From Lysobacterales bacterium (GTDB lineage Bacteria; Pseudomonadota; Gammaproteobacteria; Xanthomonadales; SZUA-38), in NCBI GenBank assembly GCA_030065125.1, contig JASJDM010000028.1:1-64000 (forward strand): a stretch of 64,000 nucleotides of DNA, given 5' to 3'. Shown in pieces: positions 1 to 64,000 of this stretch. Positions within the stretch are counted from its first letter, which is position 1; each line of letters starts with the position of its first letter. The notes under the pieces were generated by a model that saw nothing but the letters and a program-made list of their open reading frames with translations, was not told the origin of the DNA and did no database searches. Both the position numbers and the translations under genes were made by a program.

Positions 1-870
1 ATACTTGTTGAAAACTCAGTCGACCCGGCCATCACCGACAACACCATCAACGCTGCCGACAGTGTCGGCATCTCTGTGGAGGATACCACGGGTGCAACCG
101 TGCTCCGCAACACCGTTTCCGCATCGAACATCGGTTTTTCTCTCACCAATGCCTCCAATAACCGGGTGGAAGGCAACCAGTCAGACTTCAATGCCGTGGG
201 TTTGCGGGTGCGGTCTTCCAGCGACGGCAACGTAGTGACCCTCAACACGGTGACGAACAACCTGGTTGGCGTGCAGATCTCCAGCAGCGCCGATAATCAG
301 ATCTCTGAAAACGTGATCAGCAGCAACCAGGGCGCCGGAATCACGGTGTCACTGAATGACTCCACCGGCAATCGCATTTCAGAAAACGAGATGGCCGACA
401 ACGACACTCTGGGCATTGACCTCAATGACGACGGCATGACCGAGAATGACGCCAACGACGACGACAACGGCCCCAATCGGCTGCAGAATGCTCCGGAAGT
501 GACGATCACCAGTTTCTTTCCGGGACTGAAAGGCGGCGCCGGTGGCCCCGAAATTGAGCTGACCTATGTGGTCGACAGCACCATCACGGCTTCGGCATAC
601 CCCATGGACGTGGAACTGTTCCTGGCCTCGCCGTCCACGCCCGACCAGGGGCAGACGTTTCTGGTCAGCCTGAACTACAACACCCCCCAAAACCCGGCGT
701 CACTGGCGGTGACACTCCCCGACGGAACCGTTGGCGGGTGGATCGTTGCAACAGCCACTGACAGCAACGGCAACACATCAGAGTTTTCTGCACCGGCAAA
801 CTTCGGGCCGCCGGACGCGCTGTTTTCCGACTCCTTTGAAGCTGCGCCCATGGCCAAGCACCGGCGGTGA
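1..870 (+). CDS. Right-handed beta-helix secreted protein, C-terminal part
   Basis: The reading frame is open from the first base, so the N-terminus lies outside the window; 289 codons are visible. Repeated N-x-I/V-x-x-N turns in the first 130 residues are typical of PbH1 parallel beta-helix coils. They are followed by an Asp/Asn-rich stretch (LNDDGMTENDANDDDNG) and an Ig-like module ending in the TATDSNGNTSEFS signature that often closes such surface proteins. The protein ends LFSDSFE plus ten further residues, a variant of the F-x-x-G-F-E tail found at the exact C-terminus of two other secreted proteins here. Role is probably extracellular or surface-bound; no catalytic residues are recognisable. 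The family call is firm, the function unknown. Confidence 0.8.
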   Translation: MLVENSVDPAITDNTINAADSVGISVEDTTGATVLRNTVSASNIGFSLTNASNNRVEGNQSDFNAVGLRVRSSSDGNVVTLNTVTNNLVGVQISSSADNQISENVISSNQGAGITVSLNDSTGNRISENEMADNDTLGIDLNDDGMTENDANDDDNGPNRLQNAPEVTITSFFPGLKGGAGGPEIELTYVVDSTITASAYPMDVELFLASPSTPDQGQTFLVSLNYNTPQNPASLAVTLPDGTVGGWIVATATDSNGNTSEFSAPANFGPPDALFSDSFEAAPMAKHRR

Positions 871-1009
871 CAAAGCTTCGCTGAGTGCCTGGGTGCGACC
901 TCAAGGGTGGGCTTCCCAATGGACGCTCCAGCCCTGCCAACTGTCCGTGGCACACTTCGGTCCGAAATCCCGTACTCTATTTATAAGGTTTCAAAATAGG
1001 GGTCGCGGG

Positions 1010-3682
1010 ATGCTTCGGTTTTTTCTTCTGGTCGTCAGCCTGTTATACACAACCTGCCTGCTGTCAGCACCGCTGGGGAGCAACTTCAGCTATCAAGGAC
1101 AACTGCAACAGGCTGGCGCCAACGCCAACGGTGCTTTCGATTTCGAGTTTCGGCTGTTTGCCTCTCAATCGGGCGGTATTGCCATTGCCCCCTCCCCACT
1201 GCTGCGGGACGACGTCGATGTGGTGGACGGCATTTTTACCGTGGAGCTTGATTTTGGCGTGATGCCTTTCGCCGGTGACCGGCTGTGGCTGGAGATCAGT
1301 GTTCGGGAGGGTTCCAGCAGTGGTGGATACACGGGGCTGCTGCCCCGCCAGGAATTGACGGTGGCGCCCTATGCACTGCACTCGGAGTTCGTTGCGGCCG
1401 GCGCTGTCGGCGTTGACGAGATCAACCCCACACAGGTCCAGCAGCGTGTTGATGGCAGCTGCCCCACAGGGGCCTCCATCCGGGTGATTGCAGCCGACGG
1501 CACGGTGACCTGTGAATCCCACAATACCGCCAGCGGCGATATTACCGCCGTCATCGCGGGCACGGGGCTGAGCGGTGGCGCGGACAGCGGGGACGCCACC
1601 CTGGATGTGAATACCAGCGAGATTCAGAGCCGCATCAGCTCGTCCTGTGCCGCCGGCGAGTCGATTCGATCGGTGGATGCTGCGGGAAGTGTCGTGTGCG
1701 AGGTGGACGACGACACCACCTACAGCGCCGGCGCCGGCCTGAACCTGACCGACACCACCTTCAGCGTGGATGCGCCCCCCAACGTGATCATGGTGGCGCC
1801 ATCGGGCGGCGACTTCACCTCGGTCACCGCCGCCGTGAACGCAATCGGGGTTGATCCCAGCTACCCCGCGTCATCAGCCTCCAACCGCTACCTGGTCAAG
1901 GTGGCGCCCGGTGAGTACGACAACGAAGACATCGACATGAAACCCTACGTCGACATCGAGGGATCGGGCCAGGGCGTCACGGTGCTGCGCTCGGTAGCCG
2001 GCGCCGGCGGCATTACGCCGGATGCGGCCACCCTGGTGGGGGCGGACAACGCTGAATTGCGGGACATCACCGTTGAAATCGAGGCGGCTGCTCCGGGCAA
2101 CTGGATCTTCGCCATTTACACCGCCACCGACACCACCTTTCGTAACGTAACGGCAAGCGCCAACGGCGGAGACAAGGCCAGGGGGATGTTTATTGCCGCC
2201 GGCGGCAATGCCGTCCTGGTGGACGTCATTCTCATTGCCACATCGGCCACGGACTCCAACCTGGGGCTGGATCTGTTTGGCGGCGAAGCCTTCGCCGACG
2301 GGTTGTTTGTCCAGGCCTCGGGTGGCGCCATCGTGCAGGCGATCTTTCTGAACAACGCAGCGTCCGAGGTTCAGCTGGAGAATGTGACCATTCTGGCTTC
2401 CGGCGCCACCAGCGAAGTCACAGGCCTGCGCACCAACCTCAGCAGCGTGACGCTGGAGGGTCTGAACAATCGTGTCAGCAGCACTTCGGGGGTCGCATCG
2501 GGCATGGTTTGCGATGATCCGGGATTTTTCATCGACGTGCGCGGCAGCACCATTGGTGTTGACGATACCAGCGGCACCACCGCGGCGGGTATTCGGGCGA
2601 CCAGTTGCCATCTCGCACTGCGGGACACGCGAATCAAAGTCGACGCCGCCGGCAGCGCCAGGGGTATTGTGCACAGAATGGCCAGCTCGACTCAGGCCTC
2701 CAACCTGGCCATCCACGACGTTGAACTCACCGTAGAGTCAACCGGCTCCAATGCGTATGGGCTGGACTTCGGGGACGCCAGCGCAACGCCCGCGGGCCTG
2801 TTTGGCAAAGTGACCGACCTGACCGCTATCGTCACCGGCGGCAGCGCAGCCGTCAGTTCCCGCGTCATCGATCACCGGGCATCCGGCGAGGTTCAATACC
2901 GGGGGCTTTCATTGACCGGCCGTGGAACGGCCAACTTTTTTCAGGGCTTCCAGACGAGCGGAGACGGCAGTCCGCAGTTCAGTCACGTGGTCATCGATGT
3001 GGTGGTCGACGCCGCGACCACCGTTCTCGGCGCCGAGTTTTTTACCAACGCCAGCACATTGACCCATGCCAGGATCACCGCCATCAACACCGGGTCAGGG
3101 TCGGGTCACGACGCGGTAGGCATCAAGTCCAATGGCGCCAGCGAGGCCACGTTTACCGATGTCACAGCTTATGCCGAGGCCGAAACGGACGTTTGGGGCG
3201 CGGACCTGTCCGGCAGCACAACCCGAATCGTCCGGGTGGACGCTGCGGCAAGGTCTACCGGCAGCGGTCTCGGCTACGGGGCCCGCTGTGTGGGCGGCTC
3301 ATCTGAGATCTATCATTCGGCTTTCCTTGGTAACGCAGCGTCCAATACGTCTTACGGAATGCGGCTCATAGACTGTGACAGTACGATGGTGGAAAGCTCC
3401 CTGGTGGGTGGCGGGTCCGGCTTCAACCGCGGTGTAACCGCGCTCTCCAACTTGGGACAGAATAACAGCATCATCATCCGCGGCGGGCTGATATCCGGAT
3501 CGACAACAGCCCTATTCAATAACGGCAGCGGCAACTCGAAGATCCAGGTCATTCACGCCCAGCTGGATGGCGGCTCCAGTTTCGTGGGCAGCGCAACCGC
3601 ATCGCAGGAATGCACCGCCGTCACGTACAACTCGACAGGAACAGAGCTGTTCAACGATGGGCCTGTTTCTCCCTGCCCATAA
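1010..3682 (+). CDS. Secreted beta-helix (pectate-lyase-fold) surface protein
   Basis: The 890-residue protein starts at the ATG at 1010 rather than at upstream in-frame codons, because this start gives a clean signal peptide (MLRFFLLVVSLLYTTCLLSA). Residues about 24-125 form the FSYQGQLQ...DFEFRLF...APYALHS module common at the N-terminus of bacterial surface proteins. About 130-250 is a fibre-like linker with two Cys-containing copies (GSCPTGASIRVIAADG and SSCAAGESIRSVDAAG). From about 255 a pectate-lyase-type start (PSGGDFTSVTAAVNAIG, then YLVKVAPGEY) leads into a long beta-helix running to the C-terminus, with four to five late Cys. It has no F-x-x-G-F-E tail. No glycosidase or lyase active site is evident; an adhesin or structural role is as likely as an enzyme. 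Confidence 0.8.
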   Translation: MLRFFLLVVSLLYTTCLLSAPLGSNFSYQGQLQQAGANANGAFDFEFRLFASQSGGIAIAPSPLLRDDVDVVDGIFTVELDFGVMPFAGDRLWLEISVREGSSSGGYTGLLPRQELTVAPYALHSEFVAAGAVGVDEINPTQVQQRVDGSCPTGASIRVIAADGTVTCESHNTASGDITAVIAGTGLSGGADSGDATLDVNTSEIQSRISSSCAAGESIRSVDAAGSVVCEVDDDTTYSAGAGLNLTDTTFSVDAPPNVIMVAPSGGDFTSVTAAVNAIGVDPSYPASSASNRYLVKVAPGEYDNEDIDMKPYVDIEGSGQGVTVLRSVAGAGGITPDAATLVGADNAELRDITVEIEAAAPGNWIFAIYTATDTTFRNVTASANGGDKARGMFIAAGGNAVLVDVILIATSATDSNLGLDLFGGEAFADGLFVQASGGAIVQAIFLNNAASEVQLENVTILASGATSEVTGLRTNLSSVTLEGLNNRVSSTSGVASGMVCDDPGFFIDVRGSTIGVDDTSGTTAAGIRATSCHLALRDTRIKVDAAGSARGIVHRMASSTQASNLAIHDVELTVESTGSNAYGLDFGDASATPAGLFGKVTDLTAIVTGGSAAVSSRVIDHRASGEVQYRGLSLTGRGTANFFQGFQTSGDGSPQFSHVVIDVVVDAATTVLGAEFFTNASTLTHARITAINTGSGSGHDAVGIKSNGASEATFTDVTAYAEAETDVWGADLSGSTTRIVRVDAAARSTGSGLGYGARCVGGSSEIYHSAFLGNAASNTSYGMRLIDCDSTMVESSLVGGGSGFNRGVTALSNLGQNNSIIIRGGLISGSTTALFNNGSGNSKIQVIHAQLDGGSSFVGSATASQECTAVTYNSTGTELFNDGPVSPCP

Positions 3683-3728
3683 ACGCTCGCCATTCTCGAA
3701 CATGAAACAGGCCCGGCAACAGCCGGGC
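3659..3728 (+). terminator. Overlapping hairpins at the beta-helix gene end
   Basis: A compact hairpin, GCCCGGC-AACA-GCCGGGC (3711-3728), follows the stop codon and has a perfect 7-bp stem. A second perfect 11-bp inverted pair, GGGCCTGTTTC (3659-3669) with GAAACAGGCCC (3704-3714), spans the stop codon. The two stems share bases 3711-3714 and so cannot both form. The nearest T-run is 20 bases further on (3750-3755), so this is not a textbook intrinsic terminator. Confidence 0.45.
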
Positions 3729-3744
3729 GGCTAGGCCGTGCCTC

Positions 3745-3784
3745 TGAACTTTTTTCCAGCCCATTGAACCTTTTTTCCCGCCCC
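3745..3784 (+). promoter_or_regulatory. Tandem ECF-like -35 motifs upstream of sigma gene
   Basis: TGAACTTTTTTCC (from 3745) and TGAACCTTTTTTCC (from 3765) repeat exactly 20 bp apart. TGAACTT resembles the GGAACTT -35 class used by many ECF sigma factors, which would fit autoregulation of the sigma gene starting at 3827. I could not find a convincing -10 at the usual 16-17 bp spacing for either copy, so promoter function is a guess. Confidence 0.35.
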
Positions 3785-3826
3785 TGGATCCTACCGGTGT
3801 CGCAGCAAAAGCCGGTGTTTTGAACG

Positions 3827-4384
3827 TTGAGCAGCCATTGGGCCAGCGATGACAGTGATCGGGAGTTGATGCAGCGGATCGCTCGCAAGCGGGACGCTGG
3901 CGCTTTTGAGCGCCTGTATCACCACTATCGCGATCGCCTGGGGCCCTTTATTTTTCGAGTGGTTCGGGATCCCGGGGCCAACGAAGAGGTATTCAACGAC
4001 GTGATGCTGGCGGTCTGGCGCAAGGGGTCCCAGTACAACGGCACGGCGCGGGTATCCACCTGGATTTTTGCCATTGCTTATCGCCAGTGCCTGAAAAAGC
4101 TGCGCGACCGCAGGCCTTTCGAGGAACTGGGCGAGCATCATCTGTCGGGGCCGGACGAGGAGCGCGGACGCGAACAGCGCGACCTGGTTCGGCGCGCACT
4201 GGAGCAGCTTTCCCCTAAGCACCGCATGGTCATCGAGCTATCCTATTTTCAGGGCAACAAGTACGAAGAAATCGCGGCAATCGCGGGCTGTCCGGCCAAC
4301 ACCATCAAGACCCGGATGTTTCATGCCCGCCGCCGACTGAAAGAGATCATGGAGAATCTGGGCGAGACCAGCCCGGCGGAGTAA
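3827..4384 (+). CDS. ECF-type RNA polymerase sigma factor
   Basis: This 185-residue protein has the two-domain ECF layout. Region 2 spans about residues 15-85 (FERLYHHYRDRLGPFIFRVV, then VWRKGSQYNGTARVSTWIF) and region 4 about 123-178 (LSPKHRMVIELSYFQGNKYEEIA, then TIKTRMFHARRRLKEIM). It would direct RNA polymerase to a dedicated promoter set. The start used here is a TTG; the ATG at 3869 (residue 15) is the alternative and would still leave region 2 intact. It is followed after 5 bases by a membrane anti-sigma factor and then a subtilase, indicating a signal-controlled three-gene unit. Tandem TGAAC motifs upstream may be its own target. Confidence 0.9.
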   Translation: MSSHWASDDSDRELMQRIARKRDAGAFERLYHHYRDRLGPFIFRVVRDPGANEEVFNDVMLAVWRKGSQYNGTARVSTWIFAIAYRQCLKKLRDRRPFEELGEHHLSGPDEERGREQRDLVRRALEQLSPKHRMVIELSYFQGNKYEEIAAIAGCPANTIKTRMFHARRRLKEIMENLGETSPAE

Positions 4385-4389
4385 TCATC

Positions 4390-4998
4390 ATGAGCAAAGT
4401 GACAAACTTGCCCACGGCGGCAGAGCTGGATGACGATCAGACCATCGTTGAGTATGTGCTGGACCGGTTGGCGCCCGACGCGCGGGCAGAGTTCGAGCTG
4501 CGGCTTGCCGAGAGTCCCGAGTTGTACGAGAAGGTTCAGGCAGAAAGGGCGCTGGCGGAACAGATCTACGGTGCAATTCCCGTAGAGCAACCCGGTCCGG
4601 AAGCTTTTGATCGAATCCGTTCCAGGGTTAACCCGGCAAGACAGCTTTCGCGGATCTGGCCGATCGCGGCCGCTATCGGGATCTGCGCCGTGGCCCTGAC
4701 CCTGGTGGTGCCACAGTTTTCCACAGAGCCTGAATTCGAGACCCTGTCCACCGACGAACCGGGCGGCGCTGCAGCGGGCCCAAACGTCGCCATACTGGTG
4801 TTCACCGCTGATCTGTCGCCGGACGAGATCGGCGCGGCCATCGAAAGCCTGAACCTGGAGCTGCTTGACGGCCCCGGGCCAGGCAGTGCCTACACTGTTA
4901 AAAGCTCGCAACCGATCAGCAACGCACTGCTCGAGAGCTGGCGACAGGATCCACGCATCGTCCTGGCCGAACGGACGGGCCCGAATACGTCGGATTGA
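4390..4998 (+). CDS. Membrane anti-sigma factor with propeptide-like periplasmic domain
   Basis: The 202-residue protein has a cytoplasmic N-terminus (residues 15-65, YVLDRLAPDARAEFELRLAE) of the type that precedes the helix of zinc-less anti-sigma factors; no HxxxCxxC zinc motif is present. One membrane span follows at about 88-108 (WPIAAAIGICAVALTLVV), then a periplasmic region. Residues 132-196 (VAILVFTADLSPDEIGAAI ... DPRIVLAE) read like the beta-alpha-beta propeptide/I9 inhibitor fold that caps subtilases, and the next gene encodes a subtilase. It probably sequesters the preceding sigma factor until a periplasmic or envelope event releases it. The anti-sigma call rests on gene order plus topology and is fairly firm; the propeptide resemblance is by eye. 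Confidence 0.75.
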   Translation: MSKVTNLPTAAELDDDQTIVEYVLDRLAPDARAEFELRLAESPELYEKVQAERALAEQIYGAIPVEQPGPEAFDRIRSRVNPARQLSRIWPIAAAIGICAVALTLVVPQFSTEPEFETLSTDEPGGAAAGPNVAILVFTADLSPDEIGAAIESLNLELLDGPGPGSAYTVKSSQPISNALLESWRQDPRIVLAERTGPNTSD

Positions 4999-5001
4999 AC
5001 C

Positions 5002-6273
5002 ATGAGAACCGGGTGGAAAATTCTTATCCTTTTTCTGGCCCTGTCGGGCGCCCGAGCGGAATTGGCAACCCAGGTCGCCGCGGACAAGACCGTGAACGAA
5101 GACCTGCAGTGGGTTGTTGTTCTGTCTGACCCGCGCCCGCCACGGCGCCGGGGCTGGGTGGCGGGCGCGGGCTACCGGTCCCAAAGCGCTTACGACCGGG
5201 ACCCGGCCCTGAGCCGCCTGACTGACGCCATAGCAGACGAACATAAGCTGGAGGTCGTGGACCAGTGGCCCGTGATGTCGTTGGCCGTTCATTGCCTGGT
5301 GATCAAGCTCGACAAGGAGGAGACGACCGTGCTGGATGCGCTGCGATCCGACAGCCGGGTTGAATGGGTGCAACCCCTCAACGAATTCGAGGCCAGGTCC
5401 AGTCCACGGCACAAAACCGGCACGGACCCCTATCGACCACTGCAGTCTGCCCTGGACTCGCTGAACGTCGAGTCAGTCACCCAGCGCTATGACGGCAGCG
5501 GCATCCAGATCGCCGTCATCGATTCCGGAGTGGAACCCGATCACCCCGACATCAGGCACGCCCTGGCCGACAACCGGAACTTTGTCGGCGGCAACGATGG
5601 CCACCACGCCGAGTCCCACGGCACGGGCATCGCAGGCGTACTGATCGCCAAGGCGCACAACCGTGAAGGTATATCCGGCGTGGCGCCTGGTGCCAGACTG
5701 CTCGCCTACCGCGCCTGCTGGGAAGGTGAATCCGGCATGACCCGGTGTAACAGCCTTACCCTTTCCCGTGCCCTGGATCGGGTCGTGGCAGCACGTCCCC
5801 ACATCGTGAACCTGAGCCTTACCGGACCACGCGATCGCCTGCTGGAACGACTCATGGATCGGATCATCGAAACGGGGGCAATCGTGGTAACCGCTCACGA
5901 CGAGAGACGCGCCCCCGCCGATAGATTTCCCGCCCCACGCTCGGGGCTATTGGTCGTTCACAACGGTTCGGGATTAAACGGTGCACCGGCGGGCGTCATT
6001 ACGGCACCCGGCAACGAAGTGCTGACGGCCCAACCCGGCCATCGCTACGATTTCATGTCCGGACACTCCCTGGCAGCAGCTCACGTCTCCGGCGTGCTGG
6101 CCCTGGTGCTGGAAGCACGCCCCGGAACCTCGGGCGAACGGGCTCAGGCTGTTTTTGCCGAGAGCACCCGCGGCCGCTCGGGCACCTACAGCATCGATGC
6201 CTGCCTCGCCGTCAGTATCGCCCTGGAAAACAGCCGGTGCGCCCTAGCGGAACGGGTAACTCAGTTTCAGTGA
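5002..6273 (+). CDS. Secreted S8 subtilisin-like serine protease
   Basis: The 423-residue precursor begins with a signal peptide (MRTGWKILILFLALSGARA). An I9-like prodomain runs from about residue 35 to 130 (WVVVLSD ... VEWVQPLNEFE). The S8 triad is Asp174 (AVIDSGVEPDHPD), His206 (SHGTGIAGV) and Ser356 (MSGHSLAAAHVSG). The Ser motif departs from the usual GTSMAxPHV, and where subtilases have the oxyanion Asn (AxGN) this protein reads TAHDERR, so catalysis may be altered. It starts 3 bases after the anti-sigma gene stop, so it belongs to the sigma operon and could be the protease that reads or cleaves the anti-sigma factor, or simply its target. Its last 30 bases overlap the convergent beta-barrel gene. 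Confidence 0.85.
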   Translation: MRTGWKILILFLALSGARAELATQVAADKTVNEDLQWVVVLSDPRPPRRRGWVAGAGYRSQSAYDRDPALSRLTDAIADEHKLEVVDQWPVMSLAVHCLVIKLDKEETTVLDALRSDSRVEWVQPLNEFEARSSPRHKTGTDPYRPLQSALDSLNVESVTQRYDGSGIQIAVIDSGVEPDHPDIRHALADNRNFVGGNDGHHAESHGTGIAGVLIAKAHNREGISGVAPGARLLAYRACWEGESGMTRCNSLTLSRALDRVVAARPHIVNLSLTGPRDRLLERLMDRIIETGAIVVTAHDERRAPADRFPAPRSGLLVVHNGSGLNGAPAGVITAPGNEVLTAQPGHRYDFMSGHSLAAAHVSGVLALVLEARPGTSGERAQAVFAESTRGRSGTYSIDACLAVSIALENSRCALAERVTQFQ

Positions 6274-6912
6274 CACCGTGCTCCGATCGCTGTGCAGCAG
6301 ATGGGCGTGGCTGTTGTTGATGTGATGCAGGGTCAGGGCCGCCTCGACCAAGCCAAATGAGGCGCCAAGCCCGAGCTCTGCAAACGCCAGGTCGTCCCCT
6401 GGCCGTCCAATCGCTCCAGCTCCGACCAGCAGATGCCGGTTTCGGGACAGCGGCCGGCGCCAGCGGAACGCCCCCAGCAAAGAGGATTCGCCACGGCCGT
6501 AGTAGTCATCTGAAACCGCTGCGGTCACGGCAAAATCCCGACTGAAATGAAAGTCCAGCCGGGCTTCGGAATAATTCCAGTCCCGGGGAAAGTCGCCTTC
6601 AAAATACTGGTGCGATATGGACAGTTCCAGCGCCTGCTGGTCGCCCAGGGTATGGAACCAGCCACCGTAAACCCCCGCGCCTCGGGTTCTCCCGGGGACG
6701 GGTGAAGCTGACGCTACGTATGCCTGAATGCCGGAAAACCAACCGGCCTGCCCGTTCCACTCAACAACGAGCCCTGCAGCAGGTTCGCCATCGGCCTCGG
6801 AGGCACCTCGATGAACAACCTCTGAATTCAGACTCCCTATCAGGCTCCATTCAGCCAACGCCGGCGTCGCGCCAACAAAAAACAACCAGACAATCCAGGG
6901 AAACCTGCTCAT
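6244..6912 (-). CDS. TIGR02001-like outer-membrane beta-barrel protein
   Basis: The 222-residue protein starts at the ATG at 6912, giving the signal peptide MSRFPWIVWLFFVGATPALA; an upstream in-frame start would add ten residues without a signal role. The mature part is made of short alternating hydrophobic/polar strands with aromatic girdles (ELSISHQYFEGDFPRDWNYSEARL) and ends in the terminal Phe-containing strand SLKLSYPFR, typical of outer-membrane barrels. The opening WSLIGSLNSEVVHRGASEADGEPA and overall length match the TorF/TIGR02001 putative-porin family of unknown substrate. The stop lies inside the convergent subtilase gene. Confidence 0.75.
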   Translation of the reverse strand: MSRFPWIVWLFFVGATPALAEWSLIGSLNSEVVHRGASEADGEPAAGLVVEWNGQAGWFSGIQAYVASASPVPGRTRGAGVYGGWFHTLGDQQALELSISHQYFEGDFPRDWNYSEARLDFHFSRDFAVTAAVSDDYYGRGESSLLGAFRWRRPLSRNRHLLVGAGAIGRPGDDLAFAELGLGASFGLVEAALTLHHINNSHAHLLHSDRSTVSLKLSYPFR

Positions 6913-7002
6913 CGTCGGGATTCTAGACGATTCGTCAGGCAAAAAATAAAGGGAACCCGCGTATGCGGATTCCCCTTTGGTGGGCCGGAGAACGACTTGA
7001 GC

Positions 7003-7536
7003 TTAGTCGTCGTCAGACGTGGTCAGCGGACGCACCTGGCCACGCAACTCGCCTGCCGGATTCGCATCCGTGTGCAGGTTCCAGTAGATCAGGCCTTCAT
7101 CGATGGCGGCCGCCAGGGAAACCAGGTTGTTGACCGGCCTTCCAATAACGTCTTCGCAGGTGTTCTCAGGAAAGTCCACGTTGGTCAGAAAGCCGTTGAT
7201 CCGAAAGCCGTTGTCCGTGAAGTTCAGACTGTTGTCCAGAGCCGCGGAGATTCTGTCGACAATGCCAATAGCCACCGGACCGTTCTTGCCGGCGATGTTG
7301 CAGTGGAGGTGAAGCCGGGTCAACTCGCCCTGCAGTCTCCGATAAGTCACCCGGACCCGCGCCTCGCTGAAGTCTCTTTCAAAGCGAATCGTCGCGGTGG
7401 ATCTGCCGGCTGAATCGTTTACTGCGTTTTCAACCTCCTGGGCGCTGGAAAGCGCGGTTTTGGAAACAAACTCACCGGCCACAGCGGGACCGGAGATCAG
7501 TGCTGCGGCCAGTGCCGCCGGTGCAATCTTTTTCAT
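7003..7536 (-). CDS. CHRD-domain secreted protein
   Basis: A 177-residue protein with signal peptide MKKIAPAALAAALISGPAVA. The ATG at 7536 is preceded by AGGAG; a TTG one codon upstream is less likely. The body matches the CHRD domain: a start like FVSKTALSSAQEV, a central RVTYRRLQGELTRLHLHCNIAGKNGPVAIGI, and the ending IYWNLHTDANPAGELRGQV. CHRD domains occur in chordin and in many bacterial exported proteins of unknown biochemical role. Two Cys may form a disulfide. It is transcribed away from the cytochrome operon to its right and need not be linked to it. The short Asp-rich tail (SDDD) is its only oddity. Confidence 0.85.
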   Translation of the reverse strand: MKKIAPAALAAALISGPAVAGEFVSKTALSSAQEVENAVNDSAGRSTATIRFERDFSEARVRVTYRRLQGELTRLHLHCNIAGKNGPVAIGIVDRISAALDNSLNFTDNGFRINGFLTNVDFPENTCEDVIGRPVNNLVSLAAAIDEGLIYWNLHTDANPAGELRGQVRPLTTSDDD

Positions 7537-7882
7537 CAATCAAAGCTCCTGAAATTTTCTGAAATTGCTCTCGCCGGTGGCGGAACGTAGGGTTAATTCC
7601 AGTTGCGATGAAAAAGGTTCAATCAATTGACGGGTGTACGGCTTATCCGCTGATTCGAGGATGGATTTGCACTTGCCTTCAATTCCGTCCGCGGGAAGCC
7701 TCTCGGCCCAGGTAATTACCGTTGGCCAGGGGGCGACCCGTAAACCATTGCATTCCACGGCTCGTTCCGCGGCCGGTCCCGCATAGGTATTGGCAACGAG
7801 TTCCACCGCGTGTCCAGACTGGTATGCTGGTTATTGCCACAGCAGGGAAGTTCAGGCCCAGAGAGTCTGGTCAAGGGAAACG
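7537..7882. other. Divergent intergenic region with one weak ORF
   Basis: This 346-bp stretch separates the leftward CHRD gene from the rightward cytochrome operon and should hold both promoters; I found no strong -35/-10 pair on either strand. A minus-strand GTG-started ORF of 88 codons (7806 down to 7540) ends 3 bases before the CHRD start region and contains the CHRD ribosome-binding site. Its product (with VAPWPTVITWAERLPADGIEG) is not recognised. It could be a small translationally coupled gene or chance. Confidence 0.3.
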
Positions 7883-8431
7883 GTGCAGCGGAAGATATCT
7901 AAACTCACAGCCGGACTTGGATTGATTGCCACGGTGGCCACCGTCGGCTGGCTGGTGATCGATACCGGGCTGCACGCCACCGGCGGCTACGATTTCTGCA
8001 CGTCATGCCACAGCACCATGGCACCCATTGGCTTGGCCTACGAAGACGAACTGCACGGCGGCAATAACCCGGCCGGGTGGCGCGCCGAGTGCGTGGACTG
8101 TCACCTGCCCCACGGCAACTCGCTTTCCTACCTCCTGAGCAAGACCAGGCACGGCATTGTCGATCCGTGGGTGGAGATGACCACGGAACCCCTGGAAATC
8201 GATTGGCACACCAACCGGGAGCGGCGGGAAGAGTATGTCTACGACTCGGGCTGCCTGACCTGTCACCAGGCGCTGGAAACGACTTCCATGGGGAACCCCA
8301 AGGCGTTTCGCCCCCATCGTGATTACTTTGCGGGGGAGTCGGGCAAGCAGTGTGTATCCTGCCATCAGCACGTGGGGCATCGCGACCTGGGAACGCGGCT
8401 GGAAGAATTCGGATGGAGGAAACCGATATGA
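7883..8431 (+). CDS. NapC/NirT-family membrane tetraheme cytochrome c
   Basis: The chosen GTG start at 7883 sits 7 bases after AAGGG and puts an uncleaved membrane anchor at residues 8-28 (LTAGLGLIATVATVGWLVIDT). Four CxxCH haem sites follow at Cys39, Cys70, Cys124 and Cys157, as in the 180-200 residue NapC/NirT/CymA group. That group takes electrons from the quinol pool and hands them to periplasmic multihaem enzymes. The stop overlaps the start of the octahaem cytochrome gene (ATGA), so this is most likely its dedicated electron partner or quinone link. Direction of electron flow cannot be told from sequence. Confidence 0.9.
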   Translation: MQRKISKLTAGLGLIATVATVGWLVIDTGLHATGGYDFCTSCHSTMAPIGLAYEDELHGGNNPAGWRAECVDCHLPHGNSLSYLLSKTRHGIVDPWVEMTTEPLEIDWHTNRERREEYVYDSGCLTCHQALETTSMGNPKAFRPHRDYFAGESGKQCVSCHQHVGHRDLGTRLEEFGWRKPI

Positions 8432-9735
8432 ACTGGATCATCAGGGCCGTGACTCTGCTGATACTGTCGGGTCCCGCAGTGGCCCAGGACGCCGCCATGG
8501 GCGATATGGCCCAGGTCAAGACCATTGAGGTCCACCGGGGTCTGACCGTGGAAGGCCGGGCCTGTGTCGATTGCCATAAGCACTTCCAGCCGGGCATCCT
8601 GGCCGACTGGAAAGACAGCCGACACGCCCATGCGGGTGTTTCCTGTATCGACTGCCACGCCGTGCCCGCGGACTCCCCCATGGCAGTTACCCATGCCGAA
8701 CTGGGCGAGGAAATCGTGACCGTGTCCTCCCTGGTGTCGCCCGCGGTCTGCGGCCGCTGCCACGTCAAGGCCAAAGCGCAATTTGATGCCTCAGGCCATT
8801 TCCGCTCTTACCACCAGATCATCCCCAAGGACAACCTGCATGCACTGACCCAGGTGCACGAGGGCCAGAGCCATCCCGAATTTGGCGGCGCGCCCAACGA
8901 GACGGGCTGCATGCAGTGCCATGGCACGAAGATCAAGCTGAACGGAGACAATCGCCCTACCCCGGACACCTGGCCCAACAACGGAATGGGCAATATCTAT
9001 CCCGATGGCGCCACGGGCAACTGCACGGCCTGTCACAGCCGTCACAAGTTTTCCATCGCCGAAGCCCGCAAACCCAACGCCTGCGCCTCCTGCCACCTGG
9101 GGCCGGACCACCCCAACATCGAGATTTACACCAACTCGAAGCACGGCCACATCTACAACACCGACAGCGACGACTGGAACTGGGACACCGCACCCGACGC
9201 CTGGGAACCGGGTGACTACCGGGCGCCGACCTGCGCCACCTGCCATATGAGCGGCATTGGTGACCTGGAAGTAACCCACAACGTGACCGAACGGCTCTAC
9301 TGGAACCTGTGGGCCAAGGAATCAAAGGTGCGCGGCTCAGACGATGTGCTGAGCCCGATCCTGGGTGACGGCCCGGCCGGCCGGGAAAAGATGAAAAAGG
9401 TCTGCAACAACTGCCACAGCACCCTGCATACCGACGGCTTCTTCACCCAGGGCGACAAGGCCGTGAACCTGTACAACGAAGCCTACTACCGCCCGGCCAC
9501 GGCCATGCTGGAAGAGCTGCGTGAAAAGGATCTGCTGAAAGCCAACCCGTGGACCGACGAGTTCCAGATCACCTACTACTACCTGTGGCACCACCAGGGC
9601 CGGCGCGCCCGCCAGGGTGCCATGATGGGGGCCGCGGATTACGCCCACTGGCACGGCTTCTTTGAGCTGCAGCAGGATCTGTACAAGCTGCAGCAGATCC
9701 ACAAGGCCAGGCTGGAAAGCGGCGCGATCGAGTAG
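8428..9735 (+). CDS. Octahaem hydroxylamine oxidoreductase-like cytochrome c
   Basis: The 435-residue precursor has signal peptide MNWIIRAVTLLILSGPAVAQ and eight CxxCH sites (Cys46, 73, 108, 161, 199, 219, 269, 326). The stretch around haems 5-7 (SRHKFSIAEARKPNACASCH, then DHPNIEIYTNSKHG and DDWNWD) closely follows hydroxylamine oxidoreductase. The C-terminal transmembrane tail of nitrifier HAO is absent. A Tyr at 405 (GAADYAHWHG) falls near where HAO carries its haem-crosslinking Tyr by my by-eye alignment; homologues without that crosslink are thought to work reductively on nitrite or hydroxylamine. ATGA coupling to the NapC/NirT-type gene mirrors the haoA'-cytochrome pairs of Epsilonproteobacteria. 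No ammonia oxidation genes are nearby. Confidence 0.88.
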   Translation: MNWIIRAVTLLILSGPAVAQDAAMGDMAQVKTIEVHRGLTVEGRACVDCHKHFQPGILADWKDSRHAHAGVSCIDCHAVPADSPMAVTHAELGEEIVTVSSLVSPAVCGRCHVKAKAQFDASGHFRSYHQIIPKDNLHALTQVHEGQSHPEFGGAPNETGCMQCHGTKIKLNGDNRPTPDTWPNNGMGNIYPDGATGNCTACHSRHKFSIAEARKPNACASCHLGPDHPNIEIYTNSKHGHIYNTDSDDWNWDTAPDAWEPGDYRAPTCATCHMSGIGDLEVTHNVTERLYWNLWAKESKVRGSDDVLSPILGDGPAGREKMKKVCNNCHSTLHTDGFFTQGDKAVNLYNEAYYRPATAMLEELREKDLLKANPWTDEFQITYYYLWHHQGRRARQGAMMGAADYAHWHGFFELQQDLYKLQQIHKARLESGAIE

Positions 9736-10064
9736 CGGCGCGATTCAATCCTGAGCGGAAGCGGTGCGGGCGCCGCGGCCGCCGAATGCCATCACACCAT
9801 CCAGCGGCTGCACGTCCTCGACGTTGGATTCACCTTCCGCGGTCAGCTCGCCATTGCCGTGCATTCCGCGAAACTGGCGTCCTGCCCGACGCTGATCACC
9901 GGTTCCTGGACGTTGCCGCCGAGCTCCGGTGACCAGGAGTTTCTTGAACATGGGATCGGTACCCTGCCCTTCCAGGGTCGGGTCGTTGTCCACCTGGGCG
10001 GAAGATCTCCCGTCGGCAGCGGGATGGCGTAGACTGACGCCGCTGATTCAACCGGAGAAAAACA
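9736..10064. other. Intergenic stretch with weak minus-strand ORF
   Basis: This 329-bp gap follows the cytochrome operon. On the minus strand a GTG-started frame of 82 codons (9993 to 9745) encodes an unrecognised, Gly/Arg-rich sequence (containing GTDPMFKKLLVTG). A second minus-strand frame over the same bases reads ELGGNVQEPVISVGQDA, so the region might be a frameshifted remnant of a small gene. I see no RNA gene or clear terminator. The ribosome-binding site GGAG of the next gene ends the stretch. Confidence 0.25.
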
Positions 10065-10553
10065 ATGGACATGGCCCTGCTGCTGCAATGGCTCGAAGCC
10101 CTGGCATCCATCGCGGTACTGATCACCCTGATCTACCTGGCTCGGCAGGTGCACCAGGAGAACATCCTGATGCGGTCCGAGGCACGCCAGGCGCTGGTCG
10201 CCACGGACCAGGAGCAGATCTACAAATTCATCGAGCATCCGGACCTGGCTCGGAGTTTCGCCGGCAAACAGCCCGCAACCGAAGATGAGAAGACCCGGAT
10301 GAACTTCTGGATCGTTGCCGCCATGCGGGCGAGAGAGTTCGAGTGGACCCAGTACCGCTCCGGCGCGCTCGACAAAGAAACCTGGGAAGGATACGCCGGC
10401 GTCATCTACTTCGTGCTGGGCACTGAGCGGGCCCGCGGTTACTGGGAACTGTGCAAGGGTTTTTTCAATCAGGGATTCGTGGCCTACGTGGACGACAAGA
10501 TCGCCGACGTGCCCCCCGGGGATTACTGGGATCAGGTCGAAAAGATCCCCTGA
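10065..10553 (+). CDS. Small membrane-anchored protein of unknown function
   Basis: A 162-residue protein preceded by GGAGAAAAACA. Residues 5-27 (LLLQWLEALASIAVLITLIYLARQV) form one membrane helix followed by the N-x-L-x-R-S-E-A-R-Q motif of a widespread proteobacterial family that carries an N-terminal helix and an all-helical soluble domain. The soluble part is rich in aromatic residues (RMNFWIVAAMRAREFEWTQY). No catalytic motif is recognised. It is followed 9 bases later by a DUF72 gene on the same strand, so the two may be cotranscribed. Function unknown. Confidence 0.75.
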   Translation: MDMALLLQWLEALASIAVLITLIYLARQVHQENILMRSEARQALVATDQEQIYKFIEHPDLARSFAGKQPATEDEKTRMNFWIVAAMRAREFEWTQYRSGALDKETWEGYAGVIYFVLGTERARGYWELCKGFFNQGFVAYVDDKIADVPPGDYWDQVEKIP

Positions 10554-10562
10554 GCCAGAGCG

Positions 10563-11408
10563 ATGCCGGCCAGTTCACACCTCCCCTATCGCCTGGGCCT
10601 GCCGGCCTGGGCCTTTCCAGGATGGCGAGACCGCTACTTCTCCAGCAGCCGCCCTGCCCTGTCGGAATACGCCACGGTGTTCAATACGGTGGAGGGCAAC
10701 ACCACTTTCTACCGGATCCCCAATCGGGACACCGTCCAGAGCTGGCGACGCAGCGTTGAAGAGAGGGACTTTCGGTTCTGCTTCAAGCTGCCGCGCTCAG
10801 TGACCCACGAACGCCGGCCGGCGCTGGACGACCTGCAGGCGTTCATTCGTTCCGTTGAGCCCCTGGAAGGGGCTATGGGGCCTTTGCTGCTGCAGTTTCC
10901 TGCTCGGGTCGGACCCAATCAACTGCCTTTGATCGAATCCATTGTGCAGCATTTGCCGGAGCATTGGACCGGCGCCCTGGAAGTCCGCCATCCCGCTTTC
11001 TTCAGCGAGCCGGAGCAACTGGACCCGCTGCTGCAAAAATTCGCCCTGGGCCGGGTCATGCTGGACACCAGAGCGCTGTACGCCGGCGACCCCTCTCATC
11101 CGGACGTGGTCAAAGCGCGCCACGAAAAGCCGGACCTGCCGGTACTGGAGACCGTCTACAACGACCTGGCGTTCATCCGCCTGGTGCTGCACCCGGAATG
11201 GGCCAGCAACGAGGTTTACGTCAAGGACTGGGCCACAAAAGCTGCCGGTTACCTCGGCCACGGCCAGCAGGTCTTTATGATGATGCACTGCCCCAACAAC
11301 CTGCACTGCCCGGAGCAGGCGCTGACGTTCCACCGGGAACTGGGGCGGCACCTGGATCTGCCGGAACTGCCCGCGTGGCCGCTGCCGCAGCAGCAGATGT
11401 TGTTGTAG
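10563..11408 (+). CDS. DUF72 (YecE-like) family protein
   Basis: The 281-residue protein matches the DUF72/YecE TIM-barrel-like family: the opening YRLGLPAWAFPGWRDRYF, the FNTVEGNTTFYRIPN strand, then FRFCFKLPRSVTHERR, the GPLLLQFPARVGP motif, ALEVRHPAFF, and near the end MMMHCPNNLHCPEQA. Family members are about 240-300 residues, cytoplasmic, and of unsettled biochemical function. The gene ends 28 bases before the convergent DUF885 gene, with a hairpin between them. Confidence 0.9.
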   Translation: MPASSHLPYRLGLPAWAFPGWRDRYFSSSRPALSEYATVFNTVEGNTTFYRIPNRDTVQSWRRSVEERDFRFCFKLPRSVTHERRPALDDLQAFIRSVEPLEGAMGPLLLQFPARVGPNQLPLIESIVQHLPEHWTGALEVRHPAFFSEPEQLDPLLQKFALGRVMLDTRALYAGDPSHPDVVKARHEKPDLPVLETVYNDLAFIRLVLHPEWASNEVYVKDWATKAAGYLGHGQQVFMMMHCPNNLHCPEQALTFHRELGRHLDLPELPAWPLPQQQMLL

Positions 11409-11409
11409 C

Positions 11410-11430
11410 CGGGGTGGTCAGCGCACCCCG
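11410..11430. terminator. Hairpin between convergent genes
   Basis: CGGGGTG-GTCAGCG-CACCCCG forms a perfect 7-bp stem with a 7-base loop in the gap between the DUF72 and DUF885 stop codons. It could stop transcription from both sides, but there is no T-run on either strand. Confidence 0.4.
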
Positions 11431-11435
11431 TCAGA

Positions 11436-13100
11436 CTACTCAGCAAGAAGTTCCCGCTTGACCAGCGCCGGCGGAATACTGCCCGCACTCAACAGCTTGT
11501 CGAAAAACGCACTGGGCGGATCCGGTTCCCCGAACTTCCGGGTGTAAGCCTCCCGAATCGCAATGATCTCCTGCATACCGATGAGGTAACCCAGCACGTA
11601 GGTAGGCCGGCGGATGTACATACCGACTTCCAACTCCGCGGCATAGCGCTCAAAACGCACCTTCTCCACCAGAAAATCCACCGCCTCTTCGAAGCTGATC
11701 TGGCCGGTATGGAGCTGGACGTCGAGAATGACCCGGGCAGCACGCCACAACCGGTTGCGCAGTTGGGTCAGGCGCACGGCGTCCCCCTGGAGGAATCCCA
11801 GCTCGAACATCAGTTCTTCGGTGTACAGGCCCCAACCCTCGGAGAAGATCGGTTCGCGGACAATCTTGCGCAGCAGCCGGGGGTTTTCACGGATCTTCAG
11901 CGCATGGGCGTGGTGTCCGGGGTAGGCTTCGTGCACGGCGATAACCGGCACCCAGGCGTTGTGGTGGGAGCGCAGACGCTGGCGGCGGGCCTCGGTCTCC
12001 AGCCAGTCCTCGATGGGAGTCAGCAGCAGGCGCCCTTCCAGCTCGTCGCCCAGGGGGTCGACACCGTCGAAGGTGCCGAAAGGTGACAGACGGCGCATGG
12101 CCGGCGGCGTGTCCAGGGTAACCACCCTTTCACCCGCCGGCAGGGTGAGAATCCGGTTCTCCAGCACAAATATCTGAGCCGCATCCATCTGGGACTGATA
12201 GGCGGCCTTGATGCCATCCGCAGGTGGATGATCGTCCTTAAGCGTTTCGTAGACAGTGATCCAGTCCGCCCCCGGCTGGATACGATCCGCCACCTCCCGG
12301 GCCAGAGCCTCGGTGTCCTCAAAGGCCTGCAGCCCCCGGGCCAGGATGGAATCTGCATCATCATCCATATGCCAGCGATGCCGAAGGATGAAGTCGTAGC
12401 CCGGTTTACCCAGAGCCCAGCTGCTGTCGGAGCGGGGCAGCAGATCTTCCCGCAGAAACGCCAGGAACAATTCCAGCCTGGACACGGCATCTTCCACGGA
12501 TGCCAGTCCGGGCCGTTCTGCGCTAAAGGTCTGGAGAGCCGCCAGGGTCTGCTCCGCCTGGAAAATGGCGGAGTCAGTGAAGAATCGCGGCGGCCGCTTC
12601 AGGTTGCGCCGTGCGTGGTCAAACGTGAGCTCCAGTCGGCCAAGGACCTGGTTCAGTGATTCGAGGTTTTCTGCGGACGCGTCTTGCCGCACCGACTCCA
12701 GTGCACGACTGATGCCACTGGCCGGAAGATAAAGGGCGGGCTGGTTTTCCCAGACCCGCCGAATCCCATCCGTATGAATTGAGGACTCCAACAGCCCGGA
12801 CAGCACCCGGTGATCGATGGCGGCAGCCGGAGACAGCCCCGTCACGGGTATCCGATGCAGCCGTTCCAGCAGATCGCGCTTCGCCTGGATGGCCTGCCTG
12901 TGGGCCCCAGCGGACTGGTCGGGGCCCGACGCGCCGGTCTGGCGGGAATCCGCGTACTCCAGGATGATCTGGTCCAGCTGTTGCTCAGCCGTGGGTGGCA
13001 GCCGGGGTTCCCCGGTTGGTGTAGCGCTGCAGCCAGTGAGCACCAGCACCAGTGCGGTGAATGCGGCGCCGAACGCCAAACCAAGGCCCGTCATCCGCAT
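11436..13100 (-). CDS. DUF885 family lipoprotein, putative metallopeptidase
   Basis: The 554-residue protein starts with a lipoprotein signal (GAAFTALVLVLTGC, lipidated Cys24), placing it in the envelope. Residues 390-397 read HEAYPGHH, the hallmark of DUF885 proteins, which are thought to be zinc peptidases; IFSEGWGLYTEELM follows about 30 residues later and supplies a likely third ligand Glu. LRNRLWRAARVILDVQLHTG and the following FVEKVRF-type helix also fit the family. The gene overlaps by 10 bases the end of the upstream deleted TPR-sensor relic, so the two are cotranscribed. Substrate is unknown. Confidence 0.88.
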   Translation of the reverse strand: MRMTGLGLAFGAAFTALVLVLTGCSATPTGEPRLPPTAEQQLDQIILEYADSRQTGASGPDQSAGAHRQAIQAKRDLLERLHRIPVTGLSPAAAIDHRVLSGLLESSIHTDGIRRVWENQPALYLPASGISRALESVRQDASAENLESLNQVLGRLELTFDHARRNLKRPPRFFTDSAIFQAEQTLAALQTFSAERPGLASVEDAVSRLELFLAFLREDLLPRSDSSWALGKPGYDFILRHRWHMDDDADSILARGLQAFEDTEALAREVADRIQPGADWITVYETLKDDHPPADGIKAAYQSQMDAAQIFVLENRILTLPAGERVVTLDTPPAMRRLSPFGTFDGVDPLGDELEGRLLLTPIEDWLETEARRQRLRSHHNAWVPVIAVHEAYPGHHAHALKIRENPRLLRKIVREPIFSEGWGLYTEELMFELGFLQGDAVRLTQLRNRLWRAARVILDVQLHTGQISFEEAVDFLVEKVRFERYAAELEVGMYIRRPTYVLGYLIGMQEIIAIREAYTRKFGEPDPPSAFFDKLLSAGSIPPALVKRELLAE

Positions 13101-13441
13101 TCAAAGGTCTCGCCGGAGCGGTGGCAGTAATCGGGATCACCTGCAATTCGCCAATAGTCGGCAACCCCCGCCTTTTCCAGCCACGGCAGAACGGCAGGGT
13201 GTTTGAGATGCTCCCGGTCGAGGGCGTACCAGATCACACCCATGGTGTTCTTCCAGGCGAAAACAACTGTAGGCACGAAGCCGATCACCAGCAGCAGGAT
13301 CACCATCTTGCCCACGTCGGTGGACAGCTCCAGCAGCTCCGTCAGCACCTCGGCCAGCTGCAGCAGAAGCCAGGACGCAACAATATAAGCGACAGCGACC
13401 TTGACGACATTGCGTCGCTGCAGTTCAGCGAAAAAGCTCAT
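13091..13441 (-). pseudogene. Internally deleted relic of a membrane TPR sensor protein
   Basis: The 116-residue product starts MSFFAELQRRNVVKVAVAYIV (ATG at 13441) and holds two membrane helices up to WKNTMG. This N-terminal module normally opens large adenylate-cyclase-like or TolB/TPR proteins of 500-900 residues. Here it passes directly to HPAVLPWLEKAGVADYWRIAGDPDYC...FEC, which resembles the extreme C-terminus of the same proteins. The TPR middle is therefore missing, most simply by an in-frame internal deletion. The ORF is intact and overlaps the next gene by 10 bases, so it may still be made as a small two-helix membrane protein. The relationship is recalled from family knowledge, not aligned. 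Confidence 0.6.
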
Positions 13442-13577
13442 GCAGACCCCAGTTTGAAGTGGCATCAGGGTAACCGCGCAGGCCCGATCCTTCCAGTGTG
13501 TTCGACCATTCGCATTCACCGGTTGCATTGCGTCCCCGGGGCGTCTAATTTTCACTTGGGAGAATCAAAGGAATGGC

Positions 13578-14153
13578 ATGAACAGCAATCACCACCTGGA
13601 TCTGCTCAGGGCCGCCCATTTCGCCGCCCGCAAGCACTGCGACCAGCGTCGCAAGGGCGAGGAGGCGTCCCCCTACATCAATCACCCCATTGCTGTTGCC
13701 GAGACCCTGGCCCGGGTGGGACAGATCGACGACCTGCCGGTACTGCAGGCGGCACTGCTGCACGACACCGTTGAAGATACCGACACCACCGAGTCAGAGC
13801 TGATTGAACACTTCGGCGAAGAGGTCGCTTCCCTGGTACTGGAGGTCACGGACAACAAATCACTGGAGAAGTACGAACGCAAGCAGCACCAGGTCGATCA
13901 CGCCCCTTTCCTGACGCCCCGGGCCAAGGCCCTGAAAATGGCGGACAAGATCAACAACATCTCTGACATCATGCGCGCCCCACCGGCGGGCTGGGACGTG
14001 CAGCGGCGGGCTGAATACCTGGACTGGGCCGAGCGGGTCGTGTCGGGCTGCCGGGACGCCAACGCCCACCTGGCCCGGGCCTTCGACGAAGCGCTGGCCG
14101 AAGCCCGTTCAAACATCGTCGACCTGAATAACTATTCCAACAGCCGCCCCTGA
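13578..14153 (+). CDS. HD-domain phosphohydrolase, small alarmone hydrolase-like
   Basis: A 191-residue single-domain protein resembling the hydrolase half of SpoT and eukaryotic MESH1. Metal-binding positions are visible: His36 (YINHP), His62-Asp63 (LLHDTVEDT, with Glu66 and Asp67) and Asp123 (KMADKINNISD). Proteins of this kind remove pyrophosphate from (p)ppGpp, or dephosphorylate NADPH in the case of MESH1. No synthetase, TGS or ACT domain is attached. AAGGA 6 bases before the ATG supports the start. The substrate is not proven by sequence. Confidence 0.85.
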   Translation: MNSNHHLDLLRAAHFAARKHCDQRRKGEEASPYINHPIAVAETLARVGQIDDLPVLQAALLHDTVEDTDTTESELIEHFGEEVASLVLEVTDNKSLEKYERKQHQVDHAPFLTPRAKALKMADKINNISDIMRAPPAGWDVQRRAEYLDWAERVVSGCRDANAHLARAFDEALAEARSNIVDLNNYSNSRP

Positions 14154-14261
14154 TCTTCGGCTTTACCCTCCGCCTGACCCTCGGCCAATCGCCAGAAGGC
14201 CTCCACGTCGAACGGGTCACAGGACACCCGTGCCGCGCCACCGGCACACCCCCGGTTCATT

Positions 14262-14267
14262 TATAAT
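14262..14267 (+). promoter_or_regulatory. -10 element (TATAAT) at the PLP enzyme start
   Basis: A perfect TATAAT lies only 10 bases before the ATG at 14278. Transcription would begin at about 14274, at or next to the GTG/ATG start codons, giving a leaderless or near-leaderless mRNA. No good -35 is seen at 17 bp upstream and no strong Shine-Dalgarno precedes the start. Confidence 0.35.
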
Positions 14268-14277
14268 CGCAGCGGTG

Positions 14278-15462
14278 ATGAAAAAAGAAACCCGCGTCAA
14301 TCACCCGCCCCGGGCCGAACTGCCCGAGGGCAACACCCCGGTGATCGATCCGGTCTACCGGTCGGTCAAGTACACCTACCCCACCATTGCCGAGGGAAGA
14401 ACCCTGTCGGGACGCGGCGGGTTTTACTACACCCGCGGCGGCAACCCCACCACCAGGCAACTGGAAACCCTTGCGGCTGAACTGCAGGGCACCGAAGACG
14501 CCATCGCGGTTGCTTCCGGCATGGCGGCGATTTCCAACTGCCTGCTGGCCAATCTTGCCAGCGGGGACAATCTGGTGTTTTTCACCGAGTCCTACAAACC
14601 CTCGCGCAGCCTGATCCGCGACATTCTGCCCCGCTTCGGCATCACCCACGCCATGCTGTCCGTATCGGATCACGCGGCCATCGAGCAGACATTTGCCCGG
14701 CCCGAGACGCGCATGGTGTTTTTCGAATCACCCACCAATCCCATGCTGCGTGTAGCCGATCTCGAGTTCCTGCTGGGTCTTGCAGAAAAACACCAGGTCA
14801 CCACGGTGCTGGACAACACCTTTGCGGGCTTCCACAACCATGGTGACTACCCCGTCGACCTGTACATCCACAGCCTGACCAAGTTTGCCTCGGGCCACGG
14901 AGACGTCATGGGTGGCCTGATCGCCGGCAACCAAGATCGCATCCGTCGAATTCGCCATTTCGCCGTTGACTTCGGCGCGGTACTGGACCCAGCGGCCGCC
15001 TACGAGATTCTGCGCGGGATGCGGACCTACTTCGTTCGGTATCGTCACCAGTGCGACAGCGCTTTGGCGCTGGCCCGCCACCTGCAGTCGCATCCCGGAG
15101 TCAGCCGGGTGTTCTATCCCGGCCTCCCGGACGATCCCGGGCACGACCTGGCCCGTCGTCAGATGCAGGATTTCGGCGCCGTGGTGAGCTTTGAGGTGGA
15201 CGCCAACCGTGACCAGACCTGGGCCTTCATCGACGCCCTCCAGCTTTTTGTCACCTGCGCCAGCCTGGGATCGTCCGAGTCGCTGGTTGCACCGGCCCGA
15301 CTGTACTGGGGCACAGATCTCGACGCGACTGAACTGGAGCAGTCACTGATCCGCGACAGCACTGTGCGGATTGCCGTGGGGCTCGAGCACGTCGATGATC
15401 TGAAACACGACCTGGACCAGGCGCTGGGCAAGGCCCTGGGCATGGCGCAGAATCGGGCCTGA
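14278..15462 (+). CDS. Cys/Met metabolism PLP-dependent enzyme
   Basis: The 394-residue protein belongs to the cystathionine gamma-synthase/methionine gamma-lyase superfamily. Seen are YYTRGGNPTTRQLE (substrate/phosphate pocket), AVASGMAAIS (PLP phosphate binding), VLDNTFAG (Asp under the pyridine ring) and the Schiff-base Lys202 in SLTKFASGHGDVMGG. The usual reactions are gamma-replacement or elimination on homoserine esters or methionine, or beta-cleavage of cystathionine. Sequence does not decide which. No met or cys pathway gene is adjacent, and the PNAN-like tail LEQSLIRDSTVRIAVGLEHVDDL is standard. The start may be the GTG one codon earlier. Confidence 0.88.
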   Translation: MKKETRVNHPPRAELPEGNTPVIDPVYRSVKYTYPTIAEGRTLSGRGGFYYTRGGNPTTRQLETLAAELQGTEDAIAVASGMAAISNCLLANLASGDNLVFFTESYKPSRSLIRDILPRFGITHAMLSVSDHAAIEQTFARPETRMVFFESPTNPMLRVADLEFLLGLAEKHQVTTVLDNTFAGFHNHGDYPVDLYIHSLTKFASGHGDVMGGLIAGNQDRIRRIRHFAVDFGAVLDPAAAYEILRGMRTYFVRYRHQCDSALALARHLQSHPGVSRVFYPGLPDDPGHDLARRQMQDFGAVVSFEVDANRDQTWAFIDALQLFVTCASLGSSESLVAPARLYWGTDLDATELEQSLIRDSTVRIAVGLEHVDDLKHDLDQALGKALGMAQNRA

Positions 15463-15528
15463 TCCCTTCACGAGCCCCATACGACCGGGTCACCAACATT
15501 AGGGATTGCCCATCTGAATCTGGCCACG

Positions 15529-16287
15529 ATGCGAACCGCTCTAAACCGATACGGACCCATTGCCGCCTACGCAGCGGTCATCCTGGTCAACTACCTGTCC
15601 AACGCGCTGCCGCTCAATGGCCAGACCCAGTCGGACATCGCCGCCAGGTACCCGTCACCATTCACCCCAGCGGGATTCACATTTTCCATCTGGGGACTGA
15701 TCTACCTGCTGCTGCTGGGCTATCTGGTCTACCAGGTGCGCCCTGCCCGGGCCAGTGACCGGATCCTGGGCCGGGTCAGCTGGCTGTTCATGGCCAGCTG
15801 TGCCGCGAATGTCAGCTGGCTGGTGGTGTGGCACTACGACCTGCTGTGGTTGTCGCTGCTGATCATGCTGGCCATATTGGCCGCCCTGGTCGCCATCTAT
15901 CGAACGCTGGGAGAAACCCGAGCTGACGCGGGCCTGACGGAAAAACTGCTGCTGCACCTGCCTTTCAGCATCTACCTGGGCTGGATCACCGTGGCCACCA
16001 TTGCCAACATCAGCATCATCCAGACGGGAATGGGCTGGGACGATGCCAGCCTGTCCGCCGTGGACTGGACCCTGCTGAAGCTGGCGCTGGCGGCAACCAT
16101 CGCCGGCGTCATGGTGCTGCGCCAGGGCAATATCGCGTTTGGCCTGGTGGTTGCATGGGCCGCTTTCGGAATCTCCAGCAAGCAGGCCGCGATCCCCGCC
16201 ATATCCGGCGCCGCCACGGCCATCATGTTCCTGGCCCTGATGCTCGCCGCCTTTCAGGCGGCAAGACCGCTGCGGTCCCGGCGCTGA
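15529..16287 (+). CDS. TspO/MBR-like tryptophan-rich membrane protein
   Basis: A 252-residue integral membrane protein with about seven hydrophobic spans. The motif FTPAGFTFSIWGLIYLLLLGY resembles the first helices of the TspO/MBR family, and later WLVVWHYDLLWLSLLIM and LPFSIYLGWITVATIAN match the extended TspO-like proteins that exceed the usual 150-160 residue TspO. Classical TspO binds porphyrins or isoprenoids; the long relatives are uncharacterised. The gene stands alone, ending 13 bases before a convergent gene. Confidence 0.75.
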   Translation: MRTALNRYGPIAAYAAVILVNYLSNALPLNGQTQSDIAARYPSPFTPAGFTFSIWGLIYLLLLGYLVYQVRPARASDRILGRVSWLFMASCAANVSWLVVWHYDLLWLSLLIMLAILAALVAIYRTLGETRADAGLTEKLLLHLPFSIYLGWITVATIANISIIQTGMGWDDASLSAVDWTLLKLALAATIAGVMVLRQGNIAFGLVVAWAAFGISSKQAAIPAISGAATAIMFLALMLAAFQAARPLRSRR

Positions 16288-16300
16288 ACTCACCCGGCGG

Positions 16301-17077
16301 TCAGCAGGTTTGCAGCCGGATCTTCAAGCCAAAAAACTCGGTTTCTTCCGGCCCCTGCCAGCCTTCGCCCGTACACAGGTCGAGGTTGAGGAATTCCCGC
16401 CTGGGCCCTGACGTCAGTACAACCGCCCCACGTTGCAGCTCGATACGCCCATCCTCGGCCGGTGCATAGCCGATGTCGGCAAAAGCCCGGCCGAGTTGTT
16501 CCACCTGCTGCGGATTCAGCGACAGCGCGATGGAACGAATTCCGCTCCGGGTCCTCCCCGGCTGGTGCGGCGGCTCGGTTGAATAGCGGATGAAATAGAG
16601 GCCACGAAACGCCACCGGAGACTCTACTGTCAGGTACGACCAGGCGCTCCCCTCCGACAGCCGTGTGGAGATGCCGGCATTGGACCAGGCATGCTGGACA
16701 GCGGACAGGTTTTCCGCCGAAAGCGCCAGGAAAATGGCGCCCTCGCCTCTGGCCAGAAACTTTTCATAGGTCCGGCTCACGTCGTCCTGCGCGAGTCCAA
16801 CCAACGTCATCAGCTCAATCTCCGTGCCGTCGGCAAACTCGATAAACGCGTTTTTCAGACCATTGTCATGCAGCCGCCCGGGCTTGACGGTGAAACCGAC
16901 CCGCTCGGCCTGCAGCACCGCCTGAGGCAGATCCCTGACGGCAACGGTAAGGTGGTCGAGGCGAAGCCCCTGGCCGTGCCCCAGGCTGGCTGCCAGCAGT
17001 ACAAACGCGGCCAGGCTGGCGCTTGAAGCCAGCCGGACTCGGTTCCCCAGTAATGTACAGGGCTTTGCTGAAAACAT
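16301..17077 (-). CDS. Exported glyoxalase-like (VOC fold) protein
   Basis: The 258-residue protein from the ATG at 17077 has a signal-type hydrophobic N-terminus (SASLAAFVLLAASLGHGQG). The mature part opens with LRLDHLTVAVRDLPQAV, typical of Glyoxalase_3-like VOC domains, with AFIEFADGTEIELM as the next conserved strand pair and a second module near residue 165 (SGIRSIALSLNPQQVEQLG). VOC enzymes bind a metal through His/Glu; His29-equivalent (LDHL) and Glu in EIELM are present. Periplasmic export is unusual for this fold. It is divergent from the sigma/kinase operon, 154 bp away. Substrate unknown. Confidence 0.7.
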   Translation of the reverse strand: MFSAKPCTLLGNRVRLASSASLAAFVLLAASLGHGQGLRLDHLTVAVRDLPQAVLQAERVGFTVKPGRLHDNGLKNAFIEFADGTEIELMTLVGLAQDDVSRTYEKFLARGEGAIFLALSAENLSAVQHAWSNAGISTRLSEGSAWSYLTVESPVAFRGLYFIRYSTEPPHQPGRTRSGIRSIALSLNPQQVEQLGRAFADIGYAPAEDGRIELQRGAVVLTSGPRREFLNLDLCTGEGWQGPEETEFFGLKIRLQTC

Positions 17078-17231
17078 TTCAGAAATGACCTGGCGCAACT
17101 GCCGCCGGCCTTACGTATTGCCTCCCGTGATGATGGTGTCGAACCCTGCTGATTTCCGGCAACGGCCTGTTACCTGGGCCGCGTTATTCCCATGCTGCAG
17201 CAATTCCCGCGCTGCGGCTATACTTCGACCC

Positions 17232-17780
17232 ATGGCGGGGGAGATTACGTTGTTGCTGCAGGCCGTTTCGGGCGGGGACCGGGAAGCCTTGGGAAAGGTG
17301 TTTGATGCCCTGTACCCGGAGCTGCGCCAGCTTGCCGCGCGGCGCCTGCATCCACACGCCGAGTCCACGCTCTCGCCCACCATCCTGGTCCACGAGCTGT
17401 ATGAGAAATTTGCCGGCTCCGACGGCTTTGCGCCCTCCGAACGATCTCACTTCTTTTCCTGTGCCGCCCGCGCCATGCGCCAGATCATTGTGGATCACGC
17501 CAGGGCTCGCAACTCCGGCAAACGCGGGCAAGGCCTGACCCGGGTCACCTACCGTGACGGCGACGGGGTGGAAAACACACTGGAGGTCATCAGCCTGGAC
17601 GATGCGCTCAAGAGCCTGGAGCAGATCGACCCGGATTTTCACCACCTGGTGGAACTTCGGTTCTTTGGCGGTCTGTCGATCCGCGAGATCTCCGAGATCG
17701 ACAACGTATCGGCCCGCACGCTGACCCGGCGCTGGCGCCAGGCACGCGCCCTGCTCCAGGCCCTGCTGGAAGAAGAGTGA
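17232..17780 (+). CDS. Sigma-70-like factor of the TIGR02999 group
   Basis: The 182-residue protein (ATG at 17232) carries region 2 (VFDALYPELRQLAARRLHPHA, LSPTILVHELYEKF, FFSCAARAMRQIIVDHARAR) and region 4 (DPDFHHLVELRFFGGLSIREIS, SARTLTRRWRQARALL). HARAR plus SPTxLVHE is diagnostic of the TIGR02999 sigma-like family, which characteristically lies before a serine/threonine kinase with TPRs, as here with a 4-base gap. No anti-sigma gene is present; the neighbouring membrane kinase may take that role. Targets are unknown. Confidence 0.9.
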   Translation: MAGEITLLLQAVSGGDREALGKVFDALYPELRQLAARRLHPHAESTLSPTILVHELYEKFAGSDGFAPSERSHFFSCAARAMRQIIVDHARARNSGKRGQGLTRVTYRDGDGVENTLEVISLDDALKSLEQIDPDFHHLVELRFFGGLSIREISEIDNVSARTLTRRWRQARALLQALLEEE

Positions 17781-17784
17781 TTCC

Positions 17785-20550
17785 GTGAACCGGGAAGACG
17801 CTGAACATTGGCGCACCGCCAACGCGGTTTTCAACGATCTCATGGACCTGGCACCGTCGGAACGCCAGCAGCGCATCGCCGCACTCGAACTGGAATCCGC
17901 GGTAGCCGAAAAGCTGGATCGCCTGATCCAGGCAGACGAATCTCCCAGCGACAGCATCGATCCCGACCCGGGCTGGATCCTGCGGGCTGACGTGGGAGTA
18001 GACGAGGCGGACACATTGTCCGGCCGCAGGGTTGGCGACTGGATCCTGGAAGACCAGGTTGGCGAAGGCGGCATGTCCACGGTTTACCGCTGCCGTCGCG
18101 ACACCGACGACTACCAGCAGATCGGGGCGCTCAAGCTGTTGCGCATGGGGCTGCTGACCGCCAGCGGGAAACTGCGATTTGACCAGGAGAAACAGATCCT
18201 GGCCGATCTGCGCCACCCCCACATTGCCGGTCTGCTGGACGCCGGCACCACCGACGACGGCACTCCCTTCCTGGTGCTGGAATACGTGGACGGCCAACCC
18301 ATTGACCAGCACGTGGCAGGGCTGCCACACCGCCGCGTGGTCGAACTGTTCAGCACGGTGTGCAAGGCGGTCGCCTTTGCCCAGCAGAATCTGATCGTCC
18401 ATCGGGATCTGAAACCCTCCAACATCCTGGTCGACAGCACCGGCGAACCGCGGCTGCTGGACTTTGGCATTGCCCGGCTGGTTGCCGACCAGGAAGACAC
18501 CGCAACTACCACGCGGGCTTACACACCGGGATATGCTGCCCCGGAACAACTCGCGGGCCAGCCGGTGACCACCGCCACCGATGTTTTTGGCCTGGGTGCC
18601 ACGCTTTACCGGCTGCTCACCGGGGACACTGCCACGGAACGCAGCAGCGGCCTGCGCACCGGGGCAGTCCGGTTCCCTGGATCGGTGAACAAAGACCTTC
18701 AGAACGTCGTTCGCATGGCGCTCCGCAGCGATCCCCGGCGGCGCTACCGCGACGCTGCGGCCCTGCAGGAAGACCTGTCAAACTGGCTGGCATCGCGGCC
18801 GGTGGCCGCCACCGGCGACTCGCTGCTCTACAGCCTGACAAAATTTGCCAACCGTCACCGGTTCGGGGTAACCGCCTCCCTGTTGCTTATCCTGACCGGC
18901 GCCGTGGGGATAGCCGCAACGGTCTGGCAGGCGGGAATTGCAAAACAACAGGCCCAGGTAGCGATGGAGCAATCTGACCAGGCAACAGCGGTGCAGAGTT
19001 TCCTGGTATCCCTTTTCAGGGCGTCCGCCGCAGGACGCGAGTCCCAGGATGAATTGCCAACCACCGAGGAACTCCTGGAACGTGGCGTACAGCAGGCCCA
19101 AACCGACTATGAGGATCAGCCGGCACTCAAGGCCGAAATGCTGAAGATATTGGGCCAGATCTACGTCACCCACGCGCGATACACCGACGCAACGGCGCTG
19201 TTGCGTCAATCCCTTGAACTGTACCGGGCGTTGCCGACTCGCAGGGACATCGGGGAAGCCGTTATCCTGATATCCCTGGCGCGGGCGGTTCACCGGGAAA
19301 CCCGCGGAGATCAGTCGGAGGCCATCGAGTTTGCTTCCAGAGCCTACGAACTACTGGATCCCGCGGAAAAAGTCGGACTGCGGGACGATGCTGCAGATGT
19401 ACTGGTGTCAGCCCTGAAATGGGACGGCCGGGAGGACGAGGCCCTGGCCATTGCCCAACAGAACTACCGCGAAGTCCGGCAGTTCAGCGACAACAGTTTT
19501 GTCCGGGTGCACGCAACCCATACCCTGGCACAGATTCTGGTAGACACCAACGGCTCGCTGCAGCAGGGGCTCGCACTGTTCGAAGAAGCGTGGGAACTGG
19601 CGCGGGACGTTGAATCCCGTATGGAGCTGAAACACGCCGTTGCCGCGGGCTATGCGGGGGCATTGGATAGCGCCAATCAGCACGATCGCGCCATCGATAT
19701 GGCCCGGGAGGCACTGGCCATCAGTCGAGCCACCTATCGGCCGGGCCACGCGAGAATCGGCCGCTCCCTGGGAAACCTGGCCTCCTACCTGTCCGTGGTG
19801 GGCGAGTTTGAGGAAGCCGCCGAGGCTTTCCAGGAATCCCTCGAGATCCTCAAGCAGTCATTGGGACCCGATCATGTCAGCGTCGCGGCGGCATACAACA
19901 ATCTTGGCGGGCTGCTGCGCGACAGCCAGAAACCCAACGAGGCCATCAGTGCCTTCCGCGAGTCCAGCCGCATCGTAGCCATCCACCTGCCGGAGGGCGA
20001 TTGGCGGCGCATGGTGCTGCAGCTCAACCTGGCCGATACCCTGCTGGATGCGGGCCAGTACCCCGAAGCCCGGCGCCTGCTGAACCAGGCGACAGAATCG
20101 ATCTCGCGGGAGAGGACTCGGGCGTCGTACTACAGTGTAAAAGCCAAGCTGCACATGGCATCAAACGAGTGGGAGTCGGCCCGGGAGTTCGCCGAAAAAG
20201 CCGTGACCCTGGGCCGGCAGATCAACCCTGACGCGTCCAGCACAGCCGCCAAAAACCTCGCCCGCCTGGCACTGATCGAACTGGAACTGGAAAACCCCGA
20301 TGCCGCCGACCAGTGGTTTTCGGAGTGTCAGGCTGAGATCCAGGCGCTGCAGGGAAATTTTGACACGCCGGCCCGGGACGCCATTCGATTCCGTACCCAG
20401 TTCCTGGTCGCCACCAACCGCAGCGCCGAGGCCGCCAGGTTGATCGCTGAGGATGTTGAATCACTGCGGAATACCATGGGTGAACACCACCCAATGGCCG
20501 TCGTATTGCAGCAATGGATTGAGGATACGGCCCTCAATACCTCACCCTGA
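17785..20550 (+). CDS. Membrane Ser/Thr protein kinase with TPR repeats
   Basis: The 921-residue protein uses a GTG start 4 bases after the sigma gene. A Hanks-type kinase domain spans about residues 85-340: Gly loop VGEGGMSTVY, Lys117 (ALKLL), catalytic HRDLKPSN with Asp208, DFG at 226-228 and APEQLAGQ. A single membrane span follows (about 360-382, GVTASLLLILTGAVGIAATV), so kinase and TPR parts lie on opposite sides. The C-terminal half holds repeated 42-residue TPR units (for example RSLGNLASYLSVVGEFEEAAEAFQESLEIL). It likely senses a periplasmic ligand or protein and phosphorylates cytoplasmic targets, possibly the partner sigma factor. Its stop overlaps the M23 gene start by one base. 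Confidence 0.92.
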   Translation: MNREDAEHWRTANAVFNDLMDLAPSERQQRIAALELESAVAEKLDRLIQADESPSDSIDPDPGWILRADVGVDEADTLSGRRVGDWILEDQVGEGGMSTVYRCRRDTDDYQQIGALKLLRMGLLTASGKLRFDQEKQILADLRHPHIAGLLDAGTTDDGTPFLVLEYVDGQPIDQHVAGLPHRRVVELFSTVCKAVAFAQQNLIVHRDLKPSNILVDSTGEPRLLDFGIARLVADQEDTATTTRAYTPGYAAPEQLAGQPVTTATDVFGLGATLYRLLTGDTATERSSGLRTGAVRFPGSVNKDLQNVVRMALRSDPRRRYRDAAALQEDLSNWLASRPVAATGDSLLYSLTKFANRHRFGVTASLLLILTGAVGIAATVWQAGIAKQQAQVAMEQSDQATAVQSFLVSLFRASAAGRESQDELPTTEELLERGVQQAQTDYEDQPALKAEMLKILGQIYVTHARYTDATALLRQSLELYRALPTRRDIGEAVILISLARAVHRETRGDQSEAIEFASRAYELLDPAEKVGLRDDAADVLVSALKWDGREDEALAIAQQNYREVRQFSDNSFVRVHATHTLAQILVDTNGSLQQGLALFEEAWELARDVESRMELKHAVAAGYAGALDSANQHDRAIDMAREALAISRATYRPGHARIGRSLGNLASYLSVVGEFEEAAEAFQESLEILKQSLGPDHVSVAAAYNNLGGLLRDSQKPNEAISAFRESSRIVAIHLPEGDWRRMVLQLNLADTLLDAGQYPEARRLLNQATESISRERTRASYYSVKAKLHMASNEWESAREFAEKAVTLGRQINPDASSTAAKNLARLALIELELENPDAADQWFSECQAEIQALQGNFDTPARDAIRFRTQFLVATNRSAEAARLIAEDVESLRNTMGEHHPMAVVLQQWIEDTALNTSP

Positions 20551-21527
20551 TGCTGGTCACCATACTTATCGCCCTGGGCATTACCGTCACTGCAACTGTT
20601 GTCTCGCAGGCGGCTTTCGACTATCCCCTGCCAAAGTGGATTGTGCTGGGCGTATACCTGCTGGCTTATCTTATTGTCCATCAACTGCGTCGATCGCCAC
20701 CCGCTCCCCAATTTGCCGACGAACCCGATCCGGACTACTCCCACCTGCCCACATCCGGGCCCATCAGGCGCTTTGGCCAACTGGGGCTGATGGCGGTGTT
20801 TTTCACCACCAATCTGCTGAGCCTGTTCAATCCCCGACAGGCCAGGGAACTGTTCAAGCAGCTGGCCGGCAACGCCGAACTGGCAAAACGGGAAAAGGAA
20901 TCTGGTGACAACGGTTGCACTTACCAGACGAAGGCGCGGTATACCCTGCCCTTTCGCGGCCAGTGGCTGGTTTACAACGGAGGGATGACGCCGAAGACGT
21001 CACACTCCTGGGATGTATTGGGGCAGCGGTTTGCCCTCGACTTTGTCGTGGCCAATGAGGACTTCGCACGGCATACGGGTCGAGGCACCCGCCCGGAGGA
21101 CTATCTGTGCTACGGCAAGGAGATCCTGGCAGCAGCGGGTGGAACCGTGATCGCGACCCGGTCGGACGTGAAGACGGCCCCGCTGCTTGGCTGGGGCGTG
21201 TGTGATTTCACCGCCCGGAGCTTTGTCGGAAATTACGTTCTGATCCGTCACGCCGCGGGCGAATTCGGTCTGTACGCTCACCTGATCCCCGACAGTGTCG
21301 CGGTAAAGACAGGCGACACCGTTGAGCGGGGTCAGGTTGTCGGACTGTGTGGCCATACCGGGCACAGCAGCGAACCCCATCTGCATTTTCACTTGCAGGA
21401 CTCCGAAGACCTGTTCCGGGGTATGGGGCTGCCCGTTCTGTTTAGTGGCCCCATGGTTGATGGCGAGCCGGTGGCAGCGGCCCATCTCAAGGCGGGCCAA
21501 AGAGTCAGCAGCAGCGATTCCCGCTAG
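20550..21527 (+). CDS. M23-family peptidase with N-terminal membrane helices
   Basis: The 325-residue protein starts on the last base of the kinase stop (TGATG). Two membrane segments (about 3-24 and 31-45) and a third hydrophobic stretch (78-93) precede an M23/LytM domain at about 150-300. Visible zinc-site elements are His152 with Asp164 (ALDFV), His243 (YAHL) and His277-Leu-His279 (EPHLHFHLQ). The H-to-D spacing is longer than in classical LytM. M23 enzymes cut peptidoglycan cross-links or act as amidase activators. Coupling to a kinase suggests phospho-control of wall remodelling, or shared envelope-stress duty; that is inference. Confidence 0.85.
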   Translation: MLVTILIALGITVTATVVSQAAFDYPLPKWIVLGVYLLAYLIVHQLRRSPPAPQFADEPDPDYSHLPTSGPIRRFGQLGLMAVFFTTNLLSLFNPRQARELFKQLAGNAELAKREKESGDNGCTYQTKARYTLPFRGQWLVYNGGMTPKTSHSWDVLGQRFALDFVVANEDFARHTGRGTRPEDYLCYGKEILAAAGGTVIATRSDVKTAPLLGWGVCDFTARSFVGNYVLIRHAAGEFGLYAHLIPDSVAVKTGDTVERGQVVGLCGHTGHSSEPHLHFHLQDSEDLFRGMGLPVLFSGPMVDGEPVAAAHLKAGQRVSSSDSR

Positions 21528-21549
21528 TTTTCCGGATTCCGCATCGGTG

Positions 21550-23736
21550 CTACTCAAAACCGTTGGCAAACACCACGTCGCCCTGGTAAATGCCGATGTT
21601 TTCCGCCCATTGGTCGCCGGTCCGGTCAAATCGGCCCGCTACGTACAGGTTCTGCATGGGCAATAGCGCGGTTCCCTGACCCACGTAGTTGGTTGCCTGG
21701 CTTCCGGCCACCTGCAGCCCCCGACCAAAGGGTTCCCAGGTGGTGCCGTTCCACCGGGCAATACCCCGGGTCAGCACGCCGTTGACAAACTCGAACCCGC
21801 CTGCAATCACCGGCTGACCTTCGAAGAAACTGATGGCGTCCACCTGGTCGGTGCCGCCGGATACACCCGTACCCAGGGCCTCGATCTGGCTGCCGTCGAA
21901 ACGACCGATACCGTTCAGTGCGCTGGGGGCACCGATCACGTTGCTGGTGAAGTTGCCGCCGAAATACAGGTGGGTGTCATCGCTGCCCAGCGCATAAACC
22001 CTGCCGCCGGTGTTGAAGCTGACCAGGGGCTCCCACCGATCGACATTCAGTATCGCGATGAGATCCTGCCGGGCATTGCCTTCAAAGCGGAAGTTGCCGG
22101 CGGCCACCAGCTGGCCGTTGAACTCTCCAAATGCGTAAAGGACCACTACCTCAGGCAAGCCGCCGGTGACCTGCTCAAAAGAGCTGCCGTCCCAGGAACA
22201 GATAGGTCTGAGGACATTGTCGCAGGCACCGGCCTGGCCAAAGAAATAAAGCTTGTCGTTGAGCGCATAAGCCCTGGATGCCGTGGTCCCGGTGCTGCCC
22301 GGGCTGCGCCATTGGGTGCCATTCCAGGCGATCAGGTCACCGGTCGCGCGGCCGCCGGCCGCATCAATCTGCCCGGCTGCATACAACTCACCCTGGAACA
22401 CCGCCAGAGAGTCGATAGCGCCGTCCACGCCATCACCTACGGCACTCCAGCGGCTGCCGTTCCAGCTTGCCAGGTTCGCCGCCGTAGCATCGGTACCGGC
22501 GGTGATGATGCTGCCAGCTGCATAAACTTCCCCGTCATACTCGGCCAATGCGGTGACCCCACCGCCGGCCCGGGGTTCCAGTCCCTGGTTGGTGCCTTTC
22601 CACACGCCGCTGGATTCCGTTTTGCACACCACCGTGCGACTGGAGAAATCTCCCAAAAAGCCCCCGTGGCGTATGCAGATATCCGAACCGGAAAGGTCAA
22701 TCACGTCCGAGAACGTCGAGCTCAGGCCGGTTCCCAGTGGAGTCGTGTCCACGGCCTCCCATACTGAGCCGGTCCAACGGGCCAGGCCATCGGCCCCGGC
22801 CAGGTCCGGCCAATCCCCCACCACGTAAACGTAGCTGCTGTTGGCCATCATTTTGAACAGGCCGGTCTGGGGACCCTGGCTGCCGTCGTCCAGGGTCATC
22901 CAGTTGGGTGCGCTGAGGACGCTGGTAGCAACGCCAGGTGCCATGGTGCTGCCCATATCATTAAACGGACCGGACACCACGACTTCATTGTCAAAAAACT
23001 CCACGTCTGCCAGGTTGCGCGGCAATGCATCGAAGAACGCGCTGCCAAACAGGGTCCAGTCCGGGTTGGTGGGATTGAAGCGAGCCATGGCATTGCCGTA
23101 AATCACCCAGACGAACCCGTTAAAGGTCTTCACAGCGTTGACCGGCGCCGGAACGCCATTAGTGTTGCCGCCGTCAGCGGTCAGCACCTCCCAGGCGGCA
23201 CCATCGGTGCGGACCACCCGGTTAGCCGTCAGCGGCATGCCCTGGTCATCCTGGACTTCGAAGAATTCGCCACCAATGTACAGGTAGATGGATCCGTCGA
23301 ACCAGACTGAGTTAACCGGCAGGTTGGGCCCGTTGCCGTTTCCACCGGGCTGGTACCAGTTCTGTCCGCTGGTACTCCAGCAGGCAAAGTAATTGAAGTT
23401 GTCGGGGCCCAGGTTGGTGAATGAGCCACCGATGCAGGGATCGTTGCGGTACATGACGATGTCGAAAACCTGATTACCCCCCAGGATTGATGCTGGACCC
23501 GCGTCAGCCTCGGTTCTCCATACACCGTTTTCCCAGTAGCGGATTGCGTGGTATTCCAGCTGACCGCTTTCGTTGAGCACTTGAACCGGCAAACCGGCCG
23601 CCACAAATCCCTGCTGATAGGGCGCAAAGGCGGTGATGTTGGTTTCCGGGGTTGCGCCAAAGGTACCCAGCCAGTCAGCCCGGGCGGCGCCCGCGCCAAC
23701 CATTACAAGGACCGTCACCAGCAGAATACGTCGCAC
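21550..23736 (-). CDS. Secreted beta-propeller-like protein with GFE tail
   Basis: The GTG at 23736 follows AAGGAG by 8 bases and gives signal peptide MRRILLVTVLVMVGAGAARA; an ATG 12 codons upstream lacks such a site. The 728-residue product contains about a dozen degenerate units built on W-N-G-x-x-W (for example LASWNGSRWSAVGDGVDG, IARWNGTTWEPFGRG, LIAWNGTQWRSPGS) separated by V-x-Y/F-x-G-x-L, resembling Kelch/galactose-oxidase-like propeller blades. It ends VVFANGFE, the shared C-terminal tail. No enzyme motif or cofactor site is evident. The downstream gene is the winged-helix kinase on the same strand. Extracellular or surface location is probable, function unknown. Confidence 0.75.
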   Translation of the reverse strand: MRRILLVTVLVMVGAGAARADWLGTFGATPETNITAFAPYQQGFVAAGLPVQVLNESGQLEYHAIRYWENGVWRTEADAGPASILGGNQVFDIVMYRNDPCIGGSFTNLGPDNFNYFACWSTSGQNWYQPGGNGNGPNLPVNSVWFDGSIYLYIGGEFFEVQDDQGMPLTANRVVRTDGAAWEVLTADGGNTNGVPAPVNAVKTFNGFVWVIYGNAMARFNPTNPDWTLFGSAFFDALPRNLADVEFFDNEVVVSGPFNDMGSTMAPGVATSVLSAPNWMTLDDGSQGPQTGLFKMMANSSYVYVVGDWPDLAGADGLARWTGSVWEAVDTTPLGTGLSSTFSDVIDLSGSDICIRHGGFLGDFSSRTVVCKTESSGVWKGTNQGLEPRAGGGVTALAEYDGEVYAAGSIITAGTDATAANLASWNGSRWSAVGDGVDGAIDSLAVFQGELYAAGQIDAAGGRATGDLIAWNGTQWRSPGSTGTTASRAYALNDKLYFFGQAGACDNVLRPICSWDGSSFEQVTGGLPEVVVLYAFGEFNGQLVAAGNFRFEGNARQDLIAILNVDRWEPLVSFNTGGRVYALGSDDTHLYFGGNFTSNVIGAPSALNGIGRFDGSQIEALGTGVSGGTDQVDAISFFEGQPVIAGGFEFVNGVLTRGIARWNGTTWEPFGRGLQVAGSQATNYVGQGTALLPMQNLYVAGRFDRTGDQWAENIGIYQGDVVFANGFE

Positions 23737-23831
23737 GTCGCGTCTCCTTGTCCTGCGTGGGGCCTCCCTCATTGAGACACCGCGTCTATTGAAAAACTAG
23801 CAGAAGACCCCGGTGCTGCATATGACGGGAA

Positions 23832-26309
23832 TCAAGGATTGCCCGCCCCGGCATTCTCAATAGCCTGAACCGCGTCCATGACCAGGCTGTGGGAGGCTGG
23901 CAGCCAGCGCTGCCGTATCTCAAGGCACTGGCTGAAGTATTCCAGCGAGCGATCGTAGTCCCCCGAGGCGCCGTAAAGCTGACCCAGTTCAAACAGCAGC
24001 CTGGCCCGCAGCAGCGAGTTCAGCTGGTACTCCTTGACCGCGGCATCCACCTGGCCCGAAGAATGCAGGCTCTGGGCCGCGCGCATGGAGTCTTCGGCGC
24101 TGGGGACGTAAGACAGCGCGTCCACCAGGTGCTGTTCAGCGGCGTCGAAGTTATCGGACAGGCGCTCCAGTTCCGCCATGGCGATGGACCACTCCATGCG
24201 CACGTCTGGTGCCGCCTGGGTGATGTCTTCGGCGGCATCTTCCAGCACGCCCCTGGCCTGGGCCAGATCGCTCAGCCCGGTGTAGGCCGCGCCAATGGCG
24301 GTGCGCAGCTCAGCCCGCACCTGGGCGTCATCAGCGAAGTCCCGGCTGATGGACCGGCGCCCGATATCAAGAATATCCACGGCGGACAGCCCCATGCCGT
24401 CCGGCGCCATGGGATCCGTGGCGAACATTCCGGCGAGAAATCCCGATACCGCCCGGGATCGTTCTGCCTGCTGCATGGCTACCAGGGCCTGCTGGTTGGC
24501 ACGCTCTGCCTCCTGACTGACCCGCCAGGACAGGAAACCCATGACCACCGCCGCCACCAGTGCCACAACGCCCGCGGGCAGCAGGATTCGGCGGCGACGA
24601 CGCTCGCGTTCGCGTTTGGCCTGGGCCGCCGCGCGCTGCATCATCTGCTCGCGGCGATGATCAAGGGTTTCGATCCTGGCCGCGATGGAGCTGGCGTCGG
24701 CAGGCCGGCGAGCCGGATCGCGGTCCACCATTTCGCTGATGTCGGCTTTCAGGATCGGGTCGTCGATTTCCCTTTCCCAACCCGGGGCGAGAACCCGATC
24801 CAAGTCGCCAGTTGCCATCTGGTAAAGCACGATACCCAGTGCGTAGATGTCGGCCTGGATGGTCGGGCTGCCTCCCTCAAGCAGTTCCGGCGCCATGTAC
24901 CGCCGGGTCCCGGAGCGAGCGGTAGTGGTGTTTCCGCCGGCCACCTCGGTCATACCCATCTGGGTGATATCGTGTTTGAGCAGGGCGTCCCGATCCGTCA
25001 CCAGGCCGATGCCAAAATCACACAATGATGCCTGGATTGCCGACTCGGATTCCCGTATCAGGATGTTGGAAGGTTTGACGTCTTTATGCAGCACACCGAC
25101 CGCATGGGCTGCCGCCAGAGCCCTGGCGGTCTGCGCCACCAGGCCGAGCCGGGCTGAAAGCGAGACTGCTTCAGCCCCACCCTGGCGCTGCAGCCACTTC
25201 ACCAGGTCGCCGTCGGGGGTGTACTCGGATTCTATGAAATACGGCGGCTGGTCAAAATTCCAGTCCAGGATTCGAGCGATGTCCGGGCGCTCGCCCAGGG
25301 CTTCCAGCAGCAGCCGGCATAAGGTGACCTCCCGCTGCAGCGACCGCAGGCGATCGGCCCGGTAACAGAACTTGAACACTCTCTGCTCGCGGGTCTTTTC
25401 ATGCTGGGCCAGCCAGGCTTCTCCAAATCCACCTTCACCCAGGTTCTGCTCCAGCACCCAGTTGGATCGCCCGGGTACAACCTGGCCCGGAGCGGCCCGC
25501 CAGCCCGGAATGACATCGTCAGCCCCGGCACGACGGACACAATCGCTGTCTGCCGGCGCCGCCATGGGTGCCTTGCCGGGAACCCCCACCTCGAACAGGC
25601 TGAGCGCCGCGTCCAGACCTGCCAGGCGATATGTGCCGTGGGCCAGCCAGGCGAGGCCGGGGACATCAGCCAGCCCCGGATGATTACGGCCCAGCTCAAA
25701 CCCGGTCGCAGACAGCAGGATCTGTCCCCCTGCCCCCGCCGAGGCCAGGGCCCGGGCCACCCGGGATGGGGCGGGCTGGTCCTGCTCATCGTCCGACGGT
25801 GGGCCGGCGTGAATGCCGATGCCACCCGTCGCACCCTGGGCTTGCAGCGCAATGGCGGTTTCAATCCCACGCCCCACCGACTCACACTGGACAGCCGCAT
25901 AATCACCTTCCAGGGTGGCATCAGCGGCAATATCCAGACGCTCCAGGTCAAGCTTCTGTGCCGACAGTGCCACTACCACGGTATCGCTTGAGCCACCGCC
26001 TGCCCCCCTTGAAACCGGACCGTCAAACCGGTAACCCACCCGATGTACCGTGCGGATCAATTCGGCCCGTTCGTCCTGCAGCACCCGCCGGCACTTGGCC
26101 ACAGCCTGGGTCAGCACCGAGTCAGTGACGATCCGCCCCTGCCAGACCTGATCCAGCAGTTCCTGCTTGGCCACCGTGCGGCCCTGGTTTTCGATCAGGA
26201 AAACCAGCAGGTCAAACGCCCGTGGCTCCAGGGGCTGGCTTTCGCCGTCGCTCCAGACCTCGCGGGCATCGGTGTCGATTTCGACGTTGTTTACGGCAAA
26301 ACGCGGCAA
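23832..26309 (-). CDS. Winged-helix / Ser-Thr kinase / TPR membrane fusion protein
   Basis: This 825-residue protein joins four parts. Residues 1-98 are an OmpR/CadC-type winged helix (LEPRAFDLLVFLIENQGRTV, then QAVAKCRRVLQDE and IRTVHRVGYRF). About 110-245 looks like a degenerate nucleotide-cyclase-homology segment (VARALASAGAGGQILLS, LAHGTYRLAG, LFEVGVPGKAPM). Kinase residues 284-545 include GEGGFGEAW, Lys313, HKDVKPSN with Asp410 and DFG at 431-433. A membrane span lies at 575-595 and TPR-like helices at 610-815. The HRD Arg is Lys, so it is an HKD kinase, as in relatives I recall. A DNA-binding domain tethered to the membrane implies CadC-like signalling. Neighbouring secreted repeat-protein genes are candidate targets. 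Confidence 0.88.
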   Translation of the reverse strand: MPRFAVNNVEIDTDAREVWSDGESQPLEPRAFDLLVFLIENQGRTVAKQELLDQVWQGRIVTDSVLTQAVAKCRRVLQDERAELIRTVHRVGYRFDGPVSRGAGGGSSDTVVVALSAQKLDLERLDIAADATLEGDYAAVQCESVGRGIETAIALQAQGATGGIGIHAGPPSDDEQDQPAPSRVARALASAGAGGQILLSATGFELGRNHPGLADVPGLAWLAHGTYRLAGLDAALSLFEVGVPGKAPMAAPADSDCVRRAGADDVIPGWRAAPGQVVPGRSNWVLEQNLGEGGFGEAWLAQHEKTREQRVFKFCYRADRLRSLQREVTLCRLLLEALGERPDIARILDWNFDQPPYFIESEYTPDGDLVKWLQRQGGAEAVSLSARLGLVAQTARALAAAHAVGVLHKDVKPSNILIRESESAIQASLCDFGIGLVTDRDALLKHDITQMGMTEVAGGNTTTARSGTRRYMAPELLEGGSPTIQADIYALGIVLYQMATGDLDRVLAPGWEREIDDPILKADISEMVDRDPARRPADASSIAARIETLDHRREQMMQRAAAQAKRERERRRRRILLPAGVVALVAAVVMGFLSWRVSQEAERANQQALVAMQQAERSRAVSGFLAGMFATDPMAPDGMGLSAVDILDIGRRSISRDFADDAQVRAELRTAIGAAYTGLSDLAQARGVLEDAAEDITQAAPDVRMEWSIAMAELERLSDNFDAAEQHLVDALSYVPSAEDSMRAAQSLHSSGQVDAAVKEYQLNSLLRARLLFELGQLYGASGDYDRSLEYFSQCLEIRQRWLPASHSLVMDAVQAIENAGAGNP

Positions 26310-26405
26310 CGCTGGTGTCCGATCAGGAACCCAGCGTTAACCTTACAATGAATCAGGGAAATGGAAAGGCCCGGGGCCGGGCGCAATCCCGAATCCCCAG
26401 GCGAG

Positions 26406-29180
26406 CTATTCGAAGCCGCTTGCAAACAGCACGGTCGAAGCCGGCGCTTCGGTGCGATAAAGCTCCCGACCCAGCAGACCATCGTCTGCGGAAAAGAAAA
26501 CCGTGTTCTCCAACTGCACCATGTAGCCCGGGTTGCCGTTTAGATCCCCGGGAGCGATGTCGGACAGCCGCCGGGTACCCGAGCGTGTTCCATCGCTTGC
26601 CCAGAGTTCAGTGCCCGAGTCCCTCGACCACCCCCGGAACAGCACCTGTCCGTCGTCAAGCGGCAGGATTTCCACACTGGGCAATAATGGCCTGGCGGCG
26701 CTCGGATCAAACACCGCGTAATCCGGCAACCGCGCCATTACGCCACCGAACGGCAATCCCGATTCGACGCCAGCCGCGATATCTGCGACCTGGTACGTAC
26801 CGGCCTCCGAGCCATCGGAACGCCACAGCTCAATGCCGTCATCAGCGGTCAGTGCAGCGAAGTACAGGCCGGTGCCGGCACTTGTCAGTCCTCTTGGCGT
26901 CGAACCGGCGGGACCGGGGTTGATGTCCCTGACGAGTCGGGTTCCGGCCACTGAGCCATCACTGACCCACAGTTCAGCACCATGGATCGGATCCGTCCCC
27001 ACGAAGAACAGCTGCTGATCGTGTACCGTCAAAAAGTACGGAAAGGTCCCGGAACTGGCAAAGTCCTGCAGCGGGAAAGTACCACCCGACGTTCCGTCAC
27101 TGCGCCAGACACTGGAATCCACGATAAAAAAGACAAGGTCATCCGACGCAACCATCCAGCCGATATTCGCGGAATCTCCAAATTCTTTCACCACGGCGGT
27201 TCCCGCTTCCGTGCCATCACTGGTCCACAGGGCGTCAAATCCGGTATCCGCCTCGCCGGCGTAGTACAGGGCATCGTTGCTGGCGACCAGCTTTGGCCCG
27301 AAACTGTCGGTGAGCTCATAGGGTGTATCAACGACAAACTCTGCTGAATCAACCGCAGGGTCCAAACGATACAGGCCGGCACCCGGGTCCCCCGCGGCCA
27401 TGAAATAGATGACGCCGTCGAGTTCCACGATGGGCCTGCGCCGGCCGTAGTTCATACTGAAATCACCCAGTTCTTCGGACGACAGCGTCACCGCACGCCG
27501 GGTTCCTTCAGAGGTGCCATCGGTGCGCCATAGGTTCACCCTGACGCCTCCGCGGATCTCATCGGTCGTATTGACGAAGAAAAACAGCGTATCCGAAGCC
27601 TGAATGATCGGCAGGCCATTGAGGTGGGTCTGGGCCAGCCCACTGTCAGGCCCCGGCAGTACGTCAGCCAGCAATTCGACGCCAGCGCCATCGCTGGACC
27701 ACAACTCGATTCCGAGGTCCTCGCGATAGGCGGCAAAGACCACCTTGTCATTTACCGTGGCCAGGCTGGCCACCTGGGCATCATCCTGGTCGGGAGAGAC
27801 ATTCACCAGCAGATGAGTGCCCTGGGGTGTACCGTCGCTGGTCCAAAGCTCATTGCCGGTATCAGTTTCGGTGGCTGCGAACAGCAATGAATCTCCAACG
27901 GCGCCGGTGGCGGTCCGGTTGGGCACCATCCCGGACAAGGGGCCGTTGATGTTTGCCACCGGTACGGTACCCGTTGTTGTTCCGTCGGACTTCCACAGCT
28001 CCCGTTCGCCACCGGCATCCTCGGCGTGGAAATACAGCACACCCTGGATAACGATCGGATTGATCGGGATACTGTTGGCGGGTCCCGGGTTGATATCCCG
28101 GAGCAACTGGGTTCCCGCCTCGGTCCCATTGGAGACCCAGAATTCCCGACCAAAGTCCTGGGTGTCCGTTCCCAGCAGGACACGATCTTCCCAGCCCAGC
28201 AGCGGGTAAACCCCGTTGACGTCAGCGATCAATTCGGAAACCCGGCCGTCCGTCCTCCAAAGCTCGGACTCGCCAAATGGGTTGAAGTAAACCCATCCCT
28301 CGTGGGCCAGATATTTCGCGCAACAGGTAGGAGTGGAGTCGCTCACGACATCGTCGAGACGGACCGTCCTGGCCGGGTCACCGGGCACCGTCACCCAGAC
28401 CGCGGACGTGGCCCCGTCGTACGCCTGGAAGATGTATCGATTTTCCAGCACCGCACCCCGGACCAACCCCGGAATGGCGCTGGATGCGCCCGCGTAGATG
28501 TCCTGGACCAGTTCTGGCCGTTCTGAGCCCGCTTTCAGGGTCCAGAGTTCACGCCCGGTCGATTCCGTACCGGCTGCAAAAATCAGGTAGTCCTTTACCA
28601 CCGCCAGCCCGGAGGGGTTCGATCCCGACGGGCCACGCGCCAGGTCCACCACGAGAACCGTGCCCTCGGTGGTGCCGTCGGTTTTCCAGATCTCGGCACC
28701 ATGGTCCGCCGTACTTGCACTGAAATACACATCGCCGTCGAGCAACACAAAGCCATTGGGCTGCCCACTGGATCGACCCGGATTGATGTCCTTGACCAGG
28801 ACGGTGCCCTCGGCGGTGCCGTCCGATCTCCAGAGTTCTGTTCCGCGGGATGGGTCTTCGGCAGAAAACAGCAGCCGGTCTCCCAACCTGATAAAACGAC
28901 CGGGATTGCTGGACCCGGGCCCCGGCATAATGTCCTTGACCTGTTTCGTGCCCGCCGGGGTGCCGTCGGTGCGCCACAGTTCCCTGCCATTCAACCGGTC
29001 TGTAGCGCGAAAAAAGGTGAGATCGTCGTCAAAGGCATAAAAGCCCGCCGGATGGGACGCGGTCACCCGGCCATGGCCCGTATTGACTTCCTCCACCAGC
29101 TCCACTGCGTTCAGGGGCCATGAAGCAATCAGCCAGAGTGCTGCCGCTGCGGTAAATCGTGCGCCACGTTGAAGGATCAT
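26406..29180 (-). CDS. Secreted ELWxxDGT-repeat protein with GFE tail
   Basis: The ATG at 29180 follows AAGGGAG and gives a signal peptide (FTAAAALWLIASWPLNA). The 924-residue protein carries about 15-17 copies of the ELWxxDGTxxGT unit (ELWRTDGTPAGT, ELWKSDGTTTGT, ELWASDGTRSGT and degenerate forms such as EFWVSNGTEAGT), usually followed by a D-I-x-P-G segment. The repeat is found in bacterial surface proteins and resembles hyalin-type modules; it probably folds as stacked beta blades. It ends VLFASGFE, the same tail as the propeller protein. An AT-rich stretch around 29290-29340 is the likely promoter region. Function unknown; adhesion or matrix building is possible. Confidence 0.88.
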   Translation of the reverse strand: MILQRGARFTAAAALWLIASWPLNAVELVEEVNTGHGRVTASHPAGFYAFDDDLTFFRATDRLNGRELWRTDGTPAGTKQVKDIMPGPGSSNPGRFIRLGDRLLFSAEDPSRGTELWRSDGTAEGTVLVKDINPGRSSGQPNGFVLLDGDVYFSASTADHGAEIWKTDGTTEGTVLVVDLARGPSGSNPSGLAVVKDYLIFAAGTESTGRELWTLKAGSERPELVQDIYAGASSAIPGLVRGAVLENRYIFQAYDGATSAVWVTVPGDPARTVRLDDVVSDSTPTCCAKYLAHEGWVYFNPFGESELWRTDGRVSELIADVNGVYPLLGWEDRVLLGTDTQDFGREFWVSNGTEAGTQLLRDINPGPANSIPINPIVIQGVLYFHAEDAGGERELWKSDGTTTGTVPVANINGPLSGMVPNRTATGAVGDSLLFAATETDTGNELWTSDGTPQGTHLLVNVSPDQDDAQVASLATVNDKVVFAAYREDLGIELWSSDGAGVELLADVLPGPDSGLAQTHLNGLPIIQASDTLFFFVNTTDEIRGGVRVNLWRTDGTSEGTRRAVTLSSEELGDFSMNYGRRRPIVELDGVIYFMAAGDPGAGLYRLDPAVDSAEFVVDTPYELTDSFGPKLVASNDALYYAGEADTGFDALWTSDGTEAGTAVVKEFGDSANIGWMVASDDLVFFIVDSSVWRSDGTSGGTFPLQDFASSGTFPYFLTVHDQQLFFVGTDPIHGAELWVSDGSVAGTRLVRDINPGPAGSTPRGLTSAGTGLYFAALTADDGIELWRSDGSEAGTYQVADIAAGVESGLPFGGVMARLPDYAVFDPSAARPLLPSVEILPLDDGQVLFRGWSRDSGTELWASDGTRSGTRRLSDIAPGDLNGNPGYMVQLENTVFFSADDGLLGRELYRTEAPASTVLFASGFE

Positions 29181-29368
29181 CTTGTCGTGCTCCCTTGATT
29201 GATCTGGCAATCAGGATCCGACAAGTCCTGAGAGGAGTCGTGACGAAACTGGGATGATGCCCTTAAGAAACCCGGAAGAAAGCGCAAAGACTATTTAATT
29301 TTCTTTTTTTTCAGACTTTTAAGAGTACATTCTCAAAAACCTGATTAGGTCCAAGCAGCATCTTCAAC

Positions 29369-30343
29369 TCAATCGTCTTCGTAGAGTACACCCTGCAACT
29401 GACCACCCAGTTGGAAGGGTTGGTCCCAGTACACGGCTGGCCATTGGTGGGTGGATGCCTCCAGCATCATCGCTTCAGCGGCACCCAGCGGATAAAAGAT
29501 CACTCGCCCCTGGCTGGATGACGAAAGCGCCGCAAGCTCCGAGCGGATCGCCGACAGTTTCTTCGTTGCCAGCGGCTGGAATCCCGCCGCACCTTCAGCA
29601 GCTTTGCGCGCAACCGCAAGCTCCAGCCATCGGGCAACCCCCTCCTGCCACAGCTGCAGCTCCGCGTAACGCCAGTCAGCGTCAGAAACGAGATCCTGCA
29701 GCCTGCTGCGATACTGCAGGTAACGGCCCAACGCATTGGCGCCCGATTGCCGATCCTCGCTGTCCATGGCGTCCAGCGTATCCAGTGCGGCCTTGCCCAG
29801 CTGTTCGACCACCGCAGCCACGGCTGGGTCTGCGTAAGGAAACGGGTAGTTCAGCATCCACATGCCGCTTTGATCGTCACCCGCCAGGTCGAGTGCCGCC
29901 ACGCCGGGATAGTAACCCGGCATGGCGTACTGCAGCTGATGCAGATGCTCATGCAGCAGTGTCAGCACCCAGTCCATGGCATCACGACCGGTTTGCTCCG
30001 GTGTGCCGACAACAATGGTGGGGATGCCGTCTGACAGCGGAAAACTGGCGAGCCAGTCCGGCGGGTACTGCCGGGACCGCGTCCAGGTCTGGCAGTCTGT
30101 CGCGGGATCGTGACGCCCCGGCTCGAATCCGAGCGCCGATCCATCCCTGCAAAACAGGGTTTCCTGATCACCTTCGACCAGGAGCACGCTGAACGGCTCC
30201 TCGCCGAGTCCCGGCCACACGGCTTCTCCCACGGTCCCGGCCAGGTCCCGCGCCTGGGCGATCAACTGAGCCGGGGTTTTCGCGGATTCAGCCGCCGCTG
30301 CAAAGACATTCAGCCAGAACAGAATCCCCACCAGTTGCTTCAT
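29369..30343 (-). CDS. Exported HExxH protein, putative zinc metallopeptidase
   Basis: I do not recognise the family. The 324-residue protein has signal peptide MKQLVGILFWLNVFAAAAES. Residues about 130-134 (LLHEHLHQLQYAM) are an HExxH zinc-protease motif, and WQEGVARWLELAVA about 100 residues later supplies a Glu in the position expected of a gluzincin third ligand. Two Cys near the N-terminus (FCRDG and TDCQTW) could pair. A periplasmic or secreted peptidase is a reasonable guess. The gene stands alone, leftward, between the repeat-protein gene and the Liv operon. Confidence 0.65.
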   Translation of the reverse strand: MKQLVGILFWLNVFAAAAESAKTPAQLIAQARDLAGTVGEAVWPGLGEEPFSVLLVEGDQETLFCRDGSALGFEPGRHDPATDCQTWTRSRQYPPDWLASFPLSDGIPTIVVGTPEQTGRDAMDWVLTLLHEHLHQLQYAMPGYYPGVAALDLAGDDQSGMWMLNYPFPYADPAVAAVVEQLGKAALDTLDAMDSEDRQSGANALGRYLQYRSRLQDLVSDADWRYAELQLWQEGVARWLELAVARKAAEGAAGFQPLATKKLSAIRSELAALSSSSQGRVIFYPLGAAEAMMLEASTHQWPAVYWDQPFQLGGQLQGVLYEDD

Positions 30344-30419
30344 GTTTCACCCAATTCCGTGCTCCCGGTAAACATAAAGACGCCGCCGCCCGATCAATGG
30401 TCGCAGAGATGACGGGAAC

Positions 30420-30431
30420 ACCAAATTTGGT
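30420..30431. promoter_or_regulatory. Palindrome upstream of the Liv operon
   Basis: ACCAAATTTGGT is a perfect 12-bp palindrome 77 bp before the first permease start, in an otherwise GC-rich divergent intergenic region. It could be an operator for a dimeric repressor, but no regulator gene is adjacent. Confidence 0.35.
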
Positions 30432-30508
30432 TAGGCTGGCGCCCCGAGGGAACGGCGTCATCCAGTCGCAGGGACGCCGGGTCGAACGATAAAGACGAGG
30501 GGTCCCGA

Positions 30509-31384
30509 ATGCTGCCGCTGGCAGACGTAATTCACCTGGCCATCACCGGTCTTGCCCAGGGTTGTGCCTATGGCTTGATTGCCCTGGGATTCGTGCTGGT
30601 TTACAAGGCCACCGAAGTGGTCAATTTTGCCCACGGCGAATTCATGATGCTGGGGGCATTCGCCGTGCTGGCGTTCTCCGAAGGGCTGGGCTGGGGATTC
30701 TGGCCGGCGTTTGTCGCCGGGTGTCTGTCCATTGCCGTGGTGGGCTATCTCATCGACGCCCAGATCATGCGCCGCATTATCGGCCAGTCCAGCGCGAGCA
30801 TCTTCATCCTGACCGTGGCCTTCGGCTTCATCTTCCGCTCCCTGGCGGGAATGATCTGGGGCTGGAATACCCTGTCCCTGAGCACGCCCTTCGACGGCAA
30901 GATCAGCGTGGGCTCCCTGGACATCGCCACTGATCGTATTGCGATTGTGGTGGCCACCATCATCCTGTGCGGGTTGCTCTACCTGTTCTTTTCCAGGACC
31001 CGTTTCGGCATCGCCATGCAGGCCTCGTCCCAGAACCAGCTGGCGGCCTACTACATGGGCATCCCCGTCAAGCGGCTGGTGTCTCTGACCTGGGCCATCG
31101 GCGCCCTGATCGCCGCCGCTGCCGGGGCCCTGCTGGCGCCGGTCACCCAGGTGGACACCACCATCGGCCTGCTGGGTATCAAAGCCCTGGCCGGCGCTAT
31201 CGTGGGCGGCTTCGGCTCCATTCCCGGGGCCCTGCTGGGCTGCCTGCTGATCGGCCTGATCGAGCCATTCGCCGACTACTATTTCCCGGCCATCAAAGGT
31301 GTGTCCGCCTACGTGGTCATGCTGGTGGTGCTGTTTGTTCGACCGGAGGGGCTGGTCGTGCAGACCTTCCAGAAGAAGGTGTAG
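30509..31384 (+). CDS. livH: Branched-chain-type ABC transporter permease (LivH-like)
   Basis: A 291-residue inner-membrane permease of the LivH group. The opening ITGLAQGCAYGLIALGFVLVYKATEVVNFAHGEFMMLGAF is characteristic, as are GMIWGWNTLS and the C-terminal loop IKALAGAIVGGFGSIPGALLGCLLIG that contacts the ATPase. About eight membrane spans are expected. GAGGGG seven bases before the ATG supports the start. It heads a tightly packed seven-gene operon; the next gene begins one base after its stop. Paralogues of this system import branched-chain amino acids, amides, urea or aromatic acids; the neighbouring acyl-CoA ligase favours a carboxylate. Confidence 0.92.
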   Translation: MLPLADVIHLAITGLAQGCAYGLIALGFVLVYKATEVVNFAHGEFMMLGAFAVLAFSEGLGWGFWPAFVAGCLSIAVVGYLIDAQIMRRIIGQSSASIFILTVAFGFIFRSLAGMIWGWNTLSLSTPFDGKISVGSLDIATDRIAIVVATIILCGLLYLFFSRTRFGIAMQASSQNQLAAYYMGIPVKRLVSLTWAIGALIAAAAGALLAPVTQVDTTIGLLGIKALAGAIVGGFGSIPGALLGCLLIGLIEPFADYYFPAIKGVSAYVVMLVVLFVRPEGLVVQTFQKKV

Positions 31385-31385
31385 C

Positions 31386-32462
31386 GTGCAGATACTGTTC
31401 AAGACCCGCTACGAGGACGATATCCGTTTCCTGGCCAAGACCGGCGAAAAGGTTCGCGTCGGCCTGGTCATCGCTTTCCTGCTGCTGGCGCCCGCGTTCC
31501 TGCAGAACTACTACCTGGCTGAACTGGGTTTACTGCTGGTGTATGCCATTGCGGGCATCGGACTCATGATTCTTACCGGCCATACCGGCCAGGTCAGCTT
31601 CGGCCACGCCGCGTTCCTGGGCATTGGCGCCTACGCCCACTCGGTACTGTTATCCCACGGCGTGCCCTTTACCCTCTCCGTCATTCTGACCATTAGCCTT
31701 TGCGGACTGGTTGGCATGGCACTTGGACGATCGGCGTCCAAGATGCACGGTTTCTACCTGGCGGTGGCCACCCTGGCGTTTCTGATACTGGTTGAGACGG
31801 TCCTGGGCGAGTGGTCCAGCGTCACCGGCGGGCACGCGGGATTCGCGGTGCCGGCACTCAAGGTGCTGGGGGTCAATCTCGGCCAGGTCTGGCAGCAGTA
31901 TTACCTGGACCTGAGCTTTACCCTGTTGGTGGTCTGGGCTGCATCCAACCTGTTCCGAACGCCCCTGGGCCGATCCATGGTGGCGGTGCGTGACTCGGAA
32001 CTGTCAGCCCGCAGCCTGGGTGTGAACGTGGAGTGGATCAAGATCCAGGCCTTTGGCATCAGCGCCGCCATCACCGGCCTGGCCGGCGTGCTGCTGGCCC
32101 ATCATCTGACTTACCTCGCGCCGGACGTATTCGGGGTACTGGAATCCCTCAAGCTGATGCTGATGATCGTGGTGGGCGGTCTGGGCAGTATCCTGGGCGC
32201 CATATTTGGCGCCATATTCGTGTCCGTACTGCCGGTACTGCTGAGTTTCCTCAAAGACGTGCTGCCAGCGGCCATTGGCCAGCAGGCGGGCCTGGAGCCC
32301 CTGCTGTTCGGCCTGATCATCGTCGGGGTCATCGTGTTCGAGCCCCTGGGCATTCACGGCCGCTGGCTGAAGCTGCGCTATTTTTTCGAAACTTTCCCGT
32401 ACTACCGCAAAGCTTCATTCGTCCGCCAGAAAAGTTACCTGAAAACGGAGCGGATGCGATGA
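31386..32462 (+). CDS. livM: Branched-chain-type ABC transporter permease (LivM-like)
   Basis: The 358-residue partner permease starts at a GTG one base after the livH stop; no better in-frame start fits the gene junction. LivM hallmarks are GLGLLLVYAIAGIGLMILTGHTGQVSFGHAAFLGIGAY, then FYLAVATLAFLI, and GLSILGAIFGAIFVSVLP-type ATPase loop (GGLGSILGAIFGAIFV). It forms the heterodimeric membrane channel with the LivH-like protein. The C-terminal extension past the last helix (LRYFFETFPYYRKASFVRQKSYLKTERMR) is basic and cytoplasmic. Stop and next start share ATGA. Confidence 0.9.
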   Translation: MQILFKTRYEDDIRFLAKTGEKVRVGLVIAFLLLAPAFLQNYYLAELGLLLVYAIAGIGLMILTGHTGQVSFGHAAFLGIGAYAHSVLLSHGVPFTLSVILTISLCGLVGMALGRSASKMHGFYLAVATLAFLILVETVLGEWSSVTGGHAGFAVPALKVLGVNLGQVWQQYYLDLSFTLLVVWAASNLFRTPLGRSMVAVRDSELSARSLGVNVEWIKIQAFGISAAITGLAGVLLAHHLTYLAPDVFGVLESLKLMLMIVVGGLGSILGAIFGAIFVSVLPVLLSFLKDVLPAAIGQQAGLEPLLFGLIIVGVIVFEPLGIHGRWLKLRYFFETFPYYRKASFVRQKSYLKTERMR

Positions 32463-33232
32463 GCAGCGGCAAGCGCCTGTCGGTGCGCAATCTTTCCATC
32501 GTGTTTGGCGGCGTGCACGCGGTGGAAGACGTGTCCTTCGAGGTGGAGCCCGGCGAGGTGTTTGCCATCATCGGCCCCAACGGGGCGGGCAAGAGCACCA
32601 TCTTCAACCTGATCAGCCGGCTGTACCAGCCGTCGGCCGGTTCCATTCAATACGGTGAACAGGACCTGCTGGAACTCAAGGCCCACCAGGTGGTTCGAAC
32701 CGGCATTGCCCGCACATTCCAGAACATCGAGCTGTTTGAGCAGGCCACGGTGCTGCAGAACCTGCTGGTGGGCCGCCACAGCCACATGAACTTCAACCTG
32801 CTGTCCAGCTTACTGTTCCTGCCGGGCATGCGGGCCCGCGAGCTCAAGCACCGGCGCAAAGTCGAAGACATCATCGACCTGCTGGAAATTGCCCAGTACC
32901 GGGATGCACGCATCGCCGACCTGCCCTACGGCGCCCGCAAAAACGTTGAGCTGGCGCGGGCCCTTTGTGCCGAGCCTTCCCTGCTGCTGCTGGATGAACC
33001 CGCCTCGGGGCTCAACAACGAAGAAACCAACGACGTGTCGTTCTGGCTGGAGGACATCAAGCACGATCTGGGCGTCACCATGGTCATGGTGGAACACGAC
33101 ATGAGCCTGGTGAACCAGGTGGCCGACCGGGTCATGGCCATCAACGACGGCCGTCTGCTGGCCATCGGCACGCCCGACGAGATCCGGGAAAACGCCGAGG
33201 TGCAGAAGGCCTACCTGGGAGTGGCCGCATGA
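32459..33232 (+). CDS. livG: ABC transporter ATPase (LivG-like)
   Basis: A 257-residue nucleotide-binding subunit. Walker A is GPNGAGKST, the ABC signature is the variant LPYGARKNVELARAL instead of LSGGQQ, Walker B is LLLLDEPASGL, and the switch His lies in MVEHDMSLV. The LivG-specific insert (VLQNLLVGRHSHMNF) is present. It would power the LivH/LivM channel together with the LivF-like ATPase. Both ends are ATGA overlaps. Confidence 0.92.
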   Translation: MSSGKRLSVRNLSIVFGGVHAVEDVSFEVEPGEVFAIIGPNGAGKSTIFNLISRLYQPSAGSIQYGEQDLLELKAHQVVRTGIARTFQNIELFEQATVLQNLLVGRHSHMNFNLLSSLLFLPGMRARELKHRRKVEDIIDLLEIAQYRDARIADLPYGARKNVELARALCAEPSLLLLDEPASGLNNEETNDVSFWLEDIKHDLGVTMVMVEHDMSLVNQVADRVMAINDGRLLAIGTPDEIRENAEVQKAYLGVAA

Positions 33233-34002
33233 GCCAGCCCATGCTGGAAATGCGCAATATCGAGACTTTTTACGGACCCATTATGGCCATCCGCGGCGTC
33301 AGTCTGAAGGTGGACGAAGGTGAAATCGTCACCGTGTTGGGCGCCAACGGCGCGGGCAAAACCACCCTGCTCAAAACTGCATGCGGCGCACTGGACAGCC
33401 GCAAGGGACAGGTGCTGTTCCAGGGGCGCGAAATCCAGTGCCGGGATCCGGACTGGGTGGCGCGCCAGGGCATTGCCCACGTTCCCGAAGGCCGGGAGGT
33501 ATTCCCCTTCCTGAGCGTCGCCGAAAACCTGGCCATGGGCGCCTACAACCGCCACGACCGGGACGGGATCGAGCAGGACCTGCAAACCGTCTACGACTAT
33601 TTTCCGGTGCTCAGGCCCATGCGGGAAAAAATGGCCGGCTACCTGTCGGGTGGTCAGCAGCAGATGCTGGCCATCGGCCGCGGGTTCATGTCCCGTCCGC
33701 GACTGCTGATGCTGGACGAACCCTCACTGGGCCTGTCGCCTGCCCTGGTCACCGAGATTTTCGACATCATTACCCGGCTTAACCGTGAACAGGGGCTCAC
33801 CATCCTTCTGGTAGAGCAAAATGCCAACGTGGCGCTGCAGATTTCAGCCCGGGGCTACGTGATGGAGGTCGGCGGCATGGTCATGGACGGGACCAGCCAG
33901 TGGCTGCTGGAAAGCGAAGACATCAAGGAGTTTTACCTGGGCAAAAAAGACGAAGGCGTGCGCGGCCGCCGGCGCTGGAAAAAACGGAAGACCTGGCGAT
34001 GA
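33229..34002 (+). CDS. livF: ABC transporter ATPase (LivF-like)
   Basis: The second ATPase, also 257 residues. Walker A is GANGAGKTT, signature LSGGQQQMLAIGRGFM, Walker B LLMLDEPSLGL, and the switch His position is replaced by the usual LivF VEQN. HVPEGREVFPFLSVAENLAMGAY is the LivF-type helical subdomain. The C-terminus is unusually basic (GRRRWKKRKTWR). Translationally coupled on both sides by ATGA. Confidence 0.92.
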   Translation: MSQPMLEMRNIETFYGPIMAIRGVSLKVDEGEIVTVLGANGAGKTTLLKTACGALDSRKGQVLFQGREIQCRDPDWVARQGIAHVPEGREVFPFLSVAENLAMGAYNRHDRDGIEQDLQTVYDYFPVLRPMREKMAGYLSGGQQQMLAIGRGFMSRPRLLMLDEPSLGLSPALVTEIFDIITRLNREQGLTILLVEQNANVALQISARGYVMEVGGMVMDGTSQWLLESEDIKEFYLGKKDEGVRGRRRWKKRKTWR

Positions 34003-35825
34003 CCGAATCCCACCCGCTCACCATCGTGGACGGCTGCGATACGCTGCCCAAGCTTTTCCTGAAGAAAAGCGTCGAGCGCGGCGACAAAATAGCCATGCGG
34101 GAAAAGGATTTCGGCATCTGGCAGTCCTTCAGCTGGGACGACTACCGCCAGTACGCCCTGGACATTGCCCATGGGCTGCTCGCCCTGGGGCTGCAGCGCG
34201 GCGACGTCATTTCCATCCAGAGCGAGGACTGCAAGGAGTGGCTATTCGCGGACATGGGCGGCGGGCTCTGCGGCGCGGTGGTCAACGGCATCTACCCCAC
34301 TTATCAGCCACCCCAGGTTCAGCACGCCCTGTCGGACTCCAACTGCCGCTTTCTCTTCCTCGAGGACGAAGAGCAGCTGGACAAATACCTGGAAATCGAG
34401 GACCAGCTGCCCCGGGTTGAACAGGTGTTCGTATTCGACTGGAAAGGTCTGCGTGGTTTCGAACACGCCAGGGTGCAGCCCATAGAAAAGCTGTACGAAA
34501 CGGGCCGGGCATACGGGGAGGCCCATCCGGGCCAGGTTGAAGACATCGTCTCCAGGGGCGACCCCGAAGACCTGGCGATCCTGGTCTACACCTCCGGCAC
34601 CACGGGCATGCCCAAGGGCGCCATGCTGCCCCAGCGCTACATCATGTTCCAGATGAGCATCGCGGAATACCTGGAGCAGGTGGGCGAAGACGAGATCCTG
34701 ACCTACCTGCCGCTGTGCCATGTGGCCGAACGCATACTGTCCGCATGGATTCCGGTCGCCATGGGATCCACCATCAACTTCGCTGAAAGCCCGGAGACCG
34801 TCGCGCGAGATCTGCAGGAACTCTCGCCAACATTCGTGTTTGCGGTGCCCCGGGTGTGGGAGAAGTTCTATTCGCGGGTCACCACCGCCATGTCCGAAGC
34901 CACCTGGATTGGACGCAAGGCTTTTCAGTGGGCCACTGCCGTGGGCATGCGACGGGCCGACGCGCTCATCGCCGGCAAATCGCCCGGCGGCCTGCTCGAA
35001 TTCCAGTTCCGCCTGGCGGATGCCCTGGTTTTGAGCAACATCAAGAAACTGCTGGGACTGGATCGAGCCCGCTCACTGGCTTCGGGGGCGGCACCCATCT
35101 CCGAAGCCCTGCTCAAGTGGTACCTGGCCATGGGGCTGCCGATCAAAGAGGCCTATGGGCAGACCGAAACGGGCGTTATCTCATCTACCCTGGAAGACAG
35201 GTATCGCCTCGGCACCGTGGGTGAAGCAGTGCCGGGCGCCGACATCCGCATCGATGATAACGGGGAAATCCTCATCCGCTGCCTGGGACAGTTCCAGGGC
35301 TACCTCAACCTGCCGGACAAGACCGCCGAAACGCTGGTGGACGGCTGGGTTCATACCGGTGACGTGGGTGAACTGGACGAGGAAGGCAATCTCACCATCA
35401 CCGACCGCCTGAAAGACATCATCATCACCGCCGGCGGCAAGAACGTGACGCCCTCCCTGATGGAAAACGAGCTCAAGTTTTCTCCCTATATTTCCGACGC
35501 CGTGGTCATCGGCGACCAGCGGAAGTACCTGACCTGTCTGATCATGATCGACCAGGAAAACGTCGAGCACTACGCGCAGACCCAAGCCATCCCGTTTACC
35601 GATTACCGTTCGCTGTGTAACCGGCCCGAGATTTTGGAGTTGATTCAGGGTGAGGTGGACCGGGTCAACACCGGTTTTTCCCAGGTTGAAAAGGTCAAGA
35701 AATTCCGCTTGATCGACGTGCTGCTCACTGCCGAAGACGAAGAACTCACGCCGACCATGAAACTGAAGCGCAGCTTCGTCAGTCAGAAGTACGGAGAGCT
35801 GATCGAGCATATGTACACCTCATGA
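33999..35825 (+). CDS. AMP-forming long-chain-type acyl-CoA ligase
   Basis: The 608-residue enzyme activates a carboxylic acid to its CoA thioester via an acyl-adenylate. Motifs: VYTSGTTGMPKGAML (P-loop), EAYGQTETG (adenine/AMP binding), WVHTGDVGELDEEGNLTITDRLKD (hinge and ribose Asp) and the C-terminal KNVTPSLMEN region. Length and YLPLCHVAER place it with FadD15/bubblegum-type ligases rather than short acetyl-CoA synthetases. Its position inside a Liv transporter operon, ATGA-coupled to the ATPase before it and the binding protein after it, suggests that the imported substrate is a carboxylate trapped as a CoA ester on entry. The precise acid is unknown. Confidence 0.9.
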   Translation: MTESHPLTIVDGCDTLPKLFLKKSVERGDKIAMREKDFGIWQSFSWDDYRQYALDIAHGLLALGLQRGDVISIQSEDCKEWLFADMGGGLCGAVVNGIYPTYQPPQVQHALSDSNCRFLFLEDEEQLDKYLEIEDQLPRVEQVFVFDWKGLRGFEHARVQPIEKLYETGRAYGEAHPGQVEDIVSRGDPEDLAILVYTSGTTGMPKGAMLPQRYIMFQMSIAEYLEQVGEDEILTYLPLCHVAERILSAWIPVAMGSTINFAESPETVARDLQELSPTFVFAVPRVWEKFYSRVTTAMSEATWIGRKAFQWATAVGMRRADALIAGKSPGGLLEFQFRLADALVLSNIKKLLGLDRARSLASGAAPISEALLKWYLAMGLPIKEAYGQTETGVISSTLEDRYRLGTVGEAVPGADIRIDDNGEILIRCLGQFQGYLNLPDKTAETLVDGWVHTGDVGELDEEGNLTITDRLKDIIITAGGKNVTPSLMENELKFSPYISDAVVIGDQRKYLTCLIMIDQENVEHYAQTQAIPFTDYRSLCNRPEILELIQGEVDRVNTGFSQVEKVKKFRLIDVLLTAEDEELTPTMKLKRSFVSQKYGELIEHMYTS

Positions 35826-37000
35826 GAATCCTGTCGGGATTGATCCTCCTGATCCTGCTCGCCGCCGGATGTGGCGGCGACGGGGCCCCTGACGGCGGCG
35901 TCCAGGGCGTCACCAGCGACACCATCGTCCTGGGATCCCACAACGATCTGTCGGGACCCCTGGCAACCCATGGCGTCCCCCTGAGTCGCGGCGCCCGGAT
36001 GCGGTTCAAGCAGGCCAACAGCGAAGGCGGCATCCACGGCCGGAATATCCGATTCATCGTGGAGGACAGCGCCTACCAGGTGCCGCTGGCGGTCAAGGCC
36101 ACCAACAAGCTGCTCAACGTGGATAAGATATTTGCCATGGTCGGCGCCATCGGCACTCCCCACAACAATGCGGTCATGGCGCGCATGTTCGAGCGCAATG
36201 TTCCCAATCTGTTTCCGGCCACCGCCGCGGTGTCCATGTACGAGCCCCTGCACCCATTGAAGTTTTCCTATTTCGTCAGCTACCGGGACCAGGTACGCGC
36301 CGGCCTGGCATTCATGGTGGATAGGTACGACGTCAAGCGCGTGTGCCTGCAGGCCGTGGCCAATGATTACGGCCAGGAATCCGTGGTGGGATTCGAACTG
36401 GCGGTGACCGAACTGGGCCTTGAGCCGCAGTACGTCGGGCGTCACAAGGGCACCGAAACCGACTTTGCCGGCACCGTGGCCGGCATCAAGAACGCCGGTT
36501 GCGAGCTGTTGTTCCTGGGGCCGTTCATCAAAGACGCCATCCTGATCTACAACTCGGCCCGGGATGCCGGCTGGGACGGGCCGGTCATCAGCAACCACGT
36601 TGGTTACGCAGATGAAATCTCCGAAGCCGAGGGGATGGATGGGTTCTACGCCGTAGCGCCCTTCCGGCTGCCGGATTTTCAGGCGGAAACCGCGGCGGAT
36701 TCCTGGGTGGGACAGTGGTACCAGGAGTACAACGAGCTGTTCGGCGAACGTCCGCCCGGACAGGCCATGGCGGGCTGGCTGGCTGCAGACCTGACCGTGG
36801 CCGCACTGAAGGCGGCCGGACCGGAGCTGACCACGGCAGGCTTTGTCGCTGCCCTGGAGGACATCAACCAGTACGAAGACCCATTCGGGGGCGCAACGCT
36901 GTCGTTCAGCACCACCAAACACCAGGGCGCCAATTACCTGAACCTTTACCAGGTGCAGCAGGGCAAGTGGCAAACCGTGGCCACCGAACTACCCTACTGA
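35822..37000 (+). CDS. Substrate-binding lipoprotein of the Liv transporter, copy 1
   Basis: The 392-residue periplasmic binding protein has a lipobox (LILLILLAAGC) anchoring it to the membrane. The type I Leu/Ile/Val-binding fold begins at GVTSDTIVLGSHNDLSGPLA; ligand-loop motifs follow (YEPLHPLKFSYFVSYRDQV, VGRHKGTETDFAGTVAGIK, FGGATLSFSTTKHQGANYLN). It delivers ligand to the LivHM channel. It overlaps the ligase gene by ATGA and is followed 34 bases later by a full-length homologue. Ligand class is inferred from the ligase only. Confidence 0.9.
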   Translation: MRILSGLILLILLAAGCGGDGAPDGGVQGVTSDTIVLGSHNDLSGPLATHGVPLSRGARMRFKQANSEGGIHGRNIRFIVEDSAYQVPLAVKATNKLLNVDKIFAMVGAIGTPHNNAVMARMFERNVPNLFPATAAVSMYEPLHPLKFSYFVSYRDQVRAGLAFMVDRYDVKRVCLQAVANDYGQESVVGFELAVTELGLEPQYVGRHKGTETDFAGTVAGIKNAGCELLFLGPFIKDAILIYNSARDAGWDGPVISNHVGYADEISEAEGMDGFYAVAPFRLPDFQAETAADSWVGQWYQEYNELFGERPPGQAMAGWLAADLTVAALKAAGPELTTAGFVAALEDINQYEDPFGGATLSFSTTKHQGANYLNLYQVQQGKWQTVATELPY

Positions 37001-37034
37001 GCACAACCGGATGCCGGCAGGCATGGAGTCCGAC

Positions 37035-38213
37035 ATGAAAAAGACCCTGATACTGATCACCACCGTGCTGCTGGCGGCCTGCGGCGGTGGCGGCGAGGAA
37101 TCAACCGGCAGCGTGCGCGGCGTCACGGCCGACAGCATTACCCTGGGATCCCACACCGATCTGTCGGGGCCGGTGGCGGTCTGGGGAGTCGGCACCAGCA
37201 ACGGCCAGCGGATGCGCTATGACGAAGTGAACGCTTTGGGTGGCGTACACGGGCGCAAGATCGAGCTGGTGGTGGAAGACACGGGTTACCAGGTGCCCGC
37301 GGCGGTCAAGGCCACCAACAAGCTGCTCAACGTGGACAATATCTTCCTCATGGTAGGCGCCCTGGGCACGCCGGCCAACAACGCCGTCTTGCCGAGAATG
37401 CTTGATGCGGGCGTTCCCAATCTGTTTCCACTGACCGCCGCGGTGCAGATGTACGAGCCCCTGCATCCCATGAAGTTCAGCGCGTTTGTCAGCTACCGGG
37501 ATCAGGTGCGCAGCGGGGTGGCCCACATGGTGAAGCAACGCGGTGTCCAGAACGTGTGCCTGCAGGCCGTGGCCACCGACTACGGTGAGGAGGTCCACGT
37601 AGGGTTTGAGCAGGCCGTGGAAGAGTTGTCCCTGACGGTCTCATACGTGGGCCGCCACAAGGGTACCGAAACGGACTACTCAGGCACCGTGACCAGCATC
37701 CGCAACTCGGACTGCGAACTGCTGGTGCTGGGACCTTTGATCAAGGACGCCATCCTGATCTACACCGCGGCCCGGGACGCCGGCTGGGACGCCCCCATTG
37801 TCGGCAACATGGTGCCTTACAGCTACGAGGTGGCCGCAGCGCCGGGCATGGACGGCTTCTACTCGGTGGCGCCGGTGCTGCTGCCGGATTTTGCCGCGGA
37901 AAGCCAGACCGACTCCTGGGTCGGCAACTGGTACCGGAGCTACGTGGAACGCTACAACGAGGAACCACCGGTACAGGCGGTCAGCGGCTACGTCATGGCC
38001 GACCTGACGGTACGGGCCCTGGAGGCCGCGGGACCTGACCTGACCACCGATAAGGTCCTGGCGGCCCTGGAAGGCATCGACAACTACCAGGACCCGTTTG
38101 GCGGCCCGTCCATGTCTTTCAGTGCCACCAAGCACCAGGGGGCGGATTACCTGAATCTCTACCAGGTGCGCAACGGCAAGTGGGAAACCGTCGAGACCAG
38201 GCTCCCGTACTGA
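37035..38213 (+). CDS. Substrate-binding lipoprotein of the Liv transporter, copy 2
   Basis: A second 392-residue binding protein from the ATG at 37035, seven bases after GGAG, with lipobox TTVLLAAC. It is homologous to copy 1 along its whole length, sharing long stretches such as VKATNKLLNVD, MYEPLHP, VGRHKGTETD and KDAILIY, so the pair is a tandem duplication. Differences cluster in the loops expected to touch ligand (for example VSMYEPLHPLKFSYF versus VQMYEPLHPMKFSAF), so the two may bind related acids. It closes the operon; no clear terminator follows. Confidence 0.9.
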   Translation: MKKTLILITTVLLAACGGGGEESTGSVRGVTADSITLGSHTDLSGPVAVWGVGTSNGQRMRYDEVNALGGVHGRKIELVVEDTGYQVPAAVKATNKLLNVDNIFLMVGALGTPANNAVLPRMLDAGVPNLFPLTAAVQMYEPLHPMKFSAFVSYRDQVRSGVAHMVKQRGVQNVCLQAVATDYGEEVHVGFEQAVEELSLTVSYVGRHKGTETDYSGTVTSIRNSDCELLVLGPLIKDAILIYTAARDAGWDAPIVGNMVPYSYEVAAAPGMDGFYSVAPVLLPDFAAESQTDSWVGNWYRSYVERYNEEPPVQAVSGYVMADLTVRALEAAGPDLTTDKVLAALEGIDNYQDPFGGPSMSFSATKHQGADYLNLYQVRNGKWETVETRLPY

Positions 38214-38216
38214 AAT

Positions 38217-38245
38217 TTGACATGAGCCTGTAATCGGCAAATAGT
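38217..38245 (+). promoter_or_regulatory. Sigma-70-type promoter candidate
   Basis: TTGACA (38217-38222) is followed after 17 bases by AATAGT (38240-38245), a consensus -35 with a four-of-six -10, 41 bases before the Sel1-like gene start. It lies just after the Liv operon stop and would give the Sel1-like gene its own promoter. Confidence 0.5.
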
Positions 38246-38285
38246 CAACTAACGGGCTGTTTGGGAATTCTTCTGGGATGTCTGC

Positions 38286-38825
38286 ATGAAACATTCACTG
38301 GCTGCGTTTTTAATATTGTGTTCCAGTTCACTGGCGGCGGTGGAGTTCGAAAACATGTCCATCAGCCTGTACGCGGATACCCTGGCCAAGGGTTTCAAGG
38401 CCTACCGGGAAGGCAACCACGAGCGCGCCTTCGCGCTGCTCAGCCTCACTGCCCGCTGGGGTGAAAAGGACGCCCAGCGCCTGCTCGGCGCCATGTACCT
38501 GGCCGGCGAAGGCACCAAGGTCGACCTGGTCGAAGGCACGGCCTGGCTCATGCTGGCCGCCGAATCGGGCCGCAAGATCGACCGGGATACCTTCAAACGG
38601 GCCAGGGAAGCCGTGCCCGAGCAGGTGTTGGATGCCGCCGATCAGATTTACGCAGAATACCTGCCGGTTTATGGCAAGTCCGCCACGGGCATCAGCTGCA
38701 AGCGGGCCCGCCGGGGCGACCGTGGACGCAAGGAAGTGGTCTGCGAACGGCCACGGGGCATCAATGACCAGCGGTTCAAGGTGCCGGTCGTTGACGCCGC
38801 CTTCTATTACGCCATCGGCGACTGA
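38286..38825 (+). CDS. Exported Sel1-like repeat protein
   Basis: A 179-residue protein with signal peptide MKHSLAAFLILCSSSLA. Residues 30-95 hold one to two Sel1-like units (GFKAYREGNHERAFALLS, then DAQRLLGAMYLAGEGTKVD), helical repeats that mediate protein contacts. The C-terminus is basic with two Cys (CKRARRGDRGRKEVVCER), perhaps a disulfide loop. The function is unknown; Sel1 proteins often scaffold periplasmic signalling or secretion. Its last 19 bases overlap the convergent RND permease gene. Confidence 0.75.
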   Translation: MKHSLAAFLILCSSSLAAVEFENMSISLYADTLAKGFKAYREGNHERAFALLSLTARWGEKDAQRLLGAMYLAGEGTKVDLVEGTAWLMLAAESGRKIDRDTFKRAREAVPEQVLDAADQIYAEYLPVYGKSATGISCKRARRGDRGRKEVVCERPRGINDQRFKVPVVDAAFYYAIGD

Positions 38826-41800
38826 CCGGCAGACCGCTCCCGCCAGCCACGGAAATCCAGCCGGAACAGGCTGGCAAACAGCACCGGCACCACCAGCAGG
38901 GTCAGCAGGGTCGCGAACAGCAGACCGAAGATGATGCTGATGGCCATGGGCTTGAACATGGCCGTTCCCCCCCACCACAGCGGCATCATGCCCAGTACCG
39001 TGGTGGCCGTGGTCAGCATGATGGGCCGCAGGCGCTGGATGCAGGCATGGACCACCGCATCACGCCGCTCCAGTCCTTCCTCGTTTTCCTCGATATTGAT
39101 CCGGTCGATCAGCACGATGGCATTGTTGATGACGATTCCGGCCAGGGAAATCAGACCAAGGATGGTGAAAAAGCCAAAGGACGAGTTCGCCACCAGCAGT
39201 CCGAAGGTCACACCCACCAGCCCCAGGGGAATGGTGGCCAGGATGATCACCGGCCGTCGCAGCGAGTTGAACTGGAACACCAGCAGCAGCACGATCAGCA
39301 TGGCCGCTATGGGCAGCTTGGCCGCGATGGAGGCATTCGCGTCACCCGACTCCTCCGCCTCACCACCTATTTCCACCGCGTGCTCGCGGGGCCACTGCTG
39401 GGCATCCAGCCAGGGCTGCAGATCACCATTGACCTCGGCCGCGGTAACTCCGGTGGGCAACTGCACCTTGAGTGACAGGGTGCGATCCCGGTCGCGACGT
39501 TCGATGACGCCCGGTTCAAACGCCAGGCGAATGTCGGCCACCTGGCGTAGCGGGACGGCCTGGCCCGTCGCGCTGGAATAAACGCTGAGCCCTTCCAGCT
39601 TGCCGATGTCCTGCCGGTCCGTTGCCACCGTCCGCAGGGTCACCGGAATCAACTGGTCACCCTCCCGGTACTGGGTCAGGTCGATGCCGGACAGGGAGGC
39701 TGACAGTGAATAAGCCACCTCTTCGCTGGTGACGCCGGCGCGGCGGGCACGGTCCTGGTCCACTTCAACCATGAGCTTCTTGGTTTGCAGGCCCCAGCTG
39801 TTCTTGACCGATGCAACCCGCGGATCCTGGACCAACTGGTCGGTCACCTGGTCCGCCATCTGGTACAGGCTGTCGAAGTCCGGGCCAGAAATCCTGACAA
39901 CGATGGGATACCCCACCGGCGGACCGTTCTCCAGACGGCTCAGTTTTACGGCGAGGTCCGGGTGATTTTGCAGCACGTACCGCTCGATGCCGGCGATGAC
40001 CTCGTTGACCCGGGAGCCGTCAGTGGCGTTGGCCACCAGAAAGGAGTTGGCCGGATTGGGATTGGGCGGGTTCAGGCTCAGGTAAAAACGCGGTCCGCCA
40101 TCGCCCACGTAGGTCATCCAGTCCGACAAGGCCGGATCATCCACGTTGACAAAGGTCTCCAGCACGAACCGATCGATATCGGTCATGATCGCCTGGGAGG
40201 TTTCGATGGAGGTCCCAAGGGGCATTTCAAAATTGCCGGTAAACACCGGGTCCTCGGACGGTTCGATAAACCGCTGTGGAACCAGTCCCATGCCCTGGAG
40301 CGCCAGGAAAAAGATGCCCAGGACAGCCACACCGAAAAGACCCCGATGGCGCAACGAGGCCACCAGTATCCCACGGTAAGCGTTGTACCATCGGCCGTCG
40401 AAGGTGTGCCCACCTTCAGACGCCGGTGCGACCTTGATGGCGCGGGTAGTCACCATGGGGATGAAGGTCATGGTAATCACCCAGGACAGCAGCAGGGCAA
40501 TGGTGACCACGTAGAATATGGCCGCGGTATATTCACCCACCGCTGATTCAGCCAGGGCGATGGGCATGAAAGCCGCGGCCGTGGTCAATGATGACACCAG
40601 CAGGGGGAGCTTGAGCTCCCTGCCGGATTCAACCGCCGCTTCCACCGGGCCGGCACCAGCCTCCCGCTTCAACAGGATGGACTCCACCATCACGATGGCA
40701 TTGTCCACCATGAGCCCCAGGGAAATAATCAATGCAGCCAGGGAAATCTGGTCGATGGTCACACCAAACTGCTGCATCACAAAAAATGTCGAAATCATGG
40801 TGATCGGGATCAACGATGCCACCACCAGCCCAACCCGCAATCCCAAAAAGACAATCATGACCAGCATCACGATCAACACGGCCTGACCCAGGCTGCTGAC
40901 GAAATTGCTGACGCTCTTCTCCACCAGCTCGGCCTGGAACCAGATTTGAGTGAGCTCGATGCCCCAGGGATAACGCGCCTGGATTTCCGGGATACGCTGG
41001 TTGAGGATTTCGCCCAGCTTGAGGATGTCTCCCCCCTCCCGCATGGATACGGCTATGGACAGCGCCGACTGACCGTTGGAGCGGGTGACGCTGCGGGGCG
41101 GGTCCTTGTAGGCCCGGGTGATGTTGGCGATATCGCCCAGGTAAACCACACCACCGCCGGGTAACTGGATGGTGGAACGGGCCAGGTCATCGATGGACTC
41201 GAAATTGCCGGTAGGCTCCAGCGCGATCCGCTCACGGCCGCTGACCACGTTGCCGCCCGAGGACAGGATATTGGCGCCCACCAGGGCGTTGGACAGGCGC
41301 TGGGGCGAGAGCCCCAGCTCGGTCAAACGGGCATTGTTGTACTCGACAAAAATGACCTCTTCCTGGTCACCGTTGATTTCAACCTTGGCCACTTCGGGAA
41401 TCTTGAGCAGGTCATCCCGGATCTCGTCTGCCACATCTTTGAGCTCGGCAAAACTGAACCCGTCTCCGGTCAAGGCGTAAACGCTGCCGAACACGTCGCC
41501 AAATTCATCGTCAACGTTGGGACCCCGGATCCCGGAAGGCAGATCGTCCACCATGTCCTCGATCTTGCGCCGCAGATCGTCGAATATCGGCCGCATTTCC
41601 TTGTAGGACTCGAGAAAATTGACCGTGACGATGGATATGCCGGTGCGGGACTCGCTGATGATGTTGTCCACCTCGGGCATTTCCTGGATTTTTTTCTCGA
41701 TCTTGTCGGTGACCAGCAGCTCCATGCGCTCCGGGCTGGCCCCGGGCATGCGGGTGGTGACTACCGCCGTTCGAATGGTGAAACCAGGATCCTGGGCTTT

Positions 41801-41899
41801 GGGCAGATTCGCGTAGGCCAGGGCGCCGGACAGCACCACCAGCACCACCAGCACCAGGGTGACGCGATTTTTCTCGATGGCTGCGCTGGTCAAAGACAT
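38807..41899 (-). CDS. RND-family efflux inner-membrane permease
   Basis: The 1030-residue permease has the AcrB-type repeat of two six-helix halves with large periplasmic loops. N-terminal NLPKAQDPGFTIRTAVVTTRMPGASPERME is typical of the drug/heterologous exporter group. In helix 4 the proton-relay region reads LGLMVDNAIVMVES, so only the first of the two adjacent Asp residues of AcrB is kept, as in many relatives. It is the third gene of an operon reading channel-adaptor-permease, starting 19 bases after the adaptor stop. It probably exports hydrophobic compounds; substrate unknown. Confidence 0.92.
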   Translation of the reverse strand: MSLTSAAIEKNRVTLVLVVLVVLSGALAYANLPKAQDPGFTIRTAVVTTRMPGASPERMELLVTDKIEKKIQEMPEVDNIISESRTGISIVTVNFLESYKEMRPIFDDLRRKIEDMVDDLPSGIRGPNVDDEFGDVFGSVYALTGDGFSFAELKDVADEIRDDLLKIPEVAKVEINGDQEEVIFVEYNNARLTELGLSPQRLSNALVGANILSSGGNVVSGRERIALEPTGNFESIDDLARSTIQLPGGGVVYLGDIANITRAYKDPPRSVTRSNGQSALSIAVSMREGGDILKLGEILNQRIPEIQARYPWGIELTQIWFQAELVEKSVSNFVSSLGQAVLIVMLVMIVFLGLRVGLVVASLIPITMISTFFVMQQFGVTIDQISLAALIISLGLMVDNAIVMVESILLKREAGAGPVEAAVESGRELKLPLLVSSLTTAAAFMPIALAESAVGEYTAAIFYVVTIALLLSWVITMTFIPMVTTRAIKVAPASEGGHTFDGRWYNAYRGILVASLRHRGLFGVAVLGIFFLALQGMGLVPQRFIEPSEDPVFTGNFEMPLGTSIETSQAIMTDIDRFVLETFVNVDDPALSDWMTYVGDGGPRFYLSLNPPNPNPANSFLVANATDGSRVNEVIAGIERYVLQNHPDLAVKLSRLENGPPVGYPIVVRISGPDFDSLYQMADQVTDQLVQDPRVASVKNSWGLQTKKLMVEVDQDRARRAGVTSEEVAYSLSASLSGIDLTQYREGDQLIPVTLRTVATDRQDIGKLEGLSVYSSATGQAVPLRQVADIRLAFEPGVIERRDRDRTLSLKVQLPTGVTAAEVNGDLQPWLDAQQWPREHAVEIGGEAEESGDANASIAAKLPIAAMLIVLLLVFQFNSLRRPVIILATIPLGLVGVTFGLLVANSSFGFFTILGLISLAGIVINNAIVLIDRINIEENEEGLERRDAVVHACIQRLRPIMLTTATTVLGMMPLWWGGTAMFKPMAISIIFGLLFATLLTLLVVPVLFASLFRLDFRGWRERSAGQSPMA

Positions 41900-41918
41900 G
41901 AGCAGGATTCCAGCGTGG

Positions 41919-43022
41919 TCATCCGTTGCCTCTCTCGGTGTACAGCACCCGTTGTCCGTCTCGTATCACCGAGACGCCGGCAGTCACCACCCGGTCGCCG
42001 GATTCCAGGCCGCTGATGATCTCGAGACCGTCCTCGGTCAGCTCGCCGACGGTAACCGGGCGGCGGCTGATCACCGCCTTACCGTCCGCCTCGGGGTTGA
42101 GGAGGAAAACAAAACTGCCATTGGGGTCCTGGATCACGGCAGACAGGGGAATCAGCTGGCGGGTACTGGACACCTCGAAAGCGAAACTGACCTCGGCTGC
42201 CAGCCCGGACCTCAGGTCTGGACCGGGATCGATCACCCTCAGGGTGACGGGAAAAGTAACCGCGTTGTCGGTGGAGCTGACACCCACCTCGGTGACACGT
42301 CCGGCGTAGGCCGCATCATCCAGAGCACTGAATTGTACGCCTACTTCCATGCCCTGGCGGATCCGGGCTATCAGGCCCTCGGGTACCGAAACATCCACTT
42401 CCAGCCCTTCGCCACAGTTCACCACCGCAATAGGCGTCCCCACATTGGCGTTTTCATTCAGCTCCACGTTGACCGCCGCGACACTGCAGTCACTGCCCGC
42501 CGTCAGCCGGGTGTATTCCACGTTGAGGCGGGACAGCTCCAGGGCCTTCTGCGCCGCCGCCACCTGGGCGCTGGCTGATTCCGATGTGGCACGGGCAGCA
42601 TCAAGGTCATTGCGCGAGGCATTGCTGTTTTCATAGAGGCCTTTGACCCGCTCGTAGTTGGCCGCAGCGTTTCTTTCGCTGGCCTGGGCCTGGACCAGGC
42701 TCGCCTGGGCCTGCTGGGCCTGCAGTTCATAGGGTGACGCGTCCAGTCTTGCCACGAGGTCACCGGCCTTGAGCGCGTCACCTACCTGGATCGGCAGATC
42801 GACGATGGTGCCGGCCACCTTGAAGCTCAGGCGCGACTCCTGGGCGGGCTTCGAGATGCCAGAGAAGGTCCTGATCCGCTGGGCGTCGGCACCACCGATG
42901 ACCATACTGCGGACCGGCCGCAGCTGCGGCTCCGTGGCTGACTCTTCCTGTCCGCAGCCCGCCAGGGACAGGCCGGCCAATGCGGCGGCCACCCATCCCC
43001 GGCGCCATTGTCGGTAACTCAT
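41919..43022 (-). CDS. RND periplasmic adaptor lipoprotein (membrane fusion protein)
   Basis: The 367-residue adaptor has a lipobox (LAGLSLAGC). Lipoyl half-motifs flank the hairpin: VAGTIVDLPIQVGDALKAGDLVARLDASPYELQ at about 70-105 and LTAGSDCSVAAVNVELNENANVGTPIAVV after it, with a coiled-coil rich in A/Q/S between. A beta-barrel segment follows (VSFAFEVSSTRQLIPLSAVI). It bridges the RND pump and outer-membrane channel. Its start overlaps the end of the channel-fusion gene by ATGA. Confidence 0.92.
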   Translation of the reverse strand: MSYRQWRRGWVAAALAGLSLAGCGQEESATEPQLRPVRSMVIGGADAQRIRTFSGISKPAQESRLSFKVAGTIVDLPIQVGDALKAGDLVARLDASPYELQAQQAQASLVQAQASERNAAANYERVKGLYENSNASRNDLDAARATSESASAQVAAAQKALELSRLNVEYTRLTAGSDCSVAAVNVELNENANVGTPIAVVNCGEGLEVDVSVPEGLIARIRQGMEVGVQFSALDDAAYAGRVTEVGVSSTDNAVTFPVTLRVIDPGPDLRSGLAAEVSFAFEVSSTRQLIPLSAVIQDPNGSFVFLLNPEADGKAVISRRPVTVGELTEDGLEIISGLESGDRVVTAGVSVIRDGQRVLYTERGNG

Positions 43023-45361
43023 CGGTTGCTCTCCCGTTCCGCAAAGAAGTTGCGCATTTTCTCGGCCTCGATTTGCTGGCGTTCGTCGCTGAGCGTAAAT
43101 TCAAACTGCCCCATGGCGCGCATTCCCGCCATGACGTCGATAAGAAAGTCATAGACCGCGTTGTCGGCCGCCTCCTCGGCACCCAGCGCCGCATTCTGCG
43201 CGTCCAGCAGGTTAACCACGTTTTCTATGCCGCTGGCATAAGCGTCCGTCACCAGATCCAGGCTCTTGCGTGAGGCTTCGGCGGCCTGTTGTGCCAGTTC
43301 GATGTCCGAAAACGAGGCGTTGGCCTGGTGCAGGGCCGCCCGGATATTTTGCGCGACGCGCTCCTCGGTTGCCGCAAGCACCGTTTCAAGTTGTTCCAGC
43401 TCCAGGCGTGCCCGGCTCAGCTCCGACCGCCGGCTGCCGCCGTCGAATATGGGAATGGAGCCCTGTACGGTCAGTGTCCAGTCATCTTCATTCTCCAGTA
43501 TCCCGACCCCGGCGCCAGACTGCTCCAGGTTGTCCGAGTACTGTCCCTGCAGCGAGAAGTCCGGTAGCCAGATGGCCCGGCGTGCGTTTTCGACTTCTCG
43601 CTTCTTGGCTGCAACCAGAGCCTTGACCTCCTTCAGTTCCGGCGATCTCTCGAGTCCCTGGGAGGTATAAAATTCCAGCAGCGTCTGCCATTGCCGGGGA
43701 TTGTCGATCAGGCGGTCATAGTCATCGGCATTCATCGCGAACGGGTCGCTGTAAACCGGCGCCTCCAACTGGAAACGCTCAGTCAGTGGCCGATGCAGCA
43801 GGCGGTTCAGGGCTTCCCGGGCCTGCACCAGGCCGGACCGGGCCGCCAGAAGATCGGAACGCGTGGAGGCCATCCGGGTTTCCCAGCGGTAGATGTCCGC
43901 AGCGGTAGCCGTTCCCACCTGCACCCGGTCCCGGGCCAGGTCCAGGTTGGTTCGGGTCACCTTGAGGTTGTCCTGCTGCACCCGCAACTGCGTCTCTGAC
44001 CGCAGTACGTTGAGGAACGCCACCGAGGCGGCCTGGATGATGTCCAGCCGAACCTGTTCCAGGGCCTGTTCCCGGCCCAGGTAGAGATACTCCTGGATCG
44101 CGATCCCGGCCCAGATGTCGTCGACGTAAAGTGCCTGGGAGAGGGAAATCGCCCCATCCAGGCTGCGCTCGGGAAACTGGCCGGCCTCCACCAGCGGCGA
44201 CACCTTGCGCTGGCTGTAGCTGCCTCCCAGACCCAACTGGGGCAGCCTTGCCGTCCGGGCAATACGTACGTCCTGGTACCCTGCCTGCAAGCCTAGCCGC
44301 TCGGCCGCCAGGTCCAGGTTCTGCTCAACCGCCAGCCGGGTTACGGATCGCAGCGTGTAGGTCGGGCCTTCCGCCGGCGGCTCTTCATTCAGCAGCACTG
44401 CCTCGCTGAGCACGTCGAACCGGGGCGACAAACCAATACGCCGCGCCGTTTCCAGGTTGATGGACAGCTCCCGTTTTCCGCGAAAAATGACCGGCAGGTT
44501 TTCGGGCCGTTCACCCAGCAGCACCGACTGCATATGCAGCGCATTGCGCCGCGCCAGGCGGGTCCAATCCTGGGCCACCGCGTCCGAGGCCAGGAATCCG
44601 CGCGCCACCGACGGCTGACCGCCCACCAGGCTGAAGGACGGCAGGCCCATCCGGGTCATGCTTTCGATCAGGTCGTCGAATTCCGGCGCCGGCATGCGCG
44701 GCAGGCCAGTCACCACCACTGCATCAGTGCCTTCCGGCAATCGGGACAGAATATCCCGGTCCTCCCGTCCCCGGTGCGCGATGGGCACCAGGTTGACCCC
44801 CAGTTCGTCCAGCCTGGAACTGACGATTGGGCCGTCCTTGACGATGTCCAGCAGGATCGCATCCACCAGCAGGGCTGGTTGGTGGAAAGAAAAAATCCTC
44901 CGCATAGACTGAATATCTTCATCAAAATCAACAGGATCGGTCAGATAGTTAAGGTTTTTTACGCCACTTGTATTGCCGTCGATCGGCGCCCTGACCAGCT
45001 GTCGGTCGAACACGATGGGCAGGAATGTGGGCTTGTCGAAGCTGCCGCGGCTGACCAGCAGCTGGTTGGAGGCCAGGCCCAGCACCAGCACCAGGTCGAT
45101 ATCGGGATCGGCGTAGGCCTGTTCCAGGGCATCAACAATCCCCTGGGCCTGCCACTGGCCGGAAAGCGATTTGACCTCCAGCTCGAATTCGCCCGCGGTC
45201 AGGGTTTCCAGCTCTCCGACGAACGTCTGCAGGACCAGGGAAAAGTCGCCCCGGACGTCGCCGTCGTTGATGACTGCCAGGCCCACCGGATGGGCCGGCT
45301 GGACCATCAACTGACTCACCAGTACGGCGGTCAGCAGACCCGCCCAGGTCGTTTTCAGCAT
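43019..45361 (-). CDS. TolC-type channel fused to an ABC substrate-binding-like domain
   Basis: The 780-residue precursor has a signal peptide (LLTAVLVSQLMVQPAHP). Residues about 26-320 resemble the ABC_sub_bind (PF04392-type) periplasmic binding fold: GLAVINDG start, DIDLVLVLGLASNQLLV, a F-D-R...NTSGVKNLNYLTDPVDF segment, and the C-terminal signature SVLLGERPENLPVIFRGKRELSINLETARRIGLSP (ILKGAKPADLPV...INLKTAKALGL in the family). From about 335 to 775 it is a TolC-like outer-membrane efflux protein with the two alpha-helical repeats (LDLARDRVQVGTATAADI, later LVTDAYASGIENVVNLLDAQ). TolC proteins are normally 430-500 residues, so this is a real fusion. It heads the RND operon. The binding domain may sense or recruit cargo at the channel. 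Confidence 0.85.
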   Translation of the reverse strand: MLKTTWAGLLTAVLVSQLMVQPAHPVGLAVINDGDVRGDFSLVLQTFVGELETLTAGEFELEVKSLSGQWQAQGIVDALEQAYADPDIDLVLVLGLASNQLLVSRGSFDKPTFLPIVFDRQLVRAPIDGNTSGVKNLNYLTDPVDFDEDIQSMRRIFSFHQPALLVDAILLDIVKDGPIVSSRLDELGVNLVPIAHRGREDRDILSRLPEGTDAVVVTGLPRMPAPEFDDLIESMTRMGLPSFSLVGGQPSVARGFLASDAVAQDWTRLARRNALHMQSVLLGERPENLPVIFRGKRELSINLETARRIGLSPRFDVLSEAVLLNEEPPAEGPTYTLRSVTRLAVEQNLDLAAERLGLQAGYQDVRIARTARLPQLGLGGSYSQRKVSPLVEAGQFPERSLDGAISLSQALYVDDIWAGIAIQEYLYLGREQALEQVRLDIIQAASVAFLNVLRSETQLRVQQDNLKVTRTNLDLARDRVQVGTATAADIYRWETRMASTRSDLLAARSGLVQAREALNRLLHRPLTERFQLEAPVYSDPFAMNADDYDRLIDNPRQWQTLLEFYTSQGLERSPELKEVKALVAAKKREVENARRAIWLPDFSLQGQYSDNLEQSGAGVGILENEDDWTLTVQGSIPIFDGGSRRSELSRARLELEQLETVLAATEERVAQNIRAALHQANASFSDIELAQQAAEASRKSLDLVTDAYASGIENVVNLLDAQNAALGAEEAADNAVYDFLIDVMAGMRAMGQFEFTLSDERQQIEAEKMRNFFAERESNR

Positions 45362-45426
45362 CGGGAATACCCCAAAAATCCCACAATGCGAAAGTTTAGC
45401 TCAAGGGTGTGTGAATGAAAGTGCTT

Positions 45427-46104
45427 TCAGGGCTCATTGACCAATTGCAGGTAGGCATCCAGGCTCCTCTCCGGGGCCGGCTCAAATGACCGTTGGGTTA
45501 CCGTCAATTGTTGGATGCGATCCAGGCGAAAATTCCGGAACCCATGGCGCAGCCGGCACCAGCCGCCCAGGGTCCACGCGTGGCCCCAGAATGCCAGGCA
45601 TACCGGTTCGACCTCCCTGGAGGAATCGGCCTCGTCGGCCCTCTGGTAACGAATTCGCAACAGCTTCCGCTCCTCGATGGCGCGGTGCAGTTCATCCACC
45701 CGGAAACGCAGGTGTTGCTGAAAATCCGGCACCAGCACCGGCGACCGGGCGGCAGCGCGCCGGCTCTCCGCCGGCGCCACCGACTCGATCTTGACCAACG
45801 CACGCCGGGCCGCGTCACCCAGCCGCCGCGATGTGAACGCCCGCGCCATGCGAACGCCAATCACCAGCGCTTCCAGTTCCTCTGCATCAAACATCAGGGG
45901 CGGCAGATCCGAACCTTTGCGCAACAGGTAACCCACACCGGCTTCACCCTCGATGGGAATACCGCTGAGCTGCAGGTCCCGGATATCCCGGTAGACCGTG
46001 CGCTCGGACACCTCGAGCTGCTCAGCCAGCGAATGAGCCGTGACCGCCCGCCGGCGCCCGCGCAGCTGCTGCACCAGCATGAACAGCCGGTCAGCGCGGC
46101 GCAT
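45427..46104 (-). CDS. HTH/WYL-domain transcriptional regulator (YafY-like)
   Basis: A 225-residue regulator. The N-terminal HTH_11 domain (LAEQLEVSERTVYRDIRDLQL) is followed by a WYL effector domain from about residue 130 (LHRAIEERKLLRIRYQ, then VCLAFWGHAWTLGGWCRLRHGFRNFRLDRI). WYL domains bind nucleotides or other small ligands. It is the second gene after the VOC gene, 11 bases away, a pairing seen repeatedly in proteobacteria. A perfect 11-bp inverted repeat upstream of the VOC gene is the natural candidate for its operator. Members are usually repressors or activators of the paired gene. Confidence 0.9.
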   Translation of the reverse strand: MRRADRLFMLVQQLRGRRRAVTAHSLAEQLEVSERTVYRDIRDLQLSGIPIEGEAGVGYLLRKGSDLPPLMFDAEELEALVIGVRMARAFTSRRLGDAARRALVKIESVAPAESRRAAARSPVLVPDFQQHLRFRVDELHRAIEERKLLRIRYQRADEADSSREVEPVCLAFWGHAWTLGGWCRLRHGFRNFRLDRIQQLTVTQRSFEPAPERSLDAYLQLVNEP

Positions 46105-46115
46105 CAGTGTCCGGG

Positions 46116-46484
46116 TTATTGTGCGTCTGCGTCCCGGTCAGACCAGGCCGCCATCTCCAACCCGCCCGGCTCGGTGAAATGAAACCGATGACCACCCGGG
46201 AAGGCGAAGATGTCCTTGACAATTTTTCCGCCCGCCTGTTGCACACGGCCTCGCAGCGCCTCCAGGTCTTCGAAGAAAAACACCACCAGCGGGTTGCTCC
46301 CCGAGCCGGAGGCTTCGGGTGAGCACAGCCCACCGGCCAGCCGGCCATCTTCGAAGCTGACATAGTCCTCTCCCCACTCCGTGAACGGCCAGCCGAAGAC
46401 CTGGCTGTAGAAGGCCCGGGACGACGCCATGTTGGGGGTCTGGAATTCAATGTAGTCGATCTGGTTGTTGCGGGGATCAGCCAT
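46116..46484 (-). CDS. VOC-family (glyoxalase/bleomycin-resistance fold) protein
   Basis: The 122-residue protein from the ATG at 46484 is supported by AAAGGAG 10 bases upstream. It shows the single-domain VOC pattern: IDYIEFQTPNMASSRAFYSQVFGWPF, VFFFEDLEALRGRVQQAGGKIV and HRFHFTEPGGLEMAAWS. Homologues are annotated as glyoxalase-like, PhnB-like or unassigned. It is the first gene of a pair with the WYL regulator. Possible His/Glu metal ligands are not clearly conserved. Substrate unknown. Confidence 0.85.
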   Translation of the reverse strand: MADPRNNQIDYIEFQTPNMASSRAFYSQVFGWPFTEWGEDYVSFEDGRLAGGLCSPEASGSGSNPLVVFFFEDLEALRGRVQQAGGKIVKDIFAFPGGHRFHFTEPGGLEMAAWSDRDADAQ

Positions 46485-46550
46485 TGTAGTCGCTCCTTTG
46501 GCGGCCGGGGAAAGACCGCCGTTACGTTGCCTGTCGCGATCATAGCTCGG

Positions 46551-46578
46551 GTCTACTGACAACGTAGTGTCAGTAGAC
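46551..46578. promoter_or_regulatory. Perfect inverted-repeat operator candidate of the WYL regulator
   Basis: GTCTACTGACA (46551-46561), a 6-base spacer ACGTAG and TGTCAGTAGAC (46568-46578) make a perfect 11-bp inverted repeat. On the minus strand a TATGAT (46544-46539) sits just inside it toward the VOC gene, so the repeat overlaps the -35 region of the VOC/WYL promoter. It is also about 60 bases from the divergent symporter start, so one site could serve both units. Confidence 0.6.
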
Positions 46579-46637
46579 TTGTCGAAACCACAGGGTCCCC
46601 CTGCCTGAGATTTCCGGTAACATGCCGCCCATCTTGA

Positions 46638-48137
46638 ATGCCCCGGGGTCTGTCAGTGCAATCCATTGTCGATACCATCAATAACATCGTCTGGAGCCCG
46701 GCGCTGGTTTACCTGTGCCTCGGCGCCGGCCTGATCTTTTCGATACTCACCCGGTTCGTTCAGCTTCGCCTGTTCGGCGAGATGGTGCGGCTGCTGTTTC
46801 ACGGCAAATCATCAGACGCCGGTATCTCATCGTTCCAGGCGCTGGCGGTTTCGTTGTCCGGGCGCGTGGGCACCGGCAATATCGCCGGGGTCGCCGCCGC
46901 CATCGGCTTCGGCGGACCGGGCGCTATTTTCTGGATGTGGGTGGTAGCCTTCCTCGGATCCGCTACCGCCTACGTGGAATCGGCCCTGGGCCAGATCTAC
47001 AAGGAAGAAGAGGAAGGTCAGTACCGCGGTGGCCCGGCCTTTTACATCGAAAAAGCCATGGGTCAGAAGTGGTACGCCTGGATCTTTGCCGTGGCCACCA
47101 TCATTGCCACCGGCCTGCTGCTGCCGGGGGTGCAGTCCAACGCCATCGGCAACGCGGCGGAACTGGCCTTCGGCAACGGCGAGACCATGAACACCTGGTT
47201 CGGCGAGCTCAGCGTCATCAAGTTCTCCGCTGCACTGATCGTGGTGTCCGTCCTCGGCTTTATCATCTTCGGCGGCGTCAAGCGGATTGCCCACTTTACC
47301 CAGGTAGTAGTGCCATTCATGGCGCTGGGATACATCGTCACCGCCGTGGCCATCGTGGCCCTGAACCTGGACCAGCTCCCCAGAGTCATTACGCTCATTC
47401 TGGGCGAGGCGTTCACCTGGGAGGCAGTGACCGGCGGCGCCGTCTTCTGGGGTGTGAAACGCGGTATCTTTTCCAACGAGGCGGGCCAGGGTACCGGGCC
47501 CCACGCCGCCGCCGCGTCAGAAGTTGAACACCCCGCCCAGCAGGGCCTGGTGCAGGCCTTTTCGGTTTACATCGACACCCTGTTCGTCTGTACCGCCACC
47601 GCCTTCATGATCCTGATCACCAACTCCTACAACGTGGTCGGCGTGGACGGTCAGCTGCTGGTGGCCAACGTGGCGGCCAGCATTGACCCCAACACCCCCA
47701 CCTTCACCCAGCTGGCGGTGGAAAACGCCCTGCCCGGGGTTGGCAAGCCCTTCGTGGCCATAGCTTTGTTCTTCTTCGCCTTCACCACCCTGCTGGCCTA
47801 CTACTACATTGCCGAAACCAACGTGGCCTACCTCAAGCGTTTCTTCCACTTCAAACCGGCCCTGACCCTGCTGAAACTGGCCCTGATGGCATCGGTGTTC
47901 TACGGCGCCATCCGCACCGCCAGCCTGGCCTGGGGACTGGGTGAAATCGGCGTGGGCCTGATGGCCTGGCTCAACATCGTGGCCATCCTGATCCTGTTCT
48001 TCATGGGCCGACCCGCCATGAAGGCGCTGGCGGATTACGAGGCGCAGAGAAAGGCCGGCGTCGCGAAGTACAAGTTTGATCCAACTGCCCTGGGCATCAG
48101 GAATGCCGCGTTCTGGGAGGAACGCAAGGGTGATTAG
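46638..48137 (+). CDS. Sodium:alanine (AGCS-family) symporter
   Basis: A 499-residue transporter with about ten membrane helices. Family signatures are visible: IVDTINNIVWSPALVYLCLGAGLIFS at the N-terminus, LSGRVGTGNIAGVAAAIGFGGPGAIFWMW (the AGCS motif) and GIFSNEAGQGTGPHAAAASEVEHPAQQG. It would import alanine, glycine or related amino acids with Na+. A GTG at 46656 six codons in is an alternative start, preceded by GGGG; the ATG has no clear ribosome-binding site. It diverges from the VOC/WYL pair and ends before a hairpin shared with the next convergent gene. Confidence 0.9.
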   Translation: MPRGLSVQSIVDTINNIVWSPALVYLCLGAGLIFSILTRFVQLRLFGEMVRLLFHGKSSDAGISSFQALAVSLSGRVGTGNIAGVAAAIGFGGPGAIFWMWVVAFLGSATAYVESALGQIYKEEEEGQYRGGPAFYIEKAMGQKWYAWIFAVATIIATGLLLPGVQSNAIGNAAELAFGNGETMNTWFGELSVIKFSAALIVVSVLGFIIFGGVKRIAHFTQVVVPFMALGYIVTAVAIVALNLDQLPRVITLILGEAFTWEAVTGGAVFWGVKRGIFSNEAGQGTGPHAAAASEVEHPAQQGLVQAFSVYIDTLFVCTATAFMILITNSYNVVGVDGQLLVANVAASIDPNTPTFTQLAVENALPGVGKPFVAIALFFFAFTTLLAYYYIAETNVAYLKRFFHFKPALTLLKLALMASVFYGAIRTASLAWGLGEIGVGLMAWLNIVAILILFFMGRPAMKALADYEAQRKAGVAKYKFDPTALGIRNAAFWEERKGD

Positions 48138-48150
48138 TTCATCCGCAAGA

Positions 48151-48167
48151 CGGGCCGTCCCGGCCCG
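48151..48167. terminator. Hairpin between convergent genes
   Basis: CGGGCCG-TCC-CGGCCCG gives a perfect 7-bp stem with a 3-base loop between the symporter stop and the reductase stop. No T-run follows on either strand. Confidence 0.4.
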
Positions 48168-48191
48168 ATCGCGGTCGTGATTGGAAGGTGT

Positions 48192-49361
48192 TCAGTCGAA
48201 GGTCATGCCGGCCCGCTTTCGAAGCCGGTCGATGATGGAGAGTCCGAACGCCGCGGCAGGCGTGTAGATGCCGCCGGGCAACTCTGAGGCTTCGTCAGTC
48301 AGGCACAGGGCCGCTTCGGAAATCATCTTGGAGGTGGAGCCGTAGCCCGGATCCATATCGCCGGTCACCACCACCTGGACGGGTCCGGCGTCGTCGGCGT
48401 GGCCCACGAACAGCAGATCGTAAGAACCGGCTTCACGCTCTTCCTTTGACGGTCCCTCGCCCGGCTTGGGCCCTTCCTTATCACCCAGGTCATTGGACCG
48501 GGCCATGGCCTTGGCCATGTCTTCGCCGGTGTCGCCGGGCCCGGTCATGACCATCTCGTCGTAGACAAAATCTTCGCCGTAGGGATGCCCCATCAGGAAG
48601 TTGCTGCGGTGGATATTCTTGGTATTGATCGGCGCCATGATGAAGGGCGCACACCAGGTATTGAGCACCGTGTCTTCCACCGGCTTGGTCAGCCCGGGCT
48701 GTTCGGGGCCCTCGAACCCCGGCGTCAGGGCGAAGTGGTTGCGCAGGACACCGATCACCGCCGGGTCCTGGGCCGCGGCCGCCATGGTGGCCTTGAAGCT
48801 GGCCGCGGTGCCGCCGGAAAAACGACCCTTCATGCTGCGTACCCGCCCACGAACCCGGTTGGCCGGACGGCCCAGTTCGGCCCTGGCTTTCTCCTGCAGC
48901 AGCAGCACGCCGAGGTCGAACGGAATGGAGTCGAAGCCACAGGAAAAAACGATACGGGCGCCACTGCGGCTGGCTGCTTCAGAGTGCATGCCAATCATTT
49001 GATGCATCCACGCCGGCTCACCACACAGGTCCACATAATCGGTGCCGGTCCGTGCACAGGCGGCCACCAGTTCGTTGCCGTAAAGCTGGTAGGGTCCCAC
49101 GGTGGTAATCACCACCCTGGCCTGATTTACCATGGCCTCCAGAGACGAGGCCGAGTCTGCGTCCGCGGTCAGCAGGGCCGTGTGGGGCGGCGCGTTGATC
49201 TCTTCCCTGACCCGGGCCAGCTTGTCGGCGCTGCGGCCGGCCATGGCCCAGGACATGCTGTCGCCATACTGTCGCGCCAGGTATTCCGCCACCAGCCGAC
49301 CGGTGAAGCCGGTGGCGCCGTAGACCAGGACGTCGAATGCTCTGGACTCACTCATGTTCAA
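48192..49361 (-). CDS. Saccharopine dehydrogenase-like NAD(P)-binding reductase
   Basis: The 389-residue protein opens with a Rossmann site (DVLVYGATGFTGRLVAEYLAR), as in saccharopine-dehydrogenase-like proteins and mycobacterial trans-acting enoyl reductase relatives. VITTVGPYQLYGNELVAACARTGTDYVDLCGEPAWM and IVFSCGFDSIPFDLGV are the diagnostic stretches. An acidic/Gly insert around 300-320 is unusual. The physiological reaction of bacterial members is mostly unknown, possibly reduction of a lipid intermediate. A start two codons later (MSES) is possible. It is ATGA-coupled to the 2OG-fold gene upstream of it. Confidence 0.85.
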   Translation of the reverse strand: MNMSESRAFDVLVYGATGFTGRLVAEYLARQYGDSMSWAMAGRSADKLARVREEINAPPHTALLTADADSASSLEAMVNQARVVITTVGPYQLYGNELVAACARTGTDYVDLCGEPAWMHQMIGMHSEAASRSGARIVFSCGFDSIPFDLGVLLLQEKARAELGRPANRVRGRVRSMKGRFSGGTAASFKATMAAAAQDPAVIGVLRNHFALTPGFEGPEQPGLTKPVEDTVLNTWCAPFIMAPINTKNIHRSNFLMGHPYGEDFVYDEMVMTGPGDTGEDMAKAMARSNDLGDKEGPKPGEGPSKEEREAGSYDLLFVGHADDAGPVQVVVTGDMDPGYGSTSKMISEAALCLTDEASELPGGIYTPAAAFGLSIIDRLRKRAGMTFD

Positions 49362-50380
49362 CTCCAGTTTGCCGGTGGCATGTTGGGGGGTGGTTGCTGC
49401 CCGCCCTGGGGCGCGGGCTGTTGGCCAGGCTGTTGGGCAGCCTGCTGCACCGGCTCCTGGAACAGGTAGCTGACCATGTCATAGCGAACACCCGAGGTCA
49501 CTGGCAGCATCTGTTGCGCCAGCGAACCCGAATACACCAGGACGCCGCCAGCCGGAACACGAAAACGCTGGGGCCCGAACTCGGGAAATACAATCTCCCC
49601 TCCCTCGTAATCATCATTCAGGCTTGCGATCAGGGCGAAGGCGCGGTGGCGGTTGTCCGGGATCAGATTGATCCGATGAGCGCTGTAACCGCCCTCCTCG
49701 GCGCTGTCATGAGACGTGATGCGGATTCTTTCAAACGCCTGGACGCCGTAGGCAAACGCGAACGCAATCTCCGGCAGCAGGCGTTTGCCCACCACCTGGT
49801 TGATCTGCCGGGTCAGTGCCTGGTCGTCCAGCACGGTTTCCCGCCGCCCACGGGCGACCGGCCCAAACGGGTTGAACGGTTCCGACGCGGGATCCAGGTC
49901 GGGAGCCGATGCGTGGGCCTCGATCAGCGCATCACAGATCTCCGCATCCAGGATCCGAGGCAGGGTCAATACCGGAGCTACGCTCTGCACGATGCTGGCC
50001 TGGCTGTCATCCGCGTTCCAGCGAGTGGTCCAGGCGTCGGGGACGCTGGGGCCGCGCCGGGTCACCCGGAGGTGTTCGTCGAACGCTATCCACAGGTCGC
50101 CGCTGTCTCCGTCCATCAACTGGCTTCGCAGGGTGCCGTCGTCGGCAATCACGCCGATCCTGTCATCCTCCGGTGCCTGCAGCGGCCCCGGCGTCACCAG
50201 CAGGACCCTGGCGTGGGCGGGCACATTGTCCAGCGCCTGCATTACATCGTCCGTGCTCGGCGTGTTTTCCGCCAGCCAGATTGCTCCCACCGATCCACAG
50301 GAAAAGTGGTACAGCATGAAAGGCTGACCGGCCTGGTCTGAGCCAACGATATTGGGGAGTCTCTCGCCTGGATGAATCAT
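49358..50380 (-). CDS. 2OG-Fe(II) oxygenase-fold protein lacking metal ligands
   Basis: The 340-residue protein has a peroxiredoxin-like N-terminal part (about 1-125, PGERLPNIVGSDQAGQPF) without a peroxidatic Cys motif. About 135-310 is a prolyl-4-hydroxylase-type jelly roll. The core reads GYSAHRINLIPDNRHRAFALIASLND, DYEGGEIVFPEF, GVLVYSGSLAQQMLPVTSGVRYDMVSYLF. Family members show HxD in the first segment and a His before LPV; here residue 237 is Ile instead of Asp and 289 is Gln instead of His, while Arg299 for 2-oxoglutarate is kept. It therefore looks unable to hold iron in the usual way. The C-terminus is Pro/Gln-rich. Coupled to the next gene by ATGA. Confidence 0.75.
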   Translation of the reverse strand: MIHPGERLPNIVGSDQAGQPFMLYHFSCGSVGAIWLAENTPSTDDVMQALDNVPAHARVLLVTPGPLQAPEDDRIGVIADDGTLRSQLMDGDSGDLWIAFDEHLRVTRRGPSVPDAWTTRWNADDSQASIVQSVAPVLTLPRILDAEICDALIEAHASAPDLDPASEPFNPFGPVARGRRETVLDDQALTRQINQVVGKRLLPEIAFAFAYGVQAFERIRITSHDSAEEGGYSAHRINLIPDNRHRAFALIASLNDDYEGGEIVFPEFGPQRFRVPAGGVLVYSGSLAQQMLPVTSGVRYDMVSYLFQEPVQQAAQQPGQQPAPQGGQQPPPNMPPANWS

Positions 50381-50385
50381 CTTAA

Positions 50386-53300
50386 CTATTGTCCAAGTTC
50401 CGCAGGCAGCGGCGGCGCCTCGGTGGGAATGATGTTCTGGTGCGCTTCCAATTGATCCATGATCTCTGCTATAGCTGCTTCGAGCTGGCTGTCACGGCCC
50501 TGGTTGGTTGAGATGGGATCGAGCATCACCTCGATATCCGGGGCTACGCCTTCATTTTCAATGGTCCACTGGCTGTCGGGCGTGAAGAAGCGGAAGAACG
50601 GCACGGTCAGAAATCCCCCGTCGATCAGTCGCGGATTGTGGGAAATGCCGATCAGGCCACCCCAGGTCCGGGTCCCCATGAGTTTGCCTATGCCCAGGTG
50701 ACTGAACGAGTAAGGCAGGTAGTCGCCGCCTGACCCGGCATCCTGGTCGATCAGCATCAGCTTGGGACCATGGATGGCGCCCGCCGGGGTGTTGAAGATC
50801 TTGCCGTCCCGGTCTTTCCAGCCGGAGAGGTGCCGACGACTCAGCACCTCGGTGATGTAGTTGGCGGCCTGGCCGCCGGAGTTGGAACGCTCGTCGATGA
50901 TCACCGCTTCCCGGTCAATCTGGGAGAAAAACATCCGGTTGAAAAAGGTATAGCCGGCACCGGCGGTGTTGGGCAGGTACACGTAAGCAACCCGGCCGTC
51001 GGTGGCCTCATCCACCTGCTGTCGATTCTGTTCGACCCAGCGCCACAGACGCATGCTGAACTCAGAATCCACCGGCACGACGACTATCTCCCGCGCGTTA
51101 CGGCCATCGGCGCGGGGCCCGACTTTCAGCGTAACCTGCTCGCCCACGGTGCCCTGCAGCCGCTCGAACAGGTTGTCTGCCGCCGTCAGGTCCTGGCCGT
51201 TGACTGCCAGCAGGTACTCCCCCTCCCTGGCTTCGTTGCCCGGAGTAGCCAGCGGCGCCTCGATGAACGGGTTCCAGGCTTCCCCGGTGTACACCCGGGT
51301 CAGGCGATAGCGGTCATTTTCAATGATGAAATTAGCCCCCAACAGCCCGGTCCGGGTGCCCTCTTCCCGGTGCACGTCACCGCCACCCACGTTATTATGG
51401 CCGGCCTGCATTTCCGCGATCATTTCCACCAGCACGGTATTCAGATCTTCCCGGCGCCCCACGTGGTCCACCAGCGGGCGAAAGCGATCGTACACCGCCT
51501 GCCAGTCCAGGCCGTGCATGTTGTCGGCGTAGAAGTACTCCTTCTCCATGCGCCAGACCTCGTCGAAGATCAGCGCCCACTCCTCCCGGGGATCGATCTT
51601 CACCCGAACACCGTCCAGGCCCAGGGGTTCCGGCTTGATTTCATCGCCCACCTCACCGAAGGCCAGGGAGCCGTCAGTCTTGTAAACGAGGAGCTTCTTG
51701 CCATCGCCGCTGAAACCGAAGCCGTAGAGTCCGCTCATCAGGGACTGGACTTCCTTTTCCTCGAAGTTGAATCGCTTCAGCGCATTGTCGTCCTGGGCAT
51801 TGCCTTCGGGCGGCTCGTTGGTGATCCCGGGCTGGACGTACTGCATGAAGTACAGGTGACCGTCGTCAGCCACCGCCAGATTACCGTAGTTGCGTTCGGC
51901 CACCGGCAGGGCAACCATGCGCGCACGCAGGCCCTCGAGATCGATGCGGGTCTCCGGCAGGCTTTCTTCCTCGTCTTCGTCCTTGGATCCCTCTTCTTCA
52001 TCCTTGTCGGATTCTTCCTCGTCGGCATTCTCGTCCCCGCTGCCGGGCAGCATGGGTGACTTGCCGTCCGCCGCCAGCACCACGGCGTACAGCCCGGCAC
52101 GATAGGGGCGCTCCTGGCTGGTCATATTCAGGCCCACCTGGGTCGGGCCGGAGTTGGTGGACGCGGCAAAGTACAGGTAGGCGCCGTCACGGCTGAAGGC
52201 CGGAGACGCTACGTCGGCAAAACCCTGGGTCACCGGGTATTCATCGCCGGAGTCAAAATTCCGCAGTATCAGGTCGCGGTGATAGTTGGCGCCTTCGCGG
52301 GTGTAGGCCATCCACCGGCCATCGGGTGAAAGAGCGACCTCGATCTGGTCCCGGCGGGTGCCTGTGGCAATCCTGCTGGTACGCCCGCCGTCCAGCTCAA
52401 TGCTATACAGACTGAGGTGGTTGTCCTGAAAGATGATGCGGGCATCATCCCCGGCGCTCCAGTCCAGCAGGGTATAGAAATGGGTTCCAAGCTCATATTC
52501 GCGGGTGTCACCCATGCCGGTCTGGTCTTCGAGCACCAGGCTCTGGCCCGAGAGCGAGTCCACGATATAGGCAATCTCATTGCCGTCCGGAGACCACATG
52601 GCGGTGTATTCGCGACGCTCGCCGGTGCCGGTGACATTGCGGGTCGATCCCTCGTCGGTGGGCACGGTAAATACCTCGCCCCGGGCGGTCACTACCGCCC
52701 GCTTGCCGCTGGGAGACAGGGCGGCCCGTTCGATGTTACCAGCGGCATTCTTCCACTGGGTCCGCAACTGGGGCAGGTCCGGGTTGATGCTGACAGCGAT
52801 CGCCGATACTGAGCCGTCTGCCAGGCTCAGGCGTTTCAGCTGGCCGCCTGCCTCGTACACGATGGTATCACCATGACCGTCAGCAGCGCGGATATCCCAT
52901 TCCTGCTCGTCACTGATGCGGTTGATGGCACCGGACTCGGCGTCATAGCGAAAGATATTGAACTGCTTGTCTTCCCGATCGGAAATAAAATACAGCCGCT
53001 CCCCCAGCCACATGGGGTTGAAATTGGTGGCCCCTTCCCCGGGCACGGTGGTCACCGTCTGGGCGGCCATGTCCATAATCATGATGGCCGGCGTGGTACC
53101 GCCGCGGTATCCCTTCCAGCCGGCGGCACCGCCAAACAGGCCGCGGTAGCCCGAGCCGTGGGCGATATAGGCAAACCGGGCGTCAATGCTGTCGTACACG
53201 CCACGGTACACCCGGGCTTCCATGCGTTTGACCGGGAGCCCGCCGTCCACCGAAACATGGTAGAGCTGCCCCGACCGGCCATGATCGGTTTCCCGGGCCG

Positions 53301-53673
53301 ACACCAATGTCACGGCAGTGCCGTCTGCGGTCCACCCGGTGGGGGTATCCTGGCCGGGATGGTAGGTCAGGCGCCGCGGCTGGCCCCCGTCGACGGAAAT
53401 CACGTAAACGTCCACGTTGTTTTCGTGGGCGCCGGCATAGGCCAGCCACTGGCCATCGGGTGAAAAGCTCGGCTGGCTTTCGTCAGCCGGGCTGGAGGTC
53501 AGGCGTCGGGGCGCCGAACCGTCGGGGTTGGCAACCCAGATGTCACCGGCGTACACGAACGCCAGCCTGTCAGCGGACAAGGCCGGCTGCCGCAGCAGCA
53601 GGGTCGATTCAGCATAGGAGCCAAAAGCCACCAGCGCGAGCGACAGGCCCGCAATCAGCTTGTTGAAGTACAT
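50386..53673 (-). CDS. Tricorn-like S41 protease, periplasmic
   Basis: The 1095-residue precursor has signal peptide MYFNKLIAGLSLALVAFGSYA. Residues about 25-540 are two WD40-like/TolB-type propellers (repeated S-P-D-G-x-W/K, as in PSFSPDGQWLAYAG). An acidic low-complexity stretch follows near 545-572 (DEEESDKDEEEGSKDEDEEE). Next come the core helical part, a PDZ domain near 770-860 and an S41 catalytic region with Ser981 (DAGSGGDYLPY) and the GGLIGISHNPRLIDGG loop. Tricorn-like enzymes degrade peptides to small fragments. The size and order match archaeal/bacterial tricorn proteases. GAGAGG precedes the start. It is separate from the 2OG pair by 6 bases. Confidence 0.92.
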   Translation of the reverse strand: MYFNKLIAGLSLALVAFGSYAESTLLLRQPALSADRLAFVYAGDIWVANPDGSAPRRLTSSPADESQPSFSPDGQWLAYAGAHENNVDVYVISVDGGQPRRLTYHPGQDTPTGWTADGTAVTLVSARETDHGRSGQLYHVSVDGGLPVKRMEARVYRGVYDSIDARFAYIAHGSGYRGLFGGAAGWKGYRGGTTPAIMIMDMAAQTVTTVPGEGATNFNPMWLGERLYFISDREDKQFNIFRYDAESGAINRISDEQEWDIRAADGHGDTIVYEAGGQLKRLSLADGSVSAIAVSINPDLPQLRTQWKNAAGNIERAALSPSGKRAVVTARGEVFTVPTDEGSTRNVTGTGERREYTAMWSPDGNEIAYIVDSLSGQSLVLEDQTGMGDTREYELGTHFYTLLDWSAGDDARIIFQDNHLSLYSIELDGGRTSRIATGTRRDQIEVALSPDGRWMAYTREGANYHRDLILRNFDSGDEYPVTQGFADVASPAFSRDGAYLYFAASTNSGPTQVGLNMTSQERPYRAGLYAVVLAADGKSPMLPGSGDENADEEESDKDEEEGSKDEDEEESLPETRIDLEGLRARMVALPVAERNYGNLAVADDGHLYFMQYVQPGITNEPPEGNAQDDNALKRFNFEEKEVQSLMSGLYGFGFSGDGKKLLVYKTDGSLAFGEVGDEIKPEPLGLDGVRVKIDPREEWALIFDEVWRMEKEYFYADNMHGLDWQAVYDRFRPLVDHVGRREDLNTVLVEMIAEMQAGHNNVGGGDVHREEGTRTGLLGANFIIENDRYRLTRVYTGEAWNPFIEAPLATPGNEAREGEYLLAVNGQDLTAADNLFERLQGTVGEQVTLKVGPRADGRNAREIVVVPVDSEFSMRLWRWVEQNRQQVDEATDGRVAYVYLPNTAGAGYTFFNRMFFSQIDREAVIIDERSNSGGQAANYITEVLSRRHLSGWKDRDGKIFNTPAGAIHGPKLMLIDQDAGSGGDYLPYSFSHLGIGKLMGTRTWGGLIGISHNPRLIDGGFLTVPFFRFFTPDSQWTIENEGVAPDIEVMLDPISTNQGRDSQLEAAIAEIMDQLEAHQNIIPTEAPPLPAELGQ

Positions 53674-53852
53674 GGATTCCCTCTCTTGATTCGCCCGCCT
53701 GGCGTCCGCGGTCGAGTGTCAGAATATTTTGGGGCGCAAGTATAAGCCCCCCGCTCAGCACCTACCAGGTTGCAGCCCAGGTTGAGGGCGCCGCCGTACG
53801 GTAAGCCGCCGCAATTCTGGTGGATAAGCAGCCGGCCCGCCTGTGCCGGTTC

Positions 53853-54062
53853 TCATGGGTCAGCGATGCCGCCCGGACCCGGGCCTTTGCGGGCCCGCCA
53901 CAGCTGCAGGACTGCGTCAGCCAGAATCATCAGACCCATGAGCAGCAGGGTCAGCTTGGCCGAGGTGGACTGAATGGGGCGGTCACCGTGCAGCAGCACC
54001 GTGGCCACGATAACGGCGGCGTAAACCCCAATGTGCAGCTGGCTGCGGATAATGCTCGACAT
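53853..54062 (-). CDS. Small two-helix membrane protein
   Basis: A 69-residue protein with two hydrophobic spans (about 11-25 and 36-53, LTLLLMGLMILADAVLQLW) and a basic, Pro/Gly C-terminus. AGAGGAG 8-10 bases before the ATG supports translation. It is the third gene of an operon with the winged-helix regulator and the larger membrane protein, 15 bases after the regulator stop. Not recognised; possibly a transmembrane partner in the same system. Confidence 0.6.
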   Translation of the reverse strand: MSSIIRSQLHIGVYAAVIVATVLLHGDRPIQSTSAKLTLLLMGLMILADAVLQLWRARKGPGPGGIADP

Positions 54063-54077
54063 GGCCTGGCGCTCCTC

Positions 54078-54377
54078 TCAATCCGGCAATGCGGCGAGAA
54101 TAGTCTGCATGTTGCGCTTGTAGGCGCGCAGTGCTTTAACACCGCGCGCGGTCAGCTGGTACACAGTACGGGGGCGGTTGGCCTGGAAGGACTTTTCGAT
54201 TTTCACCAGCCCTGCATCGCCGAGGCGGCTCATCTGCACCGAAAGGTTGCCCCGGGACAATCCTGACAGGTTCAGCAGGTAGGTGAAGTCGGTTTTTTTG
54301 ACTACCGACAGGAAAGCCATCAGCCTCAGGCGGGCCGGCTCGTGCAGCATGTCATTGATCTCCGGAAATTCCTTCAC
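54078..54377 (-). CDS. Winged-helix transcriptional regulator
   Basis: A 99-residue single-domain DNA-binding protein. The recognition region reads LLNLSGLSRGNLSVQMSRLGDAGLVKIEK, with wing RPRTVYQLTARGVKALRAYK, matching the HTH_34/ArsR-MarR-like winged-helix group that regulates a linked membrane protein. No effector domain is present, so control must come from another partner, perhaps the two membrane proteins of the operon. It lies 5 bases after the membrane gene and upstream of a 14-bp palindrome that is a plausible autoregulatory operator. Confidence 0.8.
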   Translation of the reverse strand: MKEFPEINDMLHEPARLRLMAFLSVVKKTDFTYLLNLSGLSRGNLSVQMSRLGDAGLVKIEKSFQANRPRTVYQLTARGVKALRAYKRNMQTILAALPD

Positions 54378-54382
54378 GGCGC

Positions 54383-54973
54383 TCAGTCCAGCGGGCCCGG
54401 GTCAGCCGGATTGCGCAGCAGGAACCGAACCAGTGTGGTCGAGGCGATCACCAGCATTGCGCCACCGCTAACCGTGAGTATCAGACCCGGCGTCCATCCC
54501 CGGACGGCGCCAGCCAGCGCCGCCACCACCAGTATCGCGGCGTAACCGAGGAATCGTGGACTGCCAATCAGGGCGGCCGTCAGAACTGCCAGAACCCCCA
54601 GCAGCATGGCCGGCAATCCCGCAATGAACGTGGTCCCCGGCAGAGTCAGGGAGTCTCGCAGGAAATAGAGCTCCAGGAAAAGAACCAGGGTCGCGATGCC
54701 GCCATACATGACCCAGCGCAGGTTGCGGGCGTTGCGTGACGTGCGCTGATCACCGAACTCCACCAGGCCGAGCCGCGGCTCAATCAGCTTCTGGCGCAAT
54801 GGCGACCAGATCGGGACCATCAGGGCTGGCACAATTGCCGCGGCAACCGGCAGGTCGCGCAGCCAGAACAGTCCGATAATCAGCACCCCGACCGCTGCCA
54901 TCACGTCCAGCAGGCCGTCCTCCCAGTAAGTTCGAAATACGCGGCGTTCCAGATTGTTGAGATTTTCCAGCAT
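54383..54973 (-). CDS. Integral membrane protein, regulator-linked
   Basis: The 196-residue protein starts at the ATG at 54973 (MLENLNNLERRVFRTYWEDGLLDVMAAV); a longer frame exists but its extra 77 residues are not protein-like. Five to six membrane spans are visible (for example GVLIIGLFWLRDLPVAAAIVPALMV and LPAMLLGVLAVLTAALIG). It resembles small membrane proteins found beside HTH_34-type regulators, of unknown function. It is the first gene of the operon and follows the palindrome at 54995-55008. Confidence 0.7.
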   Translation of the reverse strand: MLENLNNLERRVFRTYWEDGLLDVMAAVGVLIIGLFWLRDLPVAAAIVPALMVPIWSPLRQKLIEPRLGLVEFGDQRTSRNARNLRWVMYGGIATLVLFLELYFLRDSLTLPGTTFIAGLPAMLLGVLAVLTAALIGSPRFLGYAAILVVAALAGAVRGWTPGLILTVSGGAMLVIASTTLVRFLLRNPADPGPLD

Positions 54974-54994
54974 TTCCCGACACTCGTCTTTTTC

Positions 54995-55008
54995 ATAAAC
55001 TAGTTTAT
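54995..55008. promoter_or_regulatory. Palindromic operator candidate ATAAACTAGTTTAT
   Basis: A perfect 14-bp palindrome lies 22-36 bases upstream of the operon start at 54973. The half-site CATAAACT recurs as a direct repeat at 55011-55018. The AT-rich block also contains -10-like TATAAACT on the minus strand. It stands out against the GC-rich background and is a natural site for the operon's winged-helix protein. Confidence 0.55.
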
Positions 55009-55125
55009 ACCATAAACTTAATGGGTCGGATTTCGTGGAAAACCGAGAGAAGCAAACCGCGAGGGAATTTGACCCGTTGGCTAAGACTTGCCAGAAGAAA
55101 CTAAATTTCGACGGCTCGTGAGCGA

Positions 55126-55512
55126 CTATTGAGAATCCTGAAGCGAGGGCCCTGACCCAAGCCCTTGCGCATTGCGTTGCATCAGCAGCCGCGCTTTCAA
55201 CCAACTCCCCGAAGACACGGTGGCCTCGTCTTCACAATCGATGAAATATTCCCGGCCACTGAAGGAGCTGCGGCTGGCAAGCCTGTCGATGAAGTCTTCG
55301 GTTGTTTTGGCGTAGCGCTTGCCGCGACTGTACTTCATCCGCAAGTGCGATTCCGCCTTATCAGCGTCGTAGGATTTGCCGTTTCGGATAAACGTGCAGC
55401 CGCTGTCACCCACAGCGGTCAGCAGCGCGTCGATCTCCTGGTCCGGGTCCGGCGCGGAGCCGGCCGCAGATGCCTCAAGAATCAGCAGCAGTGCCAACAG
55501 GCTTGTTTTCAC
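55126..55512 (-). CDS. DUF5329-family exported protein
   Basis: A 128-residue protein with signal peptide MKTSLLALLLILEASA. The sequence DQEIDALLTAVGDSGCTFIRNGKSYDADKAESHLRMKY, then TEDFIDRLASRSSFSGREYFIDC and a W-L-K pair, matches the DUF5329 family of short periplasmic proteins. Two conserved Cys could form a disulfide. Function unknown. Its start overlaps the end of the upstream nuclease-fold gene by ATGA, so the pair is cotranscribed. Confidence 0.85.
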   Translation of the reverse strand: MKTSLLALLLILEASAAGSAPDPDQEIDALLTAVGDSGCTFIRNGKSYDADKAESHLRMKYSRGKRYAKTTEDFIDRLASRSSFSGREYFIDCEDEATVSSGSWLKARLLMQRNAQGLGSGPSLQDSQ

Positions 55513-56372
55513 AGCGCCAGACTCAGCATGAGCGGGTTGTGGTCGGAACTTCTGACCGGCTCACTGTCAACCTGGCCGGCAGTCAGGCCACGCACGTAGA
55601 CGTGGTCCAGGGGCCAGCCCATGACCCGGGTGCGGTGATCTCTGCCAAAATCCGGCGCGTGAAGACTGAGGTCCCGGACAAGGGTTTCTACGATCCGTGC
55701 CCGGCGGCCGCGCCAGGTGTTGAAGTCACCGGCGAGGACGATTGGCCCATCGTGGCTTTCCAGGACCGTTCTGATCTGATCGATCTGGCGCTGGAATTCG
55801 GTGACGCCAAACGAAAAATTGACGCCGTGCACGTTGACCACCACCAGGTTCTGATCCGTCTGGGACAGCCCATATTCCGTGACCAGGGTCGCCTTGGGGG
55901 TCCGCAGCCATGGTTCCAAAGTGATCAGATTGCACTGGGTCAGCGGTACCGAAGCACTGTAGGTCATCAACCCGGTACGCAGGCGGGCGTTGCGGTAACC
56001 CGGCGCAAAAGAGCTGATCAGGCGTGATCCGGCCCGGCGAGGAATGGCCATGGCGTCATTGGCCTCCTGCAACAGCAGCAACTCCGAACCCTGTTCGATC
56101 CGCTCAAGGTCCTGCAACCAGCGCGAATTGGCGCCTTTCTGGATGTTCCAACTGACCAGCCGCAGGTCCTCCGCTGGAAGCTCACCTGGGGTTTCCGGCT
56201 TTTCCAGCGCGATCTGCGAAGCGCAGTCCGCGGCGTCTGTTGCCACGGGGCCCGAATAGATTCGAGAAACCGTCAGATCCAGATTGTCCGCTTCCCATGG
56301 GTCCGGCAGCACGGCGCAACTGCCGGCGCAGACCAGGGCGGGTAGCAAAAGGATCTGGCGAATGGTTTTCAA
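55509..56372 (-). CDS. Endonuclease/exonuclease/phosphatase-family lipoprotein
   Basis: The 287-residue protein has an N-terminal lipobox-like segment (LLLPALVCAGSC). The EEP fold motifs follow: LVSWNIQKG, LLLLQEAND, VVVNVHGVNF, LAGDFNTW, WPLDHVYV and the C-terminal SSDHNPL with catalytic Asp/His. Substrates of the family range from DNA to phosphoinositides. An extra-cytoplasmic location makes DNA, RNA or a phospholipid headgroup possible. Coupled to DUF5329. Confidence 0.85.
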   Translation of the reverse strand: MKTIRQILLLPALVCAGSCAVLPDPWEADNLDLTVSRIYSGPVATDAADCASQIALEKPETPGELPAEDLRLVSWNIQKGANSRWLQDLERIEQGSELLLLQEANDAMAIPRRAGSRLISSFAPGYRNARLRTGLMTYSASVPLTQCNLITLEPWLRTPKATLVTEYGLSQTDQNLVVVNVHGVNFSFGVTEFQRQIDQIRTVLESHDGPIVLAGDFNTWRGRRARIVETLVRDLSLHAPDFGRDHRTRVMGWPLDHVYVRGLTAGQVDSEPVRSSDHNPLMLSLAL

Positions 56373-56445
56373 CTGCTGCTTCGAAATGACAGGGAAGCCC
56401 GCTATCTTACATGCCCGGGGTTTCCATTACCCGTGCGGGGGGGGC

Positions 56446-56805
56446 TCAGGCCATCAGGCGGTGGGTCAGCCGCTGCAGCCCCGGCCTGATGCGGAGGAAG
56501 AACAGGTAAGCCTTTTCCAGCACCCACGCAATGGGCCGGAATCGTGCAGCGATTCCCAGCGGACGCAACAGAGGTATGGCACGCCACATGGCGGCAAAGG
56601 CCGCCGCCCCCGACAACATCGGGCCGCTGCCCTCCCGCGCATGGAACCGGGCCAGCAGGGTTTCCCGGTCCACAGGGCAGCCCTCGTCACCGTATATATC
56701 CACGAAACGGATGATTTGTCTCTTGTCCAGGCGCCGCATGAGGCGGATTTCGCGGACGCAAAGGGGGCACTGGCTGTCGTACCAGACCGTGACATTTGTA
56801 CTCAT
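56446..56805 (-). CDS. DCC-family (DUF393) thiol protein
   Basis: A 119-residue protein with the family signature VTVWYDSQCPLCVREIRLMRR, where Cys-x-x-Cys is the putative redox pair, and the downstream DUF393 region (PMLSGAAAFAAMWRAIPLL, then a hydrophobic C-terminal helix). Proteins of this type are proposed thiol-disulfide oxidoreductases; activity is not demonstrated for most. The gene diverges from the SSS symporter 120 bases away. Confidence 0.85.
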   Translation of the reverse strand: MSTNVTVWYDSQCPLCVREIRLMRRLDKRQIIRFVDIYGDEGCPVDRETLLARFHAREGSGPMLSGAAAFAAMWRAIPLLRPLGIAARFRPIAWVLEKAYLFFLRIRPGLQRLTHRLMA

Positions 56806-56924
56806 TGATGCTGCAGAATTCTTAAACGGCCAAATGGTAGCGGGCTGGCCGTATCGGCGCGGTGAAGGCCGCTTACCGTAGACAGACCCGGATATGGTTC
56901 GACAAAGCCGGTAGGATAAGGTTC

Positions 56925-58514
56925 ATGGGGCAAGATCAATTCCTGCTACATCCCGTAGACGGTGCGCTGCTGCTCGCGTATGCGGCAGTGGTCATTGCCC
57001 TCGGCGTCTACTTTGGGCGACGCCATGACGATGCCCAGGATTACTTCCTGGCCGGACGACGCATGGCCTGGCCGCTGATCGGCATTTCCCTGTTCGCGTC
57101 GAACATGTCCAGCACCACCCTGGTAGGCCTGGCCGGCGAGGCCTACAGCACCGGTATTGCCGTATTCAACTATGAGAGCATGGCGGCCGTCGTGCTGATA
57201 TTCGGCGCGTTCTTCTTTTTCCCGTTCCTGCTGCGATCCGGTGTCTACACGCTGCCGGAATTCCTCGAGCAGCGGTTCGACAGCCGCGCCCGCACCTATT
57301 TCTCCCTGCTGACGCTGTTTCTGAACATCGTCATCGATACGGCTGGCAGCCTGTTTGCGGGGGCCCTGGTGCTGCAGCTGCTGTTTCCGGAGATTCCGCT
57401 GTGGCAGACCGTCGCGATGCTGGCCCTGGTGGCGGGCATTTACACCATCGTCGGCGGCCTGGCAGCGGTGATGGTAACCGACGCGCTGCAGGCGATCCTG
57501 CTGCTGCTGGGTGCCATTGTCATCGCCTGGACCGCGTTTGACGTGGCCGGTGGCTGGACCACGGTCATGTCCACGGTGCCCGGGGACATGCTGAGCCTGG
57601 TGCGACCGCTGGATGACCCGGGCGTGCCCTGGTTGGGCATGATGACCGGCATCCCGCTGCTGGGGTTCTATTTCTGGTGCAACAACCAGTTCATGGTGCA
57701 GCGGGTGCTCAGCGCCCGGGACGTCAACCACGGCCGCTGGGGCGCGCTGTTTGCCGGCGCCCTCAAGCTGCCGGTGCTGTTCATCATGGTGCTGCCCGGC
57801 ACGGCTGCCATCCTGATTTACCCGGAGCTGCCCCGGGCGGACCTGGTCTTCCCCACGCTGATGTTTGACCTGCTGCCCACGGGCCTGCTGGGCCTGGTCC
57901 TGGCCGGATTCCTGGCTGCCCTGATGTCCCAGATTGACTCCACCCTGAATTCTGCCTCCACACTGGTGACCATGGATTTTGTGCGGCGCGCCAGACCCGG
58001 GCTGTCACCCCACCACCTGATGCGTGTGGGCCAGGTCACCACCGGGTTGTTCATGCTGCTGGCGGTGGCCTGGGCGCCCCAGATCGAGAATTTCGGCTCC
58101 CTGTTCAAGTACCTGCAGAGCATGCTGTCCTATGCCGTGCCGCCGGTGGTGACGCTCTACCTGGCAGGCATGTTCTGGCGCCGGGCTAATGCCACGGGTG
58201 CTTTCGCCGCCATCACCGTTGGGCTGGCGGTGGGCGTGACGCTGTTCGTCCTCAAGGAAATTCTGGGAACGGTGACCATGCACTTCCTGTATATCGGACC
58301 GCTGATCCTGGGTGCCTGCGTGGTGGCCCTGGTGATCGGCAGCCTGTTGACGCCGCCACCGCCCGATTCTCGAGTCGCCAGCATGGCCTGGTCCCGCGCT
58401 TTTTTCCGCGAGGAATCGTCACAACTGGCAGCCCTGCCCTGGTACCAGAACTACCGGGTCCTGTCGGTCATTCTTGCCCTGGCATTCCTGGCCATTACCT
58501 GGGCCTTCCGCTGA
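56925..58514 (+). CDS. Sodium/solute symporter (SSS/SLC5 family)
   Basis: From the ATG at 56925 (preceded by AGGATAAGG) the protein has 529 residues; an earlier ATG would add 21 residues without a membrane role. About thirteen helices are expected. SSS signatures are YFLAGRRMAWPLIGISLFASNMSSTTLVGLAG, YTLPEFLEQRFDSRARTYFS and NNQFMVQRVLSARD. It imports an organic solute with Na+, probably a sugar, acid or amine; the substrate is not readable. It stands alone. Confidence 0.9.
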   Translation: MGQDQFLLHPVDGALLLAYAAVVIALGVYFGRRHDDAQDYFLAGRRMAWPLIGISLFASNMSSTTLVGLAGEAYSTGIAVFNYESMAAVVLIFGAFFFFPFLLRSGVYTLPEFLEQRFDSRARTYFSLLTLFLNIVIDTAGSLFAGALVLQLLFPEIPLWQTVAMLALVAGIYTIVGGLAAVMVTDALQAILLLLGAIVIAWTAFDVAGGWTTVMSTVPGDMLSLVRPLDDPGVPWLGMMTGIPLLGFYFWCNNQFMVQRVLSARDVNHGRWGALFAGALKLPVLFIMVLPGTAAILIYPELPRADLVFPTLMFDLLPTGLLGLVLAGFLAALMSQIDSTLNSASTLVTMDFVRRARPGLSPHHLMRVGQVTTGLFMLLAVAWAPQIENFGSLFKYLQSMLSYAVPPVVTLYLAGMFWRRANATGAFAAITVGLAVGVTLFVLKEILGTVTMHFLYIGPLILGACVVALVIGSLLTPPPPDSRVASMAWSRAFFREESSQLAALPWYQNYRVLSVILALAFLAITWAFR

Positions 58515-58517
58515 AGC

Positions 58518-59963
58518 TCAGCCCACCCGGGCGTGCTCGGTGATTTCGGCAACCACCCGCTCCGCGGACTCCAGCGCGCCTTCCATGCCCGGCGCTTGAA
58601 CTGAAGTGTGTTCACCGGCCAGATGCAGGCGTCGCCAGGGTTGGGCCATCTGTTGCCCAAAACGGCTGATCTGCCCGGCGTTGAAGTAGTGATAGGCGCC
58701 CCGGGCAAAGGGATCATCGCTCCAGGCAAACATTCTTCCGACCTCCACCGCATCCCGGCTGGAGGGCCTGAGCCTGGCGAGTTCGTCAAGGATCAGCGTT
58801 TCCCTCTCCTGGCCGGACAGCGCCGCCAGTTTCAGCGCCGCCTCACCGTCGGTCCAGCAGGTATGTCCCCAGCGCTGGATGGCCGGTGAGTGGTTGGCAA
58901 ACAGCCGCTCCAGGGGCGAATCAGTCCACATGGTCGCCGGCAGGCCATCGTCGTCCCAGAACGCACGCCTGGCGGTCAGGATCACCCGGGTAATGGGCGT
59001 GTAAGGCAGCTCCGCCACGGCTTCGGCCTGGCGCCCCTCAAAGCCAGGAGTGACCGGGATGGTTCTCAATACGGAATACGGCAGGGTGCAGACGCCGTAA
59101 TCCGCCTGAAATGTCCTGCCGGAGGCCGTCTCCACTTTGACTCCTGTGCCGTCCAGCTCAATGGCCGTAACCACCGATCCGGTCAGGACGGGCTGGCCCA
59201 GGCGGGCAGCCATTTTCTCCGGCAGCTCCTGGCTGCCGTTTCCGAATACCAGGGTCTGGGAGTCGCCGGCGGCGGCATACCGATGCAGGTTTCGCAGGGC
59301 CCAGAGAGCTGACGCCTGTTCCAGGCTGCCGCAGTTACCCTGCACCTCGGCCAGGCGTATAGCGGTTTCGCTGGCGCCTCTTTGCCGCATCAGCTCGGCC
59401 ACCGACAGGCCGTCCACATCGCTGTGATTGCCACTCAGCCAGTCGGCGGCATCTTTCAGAGGAATGTCCCGTCGCAGGTAGCTGGACTGCAGCGCCTGAA
59501 CCGGGACATTGGATTCTGATTCATTCAGACCCAGGGCCTGCCAGTTGGAGCCGTCGTAAACCTGGCCGCCGACAAACACCGCCGAGGGTGAGCGACCGCC
59601 CGGGTGGGGCAGCAATGACACCCCCGTTTCTCCCGCTATGGCCCGCAACCGCTTATAGGAAGATCCTGCGATCTGGGCCCCGGCCTCGATAATACCGGGA
59701 TACCCCCGCACGGTGTACAGGCGTCCGCCAACCCGATCCTGGCCTTCCAGCACCGTGACACTGAAGCCCTGATGTTCAAGCAGCCGTGCCGCATGCAGAC
59801 CAGCCAGGCCGGCACCCAGGACCAGCGCCGTGGGCCGGCTGTCGCTGCCGTCCCCAAAAGCGCCGGGCGCGAAGCTCCACAAGGCCGAGCCGCTGATCAT
59901 TCCGGCCAACAGCTGGCGACGTCTGAGGCTGGTTACCGGCGGTTTGCGGCTTGTGCTGGTCAT
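58518..59963 (-). CDS. Tat-exported flavin amine oxidase-like protein
   Basis: The 481-residue flavoprotein starts at the second ATG (59963), which has AGAGGA 8 bases upstream. A Tat signal is present (SLRRRQLLAGMISGSALWSF). The dinucleotide motif is ALVLGAGLAGLHAARLLEHQGFSVTVLEGQDRVGGRLYT. The C-terminal FAD segment RLHLAGEHTSVQAPGMEGALESAERVV is typical of monoamine/polyamine oxidases and their relatives. It probably oxidises an amine or related compound in the periplasm. It converges with the SSS symporter gene, whose stop lies 3 bases away. Confidence 0.88.
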   Translation of the reverse strand: MTSTSRKPPVTSLRRRQLLAGMISGSALWSFAPGAFGDGSDSRPTALVLGAGLAGLHAARLLEHQGFSVTVLEGQDRVGGRLYTVRGYPGIIEAGAQIAGSSYKRLRAIAGETGVSLLPHPGGRSPSAVFVGGQVYDGSNWQALGLNESESNVPVQALQSSYLRRDIPLKDAADWLSGNHSDVDGLSVAELMRQRGASETAIRLAEVQGNCGSLEQASALWALRNLHRYAAAGDSQTLVFGNGSQELPEKMAARLGQPVLTGSVVTAIELDGTGVKVETASGRTFQADYGVCTLPYSVLRTIPVTPGFEGRQAEAVAELPYTPITRVILTARRAFWDDDGLPATMWTDSPLERLFANHSPAIQRWGHTCWTDGEAALKLAALSGQERETLILDELARLRPSSRDAVEVGRMFAWSDDPFARGAYHYFNAGQISRFGQQMAQPWRRLHLAGEHTSVQAPGMEGALESAERVVAEITEHARVG

Positions 59964-60179
59964 GATCATGTCCTCTCTGCGTATCCAGACAGGATAGATT
60001 CACCAGGGCGTGCGGGTCACTCCGCATTTCCACGGGTACCCCCTTGCGAAATCGCGGTTGGCGAGATGAAATAGCAACGCCATGAACAGGCGACCTGCAC
60101 TGCGTCTGACGCTGGGCGCTTCCGCTGGTATGGACAGACCGTCAATGGGCAACGAATGCCGCTTCTATGAGTGTAGGCT

Positions 60180-61013
60180 ATGAGCATGGAATCCATAACG
60201 ATTGAGGACGAAGCCGCCATACGCATCGGCGCATTTGCCGGCGTGCTCCTGTTGATGGTCCTGTGGGAGCTCCTGGCGCCCCGCCGGTTACTCTCCCTGC
60301 CCCGCAGCCGCCGATGGGCCACCAACCTGTTGCTGGTTGCTGGCAATACGTTGATTCTGCGCCTGCTGTTTCCGGTGGCCGCCGTGGGTGCTGCCCTGCT
60401 GGCCCAGGAACGACAGTGGGGGCTGTTCAACCAGACTGGCATCAGCGCCGTTCCGGCCCTGGTGCTGACGGTGCTGCTGCTGGATTTCGCCATCTACTGG
60501 CAACACCGCCTGTTTCACGCCATTCCCGTGCTGTGGCGGCTGCACCGGGTGCACCATGCCGACGTGGATTTTGACGTAACCACCGGCCTGCGATTCCACC
60601 CGCTGGAAATTGTCCTTTCCATGCTCATCAAGATCTCTGTGGTTCTGCTGCTGGGGGCGCCGGCGGCGGCGGTGATGTTATTCGAGGTCATTCTGAATGC
60701 GACCTCCATGTTCAACCACGGCAACGTACGCCTGCCGCTGGGCCTGGACCGGGTGCTGCGCTGGTTTCTGGTCACGCCCGACATGCATCGTGTGCACCAC
60801 TCCGTGATACCCCGGGAAACCAACAGCAATTTTGGCTTCAGCGTGCCCTGGTGGGATCGGCTGCTGGGAACCTATCGGGCCCAGCCCGAGGCCGGCCATG
60901 ACGCCATGCAGATCGGAAACGAGGACTACCGCCAGCCCGGGCAGGTGGCCAGCATCCCCGGCGTTCTGACCATGCCGTTTTCCCCACCGGCCAAGGGAAG
61001 CGCAAAGCCTTGA
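60180..61013 (+). CDS. Sterol desaturase/fatty-acid hydroxylase-family membrane enzyme
   Basis: A 277-residue membrane protein with the di-iron His clusters of the superfamily: HRLFHAIPVLWRLHRVHHAD (HxxxH and HxxHH), FNHGN, and MHRVHHSV near the C-terminus. Four to five membrane spans come first. These enzymes hydroxylate or desaturate lipids such as carotenoids, sterols or fatty acids. It heads a coupled operon: its stop overlaps a TTG start of a VOC gene (TTGA). Confidence 0.88.
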   Translation: MSMESITIEDEAAIRIGAFAGVLLLMVLWELLAPRRLLSLPRSRRWATNLLLVAGNTLILRLLFPVAAVGAALLAQERQWGLFNQTGISAVPALVLTVLLLDFAIYWQHRLFHAIPVLWRLHRVHHADVDFDVTTGLRFHPLEIVLSMLIKISVVLLLGAPAAAVMLFEVILNATSMFNHGNVRLPLGLDRVLRWFLVTPDMHRVHHSVIPRETNSNFGFSVPWWDRLLGTYRAQPEAGHDAMQIGNEDYRQPGQVASIPGVLTMPFSPPAKGSAKP

Positions 61014-61429
61014 TCCAGGTCACCGCCATCGATCACGTGGTACTGCGAACCACCCGCCTCGAGCAGATGGTGGCGTTCTACCGGGACGTGCTGGGCTGCC
61101 ATGTTGAGCGTGAACTGCCCGCCGACGTTGGGCTGACGCAGCTGCGGGCCGGCAGCGCCCTGATCGACCTGGTGCCGGTGGACAGCAAGCTGGGCCGCAT
61201 GGGCGGTGGCCCGCCCACCGAAAAGGATAACAACCTGGACCACTTCTGCCTGCGCATTCAGCCCCTGGCCGAGAAGAGCATCCGACAACACCTGGAGCGG
61301 CATGGCGTCGAGGTCGGCGAGTTCTCTAACCGCTACGGCGCCGAAGGCTTTGGAGAGTCAATCTACCTCAACGACCCGGACGGCAATGTGGTCGAGCTGC
61401 GCAGCGAGCAGGGAGACTCCAGGGTTTGA
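61010..61429 (+). CDS. VOC-family protein
   Basis: A 139-residue protein from a TTG start forced by the domain boundary: the VOC fold begins at once (IQVTAIDHVVLRTTRLEQMVAFYRDVLG). AAGGGAAG precedes it by 9 bases. Conserved metal-type residues are His9, His75-equivalent (LDHFCLRI) and Glu at 133 (GNVVELRSE). Related proteins are glyoxalase- or virulence-protein-like with no assigned reaction. Both ends are TTGA overlaps. Confidence 0.82.
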   Translation: MIQVTAIDHVVLRTTRLEQMVAFYRDVLGCHVERELPADVGLTQLRAGSALIDLVPVDSKLGRMGGGPPTEKDNNLDHFCLRIQPLAEKSIRQHLERHGVEVGEFSNRYGAEGFGESIYLNDPDGNVVELRSEQGDSRV

Positions 61430-62337
61430 ACGGTCCCACGCTGTTGAAGGTCTCCGCCAACGGGCTGAACCTGCGCGTGTGGGAGTGGAATGCCCAGCTC
61501 CGCGGCGCCGAGCCCACACTGGTGCTGGTGCATGCAACGGGATTCCACGGTCGCTGCTGGGATTCCGTGATACCGCACCTCGGCCAGCGCCACGTACTGG
61601 CCGTTGATCAGCGCGGCCATGGCGGCAGCGATGCAGTGGCATTCGCTTCCTGGGCGGACTTCTGTGCGGACCTGGCGGCCCTGCTGGAGACGCTGCAGGT
61701 CAGCCAGGCCGTCGGCGTCGGCCACTCCATGGGCGGGCACGCCACCGTGGGAGCTGCGGCCGTCCGGCCAGAGTCTTACCAGCGCCTGGTACTGATCGAC
61801 CCGGTGATACTGGCGCCCGATTACTATCGGTATCCCGAGCAGACCAGCCCGGTCACCGATCCGGTGGATCATCCCGTGGCGCGCCGTCGGAGTCACTTTG
61901 TCAGCGCAGAAGAGATGCTGGAGCGCTATGACGACCGGCCACCGTTTTGCCATTTCACCCCGGACAGCTTCGCGGCTTACTGTCACTACGCCCTGGTCCA
62001 GGACCAGAAAGCAGGCGATATGAAGCTTGCCTGTGACCCCTTGTACGAGGCCACCATTTACCACACGGTGTCCAGCAACCCCGGAATCCTGCAGCAGGTC
62101 AGCCAATGCAGCCTGCCGGTGCACGTGGTTCGGGCCATCGAGCCGCCGTCAGCCGCCGCCCTGGCGGGGTTTCGATACTCGCCAACCTGGCCCCGGCTGG
62201 CTGCGCATTTTCCCCAGGCGCAGGATCACTACCATCCGGAGCTGAGCCACTTCATGCCCATGGAGGCACCTGAATGGGTCGCAGGGATGATCCTGGCTCC
62301 GGATCGGGTCAAGTCCCGGGAAGTGTCCAGGGCATGA
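61426..62337 (+). CDS. Alpha/beta-hydrolase
   Basis: A 303-residue hydrolase using a TTG start that overlaps the VOC stop. Alpha/beta-hydrolase elements are VLVHATGFHGRCWDSVIPHL (oxyanion HG loop), AVDQRGHGGSD, the nucleophile elbow GVGHSMGGHATV and the C-terminal His in ELSHFMPMEAPE. Substrate could be an ester, lactone or epoxide. An internal TTG six codons in is a weaker alternative start. The stop overlaps the next start by ATGA. Confidence 0.88.
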   Translation: MNGPTLLKVSANGLNLRVWEWNAQLRGAEPTLVLVHATGFHGRCWDSVIPHLGQRHVLAVDQRGHGGSDAVAFASWADFCADLAALLETLQVSQAVGVGHSMGGHATVGAAAVRPESYQRLVLIDPVILAPDYYRYPEQTSPVTDPVDHPVARRRSHFVSAEEMLERYDDRPPFCHFTPDSFAAYCHYALVQDQKAGDMKLACDPLYEATIYHTVSSNPGILQQVSQCSLPVHVVRAIEPPSAAALAGFRYSPTWPRLAAHFPQAQDHYHPELSHFMPMEAPEWVAGMILAPDRVKSREVSRA

Positions 62338-62570
62338 GCCCGTCGCTGCAGAACGCCATTGCACTCGGGGTTGTCTGGGCTGCGTGCTTTTATCTCCTGC
62401 TGACCAGCTTCCTTGATTTCCGCCACAGCGGCGAAATCCACCTGCTGTCTTACCGTCTGGTGGACACCAACGCCCATGCCTTCCTCGCCATCATGTGCCT
62501 GGCCTCAATCCTGCTGCTGGCATTGAGTCTGCAACAGATCGTGCTGCACCTGAAAAACCGCGACAGGTAG
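62334..62570 (+). CDS. Small two-helix membrane protein
   Basis: The 78-residue protein from the ATG at 62334 has two hydrophobic spans (about 7-24, IALGVVWAACFYLLLTSF, and 48-64, FLAIMCLASILLLALSL). The linker is polar with His residues. Not recognised. It is the last gene of the desaturase operon, coupled by ATGA. Confidence 0.6.
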   Translation: MSPSLQNAIALGVVWAACFYLLLTSFLDFRHSGEIHLLSYRLVDTNAHAFLAIMCLASILLLALSLQQIVLHLKNRDR

Positions 62571-62634
62571 AATTAAGGCGCGGCGGAGCAGTCCCTGCTA
62601 GGCTGGTCATCCGACACCCGCGTTCTGGCCCCCG

Positions 62635-63057
62635 ATGGACATTGAATACAGCACAGACCGGACCATTACGCCGCGGCAGTTCGTCGACCTGCTGGAACGG
62701 TCAACCCTGGCGGAACGCCGACCGGTTCAATACCCCGAGGTGATCGCCGGCATGCTGGATAACGCGGACCTGCTGATCACGGCCTGGCAGGATGGCGAAC
62801 TGGTAGGTGTGTCCCGTTCGGTCACCGACTTCGTCTATTGCTGCTACCTTTCCGACCTGGCCGTGGATCGGAGCCTGCAAAAAGCCGGCGTGGGGCGCGA
62901 GCTGATTCAGCGGACCCGGGCTGCCCTGGGCCCACGCTGCATGCTGACCCTGCTGTCGGCGCCTGCCGCCACAGGCTACTACCCCCGGGTCGGTTTCGAG
63001 GCACATCCGTCAGCCTGGATCATGTATCCGGACCCACCGGAAGGAGAATCCCAGTGA
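62635..63057 (+). CDS. GNAT-family N-acetyltransferase
   Basis: A 140-residue GNAT protein. The acetyl-CoA motif A is visible as CYLSDLAVDRSLQKAGVGRELIQRTRAAL, then the ending YYPRVGFEAHPSAWIMY. Acceptor unknown. It begins a four-gene coupled operon: its stop overlaps the GTG start of the RidA gene (GTGA). Confidence 0.88.
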   Translation: MDIEYSTDRTITPRQFVDLLERSTLAERRPVQYPEVIAGMLDNADLLITAWQDGELVGVSRSVTDFVYCCYLSDLAVDRSLQKAGVGRELIQRTRAALGPRCMLTLLSAPAATGYYPRVGFEAHPSAWIMYPDPPEGESQ

Positions 63058-63491
63058 AAAAAATCCTGTTCATTCTGCTGTTGACCGGCGTGACTGCAAC
63101 CATGGCCGCCGAGATCCAGTTCCTGAACTCCGAGGCCAACGCGGCCCTTGAGCTGCCATTTTCCGAGGCCACCCGGGTCGGCGACACGCTCTACCTGTCG
63201 GGACAGATCGGCAATAAGCCCGGCACCCTGGAACTGGCGGAAGGCGGGGTCGGCCCGGAAACCGAACAGACCCTGAAGAATATCCAGGCTACCCTGGAAC
63301 GGCACGGCTCCAGCCTGTCCCAGGTGGCCAAGTGCACCGTGTTCCTGGCGGACATCGCGGAATGGCCCGCGGTGAACAAGGTCTACAAACAGTTCTTCAA
63401 GCCCCCCTACCCGGCGCGCAGCGCCGTGGCGGGGAGCGGCCTGGCCATCGGCGCCCGGGTTGAGATCGAATGCATCGCCGTGGTGGACTGA
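63054..63491 (+). CDS. Exported RidA/YjgF-family deaminase
   Basis: The 145-residue protein uses a GTG start after AAGGAG. Residues 1-19 (MKKILFILLLTGVTATMAA) form a cleavable-looking signal peptide, so this RidA is probably periplasmic, unlike the cytosolic E. coli enzyme. RidA marks are LYLSGQIG, NIQATLERHGSSLSQVAKCTVFLADI, YPARSAV with the catalytic-type Arg and ARVEIECIAV. RidA hydrolyses reactive enamine/imine intermediates. Its neighbours are acetyltransferases and a membrane protein. Confidence 0.88.
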   Translation: MKKILFILLLTGVTATMAAEIQFLNSEANAALELPFSEATRVGDTLYLSGQIGNKPGTLELAEGGVGPETEQTLKNIQATLERHGSSLSQVAKCTVFLADIAEWPAVNKVYKQFFKPPYPARSAVAGSGLAIGARVEIECIAVVD

Positions 63492-63492
63492 C

Positions 63493-63933
63493 ATGCGAAA
63501 CATCCTCAGGGGTGTCCTGGCCCTGGGCCTGCTGGGGTTCATTGTCTTTACCACCTACCTGATCAAGGCAAACTCGCCCCAGCCCCAGACCCCCGCCGAC
63601 GTTCAGATCCTCAAGCGGACCCTGTCCCTGCTGTCCCTGGAGGAGAACTGGCTGCCGGGTGACGACCGCGACTGTGCGCGCCAGCAGAAACAGCGCAGCG
63701 TGTACTGCGCCCTGGTCAAAGCCTCTACTGAAGTCAGCGGAGAATTCAGAGTGCGCTCTGCTTCGGTACGCAAGCTGCTGTGGGCTATCGGCCAGGTCAA
63801 ACCAGACAGTGGTTACCGGGTCCCCCTGCGGGATTTCAGCAATGACCCTACCGTGGGACTGGAACAGGTTCACCAGGCGCTCAATACAGCCATCGAGGCG
63901 CTTGAAAAGGACTGGGCTGAGGGCGCTCAATGA
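63493..63933 (+). CDS. Membrane-anchored protein of unknown function
   Basis: The 146-residue protein starts at the ATG 1 base after the RidA stop. One N-terminal membrane helix (about 4-23, LRGVLALGLLGFIVFTTYLI) is followed by a soluble helical domain with three Cys (DDRDCARQ, RSVYCALV). Not recognised. Position between RidA and GNAT genes suggests a shared role in the operon. Confidence 0.65.
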   Translation: MRNILRGVLALGLLGFIVFTTYLIKANSPQPQTPADVQILKRTLSLLSLEENWLPGDDRDCARQQKQRSVYCALVKASTEVSGEFRVRSASVRKLLWAIGQVKPDSGYRVPLRDFSNDPTVGLEQVHQALNTAIEALEKDWAEGAQ

Positions 63934-64000
63934 GTCCCGCTCTGGACATCCGCAGGGTACGGCTGGAAGACGCCGAGGCTTTGCTGGCCATCTATCGGCC
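63930..64000 (+). CDS. GNAT-family N-acetyltransferase, N-terminal part
   Basis: Only the first 23 codons are in the window (MSPALDIRRVRLEDAEALLAIY). The I-R-x-V/A-x-x-x-D-A-x-x-L-x-x-I-Y pattern is the usual opening of GNAT proteins. It is ATGA-coupled to the preceding gene and runs off the end. Confidence 0.7.
   Translation, partial: MSPALDIRRVRLEDAEALLAIYR

Follow-up and report, generated by a model that had tools for sequence, protein, structure and literature searches.

A sigma/anti-sigma/subtilase cassette whose anti-sigma factor ends in a predicted subtilase-prodomain homologue

The window, by which we mean the whole stretch of 64,000 nucleotides analysed here, carries at 3827-6273 the genes of an ECF sigma factor, a single-pass anti-sigma factor and a subtilase, as can be read directly from the DNA:

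3827..4384, plus strand: ECF sigma factor (Pfam Sigma70_r2 and Sigma70_r4_2 above cut-off; NCBIfam sigma70-ECF, 2.7e-25)
4390..4998, plus strand: anti-sigma factor, 202 amino acids, with an N-terminal anti-sigma domain and one transmembrane (TM) segment (~89-110)
5002..6273, plus strand: subtilase (S8), 423 amino acids, with signal peptide, its own propeptide and a catalytic domain (PF00082, E 2e-28)

In Pfam, the sigma factor has sigma-70 regions 2 and 4 and no others, as is characteristic of the ECF type. Its coordinates assume a TTG start; a later start is possible. The subtilase gene begins 3 bases after the anti-sigma stop, as the initial annotation had stated (stop at 4996-4998, ATG at 5002). 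These two genes share a reading frame, so that reading the TGA as Trp yields a natural read-through product. The anti-sigma gene is a single-copy gene in its own genome. Next to the module, at 7790-9735 of the window, lie the gene of a NapC/NirT-type cytochrome and then that of a multihaem cytochrome c.

A Pfam search with the anti-sigma protein of the window gave no match, and its NCBIfam antisigma match (2e-11) is under the cut-off of that model. The profile of the cassette anti-sigma factors, at positions 10-92, matched the structures of ChrR, RsiW and RslA (E 5e-5 to 2e-4), and residues 12-71 aligned to RslA at Z 6.1 (VIA). With a cytoplasmic anti-sigma domain, one TM segment and a gene located 3′ of its sigma gene, the protein belongs to the membrane anti-sigma factors. 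A juxtamembrane [YF]xTL[ST] at residues 115-120 is conserved.

The periplasmic end of this protein had been noted for its likeness to a subtilase propeptide, and the likeness was borne out both by the predicted fold and by a comparison of profiles in which shuffled profiles were the control. Two features are needed here:

4783..4977, plus strand: anti-sigma C-terminal domain (CTD), residues 132-196, with the subtilase-prodomain fold b-a-b-b-a-b (AF2, Foldseek, VIA, hhalign)
5104..5376, plus strand: the subtilase's own propeptide, residues ~35-125 (AF2 fusion model; VIA)

AlphaFold2, run with a 30-row alignment, predicted strand-helix-strand-strand-helix-strand for CTD residues 133-195 with pLDDT of ~95. 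This is a fold of the I9/propeptide type and not an unlike one. In Foldseek against the PDB, ranks 1-13 went without exception to prodomains of subtilases or convertases or to the I9 inhibitor POIA1 (E-values of 4e-3 to 3e-2, which are for the whole 202-residue query). The best VIA-align match was the PC1/3 prodomain (Z 8.6, 69 residues, 2.8 A), followed mainly by other prodomains. On these three predictions the CTD is a member of the prodomain fold (I9 or Fervidolysin_NPro-like). Unrelated ferredoxin-like folds score Z ~7 against it in VIA-align, and therefore the fold by itself is no proof of kinship.

The profiles go further. When the CTD profile was compared by hhalign with the profile of the own propeptides of the cassette subtilases, the result was 88.9% (score 35.7), against 2.6% (score 16.6) for the best of 200 column-shuffled controls; we therefore rejected a chance resemblance. 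Four other partners for the CTD (sigma factor, anti-sigma N-terminus, porin, catalytic domain) gave 0.4% or less. In 339 genomes, the CTD profile found anti-sigma factors and, with weaker scores, prodomains of unlinked subtilases, which sit upstream of their catalytic domains. In one relative, the cassette anti-sigma factor L090, zf-HC2 and PF22148 (Fervidolysin_NPro-like) are found in one protein, both above Pfam cut-offs (PF22148, 24.7 bits against a cut-off of 21). Across 26 CTDs, nine had weak matches to PF22148; the CTD of the window had none. No significant match came from searching the PDB sequences directly with the profile of the CTD or that of the propeptide. Judged by its sequence profile, the CTD is homologous to the own propeptide of the adjacent subtilase. 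The tail that follows it at the C-terminus is 4-7 residues long in 27 of 30 relatives.

The subtilase has the S8 fold and the Asp/His/Ser triad of its family (D174/H206/S356). For the natural read-through of anti-sigma factor and subtilase (TGA read as Trp), the AF2 fusion model showed prodomain topology at its residues 239-329, with pLDDT of ~90-96 except in the loop 258-264. The own propeptide and the catalytic domain together aligned to pro-subtilisin E (Z 30.8, 319 residues, 3.5 A; VIA), with the own propeptide occupying the prodomain site of the protease. We considered a subtilase without a propeptide, for which the anti-sigma factor would be a chaperone in trans, and rejected it on account of the own propeptide seen in the fusion model and by VIA. 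Since the subtilase has its own propeptide, the CTD is a second, membrane-tethered copy. In the same model, the CTD keeps its fold and lies beyond the range aligned to pro-subtilisin E; with the own propeptide docked, the model therefore gives no verdict on docking of the CTD.

Our best explanation, to which we give an even chance, is that this is an autoregulated ECF module, in which the anti-sigma factor would sense its subtilase via the second propeptide copy as a periplasmic sensor. The retention of an own propeptide also suits another arrangement. In SREBP signalling, the subtilase S1P has a membrane partner, SPRING, and human SPRING displaces the S1P prodomain (PMC11231238). By analogy, the CTD might displace the inhibitory propeptide of the cassette subtilase and so activate the protease at the membrane, with control of sigma being secondary. 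The two systems would share a subtilase in a transcription-release pathway and a membrane partner at the prodomain site, the latter proposed for the cassette by analogy only. They differ in that S1P/SPRING is eukaryotic and without an anti-sigma factor, and in that S1P keeps its oxyanion Asn (N338). SPRING is also not described as a propeptide homologue in the passages of PMC11231238 that we consulted, and we regard such licensing as very improbable.

A survey of genomes for co-occurrence of the three genes had been proposed, and it showed this co-occurrence to be strong and ancient. At order level, 35 of 36 anti-sigma relatives (30 strong and 6 weak) had a sigma gene upstream and an adjacent subtilase gene; at phylum level, all 25 subtilase relatives adjoined an anti-sigma factor with a CTD, and sigma was present in all loci except two that were cut by their edge. 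An oddity specific to the window was rejected by this recurrence. The order-level exception (L060/L114) has only a subtilase remnant. At L114:2080-2820, a paralogous sigma/anti-sigma pair is followed by this short remnant, and the genome has a second, intact cassette (L108). A scan of the genome collection with the subtilase as query gave one distant Bacteroidales locus and nothing else. The linkage of sigma factor, anti-sigma factor and subtilase is old and widespread in Pseudomonadota.

When the CTD alone was the query, at class level, 18 of 23 testable anti-sigma factors adjoined a subtilase; three further ones, outside the 23, were at contig ends. Three of the five without a subtilase form one orthologous set between dapB and carA, and in another of the five a PilZ-like gene comes next, downstream (these neighbour names were assigned by eye). 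In L148, L149 and L150, the conserved pair of sigma gene and CTD anti-sigma gene has dapB on one side and, on the other, a Gfo/Idh-like gene close to carA; no protease gene adjoins the pair. At L152:1961-3978, the gene after that of the CTD anti-sigma factor encodes no subtilase but a protein with a caspase domain (PF00656, E 3e-37) and a Sel1 repeat, as though a caspase had replaced the original protease.

The five loci mean that the CTD can exist without an adjacent subtilase. They count against sensing by propeptide mimicry, as does the placement of the own propeptide in the protease site of the fusion model, and they agree with re-use of the domain without contact. Here a captured prodomain-type alpha/beta domain would sense another envelope signal, and the subtilase would belong to the regulon, its task being to mature or degrade proteins of the envelope. 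The frequency of ferredoxin-like folds fits this, as does the Z of 7 reached by other families. The near-complete linkage across the phylum and the specific profile homology to subtilase propeptides speak against such re-use, which we consider unlikely.

The oxyanion-hole Asn is usual in peptidase S8, though not universal. In the window subtilase it had been noted as missing from 'TAHDERR', and an alignment of 95 subtilases agreed:

5902..5904, plus strand: Glu301, in the column equivalent to Asn155, in place of the oxyanion-hole Asn

This Asn is absent from the window subtilase and from the whole of its 48-member clade. In the catalytic-domain tree, the 48 Asn-less subtilases (48/48) formed one clade with support of 0.82. 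Of these, 47 are in cassettes and the remaining one, L036, begins at a contig edge; in the L036 genome, a CTD anti-sigma factor was found at a different contig edge. A cassette branch bearing the Asn also exists (L041, L042, L091-L106, L154-L158). Asp, His and Ser are retained in all sequences of the alignment that cover those positions. We rejected a pseudoprotease on sequence because the triad is invariant. The residue before the catalytic Ser is Thr in 37 of 39 Asn-bearing enzymes and never Thr in the Asn-less ones, where it is mainly Ser, His or Asn. As far as the alignment and the tree can tell, the oxyanion Asn was lost once, with the triad intact.

The neighbourhood of the module contains the following:

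3764..3794, plus strand: predicted ECF-type promoter TTGAACCTTTTTTCCCGCCCCTGGATCCTAC, 5′ of the sigma gene (exact TTGAACCTTTTT-N8-CTGGA)
6244..6912, minus strand: putative outer-membrane porin of the TorF family (gcw_chp, TIGR02001; NCBIfam E 5e-5, below the curated cut-off)
7003..7536, minus strand: CHRD-domain secreted protein (PF07452, E 1.3e-17)
7592..7622, minus strand: predicted second promoter of the same sigma, TTGAACCTTTTTCATCGCAACTGGAATTAAC, 5′ of the CHRD gene (the other genome-wide motif match)

The TorF gene is convergent with the subtilase gene, and the CHRD gene is upstream of the TorF gene on the same strand. With up to two mismatches allowed, TTGAACCTTTTT-N8-CTGGA had two sites in the 6.5-Mb genome, at 3764 (plus) and 7622 (minus), and the reversed pattern, as a control, had one match. 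Because the pattern was built from its two sites, the count of two shows rarity and not function. Of 68 loci, 20 have a looser AACC-N18/19-YYWA 5′ of the sigma gene, whereas 2.1% of mononucleotide shuffles contain it. We read the pair of motifs as a probable small local envelope regulon of this sigma factor. Immediately 5′ of the sigma promoter, an open frame of 983 amino acids (731-3682) has no Pfam match and is probably secreted.

A putative porin of the TorF family adjoins most of the Asn-less cassettes; next to Asn-bearing cassettes it was not found. At L166:2111-5281, a 1056-aa protein similar to the CHRD protein of the window has both a TorF gene and an Asn-less cassette beside it, which suggests that the CHRD-TorF linkage occurs elsewhere too. 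On the minus strand of L169 (near 8185 and 4837), the sigma-promoter motif recurs 5′ of the gene for a secreted protein that is rich in repeats and very long (1579 aa in the stretch analysed), a possible further member of the regulon.

The porin next to Asn-less cassettes is among the observations that suit a negative-feedback tether. The CTD would then be a membrane-anchored inhibitor of the I9 type that keeps the subtilase silent. The docked subtilase would stabilise the anti-sigma factor, and a substrate, for example unassembled TorF or the CHRD protein, would draw the protease away and so release sigma. One of the folds nearest to the CTD is that of POIA1, a stand-alone inhibitor of the I9 type, the CTD tail is short and of near-constant length, and a weakened oxyanion hole favours binding over turnover. 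The invariant catalytic triad argues, on the contrary, that activity has been selected. This tether is possible, if rather unlikely; it stands close behind the best explanation because the product-like tail of 4-7 residues resembles an inhibitor more than a substrate.

In canonical ECF/anti-sigma systems (RseA-DegS-RseP; RsiW), sigma is released by regulated proteolysis. The cassette is like them in its ECF sigma factor, single-pass anti-sigma factor with a cytoplasmic anti-sigma domain and a periplasmic sensor, and autoregulated operon. It is unlike them in having a subtilase prodomain as its proposed sensor and, within the operon, a gene for a dedicated subtilase; to our knowledge, no subtilase-prodomain domain occurs in RseA or RsiW. 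We rate the cassette as an ECF/anti-sigma switch of known type with an unusual sensor. With the prosubtilisin propeptide, POIA1 and PF22148, the CTD shares the same fold, detectable sequence homology and a short C-terminal tail. It differs in forming the periplasmic part of an anti-sigma factor, where it stands in trans to a protease that has retained a propeptide of its own. The ECF54 group resembles the cassette as an ECF sigma with a subtilase neighbour. ECF54 has subtilase, carboxypeptidase and CHAT genes nearby, is described without an anti-sigma factor and has been proposed to be under proteolytic control (PMC8999054); the window and its relatives have an anti-sigma factor and in this do not fit the description of that group. 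No description of the module of sigma factor, CTD anti-sigma factor and subtilase was found in the open papers searched; the main ECF classification may list the gene neighbourhood.

Sensing of the subtilase by the anti-sigma factor could proceed as follows. The analysis shows the fold and homology of the CTD, the conserved linkage, the loss of Asn at a single origin in enzymes that keep the triad, and the motif at two sites; docking, cleavage, the signal and its direction are inferred. Once exported and rid of its own propeptide, by removal or displacement, the subtilase would dock on the tethered CTD. The short C-terminal tail of the CTD can occupy the active site in the manner of propeptide-subtilisin complexes. 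Held there, a protease slowed by its weakened oxyanion hole might gradually destroy the CTD or clip the juxtamembrane segment. It speaks against this course that a tail filling the active site would block a simultaneous cut in the linker, so that cleavage would require the two to meet again or the CTD to be degraded slowly. Destruction of the CTD or clipping of the juxtamembrane segment would be the site-1 cut, after which the usual intramembrane protease would free sigma. Freed sigma would transcribe the CHRD-TorF operon as well as its own, the latter yielding more anti-sigma factor and subtilase. What is sensed would be how much free subtilase there is or how far it has matured, and envelope substrates, TorF for instance, might modulate this state.

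In its general form, the proposal is of a phylum-wide, ancient ECF switch that senses a dedicated protease via a tethered propeptide homologue, one branch having re-tuned the protease through loss of both usual oxyanion side chains; we hold it to be as probable as improbable. Binding is easy to test with a domain pair of ~70 and ~260 residues. The Asn-less, triad-intact subtilases raise the question of the purpose of slow or non-canonical subtilase catalysis. If the proposal is true, there would be a direct molecular link from the maturation state of a protease to transcription, with the protease's own inhibitor as receptor, and a widespread ECF group, undescribed in the open papers searched, would gain a testable signal.
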